NCBI GenBank assembly: GCA_024655905.1
Contig: JANLFP010000007.1
Span: 124,001-188,000, forward strand
DNA: 64,000 bases
Reading direction: 5' to 3'
Origin: Tepidanaerobacteraceae bacterium
Lineage (GTDB): Bacteria > Bacillota > Thermosediminibacteria > Thermosediminibacterales > Tepidanaerobacteraceae
The notes beneath the pieces were generated by a model. That model was not told where the DNA came from. It did not search any database and was given only the letters and a program-made list of their open reading frames with translations. A program made the position numbers and the translations under genes. Below, piece by piece: positions 1 to 64,000 of the stretch. Within the stretch, counting starts at the first letter, position 1; each line of letters begins with the position of its first letter.

Positions 1-1331
<1,331 letters not shown>

Positions 1332-1439
1332 TTAATAAGATGCCCGCATCGCATCGTAATGCTGTCAGGTGTATGAAGTCTATTTTAGAAAAAAGCGAAG
1401 AGGATTGGCAATATTGGTATATTTTTTGTTTTGTCGTTC

Positions 1440-1467
1440 AGCCGTTTGTGCGGCTTTATTTTTTTAA
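1440..1467 (+). terminator. Rho-independent terminator after the GH1 gene
   Basis: AGCCG (1440-1444) pairs with CGGCT (1451-1455) around a six-base loop and is followed by a T-rich run. A weaker imperfect hairpin with a T-run follows at 1530-1570. No convincing gene is seen between 1332 and 1636. Confidence 0.65.
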
Positions 1468-1569
1468 TATAACGTGTTTTGATATTTTCATTATTTTTGG
1501 TTGCAAAAGCCGGTACGTTCCTGCTTGAGGCTGTTTTCAAACATGTTTTGAACAGCATCTGTTTTTTTA

Positions 1570-1598
1570 TTGATAAATTTATCGATATTGCATATAAT
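1570..1598 (+). promoter_or_regulatory. Sigma-A promoter and palindromic operator of the toxin-antitoxin operon
   Basis: TTGATA (1570-1575), a 17-base spacer and TATAAT (1593-1598). The 12-bp perfect palindrome GATAAATTTATC at 1572-1583 overlaps the -35 box, as expected for an autoregulated toxin-antitoxin promoter (inference). Confidence 0.6.
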
Positions 1599-1636
1599 AT
1601 TTTCGGGACATTATTTTAAAAAAGAGGTCTGACGAT

Positions 1637-1966
1637 ATGTTTGAAAAAAACACCGTAAGCAATGTTCTAAATTCCCTTGTACCAATTTCCCGGTTCAATA
1701 GGGGAGAAGCAAATAAAATCTTTGAAGAGGTTAAGAAAACCGGTTTTAAAGTCGTTCTGAAAAACAACAAGCCGGTGTGTGTGCTTTTAAAGCCTGATTT
1801 GTATGAAAAAATGATTGAAACCATAGAGGAATACCGATTACTGCTGGAAGCCGAGAGACGTATGGAAGGAGCGAAACCGGAAGACTTTATCCCGCAGGAA
1901 AAAGTTTTATTGGAGTTTGGCATAAATAAGGCGGATTTAGATGAGCAAGATGTGGAGATAGAGTAG
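1637..1966 (+). CDS. Phd/YefM-family antitoxin
   Basis: 109-residue protein with the pattern of Phd/YefM antitoxins. The N-terminal half (about residues 8-65) carries the 'S-x-F-N-R-G-E-A-N-K-I-F' helix and the strand pair VVLKNNKPVCVLL followed by 'Y-E-K-M', which in this family dimerises and binds operator DNA. The acidic C-terminal tail (LDEQDVEIE) is where these antitoxins wrap and neutralise the toxin. The toxin gene follows after three bases, and translation is probably coupled because the toxin's purine-rich ribosome site (GGAGATAGAG) lies inside this gene. The pair sits inside a decaying beta-glucoside locus, typical of a mobile or recently inserted module. DNA binding and target are inferred from the family. 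Confidence 0.82.
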   Translation: MFEKNTVSNVLNSLVPISRFNRGEANKIFEEVKKTGFKVVLKNNKPVCVLLKPDLYEKMIETIEEYRLLLEAERRMEGAKPEDFIPQEKVLLEFGINKADLDEQDVEIE

Positions 1967-1969
1967 CTT

Positions 1970-2287
1970 ATGTGGCAGGTGGAATATTTAAAGGAAGCCG
2001 TGGAAGACTTGAAACGCCTTGATCACAGCCAGCGTCTGCAAGTGCTCAAAGCCATAGATAAGGTTTCAAGCAACCCCTTGCCGCAGAATGAAGGGGGATA
2101 CGGCAAACCCCTGGGAAACAGAAATAACCTGAAACTTTCAGGATATCTTAAAATAAAGTTGGAAAAGCTTGGCTTGAGGGTGGTATACAAATTGGTAAGG
2201 GAAAAGGATGTTATGATGATTATTGTAGTCTCTGCAAGGGCAGAAGACGAGGTTTATTTCTTAGCCCAGAAGAGAATCGATAAATAG
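1970..2287 (+). CDS. RelE/ParE-family toxin
   Basis: 105-residue RelE/ParE-fold protein. It starts with the family's typical 'W-x-V-E-Y-L-K-E-A-V-E-D-L-K-R-L', has a central segment of the 'P-L-x-x-x-x-L-S-G-Y-x-K-I-K' type and a C-terminal R-V-V-Y-K-L-V followed by a hydrophobic strand and S-A-R-A-E-D-E-V-Y. RelE members cleave mRNA on the ribosome and ParE members poison gyrase; the sequence looks nearer RelE (Arg/Lys-rich core, Tyr near the C-terminus), but this cannot be settled by eye. It is the second gene of a two-gene operon with the Phd-type antitoxin. Confidence 0.82.
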   Translation: MWQVEYLKEAVEDLKRLDHSQRLQVLKAIDKVSSNPLPQNEGGYGKPLGNRNNLKLSGYLKIKLEKLGLRVVYKLVREKDVMMIIVVSARAEDEVYFLAQKRIDK

Positions 2288-2536
2288 ATTTGTGGTTAAT
2301 TCACATGCGGCTGTGATTAAAATACCAGTAGAAAACCCCATGAAGTGGTTGATGTTGATATGGCATATTTTCTGCAACAATACGATCGGATAGATAACAC
2401 AATATATGGTTTTTCCGGCATCGCCCTGCCGGAAAACATCATGGCTTTATCCATTGCCGTAAGGGGCAGGAGGCACACTTACCGCAGGATGGCATATTCC
2501 ATGAGAAAGCAAATAATATTTGCTGGGGGATTTATT
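2288..2536 (+). other. Gene-free or degraded spacer with a perfect inverted repeat
   Basis: An open frame runs through 2345-2536 into the broken antiterminator, but its amino acids match nothing recognisable. A perfect 10-bp inverted repeat with a 6-base loop occurs at 2411-2436 (arms TTTTCCGGCA / TGCCGGAAAA); no T-run follows. It could be a relic of the antiterminator's leader or of a former gene. Confidence 0.3.
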
Positions 2537-3195
2537 GTGCATTGTTTTAATGTGATAAAAGTATTGAACAACAATGTCATTATAGCGCAGGATGAAATCA
2601 CCGGCGAGGAAGCGGTGCTGGTGGGTGAAGGGCCTGGGGTTTAACGCAAAGCCCGGGGAAAAAGTCAGGGATAAAATAGAAAAGGTATTCTATTTTTTCG
2701 ACGAGAGCCAGTTAAAGCAGTATAAAAATATTTTAAACAGCATTGACAGGCGCATAATTGGCCTTACCGAGGAGATACTGGCAATGGTGTCCAGGGAACT
2801 GGAGGAGCCTTTAAACGAGCATATTCACGTGGCGTTGGCCGATCACATAAGCTTTACGCTGGAGCGCCTGTCCGGCGGCCTGGAGATTAAAAATCCCTTT
2901 CTAGAAGAGATAAGGGCTCTGTATTCCCGCGACTATGAACTGGCCTGCAAGGCCGCCGAAATGATTGAAGAAAAATTTGACGTAAAAATCCCTCACGGCG
3001 AAAAGGGCTTCATAGCCATGCACATACACGCCGCGAGGAAAAACCGCGAGCTGTCGAAAACCGTGAAATACACTTCCATGATAAACAGGATGGTGGAAAT
3101 CATAGAGGAAGAACTGGGCATGAAACTCGATAAGGATGAAATAAACTATGCCCGTCTGCTGGTACATCTCAGATTTGCGCTGCAGCGCGTCGATG
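2537..3195 (+). pseudogene. BglG/LicT-family antiterminator, frameshifted and 3' truncated
   Basis: Relic of a PTS-controlled transcriptional antiterminator. The likely start is GTG 2537 behind GGGGGA (2525-2530). The RNA-binding CAT domain is clear (VIKVLNNNVIIAQDEITGEE). At about 2630-2640, in a G-rich run, the frame changes: one frame ends at 2644, while the continuation (GLGFNAKPGEKV) is one frame over. The PTS regulation domain 1 then reads through to its 'H-I-H-A-A-R-K-N' end and PRD2 begins, but homology stops after 'HLRFALQRV' near 3190, where the DNA switches to GH1 sequence. Without PRD2 and with the frameshift the product cannot be a normal antiterminator. Confidence 0.85.
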
Positions 3196-3982
<787 letters not shown>

Positions 3983-4038
3983 CTCTGCAAAACTGCTTTT
4001 TTGGATTTTATCGTTTATTATTCGAGGAGGACTTGCTG

Positions 4039-4536
4039 GTGCTATTCAACTTTTTCGGCAACAATAACAACAATAGCCATGTAATAATCAAAGCACCCAT
4101 GAGCGGCAGGGTAATAAGCCTTTCCGAGCTTCCCGATGAAGTTTTTGCCCAGAAGATGGTGGGCGACGGAATAGCCATTGAGCCGTCGGAAGGAGTTGCG
4201 GTGGCTCCGTTCGATGGCATAGTGAAGCAGGTTTTTTCCACCGGCCATGCAATGGTGCTGGAATCTAAGGAAGGGCTTGCCCTGCTCATCCATATTGGCC
4301 TTGATACGGTAAACCTGAAGGGTGAAGGATTTAAGGTCATGGTGGACGAGGGCAGCATGGTGCGCGCGGGAGATGTTCTTGCGAAGTTTGACCCGGAGAT
4401 CATATTGAGGAACAATTACTCAATCATGAGCCCGATAGTGCTTCCCGAAGGCGACAGGATAAAGTCAATAGACTTCACCATGGAAAAATATGTTCAAAAA
4501 GCCCATGATGTGCTCATGAAAGTAAGGATGAGGTAA
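4039..4536 (+). CDS. PTS glucose-type EIIA component (Crr-like), free-standing
   Basis: Single-domain PTS EIIA of the glucose superfamily. It carries the phosphoryl group from HPr to an EIIB partner. Family features are the opening IKAPMSGRVISL, the segment DGIAIEPSEG, the active-site strand LLIHIGLDTVNLKGEGF with its phosphorylated His, and the C-terminal 'F-D-P-E-I-I'. Length is normal for a lone EIIA. GTG 4039 is preferred because GAGGAGG ends at 4030, 8 bases away; TTG 4033 would be too close. No EIIB or EIIC gene is visible; the broken antiterminator and glucosidase just upstream suggest its membrane partner was lost or lies elsewhere. A strong terminator follows. Confidence 0.92.
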   Translation: MLFNFFGNNNNNSHVIIKAPMSGRVISLSELPDEVFAQKMVGDGIAIEPSEGVAVAPFDGIVKQVFSTGHAMVLESKEGLALLIHIGLDTVNLKGEGFKVMVDEGSMVRAGDVLAKFDPEIILRNNYSIMSPIVLPEGDRIKSIDFTMEKYVQKAHDVLMKVRMR

Positions 4537-4556
4537 AAAAGCTCACCATTTTTGCT

Positions 4557-4590
4557 CCCGGCCTGAGTTTGCGACAGGCTGGGATTTTTT
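4557..4590 (+). terminator. Terminator after EIIA
   Basis: CCCGGCCTG (4557-4565) pairs with CAGGCTGGG (4575-4583, one G-U pair), followed by ATTTTTT. Confidence 0.8.
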
Positions 4591-4681
4591 ATGCCTGGAT
4601 TGTGCGGATGATTTTTTTGTTCTCAACAGTTGCGTAAATTTACGATAAATTACATTTAATTTTATTATTTGATATTAAATA

Positions 4682-4710
4682 TTGACAAACAAAATTTAAT
4701 GAAATATAAT
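4682..4710 (+). promoter_or_regulatory. Consensus sigma-A promoter of the DeoR/kinase/ABC operon
   Basis: TTGACA (4682-4687), exactly 17 bases, TATAAT (4705-4710). Transcription should begin near 4717, which rules out a translation start at 4669 for the DeoR gene. Confidence 0.85.
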
Positions 4711-4746
4711 AAAAACATAATGAAACAAAATGGTGGCGATGATGCT

Positions 4747-5535
4747 GTGCTTGCTGAAGAAAGAAAAAGATGTATTCTTGAGATGGTTGAGGAAAACGCC
4801 TCTGTCACGGTCGCTGAATTGAGCGAAAAGTTCAATTTGTCAGAGGTAACCATACGCAAAATCTTGAACGAGCTTGATGAATACGGTTACCTGAAACGCA
4901 CACGGGGCGGCGCTGTCAGCCTGTCCAGGTCGATGCGCGAATATGGAGAGAAGGAGAAGGAAAAGAAGAATATCATCGAAAAGAAAGCCATTGCCGGGGC
5001 AGCATATGAATACATACAGGACGGCGATACTATTTTTCTTGATGCGGGTTCCACTACTCTGGAGCTGGCCCGGTTGATTAAAAATGGAAACAAGCGAAAC
5101 ATTGTCGTCATTACAAATGCGATAAATCTTGCCGTAGAAATGGTGGAAGCCGAAGACATAGACCTGGTCTTGATAGGCGGCAACGTCAGGCACCGTATCA
5201 TGTCATGCGTGGGAAGCATTGCCGAAAAGGCTATAGAGGGCCTTTTCTTCGATAAGGTATTTATGGGGGCAAACAGCCTGGACATTGAACACGGGGTTAC
5301 GACGCCGAATCTTTATGAAGCCCAGGTAAAATGCTGCATGCTCAATTCTACCAGGCAGTCCTTTGTGCTTGCTGATCATAGCAAATTTGGGCAGGCTTCG
5401 CTGGCAAAGGTGTGTCCCATTAGCCGGATAAATAATTTGATCACGGATTGGAATTCGCCTGCAGAGTATATTGAGAAGATTCGCGATCTGGGAGTCAATG
5501 TTGTAATTGCAGGTCAGAAACAAGCAGCAAGCTGA
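4747..5535 (+). CDS. DeoR-family transcriptional regulator
   Basis: DeoR-type repressor of a sugar operon: an N-terminal winged HTH (about residues 1-60, with 'V-A-E-L-S-E-K-F-N-L-S-E-V-T-I-R-K' and the family's G-Y-L-K-R-T-R-G-G-A wing) and a C-terminal sugar-phosphate sensor domain (DGDTIFLDAGSTTLELA, VVITNAINLA, LIGG, 'A-D-H-S-K-F-G'). GTG 4747 is chosen because the product then begins VLAEERKRCIL, the usual family N-terminus, and lies downstream of the promoter at 4682-4710; ATG 4720 is possible but has no ribosome site. It is first in an apparent operon with the kinase, aldolase and ABC genes to 12732, so a phosphorylated pathway intermediate is its likely inducer (inference). Confidence 0.9.
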   Translation: MLAEERKRCILEMVEENASVTVAELSEKFNLSEVTIRKILNELDEYGYLKRTRGGAVSLSRSMREYGEKEKEKKNIIEKKAIAGAAYEYIQDGDTIFLDAGSTTLELARLIKNGNKRNIVVITNAINLAVEMVEAEDIDLVLIGGNVRHRIMSCVGSIAEKAIEGLFFDKVFMGANSLDIEHGVTTPNLYEAQVKCCMLNSTRQSFVLADHSKFGQASLAKVCPISRINNLITDWNSPAEYIEKIRDLGVNVVIAGQKQAAS

Positions 5536-5578
5536 TGGATGCCCTGGATAATAATACGAGTTTGGATGGGGCGTGGTC

Positions 5579-6598
5579 ATGTTGAATAAAATCATAAATT
5601 CTCCCGATGAAATCGTAAAGCAGATGATAGAAGGGTATTTGTGCGCCAATTCCGTTTTGTTTGATGCGGTGCCCAATACAAACGGAATAGTATTGAAAGA
5701 AAAGAAAACCAAAGTTGCTATTGTGACTGGTGGCGGAGCGGGAAATGAACCCTGGAACATAGGATATGCGGGGTACGGCCTGGCAGACGGTGTTGCGATA
5801 GGGCATGTTTATGCTGCGCCTCCGACAAGATCCATTATAAGCGTTGCAAAAGCGACAAACTATGAAAAAGGCATACTTTTTATAGCAAATAATTATGCGG
5901 GAGACGTGCTCAACTTTGAACTAGCTGCCGAACTTCTCCAGATGGAGGGTATAAAGGCACGGTGTGTTTTTGTCAGCGACGACGTTGCTTCGGCGCCTCC
6001 GGAAAATGCCGATGAACGCCGGGGCATAGCGGGAATTGCCTTGGTGCTGAAAATTGCGGGTGCTGCGGCTGATGCAGGGCTTGATCTGGACAGAGTCGAG
6101 CAGATAGCAAAAAAAGCAAACAGAAACATTCATACGCTCAGCGCAACTACATCTCCGGGGTATATGCCCAACACGGGCGAGGCAATGTTCCGGATGGATG
6201 AAAATACAGTTGAAATCGGTATGGGATTTAACGGCGAACCGGGGATTTTTAGAATGAAATTTGCCGGGGCTGATAAAATTGTGGATGTCATGATGGATTA
6301 TTTGTTGAACGACTTGAGGGCAGAGGCTGGCCGGGAAGTGGCTGTGTTCGTCAACGGTTTTGGCCTTACAGGAATGATGGAGCTTTGTATAGTCAACCGC
6401 AGAGTGGGGCAGATATTGCAAGAAAAGGGAATCGTCATCCACGACATGTTTATCGACATGCTATTTGTACCTCCGGGAGCGGGAGGATTTTCGATATCCC
6501 TTTTAAAACTTGACGATGAATTAAAGCAATATTACGACTGCCCTGCATATTCGCCATTTTTCAGAAAAGCAGGATTAAGAAGGCCGGGGGTATTATGA
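5579..6598 (+). CDS. DhaK-like sugar kinase subunit with both active-site His replaced by Asn
   Basis: Homologue of the dihydroxyacetone-binding subunit DhaK, full length (339 residues from ATG 5579, behind GGATGGGG). Family landmarks are all present: G-G-G-A-G-N-E-P, NNYAGDVLNFE, SDDVA, and G-F-N-G-E-P-G. In E. coli DhaK, His56 and His218 (the latter forming a covalent hemiaminal with the ketone) and Asp109 form the active site; here the same numbered positions are Asn56, Asp109 and Asn218. The fold and the interface with DhaL look intact, so this is probably a kinase for another substrate rather than for dihydroxyacetone. ATGA overlap with the DhaL-like gene implies coupled synthesis. No DhaM or PTS phosphodonor is nearby, so ATP is the likely donor. 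With a PfkB kinase, an aldolase and an ABC importer downstream, a ketose substrate is plausible (inference). Confidence 0.88.
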   Translation: MLNKIINSPDEIVKQMIEGYLCANSVLFDAVPNTNGIVLKEKKTKVAIVTGGGAGNEPWNIGYAGYGLADGVAIGHVYAAPPTRSIISVAKATNYEKGILFIANNYAGDVLNFELAAELLQMEGIKARCVFVSDDVASAPPENADERRGIAGIALVLKIAGAAADAGLDLDRVEQIAKKANRNIHTLSATTSPGYMPNTGEAMFRMDENTVEIGMGFNGEPGIFRMKFAGADKIVDVMMDYLLNDLRAEAGREVAVFVNGFGLTGMMELCIVNRRVGQILQEKGIVIHDMFIDMLFVPPGAGGFSISLLKLDDELKQYYDCPAYSPFFRKAGLRRPGVL

Positions 6599-7239
6599 AG
6601 AATTTTATGACAACCGATGAATTAAAGGAAATGTTTTTATACGTTTCGCAGCAGGTTATTGAAAGCGAAAAATTTTTAACAGAAATTGACAAGAAGATCG
6701 GCGATGGCGATCACGGCATTATTATGTCGCTGGGATTCAAAGAAGTCAAAAATCAATTGAGTGCCGGGAATTTTTACTGTGCAAATGAGGTATTCAAGAC
6801 TATAGGCATGACGCTGCTGGATACCATGGGCGGCGCTTCCGGAGTGCTTTTCGGCACGATATTCATAAGCGGCATAGTGGGATTGGAACCTGTGGAGCAC
6901 ATAAGCCTTCCGGAATTTGCCGGGATATTCGAAAGGTCGCTTGCTGCTTTGAAGAAGAGGGGCAAGGCGAATATAGGCGACAAGACCATGGTTGATGCGT
7001 TTGAGCCGGCGGTTGCCGCATTGGTTGAAGCTGCAGATAAAGGCAATTCGCTGATAGACGGCTTTGAGAGTGCGCAGGGCAGGGCCAGGGCCGGGATGGA
7101 ATACACAAGGCAGTGTATGGCAAGATTCGGAAGGGCAAAATCATACGGCAGGGCGTCAATAGGAGTGGAGGATGCAGGGGCGGCATCGATATGGATAATC
7201 TTCAGGGCAATGGCGGAATGGATGAGGACTCACCTGTAA
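6595..7239 (+). CDS. DhaL-like nucleotide-binding kinase subunit
   Basis: Homologue of DhaL, the ADP/ATP-binding partner of DhaK; 214 residues, normal length. The Mg-ADP-binding aspartates are in EIDKKIGDGDHG (residues about 29-40). Other conserved blocks are GMTLLDTMGGASG, RGKANIGDKTMVDAF and G-R-A-S-I-G-V-E-D-A-G-A-A-S, equivalent to the DhaL lid. Nothing essential appears lost, in contrast to its DhaK-like partner. Start ATG 6595 overlaps the DhaK-like stop (ATGA), implying fixed stoichiometry. In PTS-type systems ADP on DhaL is recharged by DhaM; the lack of DhaM here suggests that free ATP exchanges, as in split ATP-dependent kinases (inference). Confidence 0.9.
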   Translation: MKNFMTTDELKEMFLYVSQQVIESEKFLTEIDKKIGDGDHGIIMSLGFKEVKNQLSAGNFYCANEVFKTIGMTLLDTMGGASGVLFGTIFISGIVGLEPVEHISLPEFAGIFERSLAALKKRGKANIGDKTMVDAFEPAVAALVEAADKGNSLIDGFESAQGRARAGMEYTRQCMARFGRAKSYGRASIGVEDAGAASIWIIFRAMAEWMRTHL

Positions 7240-7277
7240 TTATAGCTGCATCTTTGCAATATTGAGGAGGCCGAAAA

Positions 7278-8213
7278 TTGATTACTACGTTAACACTAAA
7301 TCCTTGCATCGATAAAACGGTTGTAATAGGCGGATTCAAATATGGCGGGCTTAACAGGGTAATTGATACCCGCACGGATGCATCCGGAAAGGGTATCAAT
7401 GTAAGCATCGTGATAAGCCAGTTGGGAGAACAGACCAAATGCCTTGGCTTTAATTTTTTAAACGGCAAAAACCTTGTGTGCGAAAGGCTTGAAAAACACG
7501 CCATACCATATGAATTTATAGACGTAGAAGGGACATTGAGGACTAATATAAAAATATTCGACAGGGAAAGCGGCATCATGACCGAGCTGAATGAAAGCGG
7601 GCACTGTGTAAGGGAGGAATCGGTGGCTTTGTTAAAGGAATTAGTCGTCAGCAACGTTAAAGACACCGAGATAATGGTATTCAACGGAAGCGTGCCTGCG
7701 GGAGTCCCAAAGGATATATACGGGCAGTTGATAGAGAAAGCAAATTATGCCGGAGTTAAAACGATATTGGATGCAGAAGGGGAACTGCTTTTGGAAGGCA
7801 TAAAATCGGGGCCGTTTTTTATTAAGCCCAACCTTTACGAGTTTGAAACGGCGTTTGGAATTAAGGTGAAAGACGTCAAGGATGTTGTGAAGGTCTCTAA
7901 GGGGATAATTGAAAGCGGGGTAAAAATTGTTTGTGTCTCATTGGGGAAGGACGGCGCAGTTTTAGTAAGCCGCGATGGAGCATGGTACTCTCCAGCCCTG
8001 AGGATAAAAGTGAGGGGGGTGCAGGGAGCCGGGGATTCTTTGGTTGCCGGTGTCTGCATAGCTTTGAGGCGGGGGCTGGAATTGCCCGAAATGCTGAGGT
8101 ATGGCATGGCGGCTGCACACGCTTCGCTCCTCAGGGATGGAACATTGCTGTGTACCCGCGAAGATTTTGACAACATGCTTTCAAAGATAAAAGTGGAAAA
8201 AATAATCGCTTGA
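7278..8213 (+). CDS. PfkB-family kinase, 1-phosphofructokinase/tagatose-6-P kinase type
   Basis: Ribokinase-fold sugar phosphate kinase of the FruK/LacC branch. Signatures: N-terminal ITTLTLNPCIDKTV, the substrate loop DASGKGINVS, and the C-terminal anion hole and catalytic Asp in VQGAGDSLVAG. The branch phosphorylates a ketohexose monophosphate to the 1,6-bisphosphate. TTG 7278 is the start, 7 bases after GAGGAGG (7264-7270). It lies between the DhaKL-like kinase and a bisphosphate aldolase, suggesting that DhaKL makes the monophosphate, this enzyme the bisphosphate, and the aldolase splits it to trioses. The sugar stereochemistry is not readable from the sequence. Confidence 0.9.
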   Translation: MITTLTLNPCIDKTVVIGGFKYGGLNRVIDTRTDASGKGINVSIVISQLGEQTKCLGFNFLNGKNLVCERLEKHAIPYEFIDVEGTLRTNIKIFDRESGIMTELNESGHCVREESVALLKELVVSNVKDTEIMVFNGSVPAGVPKDIYGQLIEKANYAGVKTILDAEGELLLEGIKSGPFFIKPNLYEFETAFGIKVKDVKDVVKVSKGIIESGVKIVCVSLGKDGAVLVSRDGAWYSPALRIKVRGVQGAGDSLVAGVCIALRRGLELPEMLRYGMAAAHASLLRDGTLLCTREDFDNMLSKIKVEKIIA

Positions 8214-8231
8214 GCAAAGGATGTGCATAAA

Positions 8232-9092
8232 GTGCCACTTGTTACAAGTAAGAAGATTTTGCAGGATGCAAGAAACGGACGGTATGCGGTTCCGGCATTT
8301 AATATTGAAAATATGGAAATGGCGCAGGCGGTAATCGAGACGGCGGAAGAAATGGATTCTCCGGTCATAGTCCAAACGACGCCGTCTACTGTAAGATACG
8401 CAGGAATCGGCATGTTGAAAGCTATCGTATATGAGAAGGCGAAATGCAGTCCTGTACCGGTAGTGCTCCATCTCGACCATGGCGAAAGTTTCAATTTGAT
8501 AATAGAGGCCATAAGGGCAGGATACACTTCGCTAATGATCGATGGTTCCGGGCTCGGGTTTGAAGAAAATATTTCTCTGACGAAGAAGGTAGTGGATATA
8601 GCAAGGGTGTTGAATATTCCTGTAGAGGCGGAACTGGGCAGAGTGGGAGGAAAGGAGGATAAAACGGAGAGCGGCCAGGGCTCTGCATATACCGACCCCG
8701 GAGAGGCGGAGGAATTTGTGGCCATGACAGGCATTGATTCTCTTGCTGTTGCGATAGGGACAGCCCATGGATTTTATAAAGGGACGCCCAAGCTTGACTT
8801 TGATAGATTGAGCGCGATACGGGATAAAATCGAAGTTCCCCTTGTGCTTCACGGTGCGTCGGGCGTTCCGGACGAGGCTGTAAAAAAGGCGATTGAATTG
8901 GGCATATGCAAGGTGAACTTTGCCACAGAGCTTCGGGCAGCGATGACAAGAGGAGTGAGGGAAGCGCTGGAGGACAAGGGAATCTTTGACCCGAAGGCAT
9001 ATTTAGCGCGGGGGAAAAACGAAGTAAAAAAAGTAGTGAAGAGAAAAATTATGCTTTGCCAAAGCACGGGCAAAGCGGCAAGACATAACTGA
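8232..9092 (+). CDS. Class II fructose/tagatose-bisphosphate aldolase (GatY/KbaY/Fba type)
   Basis: Zinc-dependent aldolase that cleaves a ketohexose 1,6-bisphosphate to DHAP and glyceraldehyde 3-phosphate. Zinc and catalytic residues are seen in VVLHLDHGES (Asp then His), VEAELGRVGG, the His of IGTAHGFYKG and the His of LVLHGASG; the phosphate-binding C-terminal part has KVNFATELR. Length (286 residues) is usual. GTG 8232 gives the typical family N-terminus VPLVTSKK and sits 11 bases after AAAGG; GTG 8223 is an in-frame alternative. It follows the PfkB gene by under 20 bases. Fructose versus tagatose preference cannot be decided by eye. Confidence 0.92.
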   Translation: MPLVTSKKILQDARNGRYAVPAFNIENMEMAQAVIETAEEMDSPVIVQTTPSTVRYAGIGMLKAIVYEKAKCSPVPVVLHLDHGESFNLIIEAIRAGYTSLMIDGSGLGFEENISLTKKVVDIARVLNIPVEAELGRVGGKEDKTESGQGSAYTDPGEAEEFVAMTGIDSLAVAIGTAHGFYKGTPKLDFDRLSAIRDKIEVPLVLHGASGVPDEAVKKAIELGICKVNFATELRAAMTRGVREALEDKGIFDPKAYLARGKNEVKKVVKRKIMLCQSTGKAARHN

Positions 9093-9204
9093 AAATGGCC
9101 GGAAGGTGCGCGTTGCCTGAAAAAACAATTCCCTCCAGCGAGGGTTCAAATAAATAATAAAGAAATGCATATTTTGAAAAGGAATTTCAAAGGGAGGAAA
9201 AAGC

Positions 9205-10179
9205 ATGAAAAATTTTGTTAAAATCATCTGTGTATCGCTTGTTATCCTGCTCGTCGCAGGATGCGGCGCACCCAAAAATCAATCCGGTTCTCCTGCAGGT
9301 TCAAGCGAATCGTCGGCTGCCACCGCATCCGGCCAATCATCGGAGAAAAAAGAGATCGTGGTCGGCGTGAGCCTGCTGACCAGGGAGCATGTATTCTACA
9401 ACAACATTGAAAAGGCACTTAACAAAAAGGCTGAAGAACTTGGCATAAAACTGATAGTTCAGGATGCCTCCAGAGATGCAAACAAGCAGTTGAGCCAGGT
9501 TCAGGATTTTGTGACTCAAAAAGTTGATGCGATAATACTCTGCCCGACGAATTCAGCAGGCAGCAAGTCAATGGTGGAGATAGCCAACAAGGCAAATATC
9601 CCAGTCTTCACCATGGATATCTCTTCGGACGGCGAGACGGTAGCGCATGTTGCGACGGACAATTACAAGGGCGGCCAGATGGCGGCGGAATATGTGGCAA
9701 ACAAGATGCTCCCGGACGGAAAGGGAGAGGTTGCAATAGTAACTTATTCCGAAGTTGAAAGCTGCGTCAACCGCGAGAAGGGATTCGTGGATTATCTTGC
9801 CAAGAACTTCCCCGGTATAAAGGTTGTCGATGTCCAGAACTGCTCCGGGGATCAAGCGAAGGCTGCTGATGTAACACAAAATATGCTTTTGAAACATCCA
9901 AACCTCAAGGTCATATTTGGCGTGGGCGATCCCTTCGCCATGGGTGCGCTATCCGCTGTGAAAGCCGCAAATAAAAAGGTTCAGATAATAGGATTTGACG
10001 GCAATCCGGAAGGCATTAATGAAATCAAGAGCGGAGGCTTGTGGGTAGCCGATGTGGCTCAGGACCCCGAGGCAATAGGCTTTAAAACTCTGGAAGCTGT
10101 GAAAGACAAACTGGATGGCAAAGATGTGCCGAAGTTTATTCCAATCGCTCCGAAGATAATCGATAAAGATAATCTTTAG
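9205..10179 (+). CDS. Ribose-type sugar ABC transporter substrate-binding lipoprotein
   Basis: Periplasmic-binding-protein-like receptor of the RbsB family, membrane anchored: the signal peptide ends in the lipobox LLVAGC, and a Ser/Ala/Gly-rich linker (about residues 24-48) precedes the two-lobe domain. Family markers include VGVSLLTREHVFYNNIEKAL, V-D-A-I-I-L-C-P-T-N, HVATDNYKGGQMAAEY and VQIIGFDGNPEG. It delivers an unphosphorylated sugar or polyol to the permease. Start ATG 9205 follows AAAGGGAGG. A hairpin right after the stop probably keeps its level above that of the ATPase and permease. Ligand unknown; the adjacent kinases suggest a ketose. Confidence 0.93.
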   Translation: MKNFVKIICVSLVILLVAGCGAPKNQSGSPAGSSESSAATASGQSSEKKEIVVGVSLLTREHVFYNNIEKALNKKAEELGIKLIVQDASRDANKQLSQVQDFVTQKVDAIILCPTNSAGSKSMVEIANKANIPVFTMDISSDGETVAHVATDNYKGGQMAAEYVANKMLPDGKGEVAIVTYSEVESCVNREKGFVDYLAKNFPGIKVVDVQNCSGDQAKAADVTQNMLLKHPNLKVIFGVGDPFAMGALSAVKAANKKVQIIGFDGNPEGINEIKSGGLWVADVAQDPEAIGFKTLEAVKDKLDGKDVPKFIPIAPKIIDKDNL

Positions 10180-10190
10180 AAAATAATATA

Positions 10191-10226
10191 AGACGGTGGA
10201 AGGAGTTGCCTTCTTCCGCCGTCTTG
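10191..10226 (+). terminator. Intra-operon hairpin after the binding-protein gene
   Basis: AGACGGTGGAAGG (10191-10203) pairs with the C/T-rich arm at 10209-10224. The T-tract is weak, so partial termination or mRNA 3'-end protection is more likely than full stop, as is usual after binding-protein genes. Confidence 0.65.
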
Positions 10227-10257
10227 TTCTTATCAGAAGAAAAGGAAGGGGAAAAAC

Positions 10258-11760
10258 ATGCATCAGAAGCCGATACTTGAAATAGCGGGGGTCAGCAAAT
10301 CCTTTCCCGGAGTTAAAGCACTATCGAAGGTTGATCTGGACATCTACCCCGGACAGGTGCATGTGTTGCTGGGAGAAAATGGCGCAGGCAAATCTACTCT
10401 TATCAAAATCATTTCAGGTGTATATACTCGCGATGAGGGCATTATTAAATTGAACGGCAGAGAGGTTTTTTTCAACAATCCCCGCCAGGCGCTCAATGCG
10501 GGTATAAGCGTAATCCATCAGGAATTGAGCGTAATCCCGGACCTTACTGTTGCTGAGAATATATTCTTGGGCAGGGAGCCCAGATTGCAGAGAACGGGGT
10601 TCATAGACAAGAAAAGGATGTATAGCGAAGCAGGCCGCCTGCTGGAATCCATGGGCGTAAAAATTAACCCCAGAGCGGTAATACGCGACCTGAACACTGC
10701 AGACAGGCAGATGGTTGAAATAGCCAGGGCGGTTTCGCAAAACAGCTCAATAGTAATAATGGATGAACCGACATCCTCGCTTTCGGAGAATGAAGTGGAG
10801 GCGCTGTTTGGAGTAATTGAAAGATTAAAGAGCGAGAATGTTGCTATTATCTATATATCCCATCGTTTGAAAGAAATCACATCGATTGGCGACGTGGTCA
10901 CGATATTGAGAGATGGCTGCGTTGTAAAAACTGTAAAAATAAAAGACATAGACGAGAATCAAATGATTGCTTTGATGGTGGGCAGGGAAATTACGAAGTT
11001 TTATTATAAATCTGAAGTGCCATCTACCGGCGAAATTGTTTTAGAGGTTAAGAATTATACCCGCAGGGGCGCCTTTGAAGATGTGTCTTTTGCCCTGAAG
11101 AAGGGAGAAATATTGGGAGTTGCTGGGCTGATAGGCGCAGGCAGGACGGAAGTCATGAGGGCCGTGTTCGGCGCGGACAAAGTAGACCGTGGCGAATGCA
11201 TTTACAACGGCAAACCGGTAAGATTTGCCACGCCGCAGCAGGCCATAAATGCCGGAATAGGTTTTATACCTGAGGACAGACGGAATCAGGGCCTGTTATT
11301 ATCAAAAAGCGTCAGGGAAAACATCTCGCTTGCCAGCCTCTTTCCCAACTCCAGCAAGGGTTTTGTCGACTTTAAATGGGAAAAAAACGTGGCAAAGGAA
11401 TATATCGCCATGCTTCGCATAAAAACACCGGACGAAAATGCCGTTACCAAAAACCTCTCCGGAGGCAATCAGCAGAAAGTGGTGATCGCCAAATGGCTGG
11501 CCGCCCGATCCAAAATCCTTATCATGGACGAGCCGACCAGGGGCATCGATGTCAACGCCAAGGCTGAAATATATGCAATCATGAAAAATTTTGTAGAAAA
11601 TGGCGGAAGCATCATCATGGTTTCATCAGAACTTCCGGAAATACTCGGAGTATCCGACAGAATAATGGTTATGAGAGAAGGTAGAGTCGCGGGCATTATC
11701 GATGCTCAGGGGGCCACGGAAAAGGATATCATGCATCTGGCCAGCATCAGCAGTAATTAA
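10258..11760 (+). CDS. Sugar ABC transporter ATP-binding protein, RbsA/MglA type
   Basis: 500-residue protein made of two ABC domains in tandem. The first (about 1-245) has Walker A GENGAGKST and the Walker B region IVIMDEPTSSLSENE; the second (about 255-500) has the degenerate Walker A of this family (GLIGAGRTEVMRA), the signature LSGGNQQKV and Walker B KILIMDEPTRGIDV. This is the standard architecture of CUT2 monosaccharide importers, where it powers the permease encoded next. Start ATG 10258 after GGAAGGGG. Eighteen bases separate it from the permease gene. Confidence 0.95.
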   Translation: MHQKPILEIAGVSKSFPGVKALSKVDLDIYPGQVHVLLGENGAGKSTLIKIISGVYTRDEGIIKLNGREVFFNNPRQALNAGISVIHQELSVIPDLTVAENIFLGREPRLQRTGFIDKKRMYSEAGRLLESMGVKINPRAVIRDLNTADRQMVEIARAVSQNSSIVIMDEPTSSLSENEVEALFGVIERLKSENVAIIYISHRLKEITSIGDVVTILRDGCVVKTVKIKDIDENQMIALMVGREITKFYYKSEVPSTGEIVLEVKNYTRRGAFEDVSFALKKGEILGVAGLIGAGRTEVMRAVFGADKVDRGECIYNGKPVRFATPQQAINAGIGFIPEDRRNQGLLLSKSVRENISLASLFPNSSKGFVDFKWEKNVAKEYIAMLRIKTPDENAVTKNLSGGNQQKVVIAKWLAARSKILIMDEPTRGIDVNAKAEIYAIMKNFVENGGSIIMVSSELPEILGVSDRIMVMREGRVAGIIDAQGATEKDIMHLASISSN

Positions 11761-11778
11761 TCCGAGGAGGCAAAAAGT

Positions 11779-12732
11779 ATGAGAAATTTTATTGTAAAGA
11801 ACAGCTTAAAGAAAAACTCAATGGTGCTTTTCCTGATCGCGATGCTGCTAATTTCGGCGGTATTCGTGCCGCGGTTTATGGAACCCACAAATCTTGTCAA
11901 TGTAATGATGCAGATAGCGATTAATGCGCTGCTGGCCACCGGCATGACATTTGTAATATTGACGGGTGGAATCGACCTTTCGGTGGGCTCGGTGGCAGCG
12001 CTTGCCGGTATAGTGTCTGCGGTTTTAATAAAATTTTTCCCGGACGCAAGCATTTTTACGAGTTTAGCGGTTATATTGGCGACGGCCCTTGTGGTTGGAG
12101 GAATTTGCGGCAGTATTATCGCATTCAGCATTGCAAAGCTGAGGGTGACCCCATTCATTGCAACTCTTGCTATGATGAGCGTGGCAAGAGGGCTTGCTTA
12201 TGTGTATACGGAATCCAAGCCGGTCTTTGGGCTTCCGGATTCATTCAGCTGGATGGGCCTTCGGTATATCGGGCCATTGCCTGTCATGGTAATAGTTATG
12301 GCAATAGTTCTGATAAGTGCGCATATAGTTTTGAGCAATACATGTTTCGGGCGTTATGTGTATTCAGTCGGAAGCAACGAAGAAGTTGCAAAACTCAGCG
12401 GAATTAATGTTACAAAGGTTAAATTCTATGTATATATAATCTGCTCTATTCTGGCAGCCCTGGGCGGGGCGGCTCTTGCATCGAGGCTTCAGGCGGGCCA
12501 GCCCAATGCGGCCCAGGGGTACGAACTCAATGCCATCGCAGCGGTGGCAATGGGCGGGACCAGCATGTCCGGCGGCAGGGGAGGCATTGCACAAACAGCA
12601 CTGGGCATAGTCATAATAGGTGTCATCAATAACGCTTTAAGCCTTTTGGGAGTGTCGTCATACTGGCAATCAATCGCAATGGGGATTATAATACTGGTTG
12701 CAGTGGTTTTTGATCAGAACAAAGGTGAATAG
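11779..12732 (+). CDS. Sugar ABC transporter permease, RbsC type
   Basis: 317-residue, very hydrophobic membrane protein of the CUT2 permease family, expected as a homodimer with about 8-10 membrane spans. The conserved LTGGIDLSVGSVAALAG segment follows the second span, and the late 'A-M-G-G-T-S-M-S-G-G-R-G' loop is the site of contact with the ATPase. It begins after GAGGAGG and is the last gene of the operon; a strong terminator follows at 12841. With the binding protein and ATPase it forms one importer; no isomerase or dehydrogenase is included in the operon. Confidence 0.95.
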   Translation: MRNFIVKNSLKKNSMVLFLIAMLLISAVFVPRFMEPTNLVNVMMQIAINALLATGMTFVILTGGIDLSVGSVAALAGIVSAVLIKFFPDASIFTSLAVILATALVVGGICGSIIAFSIAKLRVTPFIATLAMMSVARGLAYVYTESKPVFGLPDSFSWMGLRYIGPLPVMVIVMAIVLISAHIVLSNTCFGRYVYSVGSNEEVAKLSGINVTKVKFYVYIICSILAALGGAALASRLQAGQPNAAQGYELNAIAAVAMGGTSMSGGRGGIAQTALGIVIIGVINNALSLLGVSSYWQSIAMGIIILVAVVFDQNKGE

Positions 12733-12840
12733 AATGATATTTTGTACGTGTGTTTACCATGCGAAATCGTGCTGAGAAACTGTAACCTCTTTTTGATGTT
12801 AATTATACTTTTATGGATAAAATTCGTAATCATATGATCT

Positions 12841-12872
12841 GAGCTCCTGGGTTTTTGCCCGGGAGCTTTTAA
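12841..12872 (+). terminator. Terminator closing the sugar operon
   Basis: AGCTCCTGGG (12842-12851) pairs with CCCGGGAGCT (12858-12867), one G-U pair, loop TTTTTG, tail TTTTAATTT. The rest of 12733-13022 holds no evident gene. Confidence 0.85.
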
Positions 12873-13022
12873 TTTATAATTCGAATCATAGTTACCTTGC
12901 AGTTGAGGTTCGGTTTTGATACCTTCTTAACATGGAATATCATAATATGGTATAATTTACATGTTAATCATTGCTGGTTTTGAAGTATTTTGGCTAATAT
13001 AAAAAGTCGAGGTGTTTTAAAA

Positions 13023-14661
13023 ATGACTTTCAACGAGGAACTTTTGAAATCCAGCTTCTCGGCTGGCAAGCGAACTTAAACAAATTAACAAAAAAATTTT
13101 TACTCGCCCTCTTCCTTATATATTTGAATACCAGGGCGAATATTTTAATGCCAATCTGAAAAAGGACTTTCTTCGCATAATAGATAAAAACAAAACCGCT
13201 TTATCTCAAAAAAACCTCCTTACCACTTACATATCAAATAAAGATTATGCTGAAGGGGAATTGTTCTTTGGGGCATTAGGAGATTTTCCGCCGACGGATT
13301 CCCAGGCTCAAGTTATATATAGCAGTATTAAAAATACGATTGTGGCCGCCCAGGGTCCTCCCGGTTCCGGAAAAACTACTTTAATCGTAAATATTGTGGC
13401 TAATCAGGTCGTAAAGAGCGCATTGTCTTTAATAGAAGGAAAAGATCAAAATTGCTTGACGGTTATTACCAGCACTAATAATAGGGCTGTGGCCAATGCC
13501 ATTGAAAAAATAGCGGAATTGGATAAAGAGCAAAGCGAATGGGATTTGTGCCTGGACGGTGGGAATCGGGAAAAAATAAACCAGCATGCAATTAAGGCTA
13601 TTGATAAAAAAATTGAATTTTTAAAAACTCAAGACTTTGATGAAGAGAAATATGAAAGATTAAAAGATGAAATAACCTGTAACTACCGCGAGATACAGGC
13701 AAAAATAAACGAATTCTATGACCTTATTGATAAGATAAAAAAAATTGAAGGCGATATTGCTGAAAACAAAAACTTGTTCGATAAACAGAAAGAAAAGGTT
13801 GACCGTACGCGATTAAAGCTTGAAAATGACATAAAAGACTTCTTCGGCCAGAAAAGCTCCGTAGGATGTAGTGACCTGAATGACATAAGTGGGGACACCT
13901 ATTATAAGATAAAGGATTTGTTGATAAAATACCATAGTAGTTTTCCAAGGTTTTTTGATTTTTTCGGTTGGCGTTCTAGAAGACATTTGAACAAACTGAA
14001 CGTGGAGATTGAACCCCTATTAGAAAGAACTTATAACAATCCACCGGGGCTAAGAATGAGTTTGGTGGAAGATAAAGCAGCATTGATTAGATTGAAGGAT
14101 AAGGCTGACCGCATATGCTTGTTAATTGACGCTCAAAGAGAATTTATGGCCATGAGTAAACAACTTGACAACATGAAATCTAAACTGCATAATTTAGACA
14201 AGCAGCTGTCCAACAAGAAGCAAGAGGTTAGAGGATGGTTGAAAAAGATAACTTCAGGAAAACTCAGCGAAGAAAAAATTGATTCATATTTTGCCAAAAT
14301 AACTTTTGAAAGAAATGATATCTTTAAACTCTATCATGAGATATTTTTTAATGAAAACCTGAAACTATTCAGGCTTTGCAAGTGCTTTTTATTACAGCAT
14401 GTCTTAAAAAATAAAAATGCATATATAGATACTCTCGAAAAATACGTAAAACTTATTAGCAGGAAAGAGGACAATAATGATGTTTTCAATGAAGTTTTAA
14501 TAGATGTAGAAGGTTTTTATCGAAATCTGAGCAAAGTATTTCCGGTATTCGGTTCTACCTCACAATCCGTATCCAATATGTTTAAGCATACAACTCCCAA
14601 TCCGATAAGGTTTTGTGTTATTTTATTATTTTTAATGTGCGTTTATATATTGATATTTTGA
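13023..14661 (+). pseudogene. Superfamily 1 (DNA2/NAM7-like) helicase, 5' frameshift and 3' truncation
   Basis: Remains of a large P-loop helicase. ATG 13023 has a good ribosome site (GAGGTG, 13009-13014) but its frame stops after 18 codons; one frame over, coding continues without a stop from 13048 (ASRLASELKQINKKIFT) to 14661, indicating a +1 frameshift near 13050. Walker A is intact (VAAQGPPGSGKTTLIV), followed by a long Lys/Glu-rich coiled-coil insertion, as in DNA2-like phage-defence and repair helicases. Reading ends just after PVFGSTSQSVSNMFKHT, immediately before the expected Walker B D-E-A-S, and the last 20 residues are unrelated. All later helicase motifs are gone, so it is not functional. 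It is AT-richer than its neighbours. Confidence 0.75.
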
Positions 14662-14719
14662 AGCGGCGTGTGCAGGAAGGCGGGGGAGGGATTATGTCGT
14701 GACGGGAGAGAAACATGCC

Positions 14720-15322
14720 ATGAATAATAAAAAAGAATTGAGGAGGACATTTTTAAAGGCCCGGTCGGAACTTGCCGCAGAAGATATAATAGAAAAAAGC
14801 GCAAAAATCATGTCCAGGCTTTTTTCCCTCTCAGAATTTCGGGGAGCAAAAACAATAATGTTTTACGTGGATGCCAGAAATGAGGTTAAAACCAGAGATG
14901 GCATCACAAAGGCTCTATCGGAAGGGAAAAGGGTGGTGGTGCCCAAAGTGAAAAAGGGTTGCGGGCTTTTGGCCATTGAGATAAAAAGTCTTGATGAGCT
15001 TTCACCGGGCACCTTCGGCATTCTGGAGCCTGCCGGAGAAAAAGGTCTTGCGCCTGAAGAAATAGATCTGGTTCTGGTTCCGGGCGTGGCCTTTGACAAA
15101 AATGGCAACCGCATGGGCTACGGGGCGGGGTATTATGACAGCTTTTTGCCCAAGCTCCGGCCGGAGGTTAAAAAAGTTGCCGTGGCCTTCGAAATGCAAG
15201 TGACCGACAGCCTTCCAGCTGAAGAACATGATGTAAAAATGGATATGATAATAACCGAAAATACTTTATATAATTTTTCCGCTGAAACGCATAAAAAGCC
15301 TACCCCTTCATTTAAAGGGTAG
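14720..15322 (+). CDS. 5-formyltetrahydrofolate cyclo-ligase
   Basis: ATP-dependent enzyme converting 5-formyl-THF to 5,10-methenyl-THF in the cytoplasm. About 200 residues, as usual. Seen: N-terminal 'K-K-E-L-R-R-x-F-L-K-A-R', the block VVVPKVKKGCGLLA, and the signature 'D-L-V-L-V-P-G-V-A-F-D-x-x-G-N-R-M-G-Y-G-A-G-Y-Y-D', which binds ATP and substrate. ATG 14720 is preferred over GTG 14699: it has CGGGAG upstream and gives the normal N-terminus. A terminator hairpin overlaps its stop codon. Confidence 0.93.
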   Translation: MNNKKELRRTFLKARSELAAEDIIEKSAKIMSRLFSLSEFRGAKTIMFYVDARNEVKTRDGITKALSEGKRVVVPKVKKGCGLLAIEIKSLDELSPGTFGILEPAGEKGLAPEEIDLVLVPGVAFDKNGNRMGYGAGYYDSFLPKLRPEVKKVAVAFEMQVTDSLPAEEHDVKMDMIITENTLYNFSAETHKKPTPSFKG

Positions 15323-15330
15323 GATTTTAC
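15299..15330 (+). terminator. Terminator overlapping the cyclo-ligase stop
   Basis: CCTACCCCTT pairs with AAGGGTAGG (one bulged C) and ATTTTA follows; the stop codon 15320-15322 lies in the 3' arm. Confidence 0.65.
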
Positions 15331-15391
15331 ATTATCAATGAAAATCAATTTGTACTGTTTTAATAATTATCGCTTCAGAGACTCGAGCTCT

Positions 15392-15552
15392 TTATGCGCT
15401 TGCAGTTTTAACGCCGGGTTTTTGAAGCTCGCCTTCCGAGGCTGCCGCAACTACTGAACCCGCCATGTCGCCGGCGACATTTATGCGGGTTCCGGCCGTG
15501 TCCAGGACCCTGTCAATTCCGGCTATAAGGGCAATGCCCAACTCAATCAACT
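15392..15552 (-). pseudogene. C-terminal remnant of a dicarboxylate/glutamate:cation symporter (DAACS family)
   Basis: Read on the minus strand, this stretch encodes about 53 residues ending in a stop at 15392-15394. They match the end of GltP/DctA-type symporters: LGIALIAGIDRVLDTAGTR, then INVAGDMAGSVVAA and S-E-G-E-L. The family's transport core upstream is absent, and no start is present, so only the last transmembrane helix and tail survive. No other gene is visible in 15331-15664. It indicates a past deletion between here and guaA. Confidence 0.75.
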
Positions 15553-15664
15553 TTTTTACTACACATTATGGAAAAGCTTCAAATTTTATGGGATAATATA
15601 ATAAAACTTTTAAAAAGATAAAAATCAAGCATAATCTTTGTATATGTGAAATGGAGGTTTTTTA

Positions 15665-17200
15665 ATGCCGGAAATAAGAGAAAATGTAATAATAATGGAC
15701 TTTGGGGGGCAGTACAGCCAACTGATAGCTCGGCGGGTTCGCGAAGCGCATGTTTACTGCGAAATCCTGTCATATAAGACCCCTCTGGAGGATATTTTAA
15801 AAAGGAGGCCCAAGGCCATCATTTTTTCCGGGGGTCCCGCCAGCGTATATTCGGAAAATGTGCCCGTATGCGACAAGAGGCTTTTTGACTCGGGGATCCC
15901 GATCCTGGGGATATGCTACGGCATGCAGCTCATGTGCCACCTGCTGGGCGGAAGGGTAGAACCGGCCCGGGCCAGGGAATATGGGCGTGCGGAGCTTTTC
16001 GTTGAGGAAGACGGAGGGCTTTTCCGGGAGCTTGAGGAAAAAATGATCGTATGGATGAGCCACAGCGATTCAATTCTTGCTCTGCCCGAAGGGTTTACGA
16101 CTCTGGCTCGCACGAAAAACACTCCGTATGCGGCTGTGAGCAACGGCAAAAATCTTTTCGGAGTGCAGTTCCATCCGGAGGTGGTCCATACTCCCAGGGG
16201 AAGGGAAATCCTCAACAATTTTCTCTTCGGTATAGCAGGCTTGAGCGGAACCTGGTCCATGAAGGCTTTTGTTGAAGAACAGGTGAAACTTATCAGAGAA
16301 AAAGTTGGGGATAAAAAGGCGCTGTGCGCCTTAAGCGGCGGTGTGGATTCCTCTGTGGCTGCGCTGATTGCACATAAGGCTCTGGGGGACAACCTCACCT
16401 GCATTTTCGTGGACCATGGCCTGCTAAGAAAAAATGAGGCTCAAAGCGTTGAGAAAACCTTCAGGGACAAGTTTCATATCAACATGATAGCAGTGGATGC
16501 ATCCAGGCGGTTCCTTGAAAAATTGAAAGGAGTGACGGACCCGGAGAAAAAGAGAAAAATCATAGGCGAGGAATTTATAAGGGTTTTTGAAAGCGAGGCG
16601 GCGAAACTTGGGAAAATAGACTACCTTGTTCAGGGGACCCTGTATCCCGATGTGATTGAGAGCGGCACAGAAACCGCAGCTGTCATAAAAAGCCACCACA
16701 ATGTCGGAGGGCTTCCAAATGATGTGGAATTCGAACTCATCGAGCCGCTGAGGGATTTATTCAAGGACGAGGTCAGGAAAATAGGTGCTCAGCTGGAACT
16801 TCCGGAAGAAATAGTCTACCGCCAGCCCTTCCCCGGTCCGGGTCTTGCCATAAGGGTTCTTGGCGAGGTAACTCAGGAAAAGCTGGCCATTTTGCGTGAA
16901 GCCGATGCCATCGTTTATGAAGAGATAAAAAAGGCCGGTCTTTACAGGGATTTATGGCAGGCCTTTGCGGTGCTGCCGGATATCAGGAGCGTAGGCGTTA
17001 TGGGCGATGAACGCACCTATTCGCATACAGTGGCGGTGAGAGCCGTTGTAAGCGAAGACGGCATGACCGCAGACTGGGCGAGACTTCCCGCAGAAGTCCT
17101 GGATAATATTTCTACACGAATAGTTAATGAAGTCCCCGGGGTTAACAGAGTAGTATATGACATTACCTCAAAACCGCCGTCCACGATTGAGTGGGAATAG
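15665..17200 (+). CDS. guaA: GMP synthase (glutamine-hydrolysing)
   Basis: Converts XMP, glutamine and ATP to GMP. 511 residues, full length. An N-terminal class I glutamine amidotransferase domain (about 1-195) has the nucleophile in [10 protein letters not shown] and the His/Glu pair in GVQFHPEV. The ATP pyrophosphatase domain has the PP-loop [12 protein letters not shown], and the C-terminal dimerisation domain has [12 protein letters not shown] and ends in T-I-E-W-E, the usual GuaA C-terminus. ATG 15665 follows ATGGAGG. No purine riboswitch-like fold is evident in the short upstream region. It appears monocistronic. Confidence 0.98.
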
Positions 17201-17210
17201 ACTTTATAAT

Positions 17211-17254
17211 GCCTCTGAATCCAGCAACATAAAGGGTTTCAGAGGCTCAATTTT
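17211..17254 (+). terminator. Likely terminator of guaA
   Basis: GCCTCTGAA (17211-17219) pairs with TTCAGAGGC (17238-17246), with a moderately T-rich tail. From here to 17516 nothing else convincing is seen; a small AAAGCC/GGCTTT hairpin lies at about 17290-17308. Confidence 0.55.
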
Positions 17255-17516
17255 GCTTGTGGCATTGCTAGAGCCATTTGCTATATCGATAAAGCCTTCT
17301 TCGGCTTTGTCATATTCACCGTATACGGATACCGATGTAGTATCTGCATGGAGGTGGTGTTCTTCCCGAAAAGATGTCAAGAATTATGGCTTTTATTCTT
17401 GTGCCGGGAGATAGTTTGCATTGTGAGTCATCCCAGTTTGTAAGGGAATCTATGGTTTTACCATTTTAAGTTCATCGTTTTGAGCAGAATCTTAAGGATT
17501 AGATGCCGCCCTTATT

Positions 17517-18263
17517 TTAGTGCTGATTAGGGAAAGGAATATGCAGCAATCTCATAATCTCCTTTTCAGACTCCAGAACGCGTTCAGCAATAAAGTCCAT
17601 AAAAGGTTGATCATCATGGGCCCGCTCCAATAAGCTAATATACTCATGTCGCAAGACCGGTGGAATTATGGCCGGCATATAACCGTCTTGAATGAGCGCT
17701 GTATTCATTAGCAAACGGGCAACTCTCCCGTTTCCATCTATGAAAGGATGAATAAACACAAATCGTTTATGCAACTGAGCGGCAAATTGGACCGGATGGT
17801 ATTTGTTACGCTCGGAGGCTGCCCATTGGAACAACTTTGCCATTTCCACTCCTATCTGCTCTACTTGACATACTTCATATCTTGAGCCAGTTATGAAGAC
17901 CGGGCGGTCACGGTACTTTCCCGCTTCCTCGGCATCAATTCCTATATAAAACATTCGGTACATTGTAAGGGCGTCTTCTTCGGTTATTCGGTGACTGCCG
18001 AGCAATGTGAACATGAAATCATATGCCTTTGCATGTCCCAGAGCCTCGAGAGCATCTCGAAGAGGCTTACCTCCAACAGTCAGTCCATCTTCCAGGAGGA
18101 TCTTTGTTTCACTTAAAGTGAGAGTGTTCCCTTCAAGAGCATTGCTGGACCATGTAAGGCCTATGCGGTAGTAGTTTTTAATTTCATTTAACAAGTGACC
18201 TTCAAATGGGCGCATTTCATCAATGGACATCTTGTAGCGATCGATTTTTTCATATATAGTCAT
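17517..18263 (-). CDS. Fic-domain protein (probable AMP-transferase)
   Basis: Fic-fold enzyme expected to transfer AMP from ATP to a protein hydroxyl. The catalytic motif is complete, HPFIDGNGRVAR (residues 172-183), including the essential His. Near the N-terminus, S-N-A-L-E-G (about 40-45) matches the inhibitory (S/T)xxxE(G/N) helix, so the protein is likely auto-inhibited (class II type). 248 residues, typical of a compact chromosomal Fic. It is the last gene of a reverse-strand operon; its ATG overlaps the stop of the zinc-ribbon gene by four bases (18260-18263), implying coupled translation. Target unknown. Confidence 0.92.
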   Translation of the reverse strand: MTIYEKIDRYKMSIDEMRPFEGHLLNEIKNYYRIGLTWSSNALEGNTLTLSETKILLEDGLTVGGKPLRDALEALGHAKAYDFMFTLLGSHRITEEDALTMYRMFYIGIDAEEAGKYRDRPVFITGSRYEVCQVEQIGVEMAKLFQWAASERNKYHPVQFAAQLHKRFVFIHPFIDGNGRVARLLMNTALIQDGYMPAIIPPVLRHEYISLLERAHDDQPFMDFIAERVLESEKEIMRLLHIPFPNQH

Positions 18264-18469
18264 TGATTAACACCGACCTCCGTAACAACTTTATGTGTGG
18301 TAATAATGCCGCTTGTTACTTCGCTGCCATTTTCAGCACCACACCAGGGAAAATCTATGCTTTCGCGTTTTTTCCCGCTAGGATATCTGGCGTTTGATAT
18401 AGTAACAGTGAAGCTTTTGCCACAGGCTGTGCATTTATATATAACATTATTATCCAACTTGATAACCAC
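18260..18469 (-). CDS. Small putative zinc-ribbon protein
   Basis: 69-residue protein I cannot name. It has Y-K-C-T-A-C-G-K near residue 13-17 (CxxC) and F-P-W-C-G-A-E further on, so three Cys are spaced as in a zinc ribbon with one degenerate ligand; the middle is Lys/Arg/Ser-rich. It is sandwiched between a small HTH protein and the Fic gene in a tight operon. It might be a partner or specificity factor for either neighbour (inference). Confidence 0.7.
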   Translation of the reverse strand: MVIKLDNNVIYKCTACGKSFTVTISNARYPSGKKRESIDFPWCGAENGSEVTSGIITTHKVVTEVGVNQ

Positions 18470-18475
18470 CTTTCC

Positions 18476-18691
18476 TCAGTATGTGACTTTCTCACCAGAT
18501 GGCATTATAAAAGAACCCTCATATTTGCATCCGACAGCTTCGGCGATTTTTTTCAACTCGTCGACGGTGAAACTTTCCCGCTTCATTTTTTGACTAAAGG
18601 CTTGTGGACTTCTACCGGATAACCGTCCGAGTTCAGAAACACTTATTCCAAGCTTAACGCATAAAATTTTTAGCTGTTCGGAAACAGACAT
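18476..18691 (-). CDS. Small HTH (XRE-like) DNA-binding protein
   Basis: 71-residue regulator. A helix-turn-helix is visible in 'V-K-L-G-I-S-V-S-E-L-G-R-L-S-G-R-S-P-Q-A-F' (about 12-33), followed by F-T-V-D-E-L-K-K-I-A-E-A-V-G, typical of Cro/CI-like proteins. ATG 18691 follows GAAAGGAG. It leads the HTH / zinc-ribbon / Fic operon behind a good promoter at 18716-18744, and probably autoregulates it, as antitoxin-like HTH proteins do (inference). Confidence 0.85.
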   Translation of the reverse strand: MSVSEQLKILCVKLGISVSELGRLSGRSPQAFSQKMKRESFTVDELKKIAEAVGCKYEGSFIMPSGEKVTY

Positions 18692-18715
18692 ATCACCACT
18701 CCTTTCAATATTATC

Positions 18716-18744
18716 ATTATAAACGAATTTATTTAATAAATCAA
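18716..18744 (-). promoter_or_regulatory. Sigma-A promoter of the HTH/zinc-ribbon/Fic operon
   Basis: On the minus strand TTGATT (18744-18739), 17 bases, TATAAT (18721-18716), about 25 bases before the HTH start. Confidence 0.7.
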
Positions 18745-18837
18745 CGATAACATTTCTATTTTATTGAGAAACATTAAAAAGTGCAATCAGAGGGGTTGAT
18801 GAAATGGTTGTTGCTGTTTTCAAGATCCGCACAGAAA

Positions 18838-18876
18838 TTTACATAAAATTTACATAAACTTAACAATTTAATAACA
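18838..18876 (+). promoter_or_regulatory. PhoP-box-like array upstream of pstC
   Basis: Four hexamers at exact 11-base steps: TTTACA (18838), TTTACA (18849), TTAACA (18860) and ATAACA (18871). This is the TT(A/T/C)ACA-N5 direct-repeat pattern bound by Gram-positive PhoP. A possible -10 (TATGAT, 18897-18902) follows 20 bases later, a normal activator distance. Confidence 0.8.
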
Positions 18877-18936
18877 TGGCAGGTGTGCAAACTTGTTATG
18901 ATTTTTAATAGACAAACCAGAAAAAGGGGATCGCAT

Positions 18937-19827
18937 ATGGTTGATCAAAAGTTGACAAACAGGCTTGGCAGGGCTTTTACCATGTTGTGCGCGGGATTTA
19001 TCATCCTGACGACCCTTTCGATCATAGTATTCATTGCCTCAAAAGGTCTTTCAACTTTTATCGTAGACAGAGCGTCAATCAGGAACTTTTTATTGACCAC
19101 CGTATGGCGTCCGGACGCACCGAAATCCGAGGGAGGGCCGCTGATAGGGGCGTTGCCTTTCATAGCGGGTTCTGTTGCGGTATCGCTCCTTGCGCTTATC
19201 ATCATCGCCCCTTTTAGCATCGGCGTAGCCATTTTCATGTCGGAAATTTCACCTGCATGGGGTCGCAAAATTCTTCAGCCGGTAATTGAGGTTTTTGTTG
19301 GCATACCTTCTGTGGTTTACGGCTGGATAGGGCTCAGCGTGCTGGTGCCCTTCATCAGGAATCATATCGGAGGCCTGGGATTCAGCCTACTGGCAGGTTC
19401 CATAGTCCTCGCAATTATGATATTCCCCACCATAGCCAGTGTCTCCACTGACAGTTTGCAAACAATTTCAAGGGACATCAGAGAAGCATCGCTCGCTCTG
19501 GGAGCCACGCGATGGCAGACCATAAGGATGGTGCTTCTGCCCGCTGCTCTGCCTGGGATTCTGACCGGAGTGGTCCTTGGACTGGCGAGGGCTTTCGGAG
19601 AGGCACTGGCTGTGCAGATGGTTATAGGAAATGCCGTCAGGATGCCCGACTCGCTCCTGAAGCCGGTGCACACCATGACGAGCATAATAACCATGGAGAT
19701 GAGCAATACGGTGATGGGCACGGTATGGAATGACGCTCTATGGTCAATCGCACTGCTTTTGATGCTGATTTCTTTTATGTTTATCATGTTCATAAGGTTT
19801 ATTGAAAGCAGGGGGGCAGCAAAATGA
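18937..19827 (+). CDS. pstC: Phosphate ABC transporter permease PstC
   Basis: Inner-membrane permease of the high-affinity phosphate importer, about 296 residues with six predicted spans. The family's periplasmic/cytoplasmic landmarks include GALPFIAGSVAVSLLAL, VEVFVGIPSVVYGW and the ATPase-contact EAA loop 'E-A-S-L-A-L-G-A-T-R-W-Q-T'. ATG 18937 is chosen: AAAGGGG lies 7 bases upstream, and the earlier in-frame codon at 18883 overlaps the promoter region. It overlaps pstA by four bases. Neither pstS before it nor pstB after it is present, so the other subunits must be encoded elsewhere. The upstream PhoP-like array indicates induction by phosphate starvation. Confidence 0.95.
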   Translation: MVDQKLTNRLGRAFTMLCAGFIILTTLSIIVFIASKGLSTFIVDRASIRNFLLTTVWRPDAPKSEGGPLIGALPFIAGSVAVSLLALIIIAPFSIGVAIFMSEISPAWGRKILQPVIEVFVGIPSVVYGWIGLSVLVPFIRNHIGGLGFSLLAGSIVLAIMIFPTIASVSTDSLQTISRDIREASLALGATRWQTIRMVLLPAALPGILTGVVLGLARAFGEALAVQMVIGNAVRMPDSLLKPVHTMTSIITMEMSNTVMGTVWNDALWSIALLLMLISFMFIMFIRFIESRGAAK

Positions 19828-20711
19828 TAAACGCCAGAACGTCCGATAAAATCGCCACTTTTATTTTTTATGCCATGGCTGTTTCCGTTTCATTGATATT
19901 ATTGGCTCTGGTGGGATTCATCCTGTTCAACGGCTTGAGGGTGATCAACCTGCATTTTCTCACAAGCCCTCCCAGCGCTTTCAGAGCTGGTGGAGGCATA
20001 GGCCCGCAGATTTTCAACTCCTTTCTTATTCTGATTCTTACCATGATTTTTACCATACCGATAGGTCTGGGTGCGGGTATTTATCTTGCCGAATTTTCCA
20101 GAGAGAACCGGTGGACAAGAATTATCAGAATATGCACTGAGACGCTGGCCTCTCTTCCCTCAATAGTTATAGGGCTCTTCGGGCTGCTGTTTTTCGTCAC
20201 GGTTTTAAAATGGGGATTTTCCTTAATATCGGGCGCTCTGGCGCTTACGGTGCTCAATCTTCCGGTAATGACCAGGATATCTGAGGATACATTGAGAAGT
20301 GTCAAAAACGAATTGAGAGAAGCAAGCCTGGCTTTGGGAGCCACCCAGTGGCAGACAATAGTGCATGTGGTGCTGGTGGCCGCAATTCCGGGGCTAGTGA
20401 CGGGTGTTATTCTCACCGCAGGGCGTGTGTTCGGCGAAGCCGCAGCACTCCTGTATACTGCCGGCATAACCACGCCGCGCCTGCAATTTTACAGCTGGAA
20501 CCCTTTCAATTCAAATTCTCCTTTTTATTTATTCCGCCCCGCCGAGACTCTGGCAGTGCACATCTGGAAAGTCAACAGCGAGGGTTTGGCTCCTGATGCG
20601 AGGCAGATAGCCGATGGAGCTTCCGCAGTATTGATTATCATTGTACTTTTTTTCAATATAGCAGCACGATGGATGGCAAGACGGCTCTACAAAAAAACCA
20701 CAGGAATTTGA
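19824..20711 (+). CDS. pstA: Phosphate ABC transporter permease PstA
   Basis: Partner permease of PstC, 295 residues, six predicted spans. Conserved blocks: GPQIFNSFLILILTMIF, the 'G-I-Y-L-A-E-F' segment, ETLASLPSIVIGLFGLLFF and the EAA loop 'E-A-S-L-A-L-G-A-T-Q-W-Q-T'. Its ATG overlaps the pstC stop (ATGA), so the two are made together. A perfect terminator follows directly, confirming that the transcript ends without pstB. Confidence 0.95.
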   Translation: MINARTSDKIATFIFYAMAVSVSLILLALVGFILFNGLRVINLHFLTSPPSAFRAGGGIGPQIFNSFLILILTMIFTIPIGLGAGIYLAEFSRENRWTRIIRICTETLASLPSIVIGLFGLLFFVTVLKWGFSLISGALALTVLNLPVMTRISEDTLRSVKNELREASLALGATQWQTIVHVVLVAAIPGLVTGVILTAGRVFGEAAALLYTAGITTPRLQFYSWNPFNSNSPFYLFRPAETLAVHIWKVNSEGLAPDARQIADGASAVLIIIVLFFNIAARWMARRLYKKTTGI

Positions 20712-20738
20712 AACGGCTGGAAAAGCCGTTTTTCTTTA
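20711..20738 (+). terminator. Terminator after pstA
   Basis: AAACGGCT (20711-20718), loop GGAAA, AGCCGTTT (20724-20731), then TTCTTT. The arm overlaps the stop codon. Confidence 0.85.
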
Positions 20739-20826
20739 CACGCGGGTTCATAAATGATATAATTTTTCATGTCGATTGGGGCAAAATGCAAGTTGCGGCC
20801 GGGCGTATATAAAAAGGAGAACAATT

Positions 20827-22281
20827 ATGGGCCGAATAAATGCTTTTGCAAAGAAAAAGTATTTATTAACAGCAATGATTATAATTGCTTTTGTTCTTTT
20901 TTATGGGATCGGGGTCTTCGGATATTTCTATACAAATGTTGGATATGCTGTAAAAAGAAGCAGGGATAAATTATATACGGAACCCATTGAATTGGGTAAC
21001 AGGATATTGATCATCGCCCCCCATCCCGATGATGAAGATGTGGGTATGGGCGGCCTTATATATACTGAATTGTTGAATGGGAAAAAAATAAAGGTTGTGG
21101 TCGTCACAAACGGTGACGGATTTAAAAGGGCAGTAAAGGAGAACATCAAGCCAAAAAAAATACTGCCGGAAGACTATATCAAGCTCGGCCTCATAAGACA
21201 GCAGGAAACCGTAAATGCCATGAGGCACCTGGGCCTCTCGCAAGACGATATAATATTTTTGGGTTATGCCGACGGCAGCATTAAAAGCCTGTGGGAGCAG
21301 AATTGGGATTACGACAATCCTCATTTGAGCAGGAACGGCTACACCAAAACTCCATACGCTAACAGCTACGATAAAAATGCGGTTTACTGCGGCAAAAACC
21401 TTGTAAAAAACCTGTGGCAGATAATTGATGATTTTAAGCCCACCGATATTTTTTATCCGGATGCCGACGACATGCATTCCGACCACTGGGCTGTGGGCGC
21501 CTTTGTCAAGTACACCGTGGAATTGCACGATTACAAAGCCGGCATGTATTCCTATCTTGTCCATCATTATCAGTGGCCCGAGCCATGGGCGCTTCTGCCG
21601 GCAGCGGGGCTGTACCCTCCGCTTTCTTTGGAAAATGTGGGAACCAGATGGCACATCTACAGGATAAACCAGGAAGCGGAAAAAGCCAAAGAAAAAGCGA
21701 TTAGGGAGTACAGGTCCCAGTTCAAGATTATGGGTGCGTTTCTGGATGCCTTTGTCAGGAGGAATGAACTTTTCGGAACGTATGAAGATGGATGCTATAA
21801 ATATGTGGATGCAGTGCCCGATTTTAAATATGGTAGGGAACTGCCCTATAAAGTGGTTTATTCAAGCATCATGGACAATCCGCTGCTCAGGCTGGAGGGC
21901 AGCGACGATTTAAAAGCTCTCGGAATGGTACGCACTAAAGGCAATTACTTTTTTGCAATCGAGACCCGCGGCAATGCTGCAAAAAATACCGATTATATCT
22001 TCAATGCGCTGTTCTTGTATAAAGACAAGGATTCTGCAAGGTTGAAAATATTTATAAGGAATTTCAAGGCAACGGCGGTTATGGAGAACGATGAGGGCGT
22101 TTTTTTCAAGCAGCCGCTCGAGGTAAATGTTTATAAAAACAGGATATGGTTTTCCATTTCTTCAGAACATATCGGTGATCCGCAGAAGTTTTTTTTAAAC
22201 GCTGTTACTTCCACGAACGGGAGATATGTAGACAAAACGGCCTGGAGAATGGTAAAGCCGGAGGCCGAAATAGGGAATTAA
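20827..22281 (+). CDS. Membrane-anchored PIG-L (LmbE-like) deacetylase
   Basis: 484-residue protein with one N-terminal membrane span (about 11-33), then a PIG-L/LmbE zinc deacetylase domain. The metal motif is IIAPHPDDEDVGMGG; further ligands and active-site residues are in the 'D-D-M-H-S-D-H-W' block. The family removes acetyl groups from N-acetylglucosamine moieties. Orientation suggests an extracellular catalytic domain acting on envelope glycans (inference). The last ~150 residues match nothing I recognise. ATG 20827 follows AAGGAG. It lies alone between pstA and aroC. Confidence 0.88.
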   Translation: MGRINAFAKKKYLLTAMIIIAFVLFYGIGVFGYFYTNVGYAVKRSRDKLYTEPIELGNRILIIAPHPDDEDVGMGGLIYTELLNGKKIKVVVVTNGDGFKRAVKENIKPKKILPEDYIKLGLIRQQETVNAMRHLGLSQDDIIFLGYADGSIKSLWEQNWDYDNPHLSRNGYTKTPYANSYDKNAVYCGKNLVKNLWQIIDDFKPTDIFYPDADDMHSDHWAVGAFVKYTVELHDYKAGMYSYLVHHYQWPEPWALLPAAGLYPPLSLENVGTRWHIYRINQEAEKAKEKAIREYRSQFKIMGAFLDAFVRRNELFGTYEDGCYKYVDAVPDFKYGRELPYKVVYSSIMDNPLLRLEGSDDLKALGMVRTKGNYFFAIETRGNAAKNTDYIFNALFLYKDKDSARLKIFIRNFKATAVMENDEGVFFKQPLEVNVYKNRIWFSISSEHIGDPQKFFLNAVTSTNGRYVDKTAWRMVKPEAEIGN

Positions 22282-22333
22282 AATTCGGGACGCGGGCGAA
22301 GCTTGTTACAAGCAAAACACGGAGGGGTAGACA

Positions 22334-23482
22334 ATGTTGAGGTATTTAACGGCGGGCGAGTCCCACGGCAAAGCCCTGGTGGCTGTGATAGAGGGGCTGC
22401 CGGCAAACCTTGGGATAAGCGAAGATTCAATAAACAGGGAGCTCCTGAGGCGCAGGCAGGGTTACGGCAGAGGCGGTAGAATGCAGATAGAAAAGGATGA
22501 GGTGGAAATCCTCAGCGGCATTGCAAATGGCAGAACAACAGGAAGCCCCCTTGCTCTCATGATAAAGAATCTGGACTATGACAACTGGAAGGACAGAAAA
22601 GTGCCTCCTGTCACAATGCCCAGGCCGGGTCACGGAGACCTGGCGGGAATCTTAAAGTATAATCAGGATGACATAAGAAATGTGCTTGAAAGGGCGAGCG
22701 CCAGGGAAACCGCTGCCAGGGTGGCGGTGGGAGCCGTGGCAAAACAGCTTCTGGCAGTATTCGGAATTCGCATAATGAGCCATGTGGTTTCCATTGGAGG
22801 CGTGAGCTTAACTGACGTGAGCTACTCCATCGAGGTCCTGGCCGGAGCCGATCGGTCCCCTGTGCGGTGCATAGATGAGCCGATTTCAAAAAAGATGATG
22901 GAGGCCATAGATGAAGCGAAGGCCCGGGGGGATTCACTTGGAGGCGTGTTTGAAGTGGTGGCTTACAATGTCCCTGTGGGGCTTGGCAGCCATGTGCAAT
23001 GGGATCGCAAGCTGGACGGGCTCATTGCACAGAGCTTTATGAGCATTCAGGCCATAAAAGGGGTAGAGATAGGCCTGGGCTTTGAAGCGGCTCAGAGGAG
23101 CGGTTCAGAAGTCCATGACGAGATTTTTTATGATGAAGGAAAGGGATATTACCGCAGAACCAACAACGCAGGAGGGTTGGAGGCGGGTATGACCAATGGA
23201 TGCCCGGTGGTGGTGCGGGCTGCCATGAAACCCATACCCACTCTGTATAAACCCCTCAGAAGTGTGGATGTCAAAACAAAAGAGCCCGTCTGCGCCAGCA
23301 TCGAGCGCTCCGACATTTGTGCCGTTCCTGCCGCCAGTATTGTGGGAGAAGCCGCCCTAGCTTGGGTTCTAGCCGGAGCTGCTGTGGAAAAGTTCGGCGG
23401 AGACAGCATTGAGGAAATGAATAATAATTTTGAAAACTATAAATTTCAACTGATGAATGCCGGTTGCCGGATTGATAATTGA
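22334..23482 (+). CDS. aroC: Chorismate synthase
   Basis: Last enzyme of the shikimate pathway: EPSP to chorismate with reduced FMN. 382 residues. Signatures: [17 protein letters not shown] at the N-terminus, the FMN/phosphate-binding [12 protein letters not shown], '[10 protein letters not shown]' and [12 protein letters not shown]. Start ATG 22334 follows GGAGGGG. aroB follows within 30 bases, forming a small aromatic operon; the order aroC-aroB is compact and no other aro genes are in the window. Confidence 0.97.
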
Positions 23483-23511
23483 TTTGATGAATGAAGGGCG
23501 GAGAGCGAATT

Positions 23512-24588
23512 ATGGAACAAATTGCGCTAAACCTGGGCGAGAGGTCATACAAAATAATTATAGCGGATGGAATATTGGATGATATCGGCTATATCATAAA
23601 ACGGCAATTTTCCTGGAAAAAGATTATGATTATTACCGATAGCAATGTGTCAAAATTATATGCCGGAAGGGTGGCAGCCAGCCTGGAAAATGCAGGGCTT
23701 CAGGCCTTTGTGGAAGAAATTCCTGCGGGCGAATCCAGCAAATCCCTGGCCAGGGCGGAAGAGCTTTATAATGCGGCTCTCGACTGCAGGCTGGACAGGA
23801 ACTCGGCCATTATGGCGCTGGGTGGCGGCGTTGTAGGGGACCTGGCGGGGTTTATCGCGGCAACATACATGAGGGGCATCGCCTGCATACAGGTTCCGAC
23901 CACGCTTCTTGCCCAGGTGGACAGCAGTGTGGGCGGCAAGGTGGCAGTGAATCTGCAAAGGGCCAAGAATATAGTCGGAGCCTTTTATCAGCCTTCTCTG
24001 GTAGTCATAGATTCGTCCGTGCTGTCTAGTCTTCCTGACAGAGAATTTAGAGAAGGCCTGGCCGAGGTCATAAAATACGGCGTTATAAAAGATGCGGGAT
24101 TTTTCCGATGGCTGGAGGAAAATGCGAGCAGGCTTAGACTAAGCAGCAGCGACCTTGTTTATGCCATAAAGCGGTCGTGTGAAATAAAGGCCGGGGTAGT
24201 ATCCCAAGATGAAACCGAACAGGGGATTCGCAGGATTTTGAATTACGGCCACACCGTCGGGCATGCGCTGGAGACGATTTTCGGCTACGGCACTCTGCTG
24301 CACGGCGAGGCGGTGGCTCTGGGAATGGTTTTTGAGGCAAGGATAGCCCTGCTGCGGGGGATCATCGACGAAAGGACCTTTTTGCGCATTGAAGGCATGG
24401 TAAGGTCGGCGGTGCCAGTTGTTATGCCATATGAACCCGATCGGGACCGCCTTATCGAAATTATGAGCCTGGATAAAAAGAATTTGAACGAAAAAATAGT
24501 TTTCATACTGCCTGAAACTCTGGGCAGGGTCGGTGTTTATACCGATGTGACAAAAGAAGAAATTTTACAGGCTTTTACCATTGGATGA
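23512..24588 (+). CDS. aroB: 3-dehydroquinate synthase
   Basis: Converts DAHP to 3-dehydroquinate using NAD and a divalent metal. The NAD-binding part has ALGGGVVGDLAGFIAATYMRG, substrate residues lie in VDSSVGGKVAVN, and metal ligands in 'E-G-L-A-E-V-I-K-Y-G' and NYGHTVGHALE / LLHGEAVALGM. ATG 23512 is chosen over 23491: it has GGCGGAGAG in front and yields MEQIALNLGERSY. About 358 residues, usual length. It is the second gene after aroC. Confidence 0.97.
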   Translation: MEQIALNLGERSYKIIIADGILDDIGYIIKRQFSWKKIMIITDSNVSKLYAGRVAASLENAGLQAFVEEIPAGESSKSLARAEELYNAALDCRLDRNSAIMALGGGVVGDLAGFIAATYMRGIACIQVPTTLLAQVDSSVGGKVAVNLQRAKNIVGAFYQPSLVVIDSSVLSSLPDREFREGLAEVIKYGVIKDAGFFRWLEENASRLRLSSSDLVYAIKRSCEIKAGVVSQDETEQGIRRILNYGHTVGHALETIFGYGTLLHGEAVALGMVFEARIALLRGIIDERTFLRIEGMVRSAVPVVMPYEPDRDRLIEIMSLDKKNLNEKIVFILPETLGRVGVYTDVTKEEILQAFTIG

Positions 24589-24631
24589 TGCCCAAATACT
24601 GTTGAAACTTGCCGCTTTCAAGAATATTACT

Positions 24632-24653
24632 GAGCTCTTGGGCTCTTTTTTTA
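24632..24653 (+). terminator. Terminator after aroB
   Basis: GAGCT pairs with GGCTC around CTTG, followed by seven T. The following 24654-24903 is very AT-rich and holds no gene I can support. Confidence 0.6.
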
Positions 24654-24903
24654 TGCTTTTTTGAACAATTCCGGTTAAACCAATCTTGTCAAGGGAAAGT
24701 CCGCAGCAAATCCTTTTTTCGGCAATTCAGCTTATTTAAATTAAAAAAAATTAAGAAAAAAACATGCAGGAATTTATTATTCAATATTATATATAATTGT
24801 GAATGCAAAGTGCTATATTATATTTAACAAATATGAAGCATGAAGCTATATTTATTAAAAATAATATATTCAAATTTTAATTTGTCAGGCAGGAATACTT
24901 TTT

Positions 24904-24979
24904 ATTATGTAGAATAAATATATAGTATAGCACATTTAAACAAATATTATATATCATATGTCGTGACATTCTACATAAT
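24904..24979 (+). promoter_or_regulatory. Perfect 12-bp inverted repeat before the FBP aldolase/phosphatase gene
   Basis: ATTATGTAGAAT at 24904-24915 and its exact reverse complement ATTCTACATAAT at 24968-24979 enclose an AT-rich promoter-like stretch. The second copy ends one base before the ribosome site GGGAGG. It may be a paired operator or, if transcribed, a stem holding the ribosome site. Confidence 0.55.
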
Positions 24980-24993
24980 TGGGAGGTATTTCG

Positions 24994-26082
24994 ATGAGCG
25001 AAAAAATCACATTGTCGGTAATCAAGGCCGACATCGGAGGATTTGTGGGCCACAGCAGCGTCCATCCGGAACTTCTGCAGGAAGCCGAGGAGTCTCTGGC
25101 GAAAAAAGGCGAAGGTTTGCTGGAAGACTTCAAAGTAACGAGCGTGGGCGACGACATCAACCTTATCATGACCCACAGGCAGGGCGCGGACGACGAAAGC
25201 ATACACAAGCTGGCATGGGACACCTTCCTCGCGTGCACTCAAATTGCGAGGAAGCTGAAGCTGTACGGAGCCGGGCAGGATTTGCTCACGGATGCATTTT
25301 CCGGAAATATTAAAGGCATGGGGCCCGGAGTGGCGGAGATGGAATTTGAGGAGCGGCCCAGCGAACCCGTTATAGTTTTCATGGCCGACAAGACAGAGCC
25401 CGGAGCTTGGAATCTTCCGCTTTATAAAATGTTTGCAGACCCGTTCAATACCATTGGCCTGGTAATAGATCCCAAAATGCATGAAGGTTTTGTGTTTGAG
25501 ATTCTCGACCTGATTGAAAATAAGAAAGTGACTTTTTCCTGTCCGGAGGAACTATACGATATGCTGGTGTTTCTGGGGGCGGCCAACAGGTTCGCGGTCA
25601 GGGCCGTTTATCGCAAAGACGGCGAAATAGCTGCGGCGTCGACCACTCAGAGGATGAATCTCATGGCGGGCAGGTATGTGGGAAAGGACGATCCCGTGCT
25701 TTTGGTGCGCTGCCAGAACGGATTGCCGGCTGTGGGGGAAGCCCTGGAACCCTTCGCCAATCCGCACCTGGTGGCGGGCTGGATGCGCGGTTCTCATTTT
25801 GGGCCGATGGTCCCCGTCTCTCAGAAAGAATCGACTCCCACGCGCTTTGACGGGCCTCCTAGGGTCATCGCGCTGGGATTCCAGCTTGCCGGGGGAAAGC
25901 TTATCGGTCCTCAGGACTTTTTTGCCGATATGGCTTACGACAGGGCAAGACAGAAAGCTCTGGAAATAGCCGATTATCTGCGCAGCATGGGTCCGTTCGA
26001 ACCCCACAGGCTTCCCCTGGATGAAATGGAATACACCACCATGCCTCAGGTTATGGAAAGGTTGAAAGACAGGTTCAAATGA
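24994..26082 (+). CDS. Bifunctional fructose-1,6-bisphosphate aldolase/phosphatase (archaeal type)
   Basis: Single enzyme that condenses DHAP with glyceraldehyde 3-phosphate and dephosphorylates the product to fructose 6-phosphate, making gluconeogenesis one-way. It is known from archaea and deep-branching or thermophilic bacteria. 362 residues. N-terminal SVIKADIGGFVGHSSVHPE and SVGDDINLIMTH carry metal ligands; 'G-R-Y-V-G-K-D-D-P' supplies the Tyr (228) and Schiff-base Lys (231) pair spaced as in characterised enzymes; MRGSHFGPMVPVS is also typical. ATG 24994 follows GGGAGG. Monocistronic, with a terminator at 26098. Confidence 0.95.
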   Translation: MSEKITLSVIKADIGGFVGHSSVHPELLQEAEESLAKKGEGLLEDFKVTSVGDDINLIMTHRQGADDESIHKLAWDTFLACTQIARKLKLYGAGQDLLTDAFSGNIKGMGPGVAEMEFEERPSEPVIVFMADKTEPGAWNLPLYKMFADPFNTIGLVIDPKMHEGFVFEILDLIENKKVTFSCPEELYDMLVFLGAANRFAVRAVYRKDGEIAAASTTQRMNLMAGRYVGKDDPVLLVRCQNGLPAVGEALEPFANPHLVAGWMRGSHFGPMVPVSQKESTPTRFDGPPRVIALGFQLAGGKLIGPQDFFADMAYDRARQKALEIADYLRSMGPFEPHRLPLDEMEYTTMPQVMERLKDRFK

Positions 26083-26097
26083 AGCCAAACTGAATCC

Positions 26098-26121
26098 GGC
26101 AGGAGCGCGCCTCCTGCCTTT
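26098..26121 (+). terminator. Terminator after the FBP aldolase/phosphatase gene
   Basis: GGCAGGAG (26098-26105), loop CGCGC, CTCCTGCC (26111-26118), then TTTG. Confidence 0.65.
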
Positions 26122-26232
26122 GCAATATTTGAAAACAAAAACAATATGCTTAATCGATGAAAGCATATTTATAAAAAATATTTTATAAATCTTTCACAAA
26201 AAGAAGGAATTTTATATTTATTGTAGAAATAA

Positions 26233-26400
26233 TATAATATTCAAACTGGGTAACCCAGTATACCGACAGGGCTACTCAGTACACTATACAAAAAAGGGGG
26301 GAGGAAAAAATGCGTTCATGCGTGACGGGAGACGGGTCCGTATGAACGGCTGAAAAATTCGTTGCCGCCTCGAACGCAATGTGATTGAACTAACAATCAA
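26233..26400 (+). promoter_or_regulatory. Long structured leader of the NSS transporter gene
   Basis: A TATAAT at 26233-26238 would start transcription near the perfect hairpin ACTGGGT-A-ACCCAGT (26245-26259). Downstream, TGCGTTC (26311-26317) can pair with GAACGCA (26372-26378), enclosing further G-rich and C-rich pairing segments; an 11-codon ORF with a strong ribosome site lies inside. It resembles no riboswitch class that I can identify (not glycine, SAM-I, T-box or c-di-GMP). A cis-regulatory RNA is possible. Confidence 0.4.
26310..26345 (+). CDS. Possible 11-codon leader peptide
   Basis: ATG 26310 stands 5 bases after an unusually strong ribosome site, GGGGGGAGG (26296-26304), and is followed by ten sense codons and TGA (26343-26345); product MRSCVTGDGSV. 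Its first codons form one arm of the 7-bp stem that spans the leader, so ribosome movement would open the stem. Function is inferred only from layout. Confidence 0.3.
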   Translation: MRSCVTGDGSV

Positions 26401-26422
26401 TTAAAGCAGAGGAGGTTAATGT

Positions 26423-27925
26423 ATGGCCGAAAAACGCGAACAATGGGGCAGCCGTTTGGGATTTATAGCTGCATCCCTCGGAATGGCTGTGGGCACCGGC
26501 AATATCTGGAGATTTCCGCGGGTGGCGGGAACAAATGACGGTGGAGCTTTCCTGGTAGCATATCTGGTGGCAAACCTCGCATGGGCGGTGCCGCTTATGA
26601 TGATGGAACTTTCCATGGGCAAAACCACCAGATTTGGGACCATTGGAGCGTTCAGGAACTGGCTTGGCCGCGAAAAGACCTGGATGGGAGCCTGGGTAGG
26701 ATTTACATGTCTGGGCATAATGTTTTACTATTCTGTTATCCTCGGTTGGGCTCTCAGGTATTTCACCTTTGCCGTAAGCGGTGCCATCCACAAGGGGATG
26801 GATTCAGAAGCGTTATGGAATGGATTTATTAATACTCCTTCGCAGACCATAATGTTCCATCTAATTGCGATGTTGATCGGAGGATATATCGTATACCGCG
26901 GCGTCCAGGGAGGGCTCGAACTCGCAAATAAGATAATGATCCCGACATTGTTTGTCTGCCTGATAATATCCGCAGTATGGGCCATATCCAAACCGGGCGC
27001 CATAGTGGGATTGGATTACCTCTTCGTACCCAAGTGGGGTTCTCTGGGCAACCCCAATGTATGGCTGAATGCCTTTACACAATCTGCATGGTCTACGGGG
27101 GCTGGCTGGGCGCTGATGCTGACATATGCCGTCTATATGAAGGAAAATGAGGATATAGGCGTCAACAGCTTTATGATAGTTCTGGGCGACGCATCGGCGG
27201 CAATCCTTGCAGCCATGTCGGTGCTGCCCACGGTTTTCGCCCTTTCTCCTTCCCCCGATAAAGCGGTTGAAGCTTTGAAAGCCGGAAATACCGGTTTGAC
27301 ATTCATATATCTGGCAAAATTATTCCCGACCATGCCGGGCGGAATGCTTGTCGCTTCGCTTTTCTTCCTCGCGCTGGCTCTTGCGGCGCTTTCATCGCTG
27401 CTGCCTATGATTGAAGTTGGCGTGCGCAATTTCATGGATGCTGGCTTTGACAGGAAGAAAGCTACTCTGATTATTTGCATAGGCGGATTTTTGCTCGGTG
27501 TTCCTTCGGCTTATAAAGTAGACTTCCTCAACAATCAGGATATGGTATGGGGCGTAGGACTCCTTATCAGCGGTCTGATGTTCGCATACGCCGCATATAA
27601 GTATGGCATAGACCGCGTCAGAAATGAAATCATAAATAAAACCAGCGACATATATGTCGGCAAGTGGTGGAACTATTGCATCAGCCTATTCCCCGTGATG
27701 TTTGCTTTCATATTCGGATGGTGGATCTGGCAGGCGATTACATGGTATCCAAATACGTGGTGGAATCCTATGGAGGTATACAGCCCCGGTACGATGGTTG
27801 TTCAATGGGTGATATCTGCCATTATTTGGATTGCCCTGAACAACTGGCTTGCTAATTGGATTAAAGGCACCTCTCCCCAACTTTTGGCCATGAATGCAGG
27901 TGCAAGCATTAAGGGGGGAAAATAA
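26423..27925 (+). CDS. Sodium-dependent NSS-family amino acid transporter (MetP-like)
   Basis: Sodium-coupled symporter of the neurotransmitter:sodium family, 500 residues with about 12 membrane spans. The Na/substrate site is visible in span 1, LGMAVGTGNIWRFPRVAGTN, with more family blocks in W-A-V-P-L-M-M-M-E-L and in span 6-8. The tiny gene directly after it encodes a MetS-like subunit, as in the Corynebacterium methionine/alanine importer MetPS, so methionine or a small neutral amino acid is the likely substrate (inference). ATG 26423 follows AGGAGG. A long leader upstream suggests regulation. Confidence 0.93.
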   Translation: MAEKREQWGSRLGFIAASLGMAVGTGNIWRFPRVAGTNDGGAFLVAYLVANLAWAVPLMMMELSMGKTTRFGTIGAFRNWLGREKTWMGAWVGFTCLGIMFYYSVILGWALRYFTFAVSGAIHKGMDSEALWNGFINTPSQTIMFHLIAMLIGGYIVYRGVQGGLELANKIMIPTLFVCLIISAVWAISKPGAIVGLDYLFVPKWGSLGNPNVWLNAFTQSAWSTGAGWALMLTYAVYMKENEDIGVNSFMIVLGDASAAILAAMSVLPTVFALSPSPDKAVEALKAGNTGLTFIYLAKLFPTMPGGMLVASLFFLALALAALSSLLPMIEVGVRNFMDAGFDRKKATLIICIGGFLLGVPSAYKVDFLNNQDMVWGVGLLISGLMFAYAAYKYGIDRVRNEIINKTSDIYVGKWWNYCISLFPVMFAFIFGWWIWQAITWYPNTWWNPMEVYSPGTMVVQWVISAIIWIALNNWLANWIKGTSPQLLAMNAGASIKGGK

Positions 27926-28039
27926 ATGGCAGCTCAAACAATAATATGGATGTTAATAATGCTGGTAATATATTTTGGAGGATTTGCGTATTTTGCAAAT
28001 ATTGCCGCCTCGAAGGAAAAGACCAAGTCGCAGGAATAA
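27926..28039 (+). CDS. metS: MetS-like NSS transporter small subunit (37 residues)
   Basis: Very short gene whose ATG (27926) touches the stop of the transporter gene and whose ribosome site AGGGGGG (27912-27918) lies inside it. The product is one membrane helix (about residues 5-26, TIIWMLIMLVIYFGGFAYF) with a short charged tail ending K-T-K-S-Q-E. This matches the small subunit that the MetP-type NSS transporters need for activity. It is followed by a terminator, so the pair forms a complete operon. Confidence 0.82.
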   Translation: MAAQTIIWMLIMLVIYFGGFAYFANIAASKEKTKSQE

Positions 28040-28062
28040 AAATAAACAGTGAGAATTTCATG

Positions 28063-28098
28063 GCATGGGACTTTCGAAAGAAAGTCCCTGCTTTTTTG
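28063..28098 (+). terminator. Terminator after the NSS transporter operon
   Basis: GGGACTTT (28067-28074) pairs with AAAGTCCC (28081-28088), extended by outer pairs around one bulge, followed by CTTTTTT. Confidence 0.85.
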
Positions 28099-28180
28099 GA
28101 TTTAAAGGAAAAAGGTCGCAAGCTGTCGAATATATTGCATCAGCCTGAATCTGATGAACAATCTCGATAAGGGTGATTTT

Positions 28181-28942
28181 ATGAATCCGGAATCGGTCAA
28201 TATTATCGATAGCGGTACAGGCATCGCATTTCAAAAGGAGTTGATGAGCAGAGCCACGGCTGTTGTGGATTTAAAGGGTGCAAGAGGGGTGCGCTTCTGC
28301 GGCGAATTAAAGGATTTTATGGGTTTGAATCAAAAGCTGCAGCCCCTAAAACCCGGAGTATCCTTTCTGGGGACCGGAGATTTTCACCACCTTTGCCTTC
28401 ATTTTCTCAATAAAATGCATGAAGAGCCGATTTTGGTGCTTTTCGACCATCATTCGGACATGATGGAGCCCCTGCCGGGCACCATAAGCTGCGGGTCCTG
28501 GGTAAGAGCGGCTTTGAATGGCAAAATGGTGAAAAAATGCATAATGGTGGGGCAAAATATGAAGGATGAAGCCTTCTCTGGTTCGAATGCCGACAACAGG
28601 GTGATATTTTTCCCGGAAAACATCCCGCACGAAAAAAAGGTATCGGGAGTAATGAAAGAACTTTTAAAACACGACATACCCGTTTATGTTAGCATAGACA
28701 AGGATGTACTTGCTTGGGGACAGGCATATACCAACTGGGACCACGGGTCTTTGAAACTGGAAGAACTCATCGATTTTCTGAAAATCATAAAAAAGGCCAA
28801 AAGCATCATCGGCGCCGATATATGCGGTGAATGGCCCGTTTTGCAGGATGAGATTTTTCACACCCCGGAGGACAAGAGAAAAGTACGGGCAAACCAGACG
28901 GCCAATCTTGCAATACTGGATATTCTATTAAAGGTAGTGTAA
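28181..28942 (+). CDS. Arginase/agmatinase-fold (ureohydrolase) family protein
   Basis: 253-residue protein of the arginase superfamily, which uses two Mn ions to hydrolyse guanidino compounds. Metal motifs: GTGDFHHL (about 64-71), LFDHHSD (88-93) and SIDKDVL (171-177). The last is normally S-x-D-x-D-x-x-D-P; the final Asp-Pro is missing here, and the protein is shorter than true arginases, so substrate is uncertain. It could act on agmatine, formiminoglutamate or a related compound. ATG 28181 follows AAGGGTG; the in-frame ATG 28154 has no ribosome site. It stands alone. Confidence 0.82.
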   Translation: MNPESVNIIDSGTGIAFQKELMSRATAVVDLKGARGVRFCGELKDFMGLNQKLQPLKPGVSFLGTGDFHHLCLHFLNKMHEEPILVLFDHHSDMMEPLPGTISCGSWVRAALNGKMVKKCIMVGQNMKDEAFSGSNADNRVIFFPENIPHEKKVSGVMKELLKHDIPVYVSIDKDVLAWGQAYTNWDHGSLKLEELIDFLKIIKKAKSIIGADICGEWPVLQDEIFHTPEDKRKVRANQTANLAILDILLKVV

Positions 28943-29041
28943 TTTTTTGCAGAAAGTAGTAAAATATGCATATATATTTCTATTCACCGGCAGATGATGT
29001 TATAATATCAGTTATAATATAATTTCAAGGAGATGATTTCA

Positions 29042-29845
29042 ATGGATTTTAGAGCCGATATCGGAGTATTTGGCGGTTCGGGGTTTTATTCTTTTCTGGA
29101 TGACGTTAGAGAAATAACTGTAGAAACCCCGTATGGCCCGCCCAGCGAAAGAATAGCCCTCGCGAAAATAGGCGGAAAGTCCGTGGCATTTCTGCCAAGG
29201 CACGGGAAGCACCATACCATTCCGCCCCACATGATAAACTACCGTGCCAATGTGTATGCCATGAAGCAACTGGGGGTAACACGGATTCTGGGACCATGCG
29301 CATCGGGAAGCCTGCAGCCCCACGTAAAACCCGGAGACTTTGTGATATGCGACCAGTTTGTAAACCGCACCTGGGGACGCAAAGATACCTTTTACGATGG
29401 TCCCATAACCACGCATATCGGCGGTGCGGAGCCGTACTGCCCCGAGCTGCGCAGGATAGCCATCGAGACGGCAAAAGAAAAAGGCCTGCCCGTGCACGAA
29501 AAAGGTACAGTTGTAGTTGTCCAGGGACCGCGGTTTTCCACCAGAGCTGAAAGCCGGGAATTTTCCAGCCATGGCTGGGAAGTCATAAATATGACCCAGT
29601 ATCCCGAAGCGGTCCTCGCGCGGGAAATGGAGATATGCTATGCCAATATAACACTTGTGACGGACTACGATGTGGGCCTTGAAGATAACCCTGAAATAGA
29701 GCCGGTGAGCCACGAGATGGTGCTGAAAGTTTTTAACGAAAACATAGCCAAACTGAAGGAATTGCTCTATGACATAATAATGCGCATGCCTGAGAAAAGA
29801 GGCTGCAAGTGCGGCGAGGAACTGAAAAGCGCAAGGATGACATAA
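29042..29845 (+). CDS. mtnP: S-methyl-5'-thioadenosine phosphorylase
   Basis: Phosphorolytic cleavage of methylthioadenosine (and probably 5'-deoxyadenosine) to adenine and the pentose 1-phosphate. Purine nucleoside phosphorylase family 2; 267 residues. Signature blocks: IGVFGGSGFYSFLDD, FLPRHGKHHTIPPHMINYRA, GPCASGSL, VINMTQYPEAVLARE and 'V-T-D-Y-D-V-G'. ATG 29042 follows AAGGAGATG. The class II aldolase gene follows after about 45 bases, and SAM synthetase lies 2.4 kb downstream, pointing to SAM by-product salvage. Confidence 0.93.
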   Translation: MDFRADIGVFGGSGFYSFLDDVREITVETPYGPPSERIALAKIGGKSVAFLPRHGKHHTIPPHMINYRANVYAMKQLGVTRILGPCASGSLQPHVKPGDFVICDQFVNRTWGRKDTFYDGPITTHIGGAEPYCPELRRIAIETAKEKGLPVHEKGTVVVVQGPRFSTRAESREFSSHGWEVINMTQYPEAVLAREMEICYANITLVTDYDVGLEDNPEIEPVSHEMVLKVFNENIAKLKELLYDIIMRMPEKRGCKCGEELKSARMT

Positions 29846-29891
29846 AAATATGATTTGAGTAAAATTATTGCAACGGAACAGGGTGAATTTC

Positions 29892-30545
29892 ATGCTGCTT
29901 AAACTAAAACAAAAAGTAGTAGAATACGGAGAAAAGATTGTGAAAGAGGGACTGGTGGTGGCCACCTGGGGAAACCTGAGTGCCCGGGAGGAAAATGAGG
30001 ACTTATTTGTAATTACGCCCAGCGGGATGAATTATGCCGATCTGGAGCCTGAAGACATCGTCGCAGTGGACCTTGATGGGAAACCCGTTGCTTCGGGCAG
30101 GAAACCTTCGGTAGAAACGCCGGTGCATGCGGCCATTTACAGGGCAAGGCCGGATGTAAAAGCGGTGATTCATACTCATAGCATCAATGCCAGTGCATGT
30201 GCCGCGTCCAGAACGGAGATACCATGCATCATGGAAGACATGTCGTCCATGGTGGGTGGGCCTGTAAAAGTGGCAAAATATGCTCCTACCGGCACCCGGG
30301 AGCTTGCAGAAAATGTGCTGGAGGCTCTTGAAGACAGAAATGCCGTTATTCTAGCAAATCATGGAGTGGTGACGGTGGGAAGGTGTCTGGAAGAAGCCTT
30401 CAAACTGAGCTTGGTGGTGGAAAAGACTGCAGAGATATTTATTAAATCTAAGATGCTGGGGCAGGTTTATTCCCTGGATCTGAGCGAAGTGTGCCATTTG
30501 AAGGACTTTTACATTCGATGCTACGGTCAGGCGAACAGAGAATAG
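29892..30545 (+). CDS. Class II (FucA/AraD-type) aldolase, candidate methylthioribulose-1-P aldolase
   Basis: Zinc aldolase of the fuculose-phosphate aldolase/adducin family, 217 residues. Conserved: GLVVATWGNLSAR, ITPSGMNYADL, E-T-P-V-H-A-A-I-Y, the zinc His pair in VIHTHSINA and the later ANHGVVTVG His. FucA would be the default name, but no fucose genes are near. Next to mtnP, it fits the aldolase (Ald2) of the DHAP shunt, which splits 5-methylthioribulose 1-phosphate to DHAP and methylthioacetaldehyde. The isomerase mtnA needed between them is not in this window. Assignment to that pathway is inferred from context. Confidence 0.85.
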   Translation: MLLKLKQKVVEYGEKIVKEGLVVATWGNLSAREENEDLFVITPSGMNYADLEPEDIVAVDLDGKPVASGRKPSVETPVHAAIYRARPDVKAVIHTHSINASACAASRTEIPCIMEDMSSMVGGPVKVAKYAPTGTRELAENVLEALEDRNAVILANHGVVTVGRCLEEAFKLSLVVEKTAEIFIKSKMLGQVYSLDLSEVCHLKDFYIRCYGQANRE

Positions 30546-30632
30546 ACAAAGAATTAATGCGGCATTGCATAATAAAAACAATTGTAATATAATAGACAAA
30601 GCGGCATTTTGCTGAAAGGGAAGGAGTGGCAC

Positions 30633-32216
30633 ATGCGAAAGAAGACCCCTGAAAAAGCTTCTAAAGTCGATTACCGGCTTTTATATAAGAGGAAAATAGT
30701 GGACTTTCTGGAATCTTTAAAGGATAAAGAATATACCGTATGGCAGATGAATGAATCCATGAAAAAACTTTTCAGTATGGGGGAACAGGTGGTGCAGGTT
30801 TGCCTTTCCAAACTGCGGGAAAACGACGAGAGCCTGGCCCCTGTGGTCTGTTATGCGCTTGAATATATAGACAGCTACGATGTTGTGCCGCCGCTTATGG
30901 ATATACTCATCATGCCGCACATATCGGATAAGGTCAAGGCCAGGATTCTTACGGTGCTTTCCCATTACGGAGTGGATGCGGGAGAACTGCCTCTGGACTT
31001 GATAATGAAGGACTTTGACGGTGTGGCTTCCGAATCCCTCGCTGAGATGCTGGAGGACATTGAAAAAGATTACTTCCTTATATTATATATACTTGAAGAT
31101 ATGGAAGAGTTTCCACCTGATATGAAGCTGGCCTATGTAAGGGATATTGGGGAACTGAAGGATGAGAAGGCCATAGGGCTTCTGGAAATTATCGCGACTA
31201 TGGATGATGTTCCGCTGGCACAGGAAGCCGTTAAGGCTCTGGGAAAGATAAAATCCGGAAAGTCCCTTTTTGCTCTAAACAAATTATCGAATCGAATAAA
31301 TGATGACAGGGTGAAGAAAATTATCGACAAAGAGATCCAGAGGTTGAAATTCAGCGGAGTGCAGATGGAGATAACGCCGGCTCCGGTGAAACTTCTTGAA
31401 CCGGTTAAAATAATAATATCCTCTATTGATGGTCTCGGAAGCCGGGCATTATGGATTGCATGGAAAAACCCTTTAAAGCCCCGGAAACTCATTTCAATGA
31501 ACCTGCTGCTTAATGTGCAATCGGGAATTAAAGACTGCTGGGGGGTGCCGCAGATAACCGCTCGCGAATTCAACGCTTCAGTCAAAGAACTTTCCAGCAC
31601 TACTCTCGTAGCGGAATGCGATATGAATTATGCTGCTGCAATGATTAGAGATGCCCTTTTGCACAATCGGGAAAATGGAACGGAAATACCATACCAGTTT
31701 TTTTTCTGGAAACATCTCCTGGAACAGAACTATAACTTGAATCCGGAAGCTTATAAACCTGCTTTCGAAGGCTACGACATAAATGACATTATGAACAATG
31801 AGGAATACTTTAAAAAAACCTTTGACCTGTTCAACTACCGGATTTTTGATGACTGGTTCATTGCGGAGCCCAGGGTTTACGACTACGCAGAAGAGAATAA
31901 ATCAAAAAGAGGCTATATCGTAAAGAAAATGACGAGGCAGAAGGCTGAAAAGTTTTTTTCGAAATTTACGCAGGAACTCATTGAGCCTCAGATTGACATG
32001 ATAAGCAGAATGCTTGAGCTTTCGGCGGATTTTCTCGTTCGGACGGGTCAGAAGGAGCTGGTTAAAATTGTTCTTTCCGCGCTTTTTCATATTAACATAA
32101 GCCCCCTTTATTATCATCCGTTTATACAAAGAATGATTATCGAGAGTATCAGGATTGCCCTGAACAACATGAAAAACGGGTTTGACATGAGGGTGAATCC
32201 GGATGCTTTCGAATGA
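30633..32216 (+). CDS. HEAT-repeat-like protein of unknown function
   Basis: 527-residue cytoplasmic protein I cannot assign. The first ~250 residues look like alpha-helical HEAT/PBS-lyase-type repeats: recurrent 'D-V-V-P-P-L-M-D-I-L', 'K-A-I-G-L-L-E-I-I-A' and Q-E-A-V-K-A-L-G-K-I-K-S units. The C-terminal half has no familiar motif and ends without membrane segments. ATG 30633 follows AAGGGAAGGAG. It sits between the salvage aldolase and metK, in the same direction with short gaps. A scaffold role is typical of such repeats, but nothing here shows a partner. Confidence 0.75.
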   Translation: MRKKTPEKASKVDYRLLYKRKIVDFLESLKDKEYTVWQMNESMKKLFSMGEQVVQVCLSKLRENDESLAPVVCYALEYIDSYDVVPPLMDILIMPHISDKVKARILTVLSHYGVDAGELPLDLIMKDFDGVASESLAEMLEDIEKDYFLILYILEDMEEFPPDMKLAYVRDIGELKDEKAIGLLEIIATMDDVPLAQEAVKALGKIKSGKSLFALNKLSNRINDDRVKKIIDKEIQRLKFSGVQMEITPAPVKLLEPVKIIISSIDGLGSRALWIAWKNPLKPRKLISMNLLLNVQSGIKDCWGVPQITAREFNASVKELSSTTLVAECDMNYAAAMIRDALLHNRENGTEIPYQFFFWKHLLEQNYNLNPEAYKPAFEGYDINDIMNNEEYFKKTFDLFNYRIFDDWFIAEPRVYDYAEENKSKRGYIVKKMTRQKAEKFFSKFTQELIEPQIDMISRMLELSADFLVRTGQKELVKIVLSALFHINISPLYYHPFIQRMIIESIRIALNNMKNGFDMRVNPDAFE

Positions 32217-32247
32217 ATTTTTATGATTTCAGAAAAGGAGGTAAAAA

Positions 32248-33444
32248 ATGGCAAAGGACTTTCTGTTTACATCAGAATCCGTTACAGAAGGACATCCCGA
32301 CAAGATTTGCGACCAGGTATCAGATGCCATACTGGATGCTATTTTAAAAGAAGACCCTTACGCGCGAGTGGCTTGCGAGACTGCCGTTACAACCGGTCTG
32401 GTGATGGTAATGGGGGAGATAACTACCAGCTGTTATGTGGACATTCCCAGAATCACCCGGGATACCATCAGAGAGATAGGATATACCCGGGCAAAATTCG
32501 GGTTTGACTGCGACACATGCGCCGTGTTGACTTCTATCGATGAACAGTCTCCGGATATAGCCATAGGAATTGACAATGCTTATGAGTCGAGGGAGGATAA
32601 GGAGGCTCGCGACGATCTCGATAGAATCGGGGCCGGCGATCAGGGCATGATGTTCGGATTTGCCGTGGACGAGACGCCGGAGCTCATGCCCCTGCCCATA
32701 TCACTGGCTCATAGGCTTGCCCGGCGCCTGGCCGAAGTCAGAAAAAACAAGCTGCTCACATATTTGCGACCCGACGGCAAGACTCAGGTTACGGTGCAGT
32801 ATGAGGATTCAAAGCCCGTAAGAGTGGACAAGATAGTGGTATCTGCGCAACACAAATCAACGGTGGAACTTGCGACTTTAAAATCCGACATAATAGAGCA
32901 TGTGATAAAGAAGATAGTCCCGGAAGGCTTGATGGACAGCCGCACCAGAATATACGTAAACCCAACCGGAAGGTTTGTGGTGGGCGGCCCTCACGGGGAC
33001 TCCGGGCTTACCGGCAGAAAAATCATTGTGGATACTTATGGTGGCTATGCAAGGCACGGGGGAGGAGCATTTTCCGGCAAGGATCCCACCAAAGTGGACC
33101 GTTCCGCATCGTACGCCGCGAGATATGTGGCCAAGAATATTGTGGCGGCCGGATTGGCATCCAGATGCGAAGTGCAGGTGGCTTACGCCATCGGTGTTTC
33201 CCATCCGGTGTCAATCATGGTGGATACCTTTGGCACAGGAGTCATTTCAGACGACAAGATACGGAGATTGATTGAAGAAAACTTTGATTTGCGCCCCGGA
33301 GCCATAATCCGGGACCTGGACCTAAGAAAGCCAATATATAAACAAGTGGCGTCTTACGGTCATTTTGGAAGGTCGGATCTGGACCTGACATGGGAAAGGA
33401 CCGATAAAGCGGAGATACTCAGGAAACAAGCTAGCAGCCTGTAA
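32248..33444 (+). CDS. metK: S-adenosylmethionine synthetase
   Basis: Makes SAM from methionine and ATP. 398 residues, complete. Landmarks: [20 protein letters not shown] (ATP/Mg site), [32 protein letters not shown] with the phosphate-binding loop, and [19 protein letters not shown] 32248 follows AAAAGGAGG. No SAM riboswitch-like leader is evident in the 30-base gap to the preceding gene, so it is probably cotranscribed with it. A terminator overlaps its stop codon. Confidence 0.98.
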
Positions 33445-33460
33445 ATGGCTGCTATTTTTG
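33432..33460 (+). terminator. Terminator overlapping the metK stop
   Basis: TAGCAGCC (33432-33439) pairs with GGCTGCTA (33447-33454), followed by TTTTTG. Confidence 0.85.
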
Positions 33461-33519
33461 TAAAATAGAAGGAAATATGCCCTTTTTGTCGAATATTATC
33501 TGAACGGGAGGTGGTCCAC

Positions 33520-34674
33520 CTGAGAAGAGGCTGGCTGGATATTTCGCACCTGAATAAAGTAATAGATTCCACAATAGAAGCCGTGGAAAAGGGCCAGAGT
33601 GAAATTTTCAACATTGCAGAGCAATCAAAGAGAGAATGTGAGAGGCTTGAAAAAGAGATGCTCCAGGTAAAGCGGAAAATAACCGAAACCATAGAAAAGG
33701 TGGATGCCCTGGAAAAAGAGGAAAAAGCCGCAAGAACCAGACTCATGATGGTGAGCAGGGATTTTAGAAGATACAGCGAAGACGACATAAAGGCCGCTTA
33801 TGAATATGCCAGGGACATCCAGATAAGGCTTTCTCTGGAAAAAGAAAGGGAAGTGCAGCTTCGGGAGAAAAGAGACGACCTCGAGAGAAGCTTTAAAACC
33901 ATGATGACCATCCTGAATCAGGCCGAGCATCTCACCATGCAGGTCGGCGTTGCTTTAAGCTTTTTGAAGGGCAATCTGGAAAACATCTCCGGCCAGCTTA
34001 CCGATGTTTCCCAGAAGCGAAATTTTGCGTCTCAGATAATAAAAGCGCAGGAGGAAGAGCGCAAGCGCGTAGCCAGGGATATACACGACGGTCCGGCTCA
34101 AACCATGGCCAATGTGATAATCCAGGCGGAGATATGCGAAAAACTTTTTGAAAAAGATATTGAAATGGCAAAGCGGGAGTTAAAAGAACTCAAAGAAATA
34201 GTGAGAGGCTCTCTCAAGGAACTTCGCAAAATCATTTTCAATTTGAGACCATCGGCGTTGGACGATCTCGGACTTGAGGCGGTGGTGAGGCGCTCGTGTT
34301 CCGAATTCCAGGAAGAGACGGGGATAAATACCGAATTTAAGGTCTTCGGCGACAAAATGAGGCTGGATTCCAACACAGAAGTCACTCTTTTCAGGATAAT
34401 CCAGGAAGCTCTTTCAAACATAAAAAAACATTCATGCGCGAATAATGCTGTCATAAAGCTTGAGATTGACAACGGTCGGGTTAACCTCATAATTATTGAC
34501 GACGGCAGCGGCTTCCAATTGAATCCGGCGGCGGGCTTGAGCGGAATGCATGATAACTTCGGGCTTTTGAGCATAAAGGAACGCACCGAACTTTTGAACG
34601 GTTCGCTCCAAATTGAAACCGCCCAGGGCAAAGGCACAAAAATATTTATTTCCATTCCTGTAAAAGCAAAATGA
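33520..34674 (+). CDS. DegS-like cytoplasmic sensor histidine kinase
   Basis: Two-component kinase without membrane spans. The N-terminal ~170 residues form a long coiled coil (sensor domain of the DegS type). The HisKA_3 dimerisation box has EEERKRVARDIHDGPAQ with the phospho-acceptor His, and the ATPase domain has EALSNIKKHS and IIDDGSGF. Start is unusual: the only well-placed codon after GGGAGGTGG (33506-33514) is CTG 33520; GTG 33511 lies inside the ribosome site itself. No ATG is nearby. The DegU-like regulator follows after 15 bases. Confidence 0.92.
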   Translation: MRRGWLDISHLNKVIDSTIEAVEKGQSEIFNIAEQSKRECERLEKEMLQVKRKITETIEKVDALEKEEKAARTRLMMVSRDFRRYSEDDIKAAYEYARDIQIRLSLEKEREVQLREKRDDLERSFKTMMTILNQAEHLTMQVGVALSFLKGNLENISGQLTDVSQKRNFASQIIKAQEEERKRVARDIHDGPAQTMANVIIQAEICEKLFEKDIEMAKRELKELKEIVRGSLKELRKIIFNLRPSALDDLGLEAVVRRSCSEFQEETGINTEFKVFGDKMRLDSNTEVTLFRIIQEALSNIKKHSCANNAVIKLEIDNGRVNLIIIDDGSGFQLNPAAGLSGMHDNFGLLSIKERTELLNGSLQIETAQGKGTKIFISIPVKAK

Positions 34675-34689
34675 AGGAGGAAGGCTGAG

Positions 34690-35331
34690 ATGGAAAAAAT
34701 TTCGGTGGTCCTGGCAGATGACCATGTACTGGTGCGCAAGGGTTTAAAAAAAATCCTGGAGATGGAAGAAGACATCGAAGTGGTTGGCGAAGCCTCGGAT
34801 GGTGCCTCCGCCGTTGAAGTAATCATGGCGAAAAGGCCCAGGGTGGTCTTGATGGATATAAATATGCCACAAATGAACGGCATAGAGGTAGCAAAAACTC
34901 TAAAAAAGGAAAAGATAGATGCGAAAGTAATCATCCTAACCATATATGACGACAGGGAATATCTTCTGGAACTTATAAAAATGGGGGTAGCAGGCTACAT
35001 ATTGAAAGACATAGATCCGCAGGGTTTGATTGATGCCGTGAGATCCGCCAGCCGCGGGGAAACCTACATCCAGCCGACCCTTACGAGGGCGCTGATAGCG
35101 GAATACAACCGCATGACCCAGCCGGTTGCGGGAGCCAACAAGCCGCTGACGGCCAGGGAAAAAGAAGTAATGGCGTATATAGCGGATGGCCTGAACAACA
35201 ACGAGATATCAGCCAAACTCAACATAAGCGAAAAGACCGTAAAAAATCACGTGAGCAGCATTTTGAGAAAATTGAATCTTCAGGACCGCACCCAGGTGGC
35301 GGTATTTGCACTGAAAAATAAGCTGGTATAG
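34690..35331 (+). CDS. DegU-like NarL/LuxR-family response regulator
   Basis: Response regulator paired with the DegS-like kinase. Receiver domain (about 1-120): acidic pocket VVLADDHVLVRKG, phospho-acceptor Asp in PRVVLMDINMPQMNG, Thr in VIILTIYDD and Lys in GYILKDI. LuxR-type HTH at the end: LTAREKEVMAYIADGLNN, then 'E-I-S-A-K-L-N-I-S-E-K-T-V-K-N-H'. 213 residues. In Firmicutes such pairs control competence, exoenzymes and motility; the target genes here are unknown. Confidence 0.94.
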   Translation: MEKISVVLADDHVLVRKGLKKILEMEEDIEVVGEASDGASAVEVIMAKRPRVVLMDINMPQMNGIEVAKTLKKEKIDAKVIILTIYDDREYLLELIKMGVAGYILKDIDPQGLIDAVRSASRGETYIQPTLTRALIAEYNRMTQPVAGANKPLTAREKEVMAYIADGLNNNEISAKLNISEKTVKNHVSSILRKLNLQDRTQVAVFALKNKLV

Positions 35332-35384
35332 TAACGGCTCGGGCCCCATCCGAATAAAATGAATATATATGCCGGGATGGGGGT

Positions 35385-35807
35385 ATGAATATGCCGATCG
35401 ACATCAAAATCGTCCTCCTTTCAATATTTGCCGTGTTCGGGCTGTTCTGGCTGTGGCAGGGAAATTTTTCGACCTTTTTGCACAAAAAAGCCGATATATT
35501 TCCCGAAACGGTAATCATTGTAAAAAATGCTCAGGATAAAATCGAAGGCATCGTCAGAAACTTTTACAGGCGTAATCATAACAATTGTGCAAATGAGCTC
35601 TGGATTGTGGATGGAGGTTCTTCGGATGAAACGGCGGCAATTCTGGAAAAATTGTCATTGGAATATGCCGGATTGAAATCACTGCTGCTTCCGGATATGC
35701 CTGCAAAGGCATGCATGCATGAGGTCTTGAAGTATCTGGATGAACCGTTGATACTTATGGTGGATTTGACGGGGCGTATGGGAAACGAAAACGACATATT
35801 TTTATAA
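35385..35807 (+). CDS. Small membrane-anchored protein with a glycosyltransferase-2-like segment
   Basis: 140-residue protein: one N-terminal membrane helix (about 8-26), then a short domain with ELWIVDGGSSDETAAILEKL and 'P-L-I-L-M-V-D-L-T-G-R', which looks like the nucleotide-binding start of GT2 enzymes (V-D-G-S-S-D-x-T pattern) but stops before any acceptor part. It may be a minimal, non-catalytic relative. CCCCATCC (35344-35351) can pair with GGATGGGG (35375-35382), which contains its ribosome site, so translation may be restrained. It follows the degU-like gene by about 50 bases. Confidence 0.65.
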   Translation: MNMPIDIKIVLLSIFAVFGLFWLWQGNFSTFLHKKADIFPETVIIVKNAQDKIEGIVRNFYRRNHNNCANELWIVDGGSSDETAAILEKLSLEYAGLKSLLLPDMPAKACMHEVLKYLDEPLILMVDLTGRMGNENDIFL

Positions 35808-35972
35808 ATCGCAAAAATGCGTCGAAATAGGTCTAAAATACCATGAAAATTAGGACAACCGAGTGATATCAATTTTTTCCAATACAACTTATAATTATAA
35901 TTGTAAAAGCCCTATTTCTTCTCAAGTTTTACCCCTTAGTTCTTTTTATGCCCCCCTTTCTTTCGTGGTGTT

Positions 35973-36004
35973 GACCCTGAGATTTTTGGGGTCCTTTTTT
36001 TTAT
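35973..36004 (+). terminator. Terminator upstream of the diguanylate cyclase gene
   Basis: GACCC (35973-35977) pairs with GGGTC (35988-35992), followed by CTTTTTTTTT. The rest of 35808-36069 is AT-rich with no gene visible. Confidence 0.7.
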
Positions 36005-36069
36005 GAATAAAAAAGGAAAAACACTATTTGTGTAGAATATATATAAAAAATTATTATGGGGGCATATAA

Positions 36070-37770
36070 ATGCTGATGGAGAAGAAATATGCCTTTGCTT
36101 TATCAATAGCGTTTTGGGGCATGGGGACCCTGCTATTATCGATATATTTTTATGGTTTTACATTGCATGAATCGTGGGAATATTATTTTGCATTCCTCGC
36201 TCTCATGATTATTTCCGAGTTTCTTCCCATACGCATGGACAGGGGCTTTTTAACCATGGAGTTCGGTTTCGTATATGCGTCCGCCATAATATTCGGCCCT
36301 CTGCCCGCGGCTGTTATGAAATTTCTGAGCACCGTCATTGTCCAGAGCATTCAACGCAGAAAATGTGAATGGCAGGAAAAGGTTCCGATTATTTTGTTTT
36401 CGGCTGGCCAATATATGATGAGCTTTTTTGGAGGTATTGTGACGTATTTTGCAGCATCCAAAATCATTCCCGAAAGCATATCCTTTCGCGAAGCCCTGGC
36501 CAGAGGCGCGGGGATACTGGCATATTTTTTCATAAACAATGCTCTGGTGGAAGCTTATATTGATTTGGAAAGACACAGCAGGCTGTTTTCAAAACTGGGA
36601 CGGTCGCTGATAAATGATGCTGCCACGTATTTTATAGCATTGCCTGCAGGAATAATAATCTCTGAAACTCACAGATATTTCGGATTTTATTCGGCGATGG
36701 CCGTTTTTTTTCCTTACATGGCAGCAGTATGCATATATCGGTTTTACATGAATCTGCTGGCTACAAACCGTGAATTGCGCGCGCTGCATGATGTGGCGGC
36801 GGCCATGACATCAACGCTGGATATGGACGAGGTGCTGGAAACCGTGCTGGCATCCATCACGGAGCTGGCGCCATGGGATACAGCCTGCCTGTTTGTATAC
36901 CAGCACGATGCCCTGGTGCCCGCAGTATATGATGGAATTGACGAAATAAGGTTTAAAGATGTCCGAATAAAGCCCGGAGAAGGAATTACGGGTTCATGCC
37001 TTTTAAAAGGCAAGGGAGAAATCGTAAACAATTGCAGGAATGATTCCAGGTATTTGCGCATAACCGGTATTCCGGAAAACACCAGATCCCTGATGACGGT
37101 TCCCCTTATAAGCGGCAGCGAATACATCGGGGCCATCACTCTGACGAGTTCAAACAATTACGTATACACCGAGAAAAATCTAACATTGATGAGCATACTG
37201 GCCAATCAGGCTGCCGTGGCCATTTCCAACGCCAGACTGTTCGATAGGACTGCGCGCATGGCCATAACGGATGGCCTTACCAAGCTCTACAACTACAGAT
37301 ACATATATGATGAGCTGGAACGCCAGGCGAACAGGGTAAAAAACAATGGAGGCGTTTTCAGCTTTATTATAATAGATATAGACCATTTCAAATCCTTCAA
37401 CGACTTGTACGGCCATCTTACGGGCGATGAAATACTGCAGAACCTGGCGCAAGTTTTAAGGAACAATGTGAGGGAAAACGATGTGGTGGGACGCTATGGA
37501 GGAGAAGAGTTTGCCGTTATACTGCCGGGAATTTCTTCGATGGAGGCTCTGGGCATCGCGGAGAGGATAAGACAAGCCGTGGAAAAGACCGAATTTGCCA
37601 GGACGGTTTTGGGTCAAAGCCTGTATATAACTGTAAGCGCAGGCGTTGCATCTTATCCCGATGATGCTCTTTCCGTAGATGATTTGGTAAAGAAGGCGGA
37701 CAGCGCCCTACTGTTCGGTGCCAAGCAGGACGGAAGGAATAGGGTGGTCCGCTTTAAAGGCGCATGCTAG
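36070..37770 (+). CDS. Membrane GAF-GGDEF diguanylate cyclase
   Basis: 566-residue c-di-GMP synthase. The N-terminal ~225 residues hold about seven hydrophobic spans (a MASE-like sensor). A GAF domain follows (about 245-395; ...PGEGITGSCLLKGKG..., MTVPLISGSEYIGAITL), then a GGDEF domain with an intact active site GRYGGEEFAVIL (near 477-481). R-E-N-D five residues before it is an RxxD inhibitory site, so product feedback is expected. ATG 36070 follows TGGGGGC. It is alone and convergent with the GH18 gene, the two stop codons being adjacent. Confidence 0.94.
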   Translation: MLMEKKYAFALSIAFWGMGTLLLSIYFYGFTLHESWEYYFAFLALMIISEFLPIRMDRGFLTMEFGFVYASAIIFGPLPAAVMKFLSTVIVQSIQRRKCEWQEKVPIILFSAGQYMMSFFGGIVTYFAASKIIPESISFREALARGAGILAYFFINNALVEAYIDLERHSRLFSKLGRSLINDAATYFIALPAGIIISETHRYFGFYSAMAVFFPYMAAVCIYRFYMNLLATNRELRALHDVAAAMTSTLDMDEVLETVLASITELAPWDTACLFVYQHDALVPAVYDGIDEIRFKDVRIKPGEGITGSCLLKGKGEIVNNCRNDSRYLRITGIPENTRSLMTVPLISGSEYIGAITLTSSNNYVYTEKNLTLMSILANQAAVAISNARLFDRTARMAITDGLTKLYNYRYIYDELERQANRVKNNGGVFSFIIIDIDHFKSFNDLYGHLTGDEILQNLAQVLRNNVRENDVVGRYGGEEFAVILPGISSMEALGIAERIRQAVEKTEFARTVLGQSLYITVSAGVASYPDDALSVDDLVKKADSALLFGAKQDGRNRVVRFKGAC

Positions 37771-39423
37771 TCACATTCTAACCGGAGCTTTGAGCACATC
37801 AAAAATGACATCCCACACGGCCGGAACCTCAAAACCTTTTCTCCAGGCCGCAGCGCCAGCAAGGTTGTATTTTTTCACCAGAGAAGCCTTCAATTCAATG
37901 GATTTTTCATCTTCAAGCCATATCTTGTAGACGGCATCTCCTTTGGTATAATATGCAAAATTCTGGCCGCAAGTTTCATCCCATGACATCCGGGCCTTGT
38001 TTTTAGCGAGAGTTTGCTGAGCCTGTGCCATGGACAGAGTTTTGGATTTTACCACAGAAGTGCCCTCGGGACCGGGCCGTTCCTCCCACTCCCGGGTGTA
38101 AAAAGGCAGGCCGAGAATAACCTTTTGCGGCGGGACATCCTCCAGCAGAGTCTTTATTCCCTGTTCCACCCATCCTATTGAAGCCACCGAGCCGCTCTTC
38201 GGGCTCGCGGCCCAGTGTTCATCATATGCCATCAATATCAGATAATCCACCGTTTTGCCCAGTTCCGCTCTGTCATAGCACAACGACCAGTTGGAGCTCT
38301 GGGATTTTACAGTAATATCCTGGGAAACGGTTATGCCTGCTTCATGCATCACGGGTGCAAGTTCCCTCATAAACTGCACCAGCAGGCGTTTGTCATCCAA
38401 ATTAATGTTTTCGAAATCGATATTTATGCCGTCCAGGTGAAAAAGCTCCGCATACATGAGAATCTGCCTTATGATGTTTTCGCGCGCCTCGGAACTATTG
38501 AGAAATTCATGGGTAGTTTCAGGATCGAAATTGTTGTCTATCAAGGCCCATACTGCAAGATCGTTGTTGTGAGCCCATTGTATGTATGAAATGTCCGCTT
38601 TGCTCTCAATGGTGCCCTTGCCGTCGATTATGGAAAACCAAGTGGGTGATATTATGTCAAGACCTTTGGGGGCTTTCTCCCGGCGGATGTTGAAAGCAGC
38701 GCTGTGAATATAGTCCCACACCATATTTAGTTTTCCCCGTACAGGAGCAGGCACATTTCTGTCCGGAGCCTTCTCTTTATTTTCCATTTCAAATACCTCC
38801 AGGTTTTTTTCGGAAACGAAACCGATTATTCCATCCCCGGTCCTGACCTGATACCATCCCCTGTCATAATCGAACAGAGCAAGGCTTTCTTGCGCACCCA
38901 CCTTTGCCACGTTTGGCGAAAACCATGAAGCATATAGTTTAATGAAAACTTCCCTGCCGATGGGCCGGGCCATTTTCCTTTCAGGCAGCTTGCGGTCGAT
39001 TATCACCCTGTTTTTATCAATCATGCGGATATCAATATTATATAAATCCTCCAGAAGTTTTATAGGCAGATAAGGCTGTTTCAATACTTTTACGGGGAAG
39101 GAGATTTCAACAGGCTTTGTGTTCACGATGGCTGTGAGGCTGTCGGTTTTCAGGCGGACCGTCTTGTCAAAAGTGGTGATGGTGACGTTTTTTTCCTCCG
39201 GGTCCCAAAATAAATAAGGGTCGAGATTTTCTTTCAATATATTATATGATACCAGTATATTTCCGTCCTCTATTATGAAAGGTTCGCCCTCGAAAACTTT
39301 ATTCTCGAAAATCAGTACGGGCTCGTCCTTTGGAAGTTCCGGAATCAAATAAAGACTTTTAAAAAGCAGAATGTAAAAGATTGTTCCAAATACGACAAAA
39401 AAAGCCGCAACTATCCTTCGCAT
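37771..39423 (-). CDS. Membrane-anchored GH18 protein with stalk and SH3 domains
   Basis: 550 residues. An N-terminal membrane helix (about 4-24) is followed by a copper-amine-oxidase-N-like 'stalk' domain (about 30-150), a bacterial SH3 domain (about 160-215, ending GIIGFVSEKNLEVFE) and a GH18 domain (about 230-545). The GH18 catalytic motif DxxDxDxE is intact in LDGINIDFENI, and the Tyr-containing LILMAYDEHWA strand is typical of spore-germination YaaH/YdhD-like members. It probably cleaves or binds peptidoglycan-related glycan at the cell surface. A second stalk-GH18 protein is at 56279-57712. Confidence 0.92.
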   Translation of the reverse strand: MRRIVAAFFVVFGTIFYILLFKSLYLIPELPKDEPVLIFENKVFEGEPFIIEDGNILVSYNILKENLDPYLFWDPEEKNVTITTFDKTVRLKTDSLTAIVNTKPVEISFPVKVLKQPYLPIKLLEDLYNIDIRMIDKNRVIIDRKLPERKMARPIGREVFIKLYASWFSPNVAKVGAQESLALFDYDRGWYQVRTGDGIIGFVSEKNLEVFEMENKEKAPDRNVPAPVRGKLNMVWDYIHSAAFNIRREKAPKGLDIISPTWFSIIDGKGTIESKADISYIQWAHNNDLAVWALIDNNFDPETTHEFLNSSEARENIIRQILMYAELFHLDGINIDFENINLDDKRLLVQFMRELAPVMHEAGITVSQDITVKSQSSNWSLCYDRAELGKTVDYLILMAYDEHWAASPKSGSVASIGWVEQGIKTLLEDVPPQKVILGLPFYTREWEERPGPEGTSVVKSKTLSMAQAQQTLAKNKARMSWDETCGQNFAYYTKGDAVYKIWLEDEKSIELKASLVKKYNLAGAAAWRKGFEVPAVWDVIFDVLKAPVRM

Positions 39424-39645
39424 AGAATCCTCCCGGTCGTGACAGGTGTTCTGTCGTCACTTAAAAAACGTTTTATGAAACATTCTATTCGACAAACAAT
39501 ACAATATTTCCTCTTTCCCGTCACGTGAAATCGATATATATAATGATCAAACGCGCACAAAATCCATCATTTGAGTAGATTTGCCACAAGTAAAATCCTG
39601 TTGTTTAAATCCCCTATTTTGAACTTCGAAAATCGGATGGGCGTG

Positions 39646-39674
39646 TTGCGCTGCGCGTGAAAAAATGGTACAAT
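39646..39674 (+). promoter_or_regulatory. Possible recD2 promoter
   Basis: TTGCGC (39646-39651), 17 bases, TACAAT (39669-39674). The divergent gap 39424-39726 also holds a hairpin-forming GTGACAG...CTGTCGTCAC at about 39437-39459; otherwise no gene is seen. Confidence 0.5.
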
Positions 39675-39726
39675 TTAACGCAGAGCATTACGAAACTGCC
39701 GGATACGATTTTATAGGAGTGGGCGT

Positions 39727-41913
39727 ATGGTCGAGATGGAAGGCGTTGTGGAAAGGGTTTCCTACCACGACGAGCAAAGTTGCTTCACTGTTGCGAAGGT
39801 TTCGGTAAAAGAAAATCATGATCTGGTGACGGCGGTCGGATATTTTCCGTACATAGAAGTGGGCGAAGTATTGAAACTGAGGGGCAGGTGGGTGATGCAC
39901 AAAGACTATGGCTGCCAGCTCAAAGTGGAATATTACGAAAGCCTTGTGCCCGCAAGCGTGAAAGATATAGAAAATTACCTGGCATCAGGCATAATTCGCG
40001 GCATTGGGCCGGTTACTGCCAGAAAAATTGTTGAAAAATTCAAGGACAAATCCCTGGATGTCCTGGCGGAATCACCTGAAGAACTTCTTAAAATAGAAGG
40101 CATCGGGCAAAAAAGGATGGAAATGATAGCCGAATCTTATAGGGAACAGCAGGAAACCCGGGAGATAATGCTTTTTTTGCAACAGTACGGCATCGGACCG
40201 GGGGTGGCGGTCAGGGTTTACAGAAATTACCGGGAAAAATCAATAGAAGTGCTTAAGGAAAATCCATACCGCCTGGCGGATGAAGTGTACGGCATAGGAT
40301 TTAAGACAGCCGATAAGATAGCCAGAATGATGGGGACTCAGATGGATTCTCCCGAAAGGCTTTGCGCAGGCTTGAAATATACCCTTTACAAAGCGGCGGA
40401 TGAGGGCCACGTTTTCATGCCGAAAGAAGAGCTCATGCGCAAAGCCATCGAATTGCTGGAAATACATGATGAGGCACCTTTAAACCAGGCGCTTTCTGCA
40501 TTGCTGGAAAAACAGGACATAATAGTGGAGAAGGCATGGGATAAAGAAGACATTTATCTTGTGCCGTTTTACACTTCGGAAAAATCTGTGGCAAGACGGA
40601 TTTTTTTGCTGGCCGCCATGATGAGAAAACCCCTTGAAATTTCCGATAAGGATATAGATATAATAGAGCAGAAATGTTCCATAAAACTTGCTGAAAAACA
40701 GCGTGAGGCTCTGGAAAAGGCCGCTGCCTCCGGCGTTCTTGTGATTACCGGAGGCCCGGGCACGGGTAAAACCACCACCGTAAAGAGCCTTATTGAATTT
40801 TTCAGTGGCCATAAACTAAAAGTAGCTCTGACAGCTCCCACCGGAAGGGCCGCCAAGCGAATGGCGGAAGCCACGGGCCAGGAGGCCAGGACTATTCATC
40901 GGCTCCTGGAATACAAAGCATACGAAGAGGGCGGCATGGCGTTCGGCAAGAATCAGGATGAACCGCTTGATGAAGATGTGATAATTGTCGATGAGACTTC
41001 AATGGTAGATGTCATCCTGATGCACCACCTGCTTTCGGCTGTGAAGCCCGGAGCGAGGCTGATCCTGGTGGGAGACAAGGATCAGCTGCCCTCAGTGGGA
41101 CCGGGCAGCGTGCTCCGGGAAATCATTTCCAGCGGCAGGGTGCCTGTGGTGGTGCTGGATGAGATTTTCCGCCAGGCCCGGGAGAGCATGATAGTGGTAA
41201 ACGCCCACAGGATAAACAGCGGCCTCTTTCCTTATCTCAATGTGAAGGGCAGGGATTTTTTCTTCGAACAGGTGATACCTCCCGAAGAAATTTTAAACAC
41301 CGTTCTTTCGCTGGTCAAGACAAGGCTTCCGGCATACGCCGGATTTGATCCAATGGAAGATATTCAGGTCATAACTCCCATGAAAAAAGGAATCGTCGGA
41401 GTAATGAACCTGAATGAAAAGCTCCAGCAACTGTTGAATCCTCCAGATTCCGCAAAAAAAGAATGGCGTTTTCGTTCAACTACTTTTCGGGAAGGCGACA
41501 GGGTGATGCAGATAAAAAACAATTACGACAAAGAGGTGTTCAACGGCGATCTGGGCAGGATAATTAAAATCGATGAAGAGGGCAGGATTCTGGTGGCATT
41601 TGCGGAGCCCGGCCAGGACCGCGAAGTAATCTACCAGGCCCAGGAGCTGGAGGAACTCAGCCTGGCTTATGCCCTTTCAGTGCACAAGAGCCAGGGCAGC
41701 GAATTTTCTGCTGTGGTGATGCCCGTTACCACGCAGCACTATGTGATGCTGCAGAGGAACCTGCTCTATACAGCTGTCACAAGGGCAAAAAAACTTCTGG
41801 TGCTTGTAGGCACGAAACAGGCCCTGAACATAGCCATACGCAACAACAGGGCGATGGCGCGCTACAGCCGCCTGGCAGAAAGATTGACAGCAGAGTTCGA
41901 CAGTGCGAGGTAA
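39727..41913 (+). CDS. recD2: RecD2-type ATP-dependent DNA helicase
   Basis: 728-residue superfamily 1 helicase found in bacteria lacking RecBC partners; unwinds 5' to 3' and assists repair. The N-terminal ~330 residues carry the OB/HhH region (repeated I-E-G-I-G-x-K-R and YGIGFKTADKIA). Helicase motifs: Walker A VITGGPGTGKTTTVKSL, T-A-P-T-G-R-A-A-K-R, Walker B VIIVDETSMVD, GDKDQLPSVGPG, and the C-terminal YALSVHKSQGSEF and LLYTAVTRAK. Start ATG 39727 follows AGGAGTGGG. Palindromic repeats follow right after its stop. Confidence 0.97.
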   Translation: MVEMEGVVERVSYHDEQSCFTVAKVSVKENHDLVTAVGYFPYIEVGEVLKLRGRWVMHKDYGCQLKVEYYESLVPASVKDIENYLASGIIRGIGPVTARKIVEKFKDKSLDVLAESPEELLKIEGIGQKRMEMIAESYREQQETREIMLFLQQYGIGPGVAVRVYRNYREKSIEVLKENPYRLADEVYGIGFKTADKIARMMGTQMDSPERLCAGLKYTLYKAADEGHVFMPKEELMRKAIELLEIHDEAPLNQALSALLEKQDIIVEKAWDKEDIYLVPFYTSEKSVARRIFLLAAMMRKPLEISDKDIDIIEQKCSIKLAEKQREALEKAAASGVLVITGGPGTGKTTTVKSLIEFFSGHKLKVALTAPTGRAAKRMAEATGQEARTIHRLLEYKAYEEGGMAFGKNQDEPLDEDVIIVDETSMVDVILMHHLLSAVKPGARLILVGDKDQLPSVGPGSVLREIISSGRVPVVVLDEIFRQARESMIVVNAHRINSGLFPYLNVKGRDFFFEQVIPPEEILNTVLSLVKTRLPAYAGFDPMEDIQVITPMKKGIVGVMNLNEKLQQLLNPPDSAKKEWRFRSTTFREGDRVMQIKNNYDKEVFNGDLGRIIKIDEEGRILVAFAEPGQDREVIYQAQELEELSLAYALSVHKSQGSEFSAVVMPVTTQHYVMLQRNLLYTAVTRAKKLLVLVGTKQALNIAIRNNRAMARYSRLAERLTAEFDSAR

Positions 41914-41916
41914 ACA

Positions 41917-41941
41917 TGTCACGGGGACGGTTCCCTTGACA
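41917..41941 (+). repeat. REP-like palindromic element, copy 1
   Basis: 25-base imperfect palindrome: TGTCA ends with a GGGGACGGTTCC core. It begins four bases after the recD2 stop and shares the core with copies at 41955 and 45102. Confidence 0.75.
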
Positions 41942-41954
41942 TAGGATGTCACTC

Positions 41955-41979
41955 TGTCACGGGGACGGTTCCCGTGACA
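41955..41979 (+). repeat. REP-like palindromic element, copy 2
   Basis: 25 bases; perfect outer arms TGTCACGGG / CCCGTGACA around the GACGGTT core. Thirteen bases after copy 1. Confidence 0.8.
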
Positions 41980-41982
41980 ATT

Positions 41983-42012
41983 AAAATAAGAGGATATAAA
42001 ATAAGAGGATAT
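41983..42012 (+). repeat. Tandem duplication of a 15-bp unit
   Basis: AAAATAAGAGGATAT occurs twice head to tail (41983-41997 and 41998-42012), directly after REP-like copy 2 and before larE. Exact identity suggests a recent slippage duplication. Confidence 0.85.
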
Positions 42013-42077
42013 GAAAAGCCGCTCCGATCAGCCTACATATTTCATCATAATCATCAAACTTAAAAGGGGGTTTTTAG

Positions 42078-42926
42078 ATGCCGACCGAACAGGATTTAAA
42101 GCAAAAGCTACAGCAACTGAAGCTGGTGATAAAAGGCTTAGCAAGTGTCCTGGTGGCTTTTTCGGGGGGTGTGGACAGCACCTTTTTGTTAAAAGTTTGT
42201 CTGGAAGTGCTGGGAAAAAACAATGTCCTAGCTGTCATGGCCAAATCGGCTACATATCCCGAAAGTGAATTGCAGGATGCTGTGAGCCTTGCCCAAATGC
42301 TTGGAGCCCGCTACAAAATAATTGAGTCCGAAGAACTGGAAATCCCGGGTTTTTCCGAAAATCCCCCTGAAAGGTGTTATTACTGCAAAAGAGAACTCTT
42401 CGGCAAACTGCTGGATACCGCCCGCATGGAAGGCTTGAATGCCGTGGTGGACGGCTCCAACTACGACGATAGCGGGGATTTCCGTCCGGGAATGCGGGCT
42501 ACAGCCGAACTTGGTATAAAAAGTCCGCTGAAGGAGGCGGGCTTTACTAAAGACGATATAAGGGCTCTTTCAAAAGGGATGGGACTTCCCACGTGGAATA
42601 AACCCTCCTTTGCATGCCTTGCATCGAGATTTCCTTACGGTGAAAAAATTACCCGGGAAAAGCTTGAAAGGGTGGCACGGGCCGAGGAAGTATTGAGAAT
42701 CCTTGGGTTTTTCCAGTACAGAGTACGGAGCCACCGCGACGTAGCCCGAATAGAGGTTGATCCTGCAGAGATGGGGCGCTTTCTTGACAGCGGTTTGCGG
42801 GAAGAAGTGTCAATGAAAATAAAACAGGCGGGTTTTAACTTTGTTACGCTTGATCTTCTGGGATACAGAAGCGGCAGTATGAATGAAGTTTTAAATGACG
42901 AGCAAAAAGCCGCCTGGAAGAATTAG
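42078..42926 (+). CDS. larE: LarE, sulfur-inserting enzyme of nickel-pincer cofactor synthesis
   Basis: ATP-dependent enzyme that thiolates the two carboxylates of the pyridinium precursor. PP-loop at 29-35 (SGGVDST), then NAVVDGSNYDDSGDFRPG. In lactobacilli one Cys is sacrificed per turnover; here three Cys are present at the active site, C100 and C103 (R-C-Y-Y-C-K) and C180 (F-A-C-L-A-S-R). This is the pattern reported for T. maritima-type LarE, which holds a [4Fe-4S] cluster and may act catalytically. 282 residues; ATG 42078 after AAAGGGGG. First of larE-larB-larC. Confidence 0.94.
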   Translation: MPTEQDLKQKLQQLKLVIKGLASVLVAFSGGVDSTFLLKVCLEVLGKNNVLAVMAKSATYPESELQDAVSLAQMLGARYKIIESEELEIPGFSENPPERCYYCKRELFGKLLDTARMEGLNAVVDGSNYDDSGDFRPGMRATAELGIKSPLKEAGFTKDDIRALSKGMGLPTWNKPSFACLASRFPYGEKITREKLERVARAEEVLRILGFFQYRVRSHRDVARIEVDPAEMGRFLDSGLREEVSMKIKQAGFNFVTLDLLGYRSGSMNEVLNDEQKAAWKN

Positions 42927-42944
42927 ATGGGGGAATGAGCAAAT

Positions 42945-43691
42945 TTGGAAAGAATCAAGGAGATCCTCGAAAAATATAAAAATGACAAAATAACAATTGA
43001 AGAGGTTATTGAAAACCTTCGGCTTCTCCCGTATGAAAACCTGGGCTTTGCCATGATAGACCACCACAGACCCTTGAGACGCGGCGTTCCCGAAGTAATT
43101 TTCTGCCAAGGCAAGACTCTGCACCGTATAGTCGAAATCGTTCGGCATATGCTCGACAAAAGTGCGGTCATCATGGGGACCCGGGCGGATAAAAACATCT
43201 TTGAAGAAGTAAAAAAAGTAGTCCCCGATGCAAAATACTATGATGATGCCAGGATTTTCCTGATAGAAAGGGAAAAATTGCCGAGGAATAAAGGTGTTAT
43301 AGCCGTGGTTTCTGCAGGAACTTCCGATATCCCCGTGGCCGAAGAGGCCGCCGTTACCGCCGAAGTCTTCGGGAATGAGGTGGTAAGGCTCTATGACGTG
43401 GGAGTGGCCGGGATACATCGGCTTTTTATGAATATGGACATCCTGCACAAAGCCAGAGTGATCATAGTGGCAGCGGGCATGGAAGGGGCTCTGGCCAGCG
43501 TGGTAGGTGGGCTGGTGGACAAACCCGTCATCGCCGTACCGACCAGCGTGGGGTACGGAGCCAATTTCCACGGGCTTTCGGCGCTGCTTGCCATGCTTAA
43601 CTCCTGTGCGGGAGGCGTAACCGTGGTCAATATCGATAACGGCTTTGGAGCTGGATTCGCTGCACATCAGATAAACCGGCTGGGAGGCTAA
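42945..43691 (+). CDS. larB: LarB, pyridinium-3,5-biscarboxylate mononucleotide synthase
   Basis: First enzyme of nickel-pincer cofactor synthesis: carboxylates and hydrolyses nicotinic acid adenine dinucleotide. 248 residues; the C-terminal two thirds resemble PurE (VVSAGTSDIPVAEEAA, GMEGALASVVGGL, VPTSVGYGANFHGL). N-terminal YENLGFAMIDHHRPLR and 'P-E-V-I-F-C-Q-G-K' are LarB-specific. TTG 42945 is the start, 10 bases after GGGGGA; ATG 42935 is out of frame. It follows larE by under 20 bases. Confidence 0.94.
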   Translation: MERIKEILEKYKNDKITIEEVIENLRLLPYENLGFAMIDHHRPLRRGVPEVIFCQGKTLHRIVEIVRHMLDKSAVIMGTRADKNIFEEVKKVVPDAKYYDDARIFLIEREKLPRNKGVIAVVSAGTSDIPVAEEAAVTAEVFGNEVVRLYDVGVAGIHRLFMNMDILHKARVIIVAAGMEGALASVVGGLVDKPVIAVPTSVGYGANFHGLSALLAMLNSCAGGVTVVNIDNGFGAGFAAHQINRLGG

Positions 43692-43886
43692 AAGGAAGCG
43701 GGACCACATGCCTTCAGCCTTTGAATGCAAAAGGCTATGTTGGGTATGACACAGGGGAGAATTATGCAAAGCGGTCTTGCAGCAGGATGGATTCATATTT
43801 GAAAGAACGAATGCGAGAAACAGCAGAAGCTGGATTTTGAGGAAAAAGGAGGTCGTGGGGGCGTTTCAAAACGCGCCCGAAATGAC

Positions 43887-45104
43887 ATGAAAACATTGTA
43901 TCTTGACTGTTTTTCAGGCATCAGCGGGGACATGTTCCTGGGGGCCATGCTGGACCTGGGGCTGGATGAAAAATTTTTTTTGGACGAGCTGCACAAACTG
44001 CCCCTGGAAGGTTACGAAGTGGAAATAAAGAAATCAGAAAACGGCGGTGTTGTCGGGACCGATGTATGCGTTAAAGCCCACGAACACCACCCTCATCGGG
44101 GGTTGAAGCACATATATGAAATAATAGATGGCAGCGGCCTCACACCTGAGGTAAAGCAAAAGACTAAGGATGCTTTTTTAAAGCTCGCCATTGCCGAAGG
44201 CAAAATCCACGGCAAACCCCCCGAACAAATACACTTCCATGAGGTGGGAGCCGTGGACTCGATTGTGGACATAGTCGGCGCCCACATATTGATGGACATG
44301 CTGAAGCCCGACAAAGTCTGCGCATCTCCCGTAAACGTGGGTTCCGGCACTGTAGAGTGCGCTCACGGCGTACTCCCGGTCCCGGCTCCGGCCACGGTCG
44401 AATTGCTGCAGGGAGTTCCGGTATTTTCAAGAGGTGAAGCGGGAGAACTCACAACCCCAACGGGGGCGCTGCTGCTTTCGACGTTTGTACATAAATTCGG
44501 CAACATGCCGCAAGGGTCTATAGAAAGGACCGGCTACGGCCTGGGCAAAGCCCGGAGAAGCTCGCCAAATGTGCTGAGAGCCGTATTGATGAAGCATGAT
44601 GAAAAATGGCGGGACGATGGGTGTGCGGCGGAGGCGGAATTTATGGAAGGGTCTTCATGCGACGGCTTCGACCGCGACCGGGTGTCGGTGCTGGAAGCCA
44701 ACATCGATGACATGAATCCCCAGTTCTACGACGAAGTGATGGGCAGCCTTCTGGCCAAAGGCGCGCTGGATGTGTTTCTCACGCCCATAATAATGAAAAA
44801 AACCCGCCCGGCCGTGAAGCTTACATGCATATGCCCCGAGGATAAAAAGGATCTGCTGGCGGAATTAATACTTAGGGATACGACCACCATTGGTGTGAGG
44901 GAATATGTGATGTCCCGCACCAAGCTTTTCAGGCAGATGCAGCAGGTGAACACCCCCTTTGGAAGCGTGAGGGTGAAGGTTTCCAAAAAAGGCGATGAAA
45001 TAATTAAAAAAACTCCGGAATATGAAGATTTAAAAAAACTGGCCCAAGAAAAGAATATGCCCATAAACAAACTTTCCACGGAAATATTAAAATTCATCGA
45101 ATGA
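43887..45104 (+). CDS. larC: LarC, nickel-inserting cyclometallase (fused LarC1-LarC2)
   Basis: CTP-dependent enzyme that inserts nickel into the pincer. 405 residues in one frame, so unlike L. plantarum no ribosomal frameshift is needed. Family blocks: LYLDCFSGISGDMFLGAML, the His-rich AHEHHPHRG, IHFHEVGAVDSIVDIVGA, and the CTP-binding second half (VLEANIDDMNPQFYDEVM). ATG 43887 has no own ribosome site; a short frame ending TGA 43888-43890 overlaps it, with AAGGAGGT at 43846-43853, so coupling is possible. No LarA racemase is in the window. 43692-43886 holds no clear gene. A REP-like element covers the stop codon. Confidence 0.94.
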   Translation: MKTLYLDCFSGISGDMFLGAMLDLGLDEKFFLDELHKLPLEGYEVEIKKSENGGVVGTDVCVKAHEHHPHRGLKHIYEIIDGSGLTPEVKQKTKDAFLKLAIAEGKIHGKPPEQIHFHEVGAVDSIVDIVGAHILMDMLKPDKVCASPVNVGSGTVECAHGVLPVPAPATVELLQGVPVFSRGEAGELTTPTGALLLSTFVHKFGNMPQGSIERTGYGLGKARRSSPNVLRAVLMKHDEKWRDDGCAAEAEFMEGSSCDGFDRDRVSVLEANIDDMNPQFYDEVMGSLLAKGALDVFLTPIIMKKTRPAVKLTCICPEDKKDLLAELILRDTTTIGVREYVMSRTKLFRQMQQVNTPFGSVRVKVSKKGDEIIKKTPEYEDLKKLAQEKNMPINKLSTEILKFIE

Positions 45105-45128
45105 GTCAGGGGACGGTTCCTTGACTCA
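45102..45128 (+). repeat. REP-like palindromic element, copy 3
   Basis: 27 bases, arms TGAGTCA / TGACTCA around GGGGACGGTTCC. The larC stop TGA is its first three bases, so it may also act as the gene's transcription end. Confidence 0.75.
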
Positions 45129-45225
45129 CTGCACAAAATTACATTAAACAAAGCCAAACATTGTAAAATGTGTGTCTTAATGATATACTTGTTTAAGAAA
45201 AAAAGCTCGATTGGAGTGTTTTTTG

Positions 45226-46692
45226 ATGAAAGATACTGTTCGCGTAAGATTTGCTCCCAGCCCCACAGGAAGCCTGCACATAGGCGGGGCGCGGACGGCG
45301 CTGTTCAATCTTTTGTTTGCCCGTAATAATGGCGGAACTTTTGTTTTGAGGATCGAGGATACAGATACCGAACGTTCCACAGAGGAATCGGCAATGCAGA
45401 TAGTGCGGTCTCTGCGCTGGCTGGGCCTTGATTGGGACGAGGGGCCTGAAAAGGGTGGAGAGTTCGGACCGTATTTTCAATCCCACCGCCTTGAGCTGTA
45501 TAAAAAAGAGGTCCAGAGGCTCCTCGCTGAAGGCAAGGCATATTACTGCTACTGTACGCCGGAAGAACTGGCCGAACGACGGGAGGCGGCTTTAAAGGCG
45601 GGCAAAGCTCCCCGCTATGACGGCTGCTGCCGCAATCTCACTGATGAGCAGAAAAAGAAGTTTGAAGCCGAAGGCCGCAAACCCACCATAAGGATAAAAG
45701 TCCCTCAGGAAGGACAGACCATAGTGGATGACCTCATCCGCGGCCGGGTCGTGTTTGAAAACTCGGTGCTGGATGATTTCATCATTTTCAAATCAAACGG
45801 CATCCCCACATACAATTTCGCCTGCGTGGTGGATGACAATGCCATGAAAATAACTCATATAATAAGGGCGGAAGAGCACCTTTCCAACACCCCCAAGCAG
45901 ATTCAAGCATATAATGCACTGGGGTATGAAATCCCGCAGTTTGCCCATGTCCCCATGATACTCGCCCCGGACCGGAGCAAGCTCAGCAAGCGCCACGGAG
46001 CCACGTCGGTGGAGGAATTCAGGGACCAGGGATATCTGGCCGAAGCCATAGTGAACTATCTTACCCTTCTGGGATGGTCGCCGGAAGGCAACGAGGAGAT
46101 TTTCGGCATGGAGAAGGCGATAAAGGAATTCTCCCTGGAGAGGGTGAACAAGACGGCAGCCGTCTATGATGTCAAAAAACTCACTTGGATTAATGGCCAT
46201 TACCTGAGGGAACTGGATATCGATTATATAACAAAACAGGTCATTCCTTTTATGTTAAAGAAAGGAATAATTTCCGAAGAAGAAGCAGAAAAGAGATACG
46301 AATATATCAAACAGATAGCAGCCATTTCCCGGGACAGGTCAAAGACCCTGGATGAGCTGGCCGACTCTATCGCCTTCTTCTTCAAAGATGTGACGGAATA
46401 TGAGGAAAAGGGTGTAAAGAAGCATTTTGCCGGGGAAAAGGCCGCCGAACTTTTAATAAAGGGAGCCGAAGCCCTGGAAAAGCTTGACGAGTTTACCCAT
46501 GACTCTACGGAAAAAGCTTTCAGGGCTCTTGCCGAAAACATGGGCATCAAAGCTGCGGAACTCATCCATCCCACGCGCCTTGCCATTTCTGGCAGGACGG
46601 TAGGGCCGGGTCTTTTCGAAATCATAGTTTTGCTGGGGAAGGAAGAAACCGTAAGACGGATGAGAAAAGCCGCCGGGTGGATAAGGAAATAA
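45226..46692 (+). CDS. gltX: Glutamyl-tRNA synthetase
   Basis: Class I aminoacyl-tRNA synthetase charging tRNA-Glu (and possibly tRNA-Gln). 488 residues. HIGH-type motif [17 protein letters not shown], zinc-like Cys cluster around [10 protein letters not shown] and GCC, and the KMSKS equivalent [14 protein letters not shown] 45226 is chosen (GGAG at 45213-45216), giving [15 protein letters not shown], the canonical N-terminus; TTG 45211 upstream lies before the ribosome site. Monocistronic; a weak terminator overlaps 46697-46745. Confidence 0.97.
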
Positions 46693-46782
46693 ATTGGGGC
46701 GGGCGGAAGAATATAGTAATTTATAATTGCCGTCCCTTTTTATTTTGAAAGCAGCGAATCTATTCGAAAGGGAGGGATTTTT

Positions 46783-47217
46783 ATAGAATATCTCTGGGTA
46801 TGGCTCTTGATTGCAATCGTGTCGGTATCCATTGACGTGGCCACGAGCAACATCCTGTTCATACTGTTTTCTATAGGCAGCCTTTTTGCCGTGGCGGCAG
46901 ATTTTGCAGGATTCAGCCTGCCTGTCCAGATAATAATATTCCTGCTGGTAAGCATTGTGTCGTTTCTGGTTTTTTATCCATATTTACGGAAGAATTTAAG
47001 AAGGACCCTGCCGGGGTTCATACCCCAGGAAAGGACTTATATAGGCAGGAAAATCATGCTCGACAGGGACCTTAAAGATGAGGACCAGATGATGATAGAA
47101 GGTATTTACTGGACGGTAAAAAATGTAGGAGACGAACCGCTCAAGAAAGGTGATGTTATTGAAATTTCCGGTATTGAGGGGACTAAATTTCTGCTGAAAA
47201 AAGCAAAGGAGGAGTAA
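46783..47217 (+). CDS. NfeD-family membrane protein, apparent ATA start
   Basis: NfeD-like partner of a stomatin/SPFH protein. Two or three membrane spans fill the first ~75 residues, followed by a C-terminal OB-fold domain (YIGRKIMLDRDLKDEDQM ... EPLKKGDVIEISGIEG). GGGAGGG (46770-46776) is followed, 6 bases on, by ATA 46783, which gives the family-typical N-terminus I-E-Y-L-W-V-W-L-L; the first ordinary start, TTG 46807, would cut into the first helix. So an ATA start, or a base change in this strain, is likely. The SPFH gene follows after three bases. Confidence 0.85.
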   Translation: MEYLWVWLLIAIVSVSIDVATSNILFILFSIGSLFAVAADFAGFSLPVQIIIFLLVSIVSFLVFYPYLRKNLRRTLPGFIPQERTYIGRKIMLDRDLKDEDQMMIEGIYWTVKNVGDEPLKKGDVIEISGIEGTKFLLKKAKEE

Positions 47218-47220
47218 ATC

Positions 47221-48144
47221 GTGTTTACCATTATAATTCTGATATTTTTGCTCGTCATACTGCTTTCATCCATTAAAATCGTCAATACGGGATACGTTTA
47301 CATCATAGAAAGACTGGGTCAATTTTACAAGGTGATGGAGCCGGGATGGCACCTTATTTTTCCTTTTATCGACCATGTGCGTTCAAAAATTTCCACAAAG
47401 CAGCAGATACTCGACATAGAGCCGCAGAGCGTCATAACGAAGGACAATGTGAAAATTTCTGTGGACAACGTCATATTTTATAAGGTCTTGAACGCCAGGG
47501 ACGCAGTTTACAACATCGAAAACTACAAATCCGGCATCATATACTCCACCATAACCAACATGAGGAACATTATCGGAAACATGACCCTCGACGAAGTGCT
47601 GTCGGGCAGAGACAAAATCAACATGGAACTTTTGAAGGTGGTGGACCAGATAACAGATGCCTATGGCATAAAAATACTGTCTGTGGAAATCAAGAATATA
47701 ATTCCGCCCGAAGAAATCCGCCAGGCCATGGAAAAGCAGATGAAGGCCGAGCGTGACAAGAGGGCCGCCATTCTTCAGGCGGAGGGAGACAGGCAGAGCG
47801 CCATAGCCAGGGCCGAAGGCGAAAAGCAGGCTAAGATTCTGGCAGCGGAAGCCGAGAAGGAAGCCAACATAAGGCGGGCCGAAGGTTTGAGAGAAGCTCA
47901 GATACTGGAGGCCGAAGGGAAAGCAAAGGCCATCGAGGCCATAGCCGAAGCTCAGGCCATAGCCATCGCAAAAGTAAACAGAGCTATTCTGGAATCCGGC
48001 ACCAATGAAACCGTAATAGCGTTGAAACAGATAGAAGCCCTGCAGGAAATGGCCAAAAACCCCGCCCACAAGATAATTCTTCCCAATCAAACCCTGGATT
48101 CCCTGGGCAACATAGCCGCCATTGCGGAAATGCTTAATAAATAA
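47221..48144 (+). CDS. SPFH/stomatin-like membrane protein (QmcA/slipin type)
   Basis: 307 residues. One N-terminal membrane helix (about 2-20), an SPFH (prohibitin-homology) domain (about 25-180; RLGQFYKVMEPGWHLIFPF, S-V-E-I-K-N-I-I-P-P), and a long Ala/Glu-rich coiled coil (about 180-265) that drives oligomers. Such proteins form membrane microdomains. GTG 47221 follows AGGAGG. It forms a two-gene operon with the NfeD-like gene, the usual pairing, in which NfeD acts as partner at the membrane. Confidence 0.94.
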   Translation: MFTIIILIFLLVILLSSIKIVNTGYVYIIERLGQFYKVMEPGWHLIFPFIDHVRSKISTKQQILDIEPQSVITKDNVKISVDNVIFYKVLNARDAVYNIENYKSGIIYSTITNMRNIIGNMTLDEVLSGRDKINMELLKVVDQITDAYGIKILSVEIKNIIPPEEIRQAMEKQMKAERDKRAAILQAEGDRQSAIARAEGEKQAKILAAEAEKEANIRRAEGLREAQILEAEGKAKAIEAIAEAQAIAIAKVNRAILESGTNETVIALKQIEALQEMAKNPAHKIILPNQTLDSLGNIAAIAEMLNK

Positions 48145-48510
48145 GTCCACTCTGCTTTGAAAGGCATGGTTTTGATCAGTATGCGGGACAAAAAAATGGC
48201 TGGATATGAGTCGCGCTCCGGCTTTAAGGCATAGCCCTTATGTATTGAGAAGCGGGGCCGGTTTCCCGTATGCTGGGGAATTCTGACATAAAGCGCATTC
48301 ATGCCAGCGGCGAATATCGCGCAATGCGATTGTATTGCCAGCAATTTGGGCGCAGGATTCAACCAACAAGCGCCTGTTGGCAGGGTCAAAGACTCGTGAG
48401 TTTAGTGAAGAGATATCATGAAATTCGCAAAGCTTGGTGAACCGCCGTATAATGAACGGTACATACGGTGGTGTGAGAGGAGGAGGCTAATCGCCCCCTC
48501 CTACTCGGTT
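48145..48510 (+). other. Probable group II intron 3'-end remnant (domains V-VI)
   Basis: The 34 bases 48439-48472 fit a group II intron domain V: outer arms ACCGCCGTAT / ATACGGTGGT with an inner loop. They are followed at 48473-48510 by a domain VI-like hairpin, G-A-G-rich then CCCCCTCCTACTC, containing a bulged A as branch point. No reverse transcriptase frame is seen; 48145-48438 contains no gene and is probably the shrunken intron body. It ends right at the pepV stop. Assigned from memory of the domain pattern, without a structure search. Confidence 0.5.
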
Positions 48511-48515
48511 GCCTG

Positions 48516-49940
48516 CTATTCCCCTGCCAGTGCTGCTATGGCGTGAGCAAAAATTTTGGTGCAGCGGATTAAATCATCTATCTCGATGTATTCATCCCTT
48601 TCATGGGCTACTTCAGGCTTGCCGGGGAACTGGGCTCCGAAAGCCACAGCGTTCGGAATGGCCCTGGCATAAGTGCCGCCGCCGATGGCGATGAGCTCCG
48701 GCTCTTCGCCGGTGACTTCCTTATAGACCTTTTGCAGTTTAATCACCAGGGGCGAATCCGCAGGCACGTAAAGCGGAGGATTGTCGGATATATCGGAAAG
48801 CTTCAGGCTTTTATCAATACCGGCCAGAGACGACTCGAGCCCTTTTATGACTTCCTCCCCTTTGAAGGTCACGGGATACCTGATGTTTATCACCAGCCTG
48901 CCCTTGTTCTCATCCATTTCCACCATGCCGAGGTTTAAGACTAAATCGCCTGAAGGTTCGTCTTTAAAATGAATGTTGAGAGATTCTCCATGTATTTCAC
49001 AACCGATATATTTTGCAATGAATTTTATAAATTCTGCGACATCGTTGTTTTCATCGTTGATGCAACCAAAAAGTTCCGCAAGAAATTCCGCCAGCGGCAC
49101 AATGGCATTTTTTCCGTTTTCCGGAGTGCTGCCGTGAGCGGAAACACCGTAGGATTTTACGATGAAGCCATCCGAAGATTCTTCCATTTCCAGCGATGCA
49201 TCTTTGCCTTTTTTAAAGGAGTCGAATTTCCGCATTATATCTTCACGCAGGTCATCTTTCACCCTAATGTCTGCCTCGCAGTAATCGGGCACCATATTCG
49301 GCCTCTGCCCACCCTTTATGGAGTTTATGCGGATCTTTTCCGGAAGTCTTTCGAAGTTTTTATCAATATTGAATATCAGTATGCCTTTTTCCCGGTTTAT
49401 TATCGGGAAGCCGGCATCGGGCGAAAATCCCATTGCAGGGATTTCCTCTTTTTTCTCCTCAAAATAATGCTTCATGCAGCCCCAGCCGCTTTCCTCATTG
49501 GTGCCAAAAATGATCCTGACCCTCTTTTTCAGGGGAATCCCCGCCTCCTTCACTGCACGCAAGGCGTATAAAGCCGCGACGGCAGGCCCCTTGTCGTCGC
49601 TGGCGCCACGGCCGTAGATTTTTCCATCTACAACCCTGCCCTCATATGGAGGGTAAGACCAGCCCGACCCTTCGGGCACCACATCCAGATGCACCAGTAT
49701 GCCCACTATGTCGCGACCCTGGCCCCATTCGGCATGGCCCGCGAAGTTTTCGTGATTTCTGGTGCTAAAACCCAGTTTTTCCGAAAGTTCCAGCGAATAG
49801 CGCAGTGCTTCATATGGCCCATCTCCGAAGGGTCTGTCATTTTTTGCCGGTTCCTCCACACTTCTGATTTTGATTAGATTGCGCGTCTCTTCGACAATTT
49901 CATCCTTCCACTGATCGATTAAACTGTCCATGTCTGCCAT
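48516..49940 (-). CDS. pepV: Dipeptidase PepV (M20 family)
   Basis: Zinc dipeptidase releasing amino acids from dipeptides in the cytoplasm. 474 residues. Metal and catalytic residues in GILVHLDVVPEGSGW, YGRGASDDKGP and IIFGTNEESGWG; lid-domain and C-terminal ligands in SYGVSAHGSTPENGKNA and VAHERDEYIEIDDL. ATG 49940 has GGAGG upstream on the minus strand. It stands alone between an intron remnant and a thiamine-binding protein gene. Confidence 0.95.
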   Translation of the reverse strand: MADMDSLIDQWKDEIVEETRNLIKIRSVEEPAKNDRPFGDGPYEALRYSLELSEKLGFSTRNHENFAGHAEWGQGRDIVGILVHLDVVPEGSGWSYPPYEGRVVDGKIYGRGASDDKGPAVAALYALRAVKEAGIPLKKRVRIIFGTNEESGWGCMKHYFEEKKEEIPAMGFSPDAGFPIINREKGILIFNIDKNFERLPEKIRINSIKGGQRPNMVPDYCEADIRVKDDLREDIMRKFDSFKKGKDASLEMEESSDGFIVKSYGVSAHGSTPENGKNAIVPLAEFLAELFGCINDENNDVAEFIKFIAKYIGCEIHGESLNIHFKDEPSGDLVLNLGMVEMDENKGRLVINIRYPVTFKGEEVIKGLESSLAGIDKSLKLSDISDNPPLYVPADSPLVIKLQKVYKEVTGEEPELIAIGGGTYARAIPNAVAFGAQFPGKPEVAHERDEYIEIDDLIRCTKIFAHAIAALAGE

Positions 49941-50121
49941 ATCGATACCTCCAGTAATTTTTACATTATGATTATTTGCATGGCTGAAAGGTAAAAGATT
50001 TCCATTTAAACCTCCATTCCGCCGCTACCGCTGGCGGCACAAATAGTAATGAAAAGTTATTTTTCAAGCTAATCATGCCAGATTGATTATAGCACATTTC
50101 TCATTACAGGGCTACCTTTGC

Positions 50122-50149
50122 AAAAAAAAGAAGCTGCATATGCAGCTTC
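50122..50149 (-). terminator. Terminator of the thiamine-binding protein gene
   Basis: On the minus strand GAAGCTGCA / TGCAGCTTC form a perfect hairpin followed by eight T. Confidence 0.85.
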
Positions 50150-50153
50150 CCGG

Positions 50154-50393
50154 CTATTTTTCAGAGTTGGAGATGGTGACCACCATGGAAAGTTCCTTCG
50201 CCCTGGATGATGCTGAGTCGTACAGAATCTTCAAGGTTTGCCAGACCTGCTCGGGATTTCCTGAAATATACGTACTCATGGCGCCCACTTCACAGGTTAC
50301 ATTCTGATTTTGAATAGAGGAAAGGGCCTGGTTTATGACCTGGTCGGAATCTGTGGTTTCCAAAGGATACAGTGACACTTCGCAGCTTATCAT
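50154..50393 (-). CDS. Thiamine-binding protein, MTH1187/YkoF family
   Basis: 79-residue single-domain protein of the MTH1187/YqgV (UPF0045) family: begins ISCEVSLYPL, then D-Q-V-I-N-Q-A-L, V-T-C-E-V-G-A-M-S-T-Y-I-S-G, and a last strand ...MVVTIS. These small ferredoxin-like-fold proteins bind thiamine or its pyrimidine part. ATG 50393 follows GGAGGTG on the minus strand. It is transcribed alone, with its own terminator; no thiamine genes are near. Confidence 0.88.
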   Translation of the reverse strand: MISCEVSLYPLETTDSDQVINQALSSIQNQNVTCEVGAMSTYISGNPEQVWQTLKILYDSASSRAKELSMVVTISNSEK

Positions 50394-50557
50394 TAAAAAT
50401 CACCTCCGGAAAGATTTTTCAAGCATATTTTTTGCTTAAAAACCGCTGTTTATGTAATGCCGAATATTGATAGGACACTTGTTTTTATGCCGACAGTTTG
50501 ATAGTATCGTAAAAGGGATATAAAAAGCGATTTAAAATTGTAACAGGAGGAGTCTTA

Positions 50558-50983
50558 ATGCACACTGTAAACAAAGGCATAGAGCCGCAGCTTTTTGAAG
50601 AAATAATCGAGAAAAGTTTCAATTCTCCATTCCATAAACTCCTGAACTTCGAGTTGATGGAGCTGGGCCGCGGTACGGCGGTGGTGGAAATGGATGCGAA
50701 AGAAAACGTGCAAAACGCCCTGGGCATAGTCCATGGCGGCGCCACTGCGAGCCTGTGCGACACAGCCATGGGCATAGCGGTGAGGTCTCTGGGAACGATA
50801 CCCACTACTGTGGAAATGAAAGTCAATTATCTTTTGCCGGGTCCGATGGGAAAACGGTTGAGAGCTGTAGGAAAAGTCATAAAAGAAGGCAGGACCATTA
50901 TCGTGGCTGAAGGGGAAATATATTGCGATGAAAGATTGATAGCAAAATCCATCGGCACATATTTCGATTTAAACAGGCAATAA
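50558..50983 (+). CDS. PaaI-type hotdog thioesterase
   Basis: 141-residue hotdog-fold protein likely hydrolysing an acyl-CoA thioester. The family block GIVHGGATASLCDTAMG (catalytic/backbone HGG loop) and TTVEMKVNYLLP are clear, and the final strand G-T-Y-F-D-L is typical. ATG 50558 follows CAGGAGGAG. It precedes lgt by about 30 bases in the same direction. Substrate is not evident from sequence. Confidence 0.9.
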   Translation: MHTVNKGIEPQLFEEIIEKSFNSPFHKLLNFELMELGRGTAVVEMDAKENVQNALGIVHGGATASLCDTAMGIAVRSLGTIPTTVEMKVNYLLPGPMGKRLRAVGKVIKEGRTIIVAEGEIYCDERLIAKSIGTYFDLNRQ

Positions 50984-51013
50984 TAACTTTTCAGGAAAAA
51001 CGGAGGTGGTTTT

Positions 51014-51781
51014 ATGCTGCTTGATTTGAGTCCCTATGCATTTAAGATAGGTCCCATTGCCGTCCATTGGTACGGCATCTTCATGGCCCTTTCGTTTCTA
51101 GTGGGTTCCTATTATATGTATATAATGGGCAAAAAAAGGGGAATGGACGAGGACTTTCTGCTGAATCTAGCGATGCTTGTAATAATCGCAGGCATCGTGG
51201 GAGCAAGGCTTATGTTTGTTCTGACCAATTACCCCGAATGGTTTGTGAAAGACCCATTACAGGTTATAAAGATTTGGGAAGGGGGGCTCTCCTGGCACGG
51301 CGCGCTGCTTGGCGGGTTTATAGCTGGCTGGCCATATTGCCGAAGGCATGGAGTGAATCCCAATGTGATAGCGGATTGGACCGTTCTAGGTCTTTCCTTT
51401 GGCTATATAATAGTCCGGGTTGGCAACATATTCAATCAGGAAGTACTGGGCCGCATGACGCAATTTTCCTTCGGGCGGTGGCCCGCCCAGCTGGTGGGTT
51501 CATCCATAGGGCTCATATTGCTGGTCCGATTCCTTTATCTGCAGAAAAAGAATTTGCCAGCCGGATATCAGTTCTGGTCTTTTTTGTGGTATCACCAATT
51601 GCTGAGGGCGCTGCTCGAGGAAACGGTGAGGGAAAACCCTCTTTTTCTGATTCATTATGTAAACCCGAAATGGGGCTTCGGATTTTTAACTATGACGCAG
51701 CTCATGACGCCTTTTATAGTGGCTTTTGCATACCTTATGTATAAGCTTACCGGAGGGCAAAAAGCAACAAAGTTGCAATAA
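51014..51781 (+). CDS. lgt: Prolipoprotein diacylglyceryl transferase
   Basis: Membrane enzyme that attaches diacylglycerol to the lipobox Cys of lipoproteins, such as the sugar-binding lipoprotein at 9205. 255 residues, about seven spans. Signature: V-R-V-G-N-I-F-N-Q-E-V-L-G-R and the earlier GGLSWHGALLGGFIAGW with the essential His; start region IAVHWYGIFMALSF is characteristic. ATG 51014 follows CGGAGGTGG. Confidence 0.96.
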   Translation: MLLDLSPYAFKIGPIAVHWYGIFMALSFLVGSYYMYIMGKKRGMDEDFLLNLAMLVIIAGIVGARLMFVLTNYPEWFVKDPLQVIKIWEGGLSWHGALLGGFIAGWPYCRRHGVNPNVIADWTVLGLSFGYIIVRVGNIFNQEVLGRMTQFSFGRWPAQLVGSSIGLILLVRFLYLQKKNLPAGYQFWSFLWYHQLLRALLEETVRENPLFLIHYVNPKWGFGFLTMTQLMTPFIVAFAYLMYKLTGGQKATKLQ

Positions 51782-51843
51782 AACTTAAAACTTGATTTCG
51801 ACAAAAAAGTCCTAAAACCCAATCTGCATCAATGAAAGCGGCA

Positions 51844-51872
51844 TTGACTTCGGATGTTTTTTACGGTATCAT
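51844..51872 (+). promoter_or_regulatory. Promoter of the tRNA-Arg gene
   Basis: TTGACT (51844-51849), 17 bases, TATCAT (51867-51872), about 28 bases before the tRNA. Confidence 0.6.
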
Positions 51873-51900
51873 TATATTGAAATGAATAGATTTTTTTAGT

Positions 51901-51978
51901 GCGCCTATAGCTCAGGGGATAGAGCACCGGCCTCCGGAGCCGGGTTTTGCGGGGGTTCGAATCCCTCTAGGCGCACCA
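51901..51978 (+). tRNA. tRNA-Arg (anticodon CCG)
   Basis: Complete cloverleaf: acceptor GCGCCTA/TAGGCGC, D-arm with AGCTC-AGGGGATAGAGCA, anticodon stem CCGGC/GCCGG with loop CTCCGGA (anticodon CCG), T-arm GGGGGTTCGAATCCCTC, and an encoded CCA (51976-51978). It decodes CGG. A tyrosine recombinase gene lies about 210 bases downstream on the other strand. Confidence 0.97.
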
Positions 51979-52188
51979 TTTTTATTTTCAAAAATATTGA
52001 TTAAAAATCTCGATGAATAAAAAACTGAATTGGCAGCAAACAATATAAAAAATATCAAGTCGAGTTCATATTTGCTCTAATGCAACAATTTGTTTAAAAT
52101 GTAACATTTGATAATATTTTACTGTATTATGGCGAAAAATGTCAATAAAATACTTGAAGCGTAAAAACCAACCCGAAATAAAATCATT

Positions 52189-52749
52189 TTACAATTGAAC
52201 AAGAGAATACAATTCATCTTTCTGGTCTTGATTTACGCCTATATATCTAAGTGTTATGCTTTGAGAACTGTGGTTAAATGTATCCATGATAAGGCCGATG
52301 TTGTATTTTGACATTTTATACGTCCAGTATCCCCAGGTTTTTCTCAAACTGTGAGTGCCGAAATTTTCAATGCCGAAAACTGAAGCGGCATTCTTCAAAA
52401 CCCTGTACACCTGAATCCTGCCGAGATGCCCACCTTTCTTGCTTTGAAAAAGGTAACTGTCATAAGACAAATTCTGGCTTTCCACATATTCCAAAATACA
52501 CTTTCGAAGAGTGTCATTCATCTTTATCTTCTTTTCCTTGGATGTCTTTTTTTCTTTCAGAATAAGATGCTCCCTGAATTTAAAGTCTTCATTAAATATG
52601 TCTTTTACTTTTAGTGGCAAAATATCACTGATTCTAAGTCCTGTATTTATGCCGAATTTAAAAATCAACGCATATTTTGGATCATACCCTTTAAGATATT
52701 GATAAAGCCGATTGATTTTGACCCTGTCTCGAATAGGTTCTACGGTCAT
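52189..52749 (-). CDS. Minimal tyrosine recombinase/integrase (catalytic domain only)
   Basis: 186-residue site-specific recombinase that lacks the usual arm-binding and core-binding N-terminal domains. All catalytic residues are visible: Arg39 (INTGLRISD), a Lys in the KKTSKEKK hairpin, His133/Arg136 (THSLRK), His160 (FNHSSQS) and nucleophile Tyr169 (LRYIG). It begins MTVEPIRDRV behind GGAGG on the minus strand. It lies alone in AT-rich DNA between tRNA-Arg and a GGDEF-EAL gene, with no phage or transposon genes, so it may be a relic of an excised element or a domesticated recombinase. Confidence 0.9.
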   Translation of the reverse strand: MTVEPIRDRVKINRLYQYLKGYDPKYALIFKFGINTGLRISDILPLKVKDIFNEDFKFREHLILKEKKTSKEKKIKMNDTLRKCILEYVESQNLSYDSYLFQSKKGGHLGRIQVYRVLKNAASVFGIENFGTHSLRKTWGYWTYKMSKYNIGLIMDTFNHSSQSITLRYIGVNQDQKDELYSLVQL

Positions 52750-52916
52750 AATATCCTCCTTCTCTATATTGATTTTTTATTGACATAGTAATAATTATGC
52801 AACATTTATTAAATATATTATACAAAAAATGACAATATGTTTTCATGTTTCAATCTAAATTGACAATTATTTTATAAGCGAAACCCGCAAATACCCAAGA
52901 TTTTTTCAATATTGCC

Positions 52917-54695
52917 ATGTTACATTTTAAACAACTTGTTTCTTTACAATTAATGCAAAGGCGGGTTGAGGCTATGATTCCTGAAAATCCGACTGCGGAT
53001 TCCAATATTGAAGAAAAATGCTTGAAATTCTTCGAGAGTTCCGGATGTATTTTCTGGGATTGGGATTCAAAGCACGATATGGCTTATTTTATGACAGACA
53101 GCGGCACGGCTGAAAGTGCCGAAAGCAGCAAAATTTCATGCCGCAATGGGCTGTGGTGGGGGCTCATGCATCCTGCAGACAAGGAAAGGGTGAAAAAAGC
53201 GCTTGATTTTTGCCTGGCAAACAAAGTGCCTTTTTTTCAGGCGAGTTACCGGATAAAAACGGGAAACGGCGGATATACCCGGATTATGACAAAGGGGGTG
53301 CCTGCCTATGATTCGGATGGATGCATGGAGAGAATGACCGGATTTCACGTGGATGTCACCATTCAAAAAAAGTATGAAGATAAATTGAAGAGACTCATAA
53401 ATTATGATTTCCTCACAAATCTGCCGAACAGGTTCATTTTTATGGAGAATATGAATAAAGTTTTGAGCGATGCATCAAAAAACGGCAAAAGACCCGCGGT
53501 TTTTCTTCTGGATATAGATAATCTTGAATCAATAAACAGCGATTACGGATATGCGGTGGGAGATTGTGTCCTCAAACTGGCCGCCAAAACATTGAAAAAG
53601 GGAATAGGGGAAAAAGGCATGATTTCACGCATAGCAGGCGACGAATTCGTGATACTGCAGCCGGACCTCGGGGGTATCAACGAAGCGGCGAAATTTGCAC
53701 GAAGTTTGCTTCAACTTTTCGAAAACCCGCTGCGGGTACACGAATTGAAGCTGTGCGTTACTGTTTGCATAGGCATAGCAATATATCCGGAAAACGGCAA
53801 TGAATCAGAAACTTTGTTGAAAAACGCGGGATTTGCGATGCGCAAGGCGAAATCTTACGGCAGGCACGGATTCCATTTTTTTGAACGTTATAATGAAATG
53901 GCTCAGGCAAACAGGATACAAAGGGATATGAAAAAGGCATTGAACCGCGAAGAATTTTTTCTGTGCTATCAGCCAATAGTAAATGCAAAAACAGGCAGGA
54001 TAGTTGCTATGGAAGCCCTTGCAAGATGGGCCCATCCCGAAAGAGGCATTGTCTGCCCGGGAGATTTTATTAATGTGGCGGAAGAAACCAACCTGATTGT
54101 TCCTATAGGCGAATACATATTGAGAAATGCTTGCAGACAGATGAAAATGTGGATTGATAGGGGGCTGGATTTTTGCATTTCCGTCAATGTTTCGCCAAAG
54201 CAGCTTCAAACGCCGGATTTCGTGGGGATGGTGAAAAATGTATTAAATGAGTGTGGTCTTTCACCAAATTGCCTGTATATGGAAATAACTGAAAATGCCA
54301 TAATCAGGCATTTCAGCGAAACTGTTAAGAATTTAATTTTGCTCAGCAAAGCAGGAATAAAACTGGCGCTAGACGACTTCGGCATAGGATACTCGTCGTT
54401 GAAGTATTTGAAAGAATTGCCGATAAGCATGCTTAAAATAGACAGCGCATTCGTTAGGAGTATAGATGAAGAAATAGACAGGGCAATAATAGATTTGATA
54501 CTTGCACTGGGCAAAAAGATGAGATATGAGGTGGTGGCCGAAGGGGTGGAGCTGCGGGAACAGGCCGATTTTCTCAAAACCATGGGCTGCGATTTAATGC
54601 AGGGCTTTCTTTTTTCGGAACCACTGCCCGCGGATGATATTGAGAAAATATTACGCAAAGATTACATCGATATTACATTACTGTTAAATACCTGA
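52917..54695 (+). CDS. PAS-GGDEF-EAL protein, probable c-di-GMP phosphodiesterase
   Basis: 592 residues, no membrane span. A PAS-like sensor (about 40-155) precedes a GGDEF domain whose signature is degenerate, A-G-D-E-F at 240-244, so cyclase activity is unlikely. The EAL domain (about 340-580) keeps its catalytic set: M-E-A-L-A-R-W (366-368 EAL), N-V-S-P-K-Q, LALDDFGIGYSSL and VVAEGVE. Expected role is c-di-GMP hydrolysis, perhaps with GTP-activated GGDEF. Start 52917 has no clear ribosome site; ATG 52974 is an alternative. Confidence 0.9.
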   Translation: MLHFKQLVSLQLMQRRVEAMIPENPTADSNIEEKCLKFFESSGCIFWDWDSKHDMAYFMTDSGTAESAESSKISCRNGLWWGLMHPADKERVKKALDFCLANKVPFFQASYRIKTGNGGYTRIMTKGVPAYDSDGCMERMTGFHVDVTIQKKYEDKLKRLINYDFLTNLPNRFIFMENMNKVLSDASKNGKRPAVFLLDIDNLESINSDYGYAVGDCVLKLAAKTLKKGIGEKGMISRIAGDEFVILQPDLGGINEAAKFARSLLQLFENPLRVHELKLCVTVCIGIAIYPENGNESETLLKNAGFAMRKAKSYGRHGFHFFERYNEMAQANRIQRDMKKALNREEFFLCYQPIVNAKTGRIVAMEALARWAHPERGIVCPGDFINVAEETNLIVPIGEYILRNACRQMKMWIDRGLDFCISVNVSPKQLQTPDFVGMVKNVLNECGLSPNCLYMEITENAIIRHFSETVKNLILLSKAGIKLALDDFGIGYSSLKYLKELPISMLKIDSAFVRSIDEEIDRAIIDLILALGKKMRYEVVAEGVELREQADFLKTMGCDLMQGFLFSEPLPADDIEKILRKDYIDITLLLNT

Positions 54696-54810
54696 GTTTG
54701 TATTGAATCTCTCCTTCGCGTATTTTATAATATTTTATGACGCGCAACCGTATTTTTCGATTTCCCGCGCGGTACAATTAAAAACAATTAAAAAAATATT
54801 GGAGGTACAT

Positions 54811-56202
54811 ATGAAAATGTATAAAAGAGCCCTGGTATTGTCTCTCGCAATGATGTTGCTATGTGCCATGAGTGCGCCGGTTGTGGCGCAGGAACAATCG
54901 ACGGTGCAGGGGACAGGGGAGCTGACCGTGGAGAGTGTGCTGGACATTCTGCCGGATTCAACGGATGATAACGCCGACCTGTCCAGAGGAGCTTTTGCCG
55001 CAATGCTGGCCTATGCCGCAGGGATTTCTCCGGTCGAAGACATCAATCGGGAAGAATTGCCGCCGGATCTGAGATCTGATGCATGGTATGCGCCGCAAAT
55101 GGCGGCTCTCTACAAAAGAAACATTTTAAAAGGATACCCGGATAAAAAGATATGCCCGGATTCTCCCATTACGGGCATCGAAGCCATTGCCCTCATAGCG
55201 AGGACTCTCGGAGTCCCGGAGCATTCGCCGGCTGAAGATGTAAACGTGGAAGGTGTTCAAAAGAACCATTGGGGATATATTCTTTATTCCTGGCTCGAGA
55301 AAGGGGGCCTGGCATCGGGGCTAAAGCACATCGCGGAACCGATAAAACCAGATGAAGCAGCCGAAATTCTGGTGAATGTATTCGGCACGGATAAAGAGGC
55401 GAAAGCCATTTTGGATGAGGCAAATGAAAAAAATAAAGATATCAATTCCATGAGAGCAAAGGGCGCTATGTCCATGAAGATAAACATGGAAACGCAGGAC
55501 GGTAGCCTTTTGCCTGTCAATACCGATGCGACCTTTAACAGTGAAATTTCAAAGGATATGGTAATTCATCAGATAGTGGAGACTTCGGTGCCCGATATTG
55601 CAAAGTCCGGCGCCCTTCAAAAGATTACCATAGAAGAATACCTGGACAAGGACTATATATATGTGCTGGCTGGCGGTCAGGATGGCCAGAAAAAATGGAT
55701 GAAAATGAAAAACCCCGTTCCCATGGCCTTTGATAAGCAATTCATTTCCCAGCAAAAGGAAATGATGAAGGGCTTTGAAGGCATGGTGCATTACAGGCTT
55801 CTTGGAAATGAAATGCTTGACGGCAAAAAGGTTTATAAAATAGCCGTATATTCCAGAATCGACGATATGGTTAAGCTTTTCGACATGCTGGGTTCGGTCG
55901 GCGAGCAGGAAAAGCAGGCGCTTGGCGCAGCCAATAGCATCATAAAGTCCATTTACATGAGCGGCATAATGTATGTGGGAGTAGAGGACAAATTGGTCTA
56001 TAAAGCGGATATAGCCGCTACGATATCTATGGATGCCGAAAAGCAAAAAGGAAGTCCCGCAGTTATAAGTTCAATGGAAATGGAAGCTTCGTACGATTAT
56101 TATGACTACAACGCAGATATAAATGCAGTGATCCCCGATGAGGCGAAAAATGCCGAAGAAATAGATTTAAACAATCCGGATGCTACAAAAAATGCACAAT
56201 AA
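54811..56202 (+). CDS. Secreted protein with S-layer homology (SLH)-like domains
   Basis: 463-residue exported protein. Signal peptide (about 1-26, ending APVVAQE). Residues about 35-195 look like two to three SLH repeats (LSRGAFAAMLAYAAGI, ...KGYPDKKICPDSPITGIEAIALIAR, AEPIKPDEAAEILVNVF), which would hold it to cell-wall polymer. The remainder (about 215-445) is a beta-rich domain, possibly the LolA-like DUF6612 type; this is tentative. ATG 54811 follows TGGAGG. The GH18 gene begins 76 bases after its stop. Confidence 0.82.
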   Translation: MKMYKRALVLSLAMMLLCAMSAPVVAQEQSTVQGTGELTVESVLDILPDSTDDNADLSRGAFAAMLAYAAGISPVEDINREELPPDLRSDAWYAPQMAALYKRNILKGYPDKKICPDSPITGIEAIALIARTLGVPEHSPAEDVNVEGVQKNHWGYILYSWLEKGGLASGLKHIAEPIKPDEAAEILVNVFGTDKEAKAILDEANEKNKDINSMRAKGAMSMKINMETQDGSLLPVNTDATFNSEISKDMVIHQIVETSVPDIAKSGALQKITIEEYLDKDYIYVLAGGQDGQKKWMKMKNPVPMAFDKQFISQQKEMMKGFEGMVHYRLLGNEMLDGKKVYKIAVYSRIDDMVKLFDMLGSVGEQEKQALGAANSIIKSIYMSGIMYVGVEDKLVYKADIAATISMDAEKQKGSPAVISSMEMEASYDYYDYNADINAVIPDEAKNAEEIDLNNPDATKNAQ

Positions 56203-56278
56203 CTGCCAATGTTGGAACCTGCAAGATTGGCCGAAAGTTCGCAGCAAACGGTGTAACAAATGTGAAGGGAGAGAAGAA

Positions 56279-57712
56279 ATGTCGAAGAAGTCGATCATAT
56301 GGAAATTATTGCCGGGGATGCTTGCGATGGTTTTTATGCTGGCAGCTTTTGCACCCGGCTACGCTCTGGCCGCAAGTTATGTAAAAATAATGATTAATGG
56401 GCAACTGGTGAGTTTTGATGTGCCGCCTGTGATTGAACAGGGCAGGACGCTGGTGCCTTTCAGAGGTATCGGTGAAACCATAGGAGCATCCGTATCGTGG
56501 GATCAGAACACCCGAACAATTTCAGCCATCAAGGGCGATAAGACGGTAATCCTGAAGGTCGGCAGCACTACGGCATATATAAATCAAAATCCGGTGAAAC
56601 TTGACGCTCCTCCGGTGATTCGCAACAACAGGACATTGGTTCCGCTGAGGTTTTTCAGCGAGGCGTTTGGGGCTTCGGTACTCTGGCAGAATGCTACCCG
56701 GACGGTAATCATCAATACCGGGGAGAAGCTGTCGAAATACATACTAGGATATTATTATTCCCAATCCTATGATGATTTTATGAAGAATTACAACAAACTC
56801 TCATCCACTGCCGTAAAATGGTATACTCTGGATGATAACGGCGATGTGACGGATAATTACGGTTCTCCGAGATACATCAATGTCCCTGACGGTTATGAGG
56901 AAGTGATTGAACTCTCGAGAGCAAATGGCATCAAGATTTACATGCTGATTTTTGAAAGCAATGGGGACAAGCTGCAGAAAGTTTTATCCACGCTCGAATC
57001 CAGAAAGCGCCTCGTAAACCAGATTGTGACCATAGTGGAACGAGAAGGTTATGACGGAGTAAATATTGACTTTGAATATCTGAAAGCTGCTGACAAAGAT
57101 AAATTCATAGAGTTTATAAAAGGGCTATCGGAAGCCCTCCATGCAAGTGGAAAATCGTTGAACATCTCGCTGCCGGCAAAGACCGAAAAGGCTGACTGGT
57201 GGCCGGGATACGATTACGGGGCGCTGGGAACTTACTGCGATTTCGCGGTGCTTATGGCATATGACAAGAATCCCGCTTCCCCTGAACCCCAGGCCGGTAT
57301 AGACTGGGTGGAAGATGTGGTGGATTATGCACTGGCAAGGATTCCCGCAGAGAAGATTTTGCTGGGCATAGGCTATTTCGGCTATGATTGGGCGACAGGA
57401 GGCGGCAAAAATACGGTTTTGGCGACCAGAAATGGGATAAGCATTTCAGGATTGCTTTTTGCCGACGAGCTTGCGGCAAAATACGGATTAAAATTTACCC
57501 AGGATGAAAAATCCGGCATGGCTTACGGTAAATATACCGATTCGAACGGCGTATTGCACCAGATATGGATGGAAAACGAGGCTTCAGTAGACGCCAAGGC
57601 AAAGCTGGTTATCCAAAAAGGATTGAAAGGCATAGCGCTGTGGAGGCTGGGCTACACAACGCCATCCTTCTGGGATACGATTTACAACAATTTTCAGGCC
57701 GTAAAAGAATAG
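56279..57712 (+). CDS. Secreted GH18 protein with an N-terminal stalk domain
   Basis: 477 residues. Signal peptide (about 1-30), a copper-amine-oxidase-N-like stalk domain (about 35-140; VKIMINGQLVSFDVPPV, then RTLVPFRGIGETIGASVSW and its repeat RTLVPLRFFSEAFGA), and a GH18 domain (about 150-475) with intact DxxDxDxE in YDGVNIDFEYL and FAVLMAYDKN. ATG 56279 follows AAGGGAGAG. It probably works on wall or spore-cortex glycans, like the paralogue at 37771-39423. Likely cotranscribed with the SLH gene. Confidence 0.93.
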   Translation: MSKKSIIWKLLPGMLAMVFMLAAFAPGYALAASYVKIMINGQLVSFDVPPVIEQGRTLVPFRGIGETIGASVSWDQNTRTISAIKGDKTVILKVGSTTAYINQNPVKLDAPPVIRNNRTLVPLRFFSEAFGASVLWQNATRTVIINTGEKLSKYILGYYYSQSYDDFMKNYNKLSSTAVKWYTLDDNGDVTDNYGSPRYINVPDGYEEVIELSRANGIKIYMLIFESNGDKLQKVLSTLESRKRLVNQIVTIVEREGYDGVNIDFEYLKAADKDKFIEFIKGLSEALHASGKSLNISLPAKTEKADWWPGYDYGALGTYCDFAVLMAYDKNPASPEPQAGIDWVEDVVDYALARIPAEKILLGIGYFGYDWATGGGKNTVLATRNGISISGLLFADELAAKYGLKFTQDEKSGMAYGKYTDSNGVLHQIWMENEASVDAKAKLVIQKGLKGIALWRLGYTTPSFWDTIYNNFQAVKE

Positions 57713-57722
57713 CAATTGATGG

Positions 57723-57756
57723 AAAACCCGCATCGTATGAGTTGCGGGTTTTCTGC
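57723..57756 (+). terminator. Terminator after the secreted GH18 gene
   Basis: AAAACCCGCA (57723-57732) pairs with TGCGGGTTTT (57743-57752), followed by a short T-rich tail. Confidence 0.85.
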
Positions 57757-57897
57757 TGTTTGACAATATATTAGCAAAGTATTAAAATATCTTTGGCCGC
57801 ATAAATAAATTATCGATTGAAAAAACACGTTCAATGTGTTATAAAAAAAGTGACACTATTTTGCGGCCCTGCTGGCCGCTTCTTGAGGATGGTTCGC

Positions 57898-58713
57898 ATG
57901 AGGACGGTGGCGCTGGTGGGGAAATCCGGCACCGGCAAGAGCCATAAGGCTCAGCTGGTAGCCGGGCAGAACAATCTGGAGTATATTATAGACGACGGTC
58001 TTTTGATTTACGGCAACAGAGTTGTGGCGGGCATATCGGCCAAAAGAGAGGAAACCAAGCTGGGAGCGGTAAAAAGGGCTATTTTTCAGGACCCGGCCCA
58101 TGCGCAGGAGGTCAGGGACAAGATAGCTGAGCTTAACATCAGCGGAATCCTGGTGATCGGGACGTCCCAAAAAATGATAGCGTCCATATGCAAAGCCCTT
58201 GACTTGCCTCTCCCTGAGAAAGTAATAAACATTGAGGATATATCGACTCCTTCGGAGATAAACACCGCAAGGCGCATCAGGAGCCTTGACGGCAAGCATG
58301 TAATTCCGGTGCCCACCCTGGAAATAAAGAAGAATTTTTCAGGATATCTGCTGGATCCGCTGCGAATTTTTTACAGGAAGGGCAAGCAAGACGTGCTTAT
58401 TACGGAAAAAACCGTGGTGAGACCCACTTACAGCTATAGGGGCAAATATACCATATCAGACACCACGGTAAATCAAATCGCGCTTTATGCGGCCCGCCGG
58501 GTGAAGGGGGTGGCCGGCGGCAGGGTAACAATAGAAAATTGCAGCGAAGGGATAATTTTGAATCTGGAATTGACAATTGAATACGGCATGCCATTGAGAC
58601 CGATTTTAGAGCAAGTCCAGGAAGGAGTGAGGAATTCCGTAGAACGCATGACCGCGCTGAACGTTTTAAAAACACATGTAGTGGCAAAAAAGTTTTGTTT
58701 TAAAGAATCTTAA
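57898..58713 (+). CDS. P-loop ATPase fused to an Asp23-like C-terminal domain
   Basis: 271-residue protein of unknown role. N-terminal Walker A is VALVGKSGTGKSHKA (about 4-17), followed by E-Y-I-I-D-D-G-L-L as a likely Walker B. The C-terminal ~75 residues (from about 195: ALYAARRVKGVAGGRVTIEN, then I-L-N-L-E-L-T-I-E-Y-G) look like an Asp23/Gls24 envelope-stress domain. ATG 57898 is preferred (GAGG at 57885-57888). I know of no characterised function for this combination; an ATP-dependent role at the membrane is a guess. It stands alone before nfnA. Confidence 0.75.
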   Translation: MRTVALVGKSGTGKSHKAQLVAGQNNLEYIIDDGLLIYGNRVVAGISAKREETKLGAVKRAIFQDPAHAQEVRDKIAELNISGILVIGTSQKMIASICKALDLPLPEKVINIEDISTPSEINTARRIRSLDGKHVIPVPTLEIKKNFSGYLLDPLRIFYRKGKQDVLITEKTVVRPTYSYRGKYTISDTTVNQIALYAARRVKGVAGGRVTIENCSEGIILNLELTIEYGMPLRPILEQVQEGVRNSVERMTALNVLKTHVVAKKFCFKES

Positions 58714-58843
58714 AGTCGGTTTCCTGCAACCCGACTGTTTTCTTATTGCCGGATTATTTTGTCGAAAAAGAGGAATTTTAGATTGGATAGAGAAATAATG
58801 TTGTATATATTGAATATATTGAATAAACAGAAGGAGGGCAATC

Positions 58844-59722
58844 ATGTTTAAAATTCTAGAAAGAAAGGATCTGGCTCCTTCCATCAAGCTTTTTGTGATG
58901 GATGCGCCGCTGGTGGCCAAAAAAGCCAGACCGGGCCAGTTCGTTATACTGAGGATAAGAGAAGGGGGAGAAAGGATTCCCCTCACCATCGCGGACTACG
59001 ATGCTGAAAAAGGCACCGTGACGGTGGTGTTCCAGGAGGTGGGCAAGACCACCCGGGAGCTGGGCACTATGAAGGCAGGCGACTTGCTCCAGGACTTCGT
59101 GGGTCCTCTGGGAGTGCCGGTGGAATTTCCCCATCACAAAAAGGTGCTGGGCGTGGGTGGAGGCCTCGGCGTGGCGCCCCTCTACCCCAAGCTCAAGATG
59201 CTTCACGAGCAGGGAGTGGAGGTGGTTTCAATTATCGGAGCCAAGACGGCCGATATGCTGATTTTTGAAGACGAGATGAAGGCTGTCAGCGACAGGCTGT
59301 ATGTATGCACGGACGATGGTTCTAAAGGCCGTCACGGGTTTGTGACCGTTGTGCTCAAGGAACTTCTGGAGCAGGGAGAAAAGTTTGACGAGATAATAAT
59401 AATAGGTCCGCCCATATTGATGAAGATAGGCGCCGATATAACCAGGCCCTACGGAATACCGACCATGGTAAGCCTCAACCCCATTATGGTGGACGGCACG
59501 GGCATGTGCGGGGGATGCCGCGTGAGCGTGGGCGGCGAGACCAGGTTCGCCTGCGTGGACGGTCCTGCTTTCGATGGACACAAGGTGGATTTTGACGAGC
59601 TCATGAAGAGGCTGGCCACTTACAGGGACGAGGAAAAAATATCTGCCGATAGATTTCAGGAAGCACACGAGTGCAAATTGACAGGGAAGATTAAGGAGGC
59701 CGAAAGAGATGCCGCTGAATAA
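58844..59722 (+). CDS. nfnA: NfnA-type FAD/[2Fe-2S] subunit of ferredoxin:NADP oxidoreductase
   Basis: Small subunit of the electron-bifurcating transhydrogenase NfnAB, linking NADH, NADPH and ferredoxin. 292 residues. FAD-binding segment ERIPLTIADYD, NAD-binding KVLGVGGGLGVAPLYPK, and the C-terminal [2Fe-2S] motif DGTGMCGGCRVSVGG with a further Cys in R-F-A-C-V-D-G; in characterised NfnA one ligand is an Asp. ATG 58844 follows GGAGGGC. It overlaps nfnB by 14 bases. Related SudB/PyrK-like subunits are possible, but the partner fixes it as Nfn-like. Confidence 0.93.
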   Translation: MFKILERKDLAPSIKLFVMDAPLVAKKARPGQFVILRIREGGERIPLTIADYDAEKGTVTVVFQEVGKTTRELGTMKAGDLLQDFVGPLGVPVEFPHHKKVLGVGGGLGVAPLYPKLKMLHEQGVEVVSIIGAKTADMLIFEDEMKAVSDRLYVCTDDGSKGRHGFVTVVLKELLEQGEKFDEIIIIGPPILMKIGADITRPYGIPTMVSLNPIMVDGTGMCGGCRVSVGGETRFACVDGPAFDGHKVDFDELMKRLATYRDEEKISADRFQEAHECKLTGKIKEAERDAAE

Positions 59723-61103
59723 GAGCAAAAAGAAAACCCCAATGCCAGCTCAAAAACCCGAGGTTCGCCGGCGAAACTTCAACGAGGTGGCCCTGGGCTA
59801 TACACAAGAAGATGCCGTAAATGAAGCCCAGCGTTGCCTTCAGTGCAAAAAGCCGGGATGCGTGCAGGGATGCCCCGTTCAGGTGCAGATTCCCCGGTTT
59901 ATAAAGCTCATTGCGGAAAGGGACTTTGACGGTGCAATCAAGGTAATAAAGGAAACTAACAGCCTTCCCGCCGTATGCGGCAGGGTATGCCCCCAGGAGG
60001 AGCAGTGCGAACAAAAATGCGTTGTGGGTAAAATGGGGGAACCTGTGGCTATAGGCCGTCTTGAGCGCTTTGCAGCCGACTGGGAACGTGCTAAGGGCGT
60101 AAAGACGCCGGAGCTTCCCGAAAAGCTTGGCAAGAAGGTGGCCGTTATCGGCTCGGGCCCGGCAAGCCTTACCTGTGCGGGAGATTTGGCCAAGCTGGGA
60201 TATGATGTGACGGTTTTCGAAGCATTCCACAAACCAGGAGGAGTGCTGGTGTACGGCATTCCGGAATTCAGGCTGCCCAAGGCCATCGTCCAGGAGGAAG
60301 TGGATTTCATAAAGAAGCTGGGAGTGGAAGTAAAGACCGACATGGTCATGGGAAAGGTGCTAACCGTTGATGATCTGTTTGACATGGGGTACGAGGCGGT
60401 ATTTATCGGTACGGGTGCGGGCCTGCCGAAGTTTATGGGAATTCCCGGCGAAAATTACCTGGGAGTTTATTCTGCCAATGAGTTCCTGACCCGAATCAAC
60501 CTCATGAGGGCTTATTCCTTCCCCGAAACCGACACCCCCATCAAAGTAGGCAAAAAGGTTGCGGTGGTAGGGGGCGGCAATGTGGCCATGGATTCGGCGA
60601 GATCCGCATTGAGGATGGGAGCCGAAGAGGTCCATATAGTTTACCGCCGTTCCGAGGAAGAAATGCCCGCCAGACAGGAAGAATTCGAGAACGCTAAAGA
60701 AGAAGGAATTATCTTTGATTTTCTTACAAACCCCGTGAGGATTTTAGGTGATGAAAAAGGATGGGTAAAGGGCATCGAGTGCATCCGCATGGAGCTCGGG
60801 GAGCCGGACGCCTCCGGGCGCCGCAGGCCTGTCCCCGTAAAAGGCTCCGAGTTCACAATGGAAGTGGATACGGTGGTAATAGCCATAGGCACCGGCCCCA
60901 ATCCTCTGCTCATAAAAGCCACTGAAGGTCTTGAACTGACAAAATACGGCTATATTGCCGCCGATGAAAACGGCAGGACCTCAAGAGAAGGTGTCTGGGC
61001 CGGGGGCGATATCGTAACAGGTGCGGCTACCGTAATACTGGCCATGGGGGCGGGCAAAAAGGCTGCGGCCTCTATTCACGAATACTTGCAAAGTAAGAAG
61101 TGA
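59709..61103 (+). CDS. nfnB: NfnB-type NADPH-binding flavoprotein subunit (GltD-like)
   Basis: Large subunit of NfnAB. 464 residues. N-terminal Cys clusters for two [4Fe-4S] centres: CLQCKKPGCVQGCPV and CGRVCPQEEQCEQKC. FAD-binding KVAVIGSGPASLTCAGDLA, GGVLVYGIPEFRLPK, and the NADPH-binding KVAVVGGGNVAMDSAR; the C-terminal GVWAGGDIVTGAATVI closes the FAD site. Sequence alone resembles glutamate synthase small chain, but no large chain is nearby and nfnA overlaps it. Bifurcating activity is inferred from the pair. Confidence 0.94.
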   Translation: MPLNKSKKKTPMPAQKPEVRRRNFNEVALGYTQEDAVNEAQRCLQCKKPGCVQGCPVQVQIPRFIKLIAERDFDGAIKVIKETNSLPAVCGRVCPQEEQCEQKCVVGKMGEPVAIGRLERFAADWERAKGVKTPELPEKLGKKVAVIGSGPASLTCAGDLAKLGYDVTVFEAFHKPGGVLVYGIPEFRLPKAIVQEEVDFIKKLGVEVKTDMVMGKVLTVDDLFDMGYEAVFIGTGAGLPKFMGIPGENYLGVYSANEFLTRINLMRAYSFPETDTPIKVGKKVAVVGGGNVAMDSARSALRMGAEEVHIVYRRSEEEMPARQEEFENAKEEGIIFDFLTNPVRILGDEKGWVKGIECIRMELGEPDASGRRRPVPVKGSEFTMEVDTVVIAIGTGPNPLLIKATEGLELTKYGYIAADENGRTSREGVWAGGDIVTGAATVILAMGAGKKAAASIHEYLQSKK

Positions 61104-61361
61104 GAAGTCAGAGGTCAGAAGTCGGATTAAGAAGGATTTTGCAAAGCAAAATTCTTCTATTACTACCCGTATTTCTAATTTTTAGCGTATAATAGTAGGG
61201 GAGGCGACGGCAAGGGAAGAACCCGTGACAATTCTTGCTGTCGCCTTATACTGCTTTTAGCGGCAGTCTTAAATTTTTATGAATCAGGCAAATTCTGAAG
61301 GAATTTCCGCATTCTCGTGGAAATATATTTTACAAACACACATAATAAGGAGAGACCTCAA
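61104..61361 (+). other. Intergenic: purine-rich repeats and a long leader hairpin
   Basis: Directly after nfnB, 61097-61125 is a degenerate direct repeat of AGAAGTCAGA/AGAGGTCAGA type. A hairpin at 61128-61158 (AGAAGGATTTTGC / GCAAAATTCTTCT) probably ends the nfn transcript. TATAAT at 61188-61193 is followed by a 13-bp stem, AGGCGACGGCAAG (61202-61214) with CTTGCTGTCGCCT (61234-61246), one G-U pair; with no T-run it looks like a 5' leader hairpin for the next operon. Confidence 0.5.
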
Positions 61362-62321
61362 ATGAGAATAGGCATTCCAAGAGCACTTGCTTATTACGCC
61401 TATTATCCGTTTATCAAGACATTTTTTGAGAAACTTGGGCTCGAAGTAGTGGTTTCCGATGAGACTACCAAGGAAATCATGGATAAGGGTGTGGAAGATG
61501 CCATAACCGACGCCTGCGTTCCCGTAAAGCTGTTTCACGGGCATGTCAGAAACCTAAAGGACCGAGTTGACTACGTGTTCGTACCGAGGCTTGTGAGTAT
61601 AAATGCTGAGGCTACATTCTGCCCGAAATTCCTGGGCCTGCCAGATATGCTGTCATGCTCGGTGAAGGATTTTAAAAATATGCTGGAAGTCAGAGTAGAC
61701 TTAAGGAAAAAAAGGATGAGGCTTTTCTGGCTGTGCATGAGTCTTTCAAGAAGGTTTAAAAAAGGATTTTTTACCGCCTACAACGCATATATCAAAGCTA
61801 TCTTCAGTTTTAAGAACTATGCCCACCAATTCCTGCAGGGAGGGATTCCGCCCCTCGGGATAGTGGCCCAGCGCAAAAATTTGCCCATAAGGCTGGGGGT
61901 GGTGGGATACCCATATATGCTGTATGATTCCTATTTGAGCCTGGACCTCATTAAAAAGCTCATAAACATGGGAGTGTATGTGGTGACGCCGGAAATGGTG
62001 CCCGAAAAAGACAAAATGAAACAGGCGAAAAAGCTCAAAAAAAATCTGTTCTGGACCTTCAGCAACAGCGTGGTGAGGACCGCCTATCATTTTTTTGAGA
62101 ACAGATGCGTGGACGGTATCATACATATTACGGCATTCGGGTGCGGCCCGGATTTTATAGTCGATAAGGTAATGGAACTGGAGGCAAGGGAAAAGAACAT
62201 GCCGTATCTCACCATTACGCTCGATGAACAGACCGGGCAGGAGGGGCTGAATACCCGGTTGGAAGCTTTTGTGGATATGCTCAAGATAAAAAGGGCAAAG
62301 AAAGAGGCGGCATTGGCATGA
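61362..62321 (+). CDS. Acyl-CoA dehydratase activase-related protein (DUF2229 type)
   Basis: 319-residue relative of the dehydratase-like part of large clostridial activases. Begins RIGIPRALAYYAYYPF; conserved Cys in T-D-A-C-V-P-V-K, A-T-F-C-P-K-F and FGCGPDF, and the late LTLDEQTGQEGLNTRLEAF-type block (here ITLDEQTGQEG). Such Cys could hold an Fe-S cluster, as in HgdB-like subunits. ATG 61362 follows AAGGAG. The next gene starts inside its stop (62318), and an ATPase activase follows, so the trio should form one complex. The substrate is unknown. Confidence 0.85.
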   Translation: MRIGIPRALAYYAYYPFIKTFFEKLGLEVVVSDETTKEIMDKGVEDAITDACVPVKLFHGHVRNLKDRVDYVFVPRLVSINAEATFCPKFLGLPDMLSCSVKDFKNMLEVRVDLRKKRMRLFWLCMSLSRRFKKGFFTAYNAYIKAIFSFKNYAHQFLQGGIPPLGIVAQRKNLPIRLGVVGYPYMLYDSYLSLDLIKKLINMGVYVVTPEMVPEKDKMKQAKKLKKNLFWTFSNSVVRTAYHFFENRCVDGIIHITAFGCGPDFIVDKVMELEAREKNMPYLTITLDEQTGQEGLNTRLEAFVDMLKIKRAKKEAALA

Positions 62322-63445
62322 GAAAGGTTTCATTTCCGTATATGGGCACATCATATATTCCCATAGCAAAACTGATGAAAGCCTTCGGCAATGAGGTGGT
62401 GCTGCCTCCCAGGCCCAATTCGGAAACCATAAGCCTGGGATGCAAATTTGCACCGGAATTTGCCTGCTACCCTTTTAAAATAGTGCTGGGCACGTACGTG
62501 CAGGTACTTGAGGCCGGAGCCGACACGCTGGTTTCCACCGGAGGAGTCGGACCGTGCCGGGCGGGCTTATACACAACCCTTCAGGAAAAAATCTTGAAAA
62601 ATCTGGGTTATAAATTCGAAATGATAACTCTGGAACCGCCGGGTAGGCACTTTTCCGATTTGATGGCCAGCATAAAAAAGCTGATTAACGCCCGGCTTTC
62701 CTTCAGAGATTATATAAATATAGGAAGATTTATCTGGAAGGAACTTACGCTGCTTGACAGGGCCGAAAGGCTGTCTCACAAAACAAGGCCGCTGGAGGCG
62801 AAAAAAGGGGAAACCACGAGGGTGTACAAGAAATGCGTGGACCTGGTGGCGAAGGCCGAAAGCATAAAAGAGCTTGCAGAGATAGAGAGGGAAATGGAGC
62901 TGCTCTATGGCGGTATAGAAAAAAAAGATTTTGACCCGGTGAAGATAGGCATCGTGGGCGAAATATATGTGCTGATGGAACCATCGGCAAACCTGGAAAT
63001 AGAGGAAACCCTGGGGGAACTGGGGGTATATGCGGAGCGCTCCATGTTTCTTTCGGGATATACAGTGTCCAATGCCGTCATGGACCTCTTTCATATGGCA
63101 GGAGAAAGGGACGTGAAAAAGCTCGCCTCTCCATATTTCAAAGAAATGTGCGGGGGCCACGGCAGAGAATCGGTGGGGAATGCGGTGCATTTTGCAAGGC
63201 GCGGCTTCGACGGCCTGATTCAATTGTCTCCCTTTACCTGCATTCCCGAGATTGTGGCAAAGAGCATACTGCCCAGGGTATGTGAGGAAAGCGGAATGGG
63301 TTTTCTCTCATTGACACTGGATGAGCAGACCGGAAAAGAAGGCGTGAGGACCCGCCTCGAGGCTTTTGTGGATTTGCTTTTTGCAAAAAGGAAAAAGATG
63401 AGGCTTTCATCGGCAAAATCGCAGCTTGCAAAGGAGATGTCTTAG
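62318..63445 (+). CDS. 2-hydroxyacyl-CoA dehydratase subunit-like protein (HgdB/DUF2229 type)
   Basis: 375 residues, homologous in its second half to the previous protein (LTLDEQTGKEGVRTRLEAFV in both). Cys-containing loops: ISLGCKFAPEFACYPFK, TGGVGPCRAG, MCGGHGRES and SPFTCIPEIV; these resemble the cluster ligands of 2-hydroxyacyl-CoA dehydratase subunits. ATG 62318 overlaps the upstream stop by four bases. The activase gene begins immediately after its stop. In many Clostridia the same three modules occur fused in one long protein; here they are separate. Confidence 0.87.
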   Translation: MRKVSFPYMGTSYIPIAKLMKAFGNEVVLPPRPNSETISLGCKFAPEFACYPFKIVLGTYVQVLEAGADTLVSTGGVGPCRAGLYTTLQEKILKNLGYKFEMITLEPPGRHFSDLMASIKKLINARLSFRDYINIGRFIWKELTLLDRAERLSHKTRPLEAKKGETTRVYKKCVDLVAKAESIKELAEIEREMELLYGGIEKKDFDPVKIGIVGEIYVLMEPSANLEIEETLGELGVYAERSMFLSGYTVSNAVMDLFHMAGERDVKKLASPYFKEMCGGHGRESVGNAVHFARRGFDGLIQLSPFTCIPEIVAKSILPRVCEESGMGFLSLTLDEQTGKEGVRTRLEAFVDLLFAKRKKMRLSSAKSQLAKEMS

Positions 63446-64000
63446 ATGGCGTATTATCTCGGCATAGATGTTGGTTCCGTAAGCACGAACCTGGTTATAA
63501 TAGATGAGGAAGGGAATGTGGAAGAGGCGGTTTACATAAGGACCCAGGGGCAGCCCATTAAAGCCGTGCAGGAAGGCATGAAGATGCTCTCCTTCAGAAA
63601 CAGAAAAAAATGGGATATAAAGGCTGCCGGCACCACCGGGAGCGGCCGCCAGCTGGCTGCGGTCATAGTGGGTGCCGATGTGGTGAAAAATGAAATCACC
63701 GCTCACGCCGTGGCGGCCCAGAAAGAGGTTCCGGACGTGCAGACGGTGCTGGAGATAGGGGGCCAGGATTCCAAGATAATCATTTTAAGGGACGGAGTGG
63801 TCACCGATTTTGCCATGAATACGGTATGCGCCGCAGGCACCGGCTCTTTTCTGGACCAGCAGGCCAATAGGTTGGGCATTCCCATCGAGGAGTTCGGCGA
63901 CCATGCGTTGAAGTCCAAAAATCCCGTGCGCATAGCAGGGAGGTGCGCTGTGTTTGCAGAATCCGACATGATTCACAAGCAGCAGCTGGGTTATAAAACC
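63446..64000 (+). CDS. BadF/HgdC-family ATPase activase, 3' partial
   Basis: ASKHA-fold ATPase that would inject a low-potential electron into a dehydratase partner. The frame runs off the right edge after 185 codons. Seen: phosphate-1 loop YLGIDVGSVSTNLVI, ATTGSGR-like AAGTTGSGRQLA, EIGGQDSKIIIL, and NTVCAAGTGSFLDQQANRLG plus GRCAVFAESDMIH, whose two Cys ligate the inter-subunit [4Fe-4S] cluster in characterised activases. ATG 63446 touches the upstream stop (TAG), with AAGGAG inside the previous gene. Third gene of the trio. Confidence 0.93.
   Translation, partial: MAYYLGIDVGSVSTNLVIIDEEGNVEEAVYIRTQGQPIKAVQEGMKMLSFRNRKKWDIKAAGTTGSGRQLAAVIVGADVVKNEITAHAVAAQKEVPDVQTVLEIGGQDSKIIILRDGVVTDFAMNTVCAAGTGSFLDQQANRLGIPIEEFGDHALKSKNPVRIAGRCAVFAESDMIHKQQLGYKT

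Follow-up and report, generated by a model that had tools for sequence, protein, structure and literature searches.

The 340 bases that separate a fructose-1,6-bisphosphate aldolase/phosphatase gene (24979-26082) from an NSS-family transporter gene (26423-27925) in the window (the whole 64,000-nucleotide stretch of DNA that was analysed) probably control an amino-acid transporter gene in two layers, with a DNA operator followed by a leader RNA. The first layer, control of the transporter by a GntR-type regulator acting at operators behind the promoter, is well supported by comparison between genomes and can be regarded as very likely. For the second layer, in which the leader RNA 26296-26416 would affect translation, the chances are about even; constraint and base pairing point to it. 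The elements of the first layer are the following.

26205..26231, plus strand: promoter of the AGGAATTT-N10-GTAGAAATA type, with AGGAATTT at 26205 and GTAGAAATA at 26223
26211..26238, plus strand: TTTATA-N16-TATAAT, an overlapping sigma-70-like alternative promoter, 10/12 consensus match
26245..26259: candidate operator 1, the perfect palindrome ACTGGGTAACCCAGT, score 24.9 with a matrix of gntR sites
26266..26280: candidate operator 2, the imperfect copy ACAGGGCTACTCAGT, score 14.2, 21 bp from operator 1
26423..27925, plus strand: NSS-family transporter (PF00209; Pfam E 2.8e-55; NCBIfam NF037979; best solved relative by sequence 4us3)

The AGGAATTT-N10-GTAGAAATA promoter is presumably sigma-H-like. 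The promoter stretch (26196-26243) has 47 of 48 bases in common (98%) with G005, a genome from a sister genus with a transporter 84% identical to that of the window, and a comparable AGGA...GAA layout stands 5' of the operator sites at gntR and at other NSS genes. A related, stricter pattern, of which the window promoter itself is not an exact match, occurs 12 times in 4 genomes versus 2 for the reversed control, and many secondary matches to the leader query in genomes of the order cover the promoter stretch only; these data suggest a much-used sigma factor with an AGGA...GAA signature in the order. The overlapping TTTATA-N16-TATAAT arrangement was observed once, compared with 1.3 expected from shuffling. 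A transcript start near 26236-26246 is plausible, because promoter-like sequence lies immediately upstream.

The palindrome ACTGGGTAACCCAGT had been described in a sequence-only reading of this DNA as a perfect hairpin with which a predicted transcript would open. The palindrome is present as described, but it matches a GntR-type operator common to the regulator's own promoter and is most likely a DNA operator for a GntR-type repressor rather than an RNA hairpin. A search of nine genomes for ACYGGGTWACCCAGT gave only one further copy at up to one mismatch in the window's own genome (G000), at G000:C34:19175-19189. This copy is at the start of a gene of the GntR family, as is one in G001; the copies at the gntR start of G000 and G001 are one-mismatch copies of operator 1, and G005 carries an exact-pattern copy. 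Between G000 and G005, operator 1 is 93% and operator 2 87% identical. The two operators share 14/20 bases at offset 21 in G000 and 16/20 in G005, the other offsets from 18 to 24 giving merely 3-5/20 identities. When two mismatches are allowed, the pattern on its own shows no enrichment in G000 (7+5 places versus 7+6 for the reversed control), although it does in G005 (10+10 versus 2+5). The 12 further two-mismatch places that were examined (the 6 remaining in G000, 4 in G005 and 2 in G009) lie in open frames of at least 118 codons (9), in 82-codon frames (2) or between genes (1). The two exact operator 15-mers do not occur in the searchable portions of the literature consulted; an inner 11-mer does occur there in published papers.

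The regulator gene (L080:10457-11155) encodes a protein with a GntR domain (PF00392, E 4.9e-20) and an FCD domain (PF07729, E 2.1e-20). The protein is closest to LldR/NanR/PdhR-type NCBIfam models, with scores far below their cut-offs, and has no named orthologue. This gntR gene (G000:C34) heads a gene run on one strand (L080:6977-11155) whose members encode a 2Fe-2S protein, an FAD/NAD oxidoreductase, a 4Fe-4S protein, a BFD/sarcosine-oxidase A3-domain protein and a DAO-family flavoprotein, the domains found being Fer2_4, Pyr_redox_2, Fer4, SO_alpha_A3 and DAO. The best solved relative of the flavoprotein is 1y56_B (E 9e-94), which is labelled sarcosine oxidase and which we take to be the L-proline dehydrogenase complex of Pyrococcus horikoshii. 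The operon appears to encode an amino/imino-acid dehydrogenase complex of a proline-dehydrogenase/sarcosine-oxidase-like kind. A structure of the P. horikoshii complex is cited in the available part of PMC8704557, which deals with archaeal dye-linked L-proline dehydrogenase complexes. The likeness of the operon to these lies in its DAO-family subunit, which matches 1y56_B, whereas the other functions are split here among several small Fe-S and FAD proteins.

Relatives of the regulator amount to 16 matches in 14 of 41 genomes, and 10 of them show at least 62% identity. All ten of these orthologues have the 15-bp site directly behind an AGGA...GAA promoter, the sites of G015, G016, G017 and G020 being one common variant, ACTGGATGACCAAGT. 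At the six distant GntR matches (34-41% identity), no such site was found by eye, and these were left out of the symmetrised matrix, which was made from six distinct gntR sites. The matrix was applied to the 400 bases upstream of 31 NSS genes, excluding L028 (the second fragment of the L021 gene) and L037 (whose contig starts inside the gene). The matrix test is not blind, as the palindrome guided the choice of the training sites, which was made by eye, and the cut-off of 14 was fixed once the scores were known. Five of the 31 upstream regions score at least 14, those of G000 and G005 (24.9 and 14.2 in each), G009 (22.1), G014 (18.6) and G022 (14.4), and the next-best NSS gene scores 7.9. For each of the five, 0 of 300 base-shuffled copies reached the best score. 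All five genomes encode the GntR, the version of G022 being 40% identical. The second-best scores are -5.9 at the NSS gene of G014 and 6.7, at an overlapping position, in G022.

The NSS genes of G013, G018, G019 and G021 have no site, and the regulator has no match at 1e-30 in these genomes. Six of the ten gntR-bearing genomes carry no site at an NSS gene (G002, G015, G016, G017, G020 and G001, the last being counted with no NSS match at 1e-60). G069 has a 42% identical GntR gene directly 5' of an NSS gene at which the matrix finds no site. Over 232,548 positions from 12 sources (11 loci and the window), 10 scores of at least 14 were obtained, all at gntR or NSS promoters, and the only such positions in the window are 26245 and 26266. 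The start of the site is 14-22 bp from the -10 GAA in the 9 of 15 cases that could be measured, and the other 6 are similar by eye. Two places inside long open frames (L113 and L117) score 16.7 and 18.4, so that the specificity is good, not perfect.

One more place in G000, at G000:C2:18049 (L111:520-700), has the sequence ACTGAGTAACCCAGA, scores 16.0 and lies behind an AGGA...GAA promoter, 5' of a ferredoxin-like gene; it may be a third operator target. A GCGGCAG...CTGCCGC hairpin with a T-run is visible by eye in the same region and was not reported by the terminator scan, which covered loops of up to 8.

The palindromes might instead act in the message, as a 5'-terminal RNA hairpin serving mRNA stability, and not as an operator. 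As RNA, 26240-26285 folds with a z of -3.9 (0/200 shuffles); in the predicted fold, the two copies of the palindrome pair with each other to give a longer hairpin. The operator centres change jointly between G000 and G005, A and T becoming T and A, which keeps the RNA pair, and a long hairpin is by eye possible in G009 too. However, the gntR promoters carry the 15-mer at a similar distance from the -10 with no evident second copy, and G014 and G022 each show a single good copy at the NSS gene; a purely RNA role is considered very unlikely.

The TGG-N5-CCA geometry of the window operator is, we assume, that of FadR/PdhR sites. The regulator resembles those of the FadR subfamily (FCD), such as PdhR, LldR and FadR, by its GntR and FCD domains and by a palindromic site at the promoters of its own gene and of its probable targets. 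It differs from them, besides the missing named orthologue, by the two sites 21 bp apart at the transporter and by the inner boxes, which are variable among members and are TGGG/CCCA in the window. The accessible part of PMC4494728 gives TKGT/ACMA as the boxes of FadR-type sites, usually with 3 nt between GT and AC. The window operator, TGGG-N3-CCCA, fits the TGG/CCA spacing of this type, the inner T/A being replaced by G/C; at gntR, the sites of G014, G015, G016, G017 and G020 contain a TTGGT half.

Taken together, operator control can be pictured as follows. The promoter (26205-26238) would be followed by two 15-bp operators whose centres are 21 bp, about two helical turns, apart. In the absence of ligand, the FadR/FCD-type GntR encoded elsewhere (G000:C34) would occupy both sites and block transcription. 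Release of the regulator, and with it induction, would be brought about by the substrate, which may be proline or an amino acid related to it. Because gntR, with a like site at the same place, heads the dehydrogenase operon, joint repression of transporter and enzyme is probable, as is their induction by this substrate. On the simplest reading, the repressor would couple the uptake and the oxidation of one amino or imino acid. The probable link between an NSS transporter and a proline-dehydrogenase-like complex makes the substrate of the transporter testable. A probable operator and a partial regulon would also become available for an uncharacterised FCD GntR regulator of little-studied bacteria, together with an example of a DNA operator at a transcription start passing for an RNA hairpin. 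Literature on GntR regulators with NSS transporters or proline dehydrogenase contains, in the portions open to search, nothing on this regulon.

Downstream of the operators, the leader carries the following elements.

26296..26304, plus strand: Shine-Dalgarno-like GGGGGGAGG of a small ORF, assigned from the sequence
26310..26345, plus strand: 11-codon ORF MRSCVTGDGSV*, with its ATG at 26310
26312..26350, plus strand: hairpin A, 26312-26326 with 26336-26350, beginning at the start codon and ending shortly after the stop
26311..26378, plus strand: alternative stem B, 26311-26328 with 26359-26378, including the 7-bp stem TGCGTTC/GAACGCA
26410..26415, plus strand: AGGAGG, ribosome site of the transporter, assigned from the sequence; 26412-26416 pairs with 26367-26371 in fold A

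The 11-codon ORF and its strong ribosome site, both pointed out earlier, are borne out. The counterpart in G005 has 12 codons, owing to a 3-nt insertion, encodes the peptide MCHSYGMRDGPA and has a GGGGGG run at the corresponding place before the ORF. The segment 26310-26379 aligns to G005 with 54 of 70 bases identical and 15 gap positions (28/36 in the ORF, 19/26 in the next stretch and 7/8 in the 3' arm of the stem). The adjoining parts give 6/14 (26296-26309) and 16/27 (26380-26406). Compared with identities of 39% at the 4-fold sites of the transporter gene (n 210), 52% at those of the phosphatase gene (n 148) and 38-57% in the flank upstream of the promoter, this indicates that 26310-26379 is under constraint. 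Coding constraint on the small ORF was considered and rejected, because most changes hit the first or second base of a codon. Of the 10 codons aligned behind the start, 7 encode another amino acid in G005, and one third-position change is seen.

By DNA, a clear relative of the leader (26286-26425) is found in 2 of the 22 genomes of the order. A covariance model used with stricter filters on 61 relatives finds the leader in 2, plus one match of E 0.69, and the best match among the 31 NSS loci beyond the two, the transporter leader of G014 (E 0.16), is too weak to use. A strict leader pattern recovers the window itself alone in a phylum sample of 299 genomes, G005 being outside that sample's listing. 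The conservation in relatives that the sequence-only reading would expect for its stems and ORF holds for the constrained segment and for stem B, of which 14 of 15 pairs persist in G005, but not for the peptide, nor beyond these two genomes of the order. The leader RNA can be described as lineage-specific and confined so far to two genera.

The leader 26286-26425 folds better than its shuffles in the window (z -3.2, 1/200); the values for the G005 leader are z -1.7 (11/200) and, for a shorter piece, -0.2. The 7-bp stem that had been proposed does exist as a complementarity of TGCGTTC (26311-26317) to GAACGCA (26372-26378), but in the whole leaders of both G000 and G005 its pair probability is close to 0 and that of hairpin A, which excludes it, close to 1. 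Dinucleotide shuffles of 26290-26422 contain at least one perfect 7-bp match in 18.5% of cases and two, as observed, in 4.5%. Forcing the 7-bp stem, and with it fold B, costs 9.5 and 8.0 kcal/mol relative to fold A in the whole leaders, and A is again favoured in the six lengths of growing transcript that were folded from 26286.

Hairpin A retains 12 of 14 pairs in G005, two being broken and one showing a double change (P 0.14). Stem B, as taken from the constrained fold of the window, keeps 14 of its 15 outer pairs with 3 double compensatory changes, and 20,000 random placements of the substitutions give P 0.002 for both features jointly and P 0.009 when the double changes are taken by themselves, the bare 7-bp stem giving P 0.03; all these P values come from one sequence pair and are uncorrected for the choice of structures. 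The RNAalifold consensus of the G000 and G005 leaders is also stem B. In pieces of G000 that lack the small-ORF ribosome site and end before the main one, stem B is the best fold (0.88 for 26305-26400), and adding either ribosome site restores fold A, in which 26358-26371 of the window has the two ribosome sites as additional partners. For G005, all four pieces tried adopt hairpin A, with a probability of at least 0.98.

The whole leader could be a new riboswitch, in which an exchange between A and B exposes or hides the ribosome site of the transporter. The constraint on 26310-26379 agrees with this, as do the compensatory pairs, of which B has three and A one, the covariation of position 26314 with each of its alternative partners (26347 and 26375), and the closeness of A and B in G000 pieces devoid of ribosome sites. 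Fold B also frees the main ribosome site in G000, where the unpaired probability is 0.40 in A versus 0.72 in B, but the site is almost unaffected in G005 (0.44 versus 0.49); its sequestration as a conserved function was set aside, being weak in G005. A ligand-sensing RNA, as had been suggested, would be expected to keep its structure across many lineages; a clear relative occurs in one sister genus only, the other matches among the relatives and NSS loci being weak. Fold A is the more stable by 8.0-9.5 kcal/mol in whole leaders, and the regulator acting on DNA already explains substrate control. Rfam has no match to the leader at the gathering cut-off, and the six matches at E up to 10 (best E 0.21) are each far below the family cut-off. 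The earlier view that no known RNA class fits is in line with this covariance search; glutamine and downstream-peptide riboswitches and group II intron remnants, which were also considered, were dropped for want of an Rfam match. On balance, a riboswitch appears improbable.

Even less credible, to the point of being scarcely worth entertaining, is transcription attenuation of the classical, ribosome-mediated kind with the 11-codon ORF as leader peptide, the layout to which the leader had also been likened. A short ORF, a strong ribosome site and overlapping alternative stems are indeed present, but the scan of 26083-26500 found no intrinsic terminator (0, with 0.6 expected by shuffling), neither MRSCVTGDGSV nor MCHSYGMRDGPA contains a series of regulatory codons, and the two peptides show no conservation. 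Classical attenuation is therefore unsupported.

A simpler role has a better, though still minor, chance of being the right one: the small ORF and the hairpin would load ribosomes early and protect the long leader from decay, no switching being involved. The G-run before the ORF is kept and the peptide is not, in agreement with such loading, and 6 of 18 NSS leaders contain a small ORF with ribosome site and start codon versus 2.3 expected. This mild enrichment was obtained with our own list of ribosome sites on 18 of the 31 regions, leaving aside genes close behind another gene and the loci of named genomes. However, early loading leaves the pairing constraint in stem B unexplained.

In the two-layer reading, which is preferred here, the leader would work as follows. 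A strongly initiated ORF of 11-12 codons would lie inside the stable hairpin A. After entry at GGGGGGAGG, ribosomes would unfold hairpin A and stop at 26343-26345. With a ribosome on this stop codon, 26311-26327 and about 26361-26378 would be available for stem B. This stem would restrict renewed initiation at the small ORF and keep the main ribosome site open. By opening hairpin A, the ribosomes of the small ORF would keep the transporter ribosome site accessible, with B as the alternative fold when the sites are occupied. In its strictest form, this would be a true A/B switch, in which fold A (1:2, plus 3 with both ribosome sites) is held by the sites and fold B (1:3) frees that of the transporter. 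Such a switch is unlikely; if it were true, the message would sense the ribosome occupancy of its own start sites. Equally doubtful is the combination of both stacked controls, a tandem GntR operator and a leader RNA flipped by its ORF, for which two genera would so far be the examples. Should the leader part prove real, it would add another tiny ORF that controls the translation of a transporter.

The mgtQ small ORF controls the translation of mgtB in Salmonella, as described in the available part of PMC8092293. The leader studied here would resemble it in logic only, with no homology claimed and with a predicted translation of the ORF. According to that part, mgtQ is a very short ORF upstream of a transporter gene and overlaps mutually exclusive stem-loops, one of which masks the ribosome site of that gene; the small ORF and the predicted folds here would give a similar arrangement. 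The site is freed by the 2:3 stem there and would be freed by the 1:3 stem here, and the predicted masking is weak in G005. Similarly, the iraD leader ORF, translationally coupled and under CsrA control, in what could be consulted of PMC5574718, is a short leader ORF upstream of a gene with a sequestered ribosome site, but its stop codon overlaps the start of the gene, whereas stop and start codon are 77 nt apart here.

The transporter gene is followed by two further features.

27926..28039, plus strand: 37-aa single-helix ORF (MAAQTIIWMLIMLVIYFGGFAYFANIAASKEKTKSQE), directly 3' of the transporter gene
28067..28088, plus strand: intrinsic terminator-like hairpin 3' of the transporter unit, 9 pairs then a T-run

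The 37-aa ORF, which we take to be MetS-like from its layout, has no match in Pfam or NCBIfam. The terminator-like hairpin was found once versus 0.2 expected.

In G009, the transporter is 57% identical to that of the window, yet promoter and operator match at 91-92%; transporter and leader may have been replaced there while the control sites stayed. The leader of G009 (L083:6870-7234) is longer and has no clear relation to that of the window. The loci L083 and L086 and the window (24979-32216) have a common gene order: FBP aldolase/phosphatase, NSS transporter, arginase-like protein, MTA phosphorylase, class II aldolase and HEAT-repeat protein, the last being followed in G005 and G009 by a MetK-like protein. 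This shared order looks like a methionine-salvage-like neighbourhood. The upstream regions L011, L024 and L025 belong to a second class of NSS paralogues; the preceding gene ends by eye in a Fis-like helix, and a TTGGCAC...TTGC motif, presumably of the sigma-54-promoter type, is also present. Because of this sigma-54-like motif upstream of the second class, the NSS paralogues are probably under different regulation.
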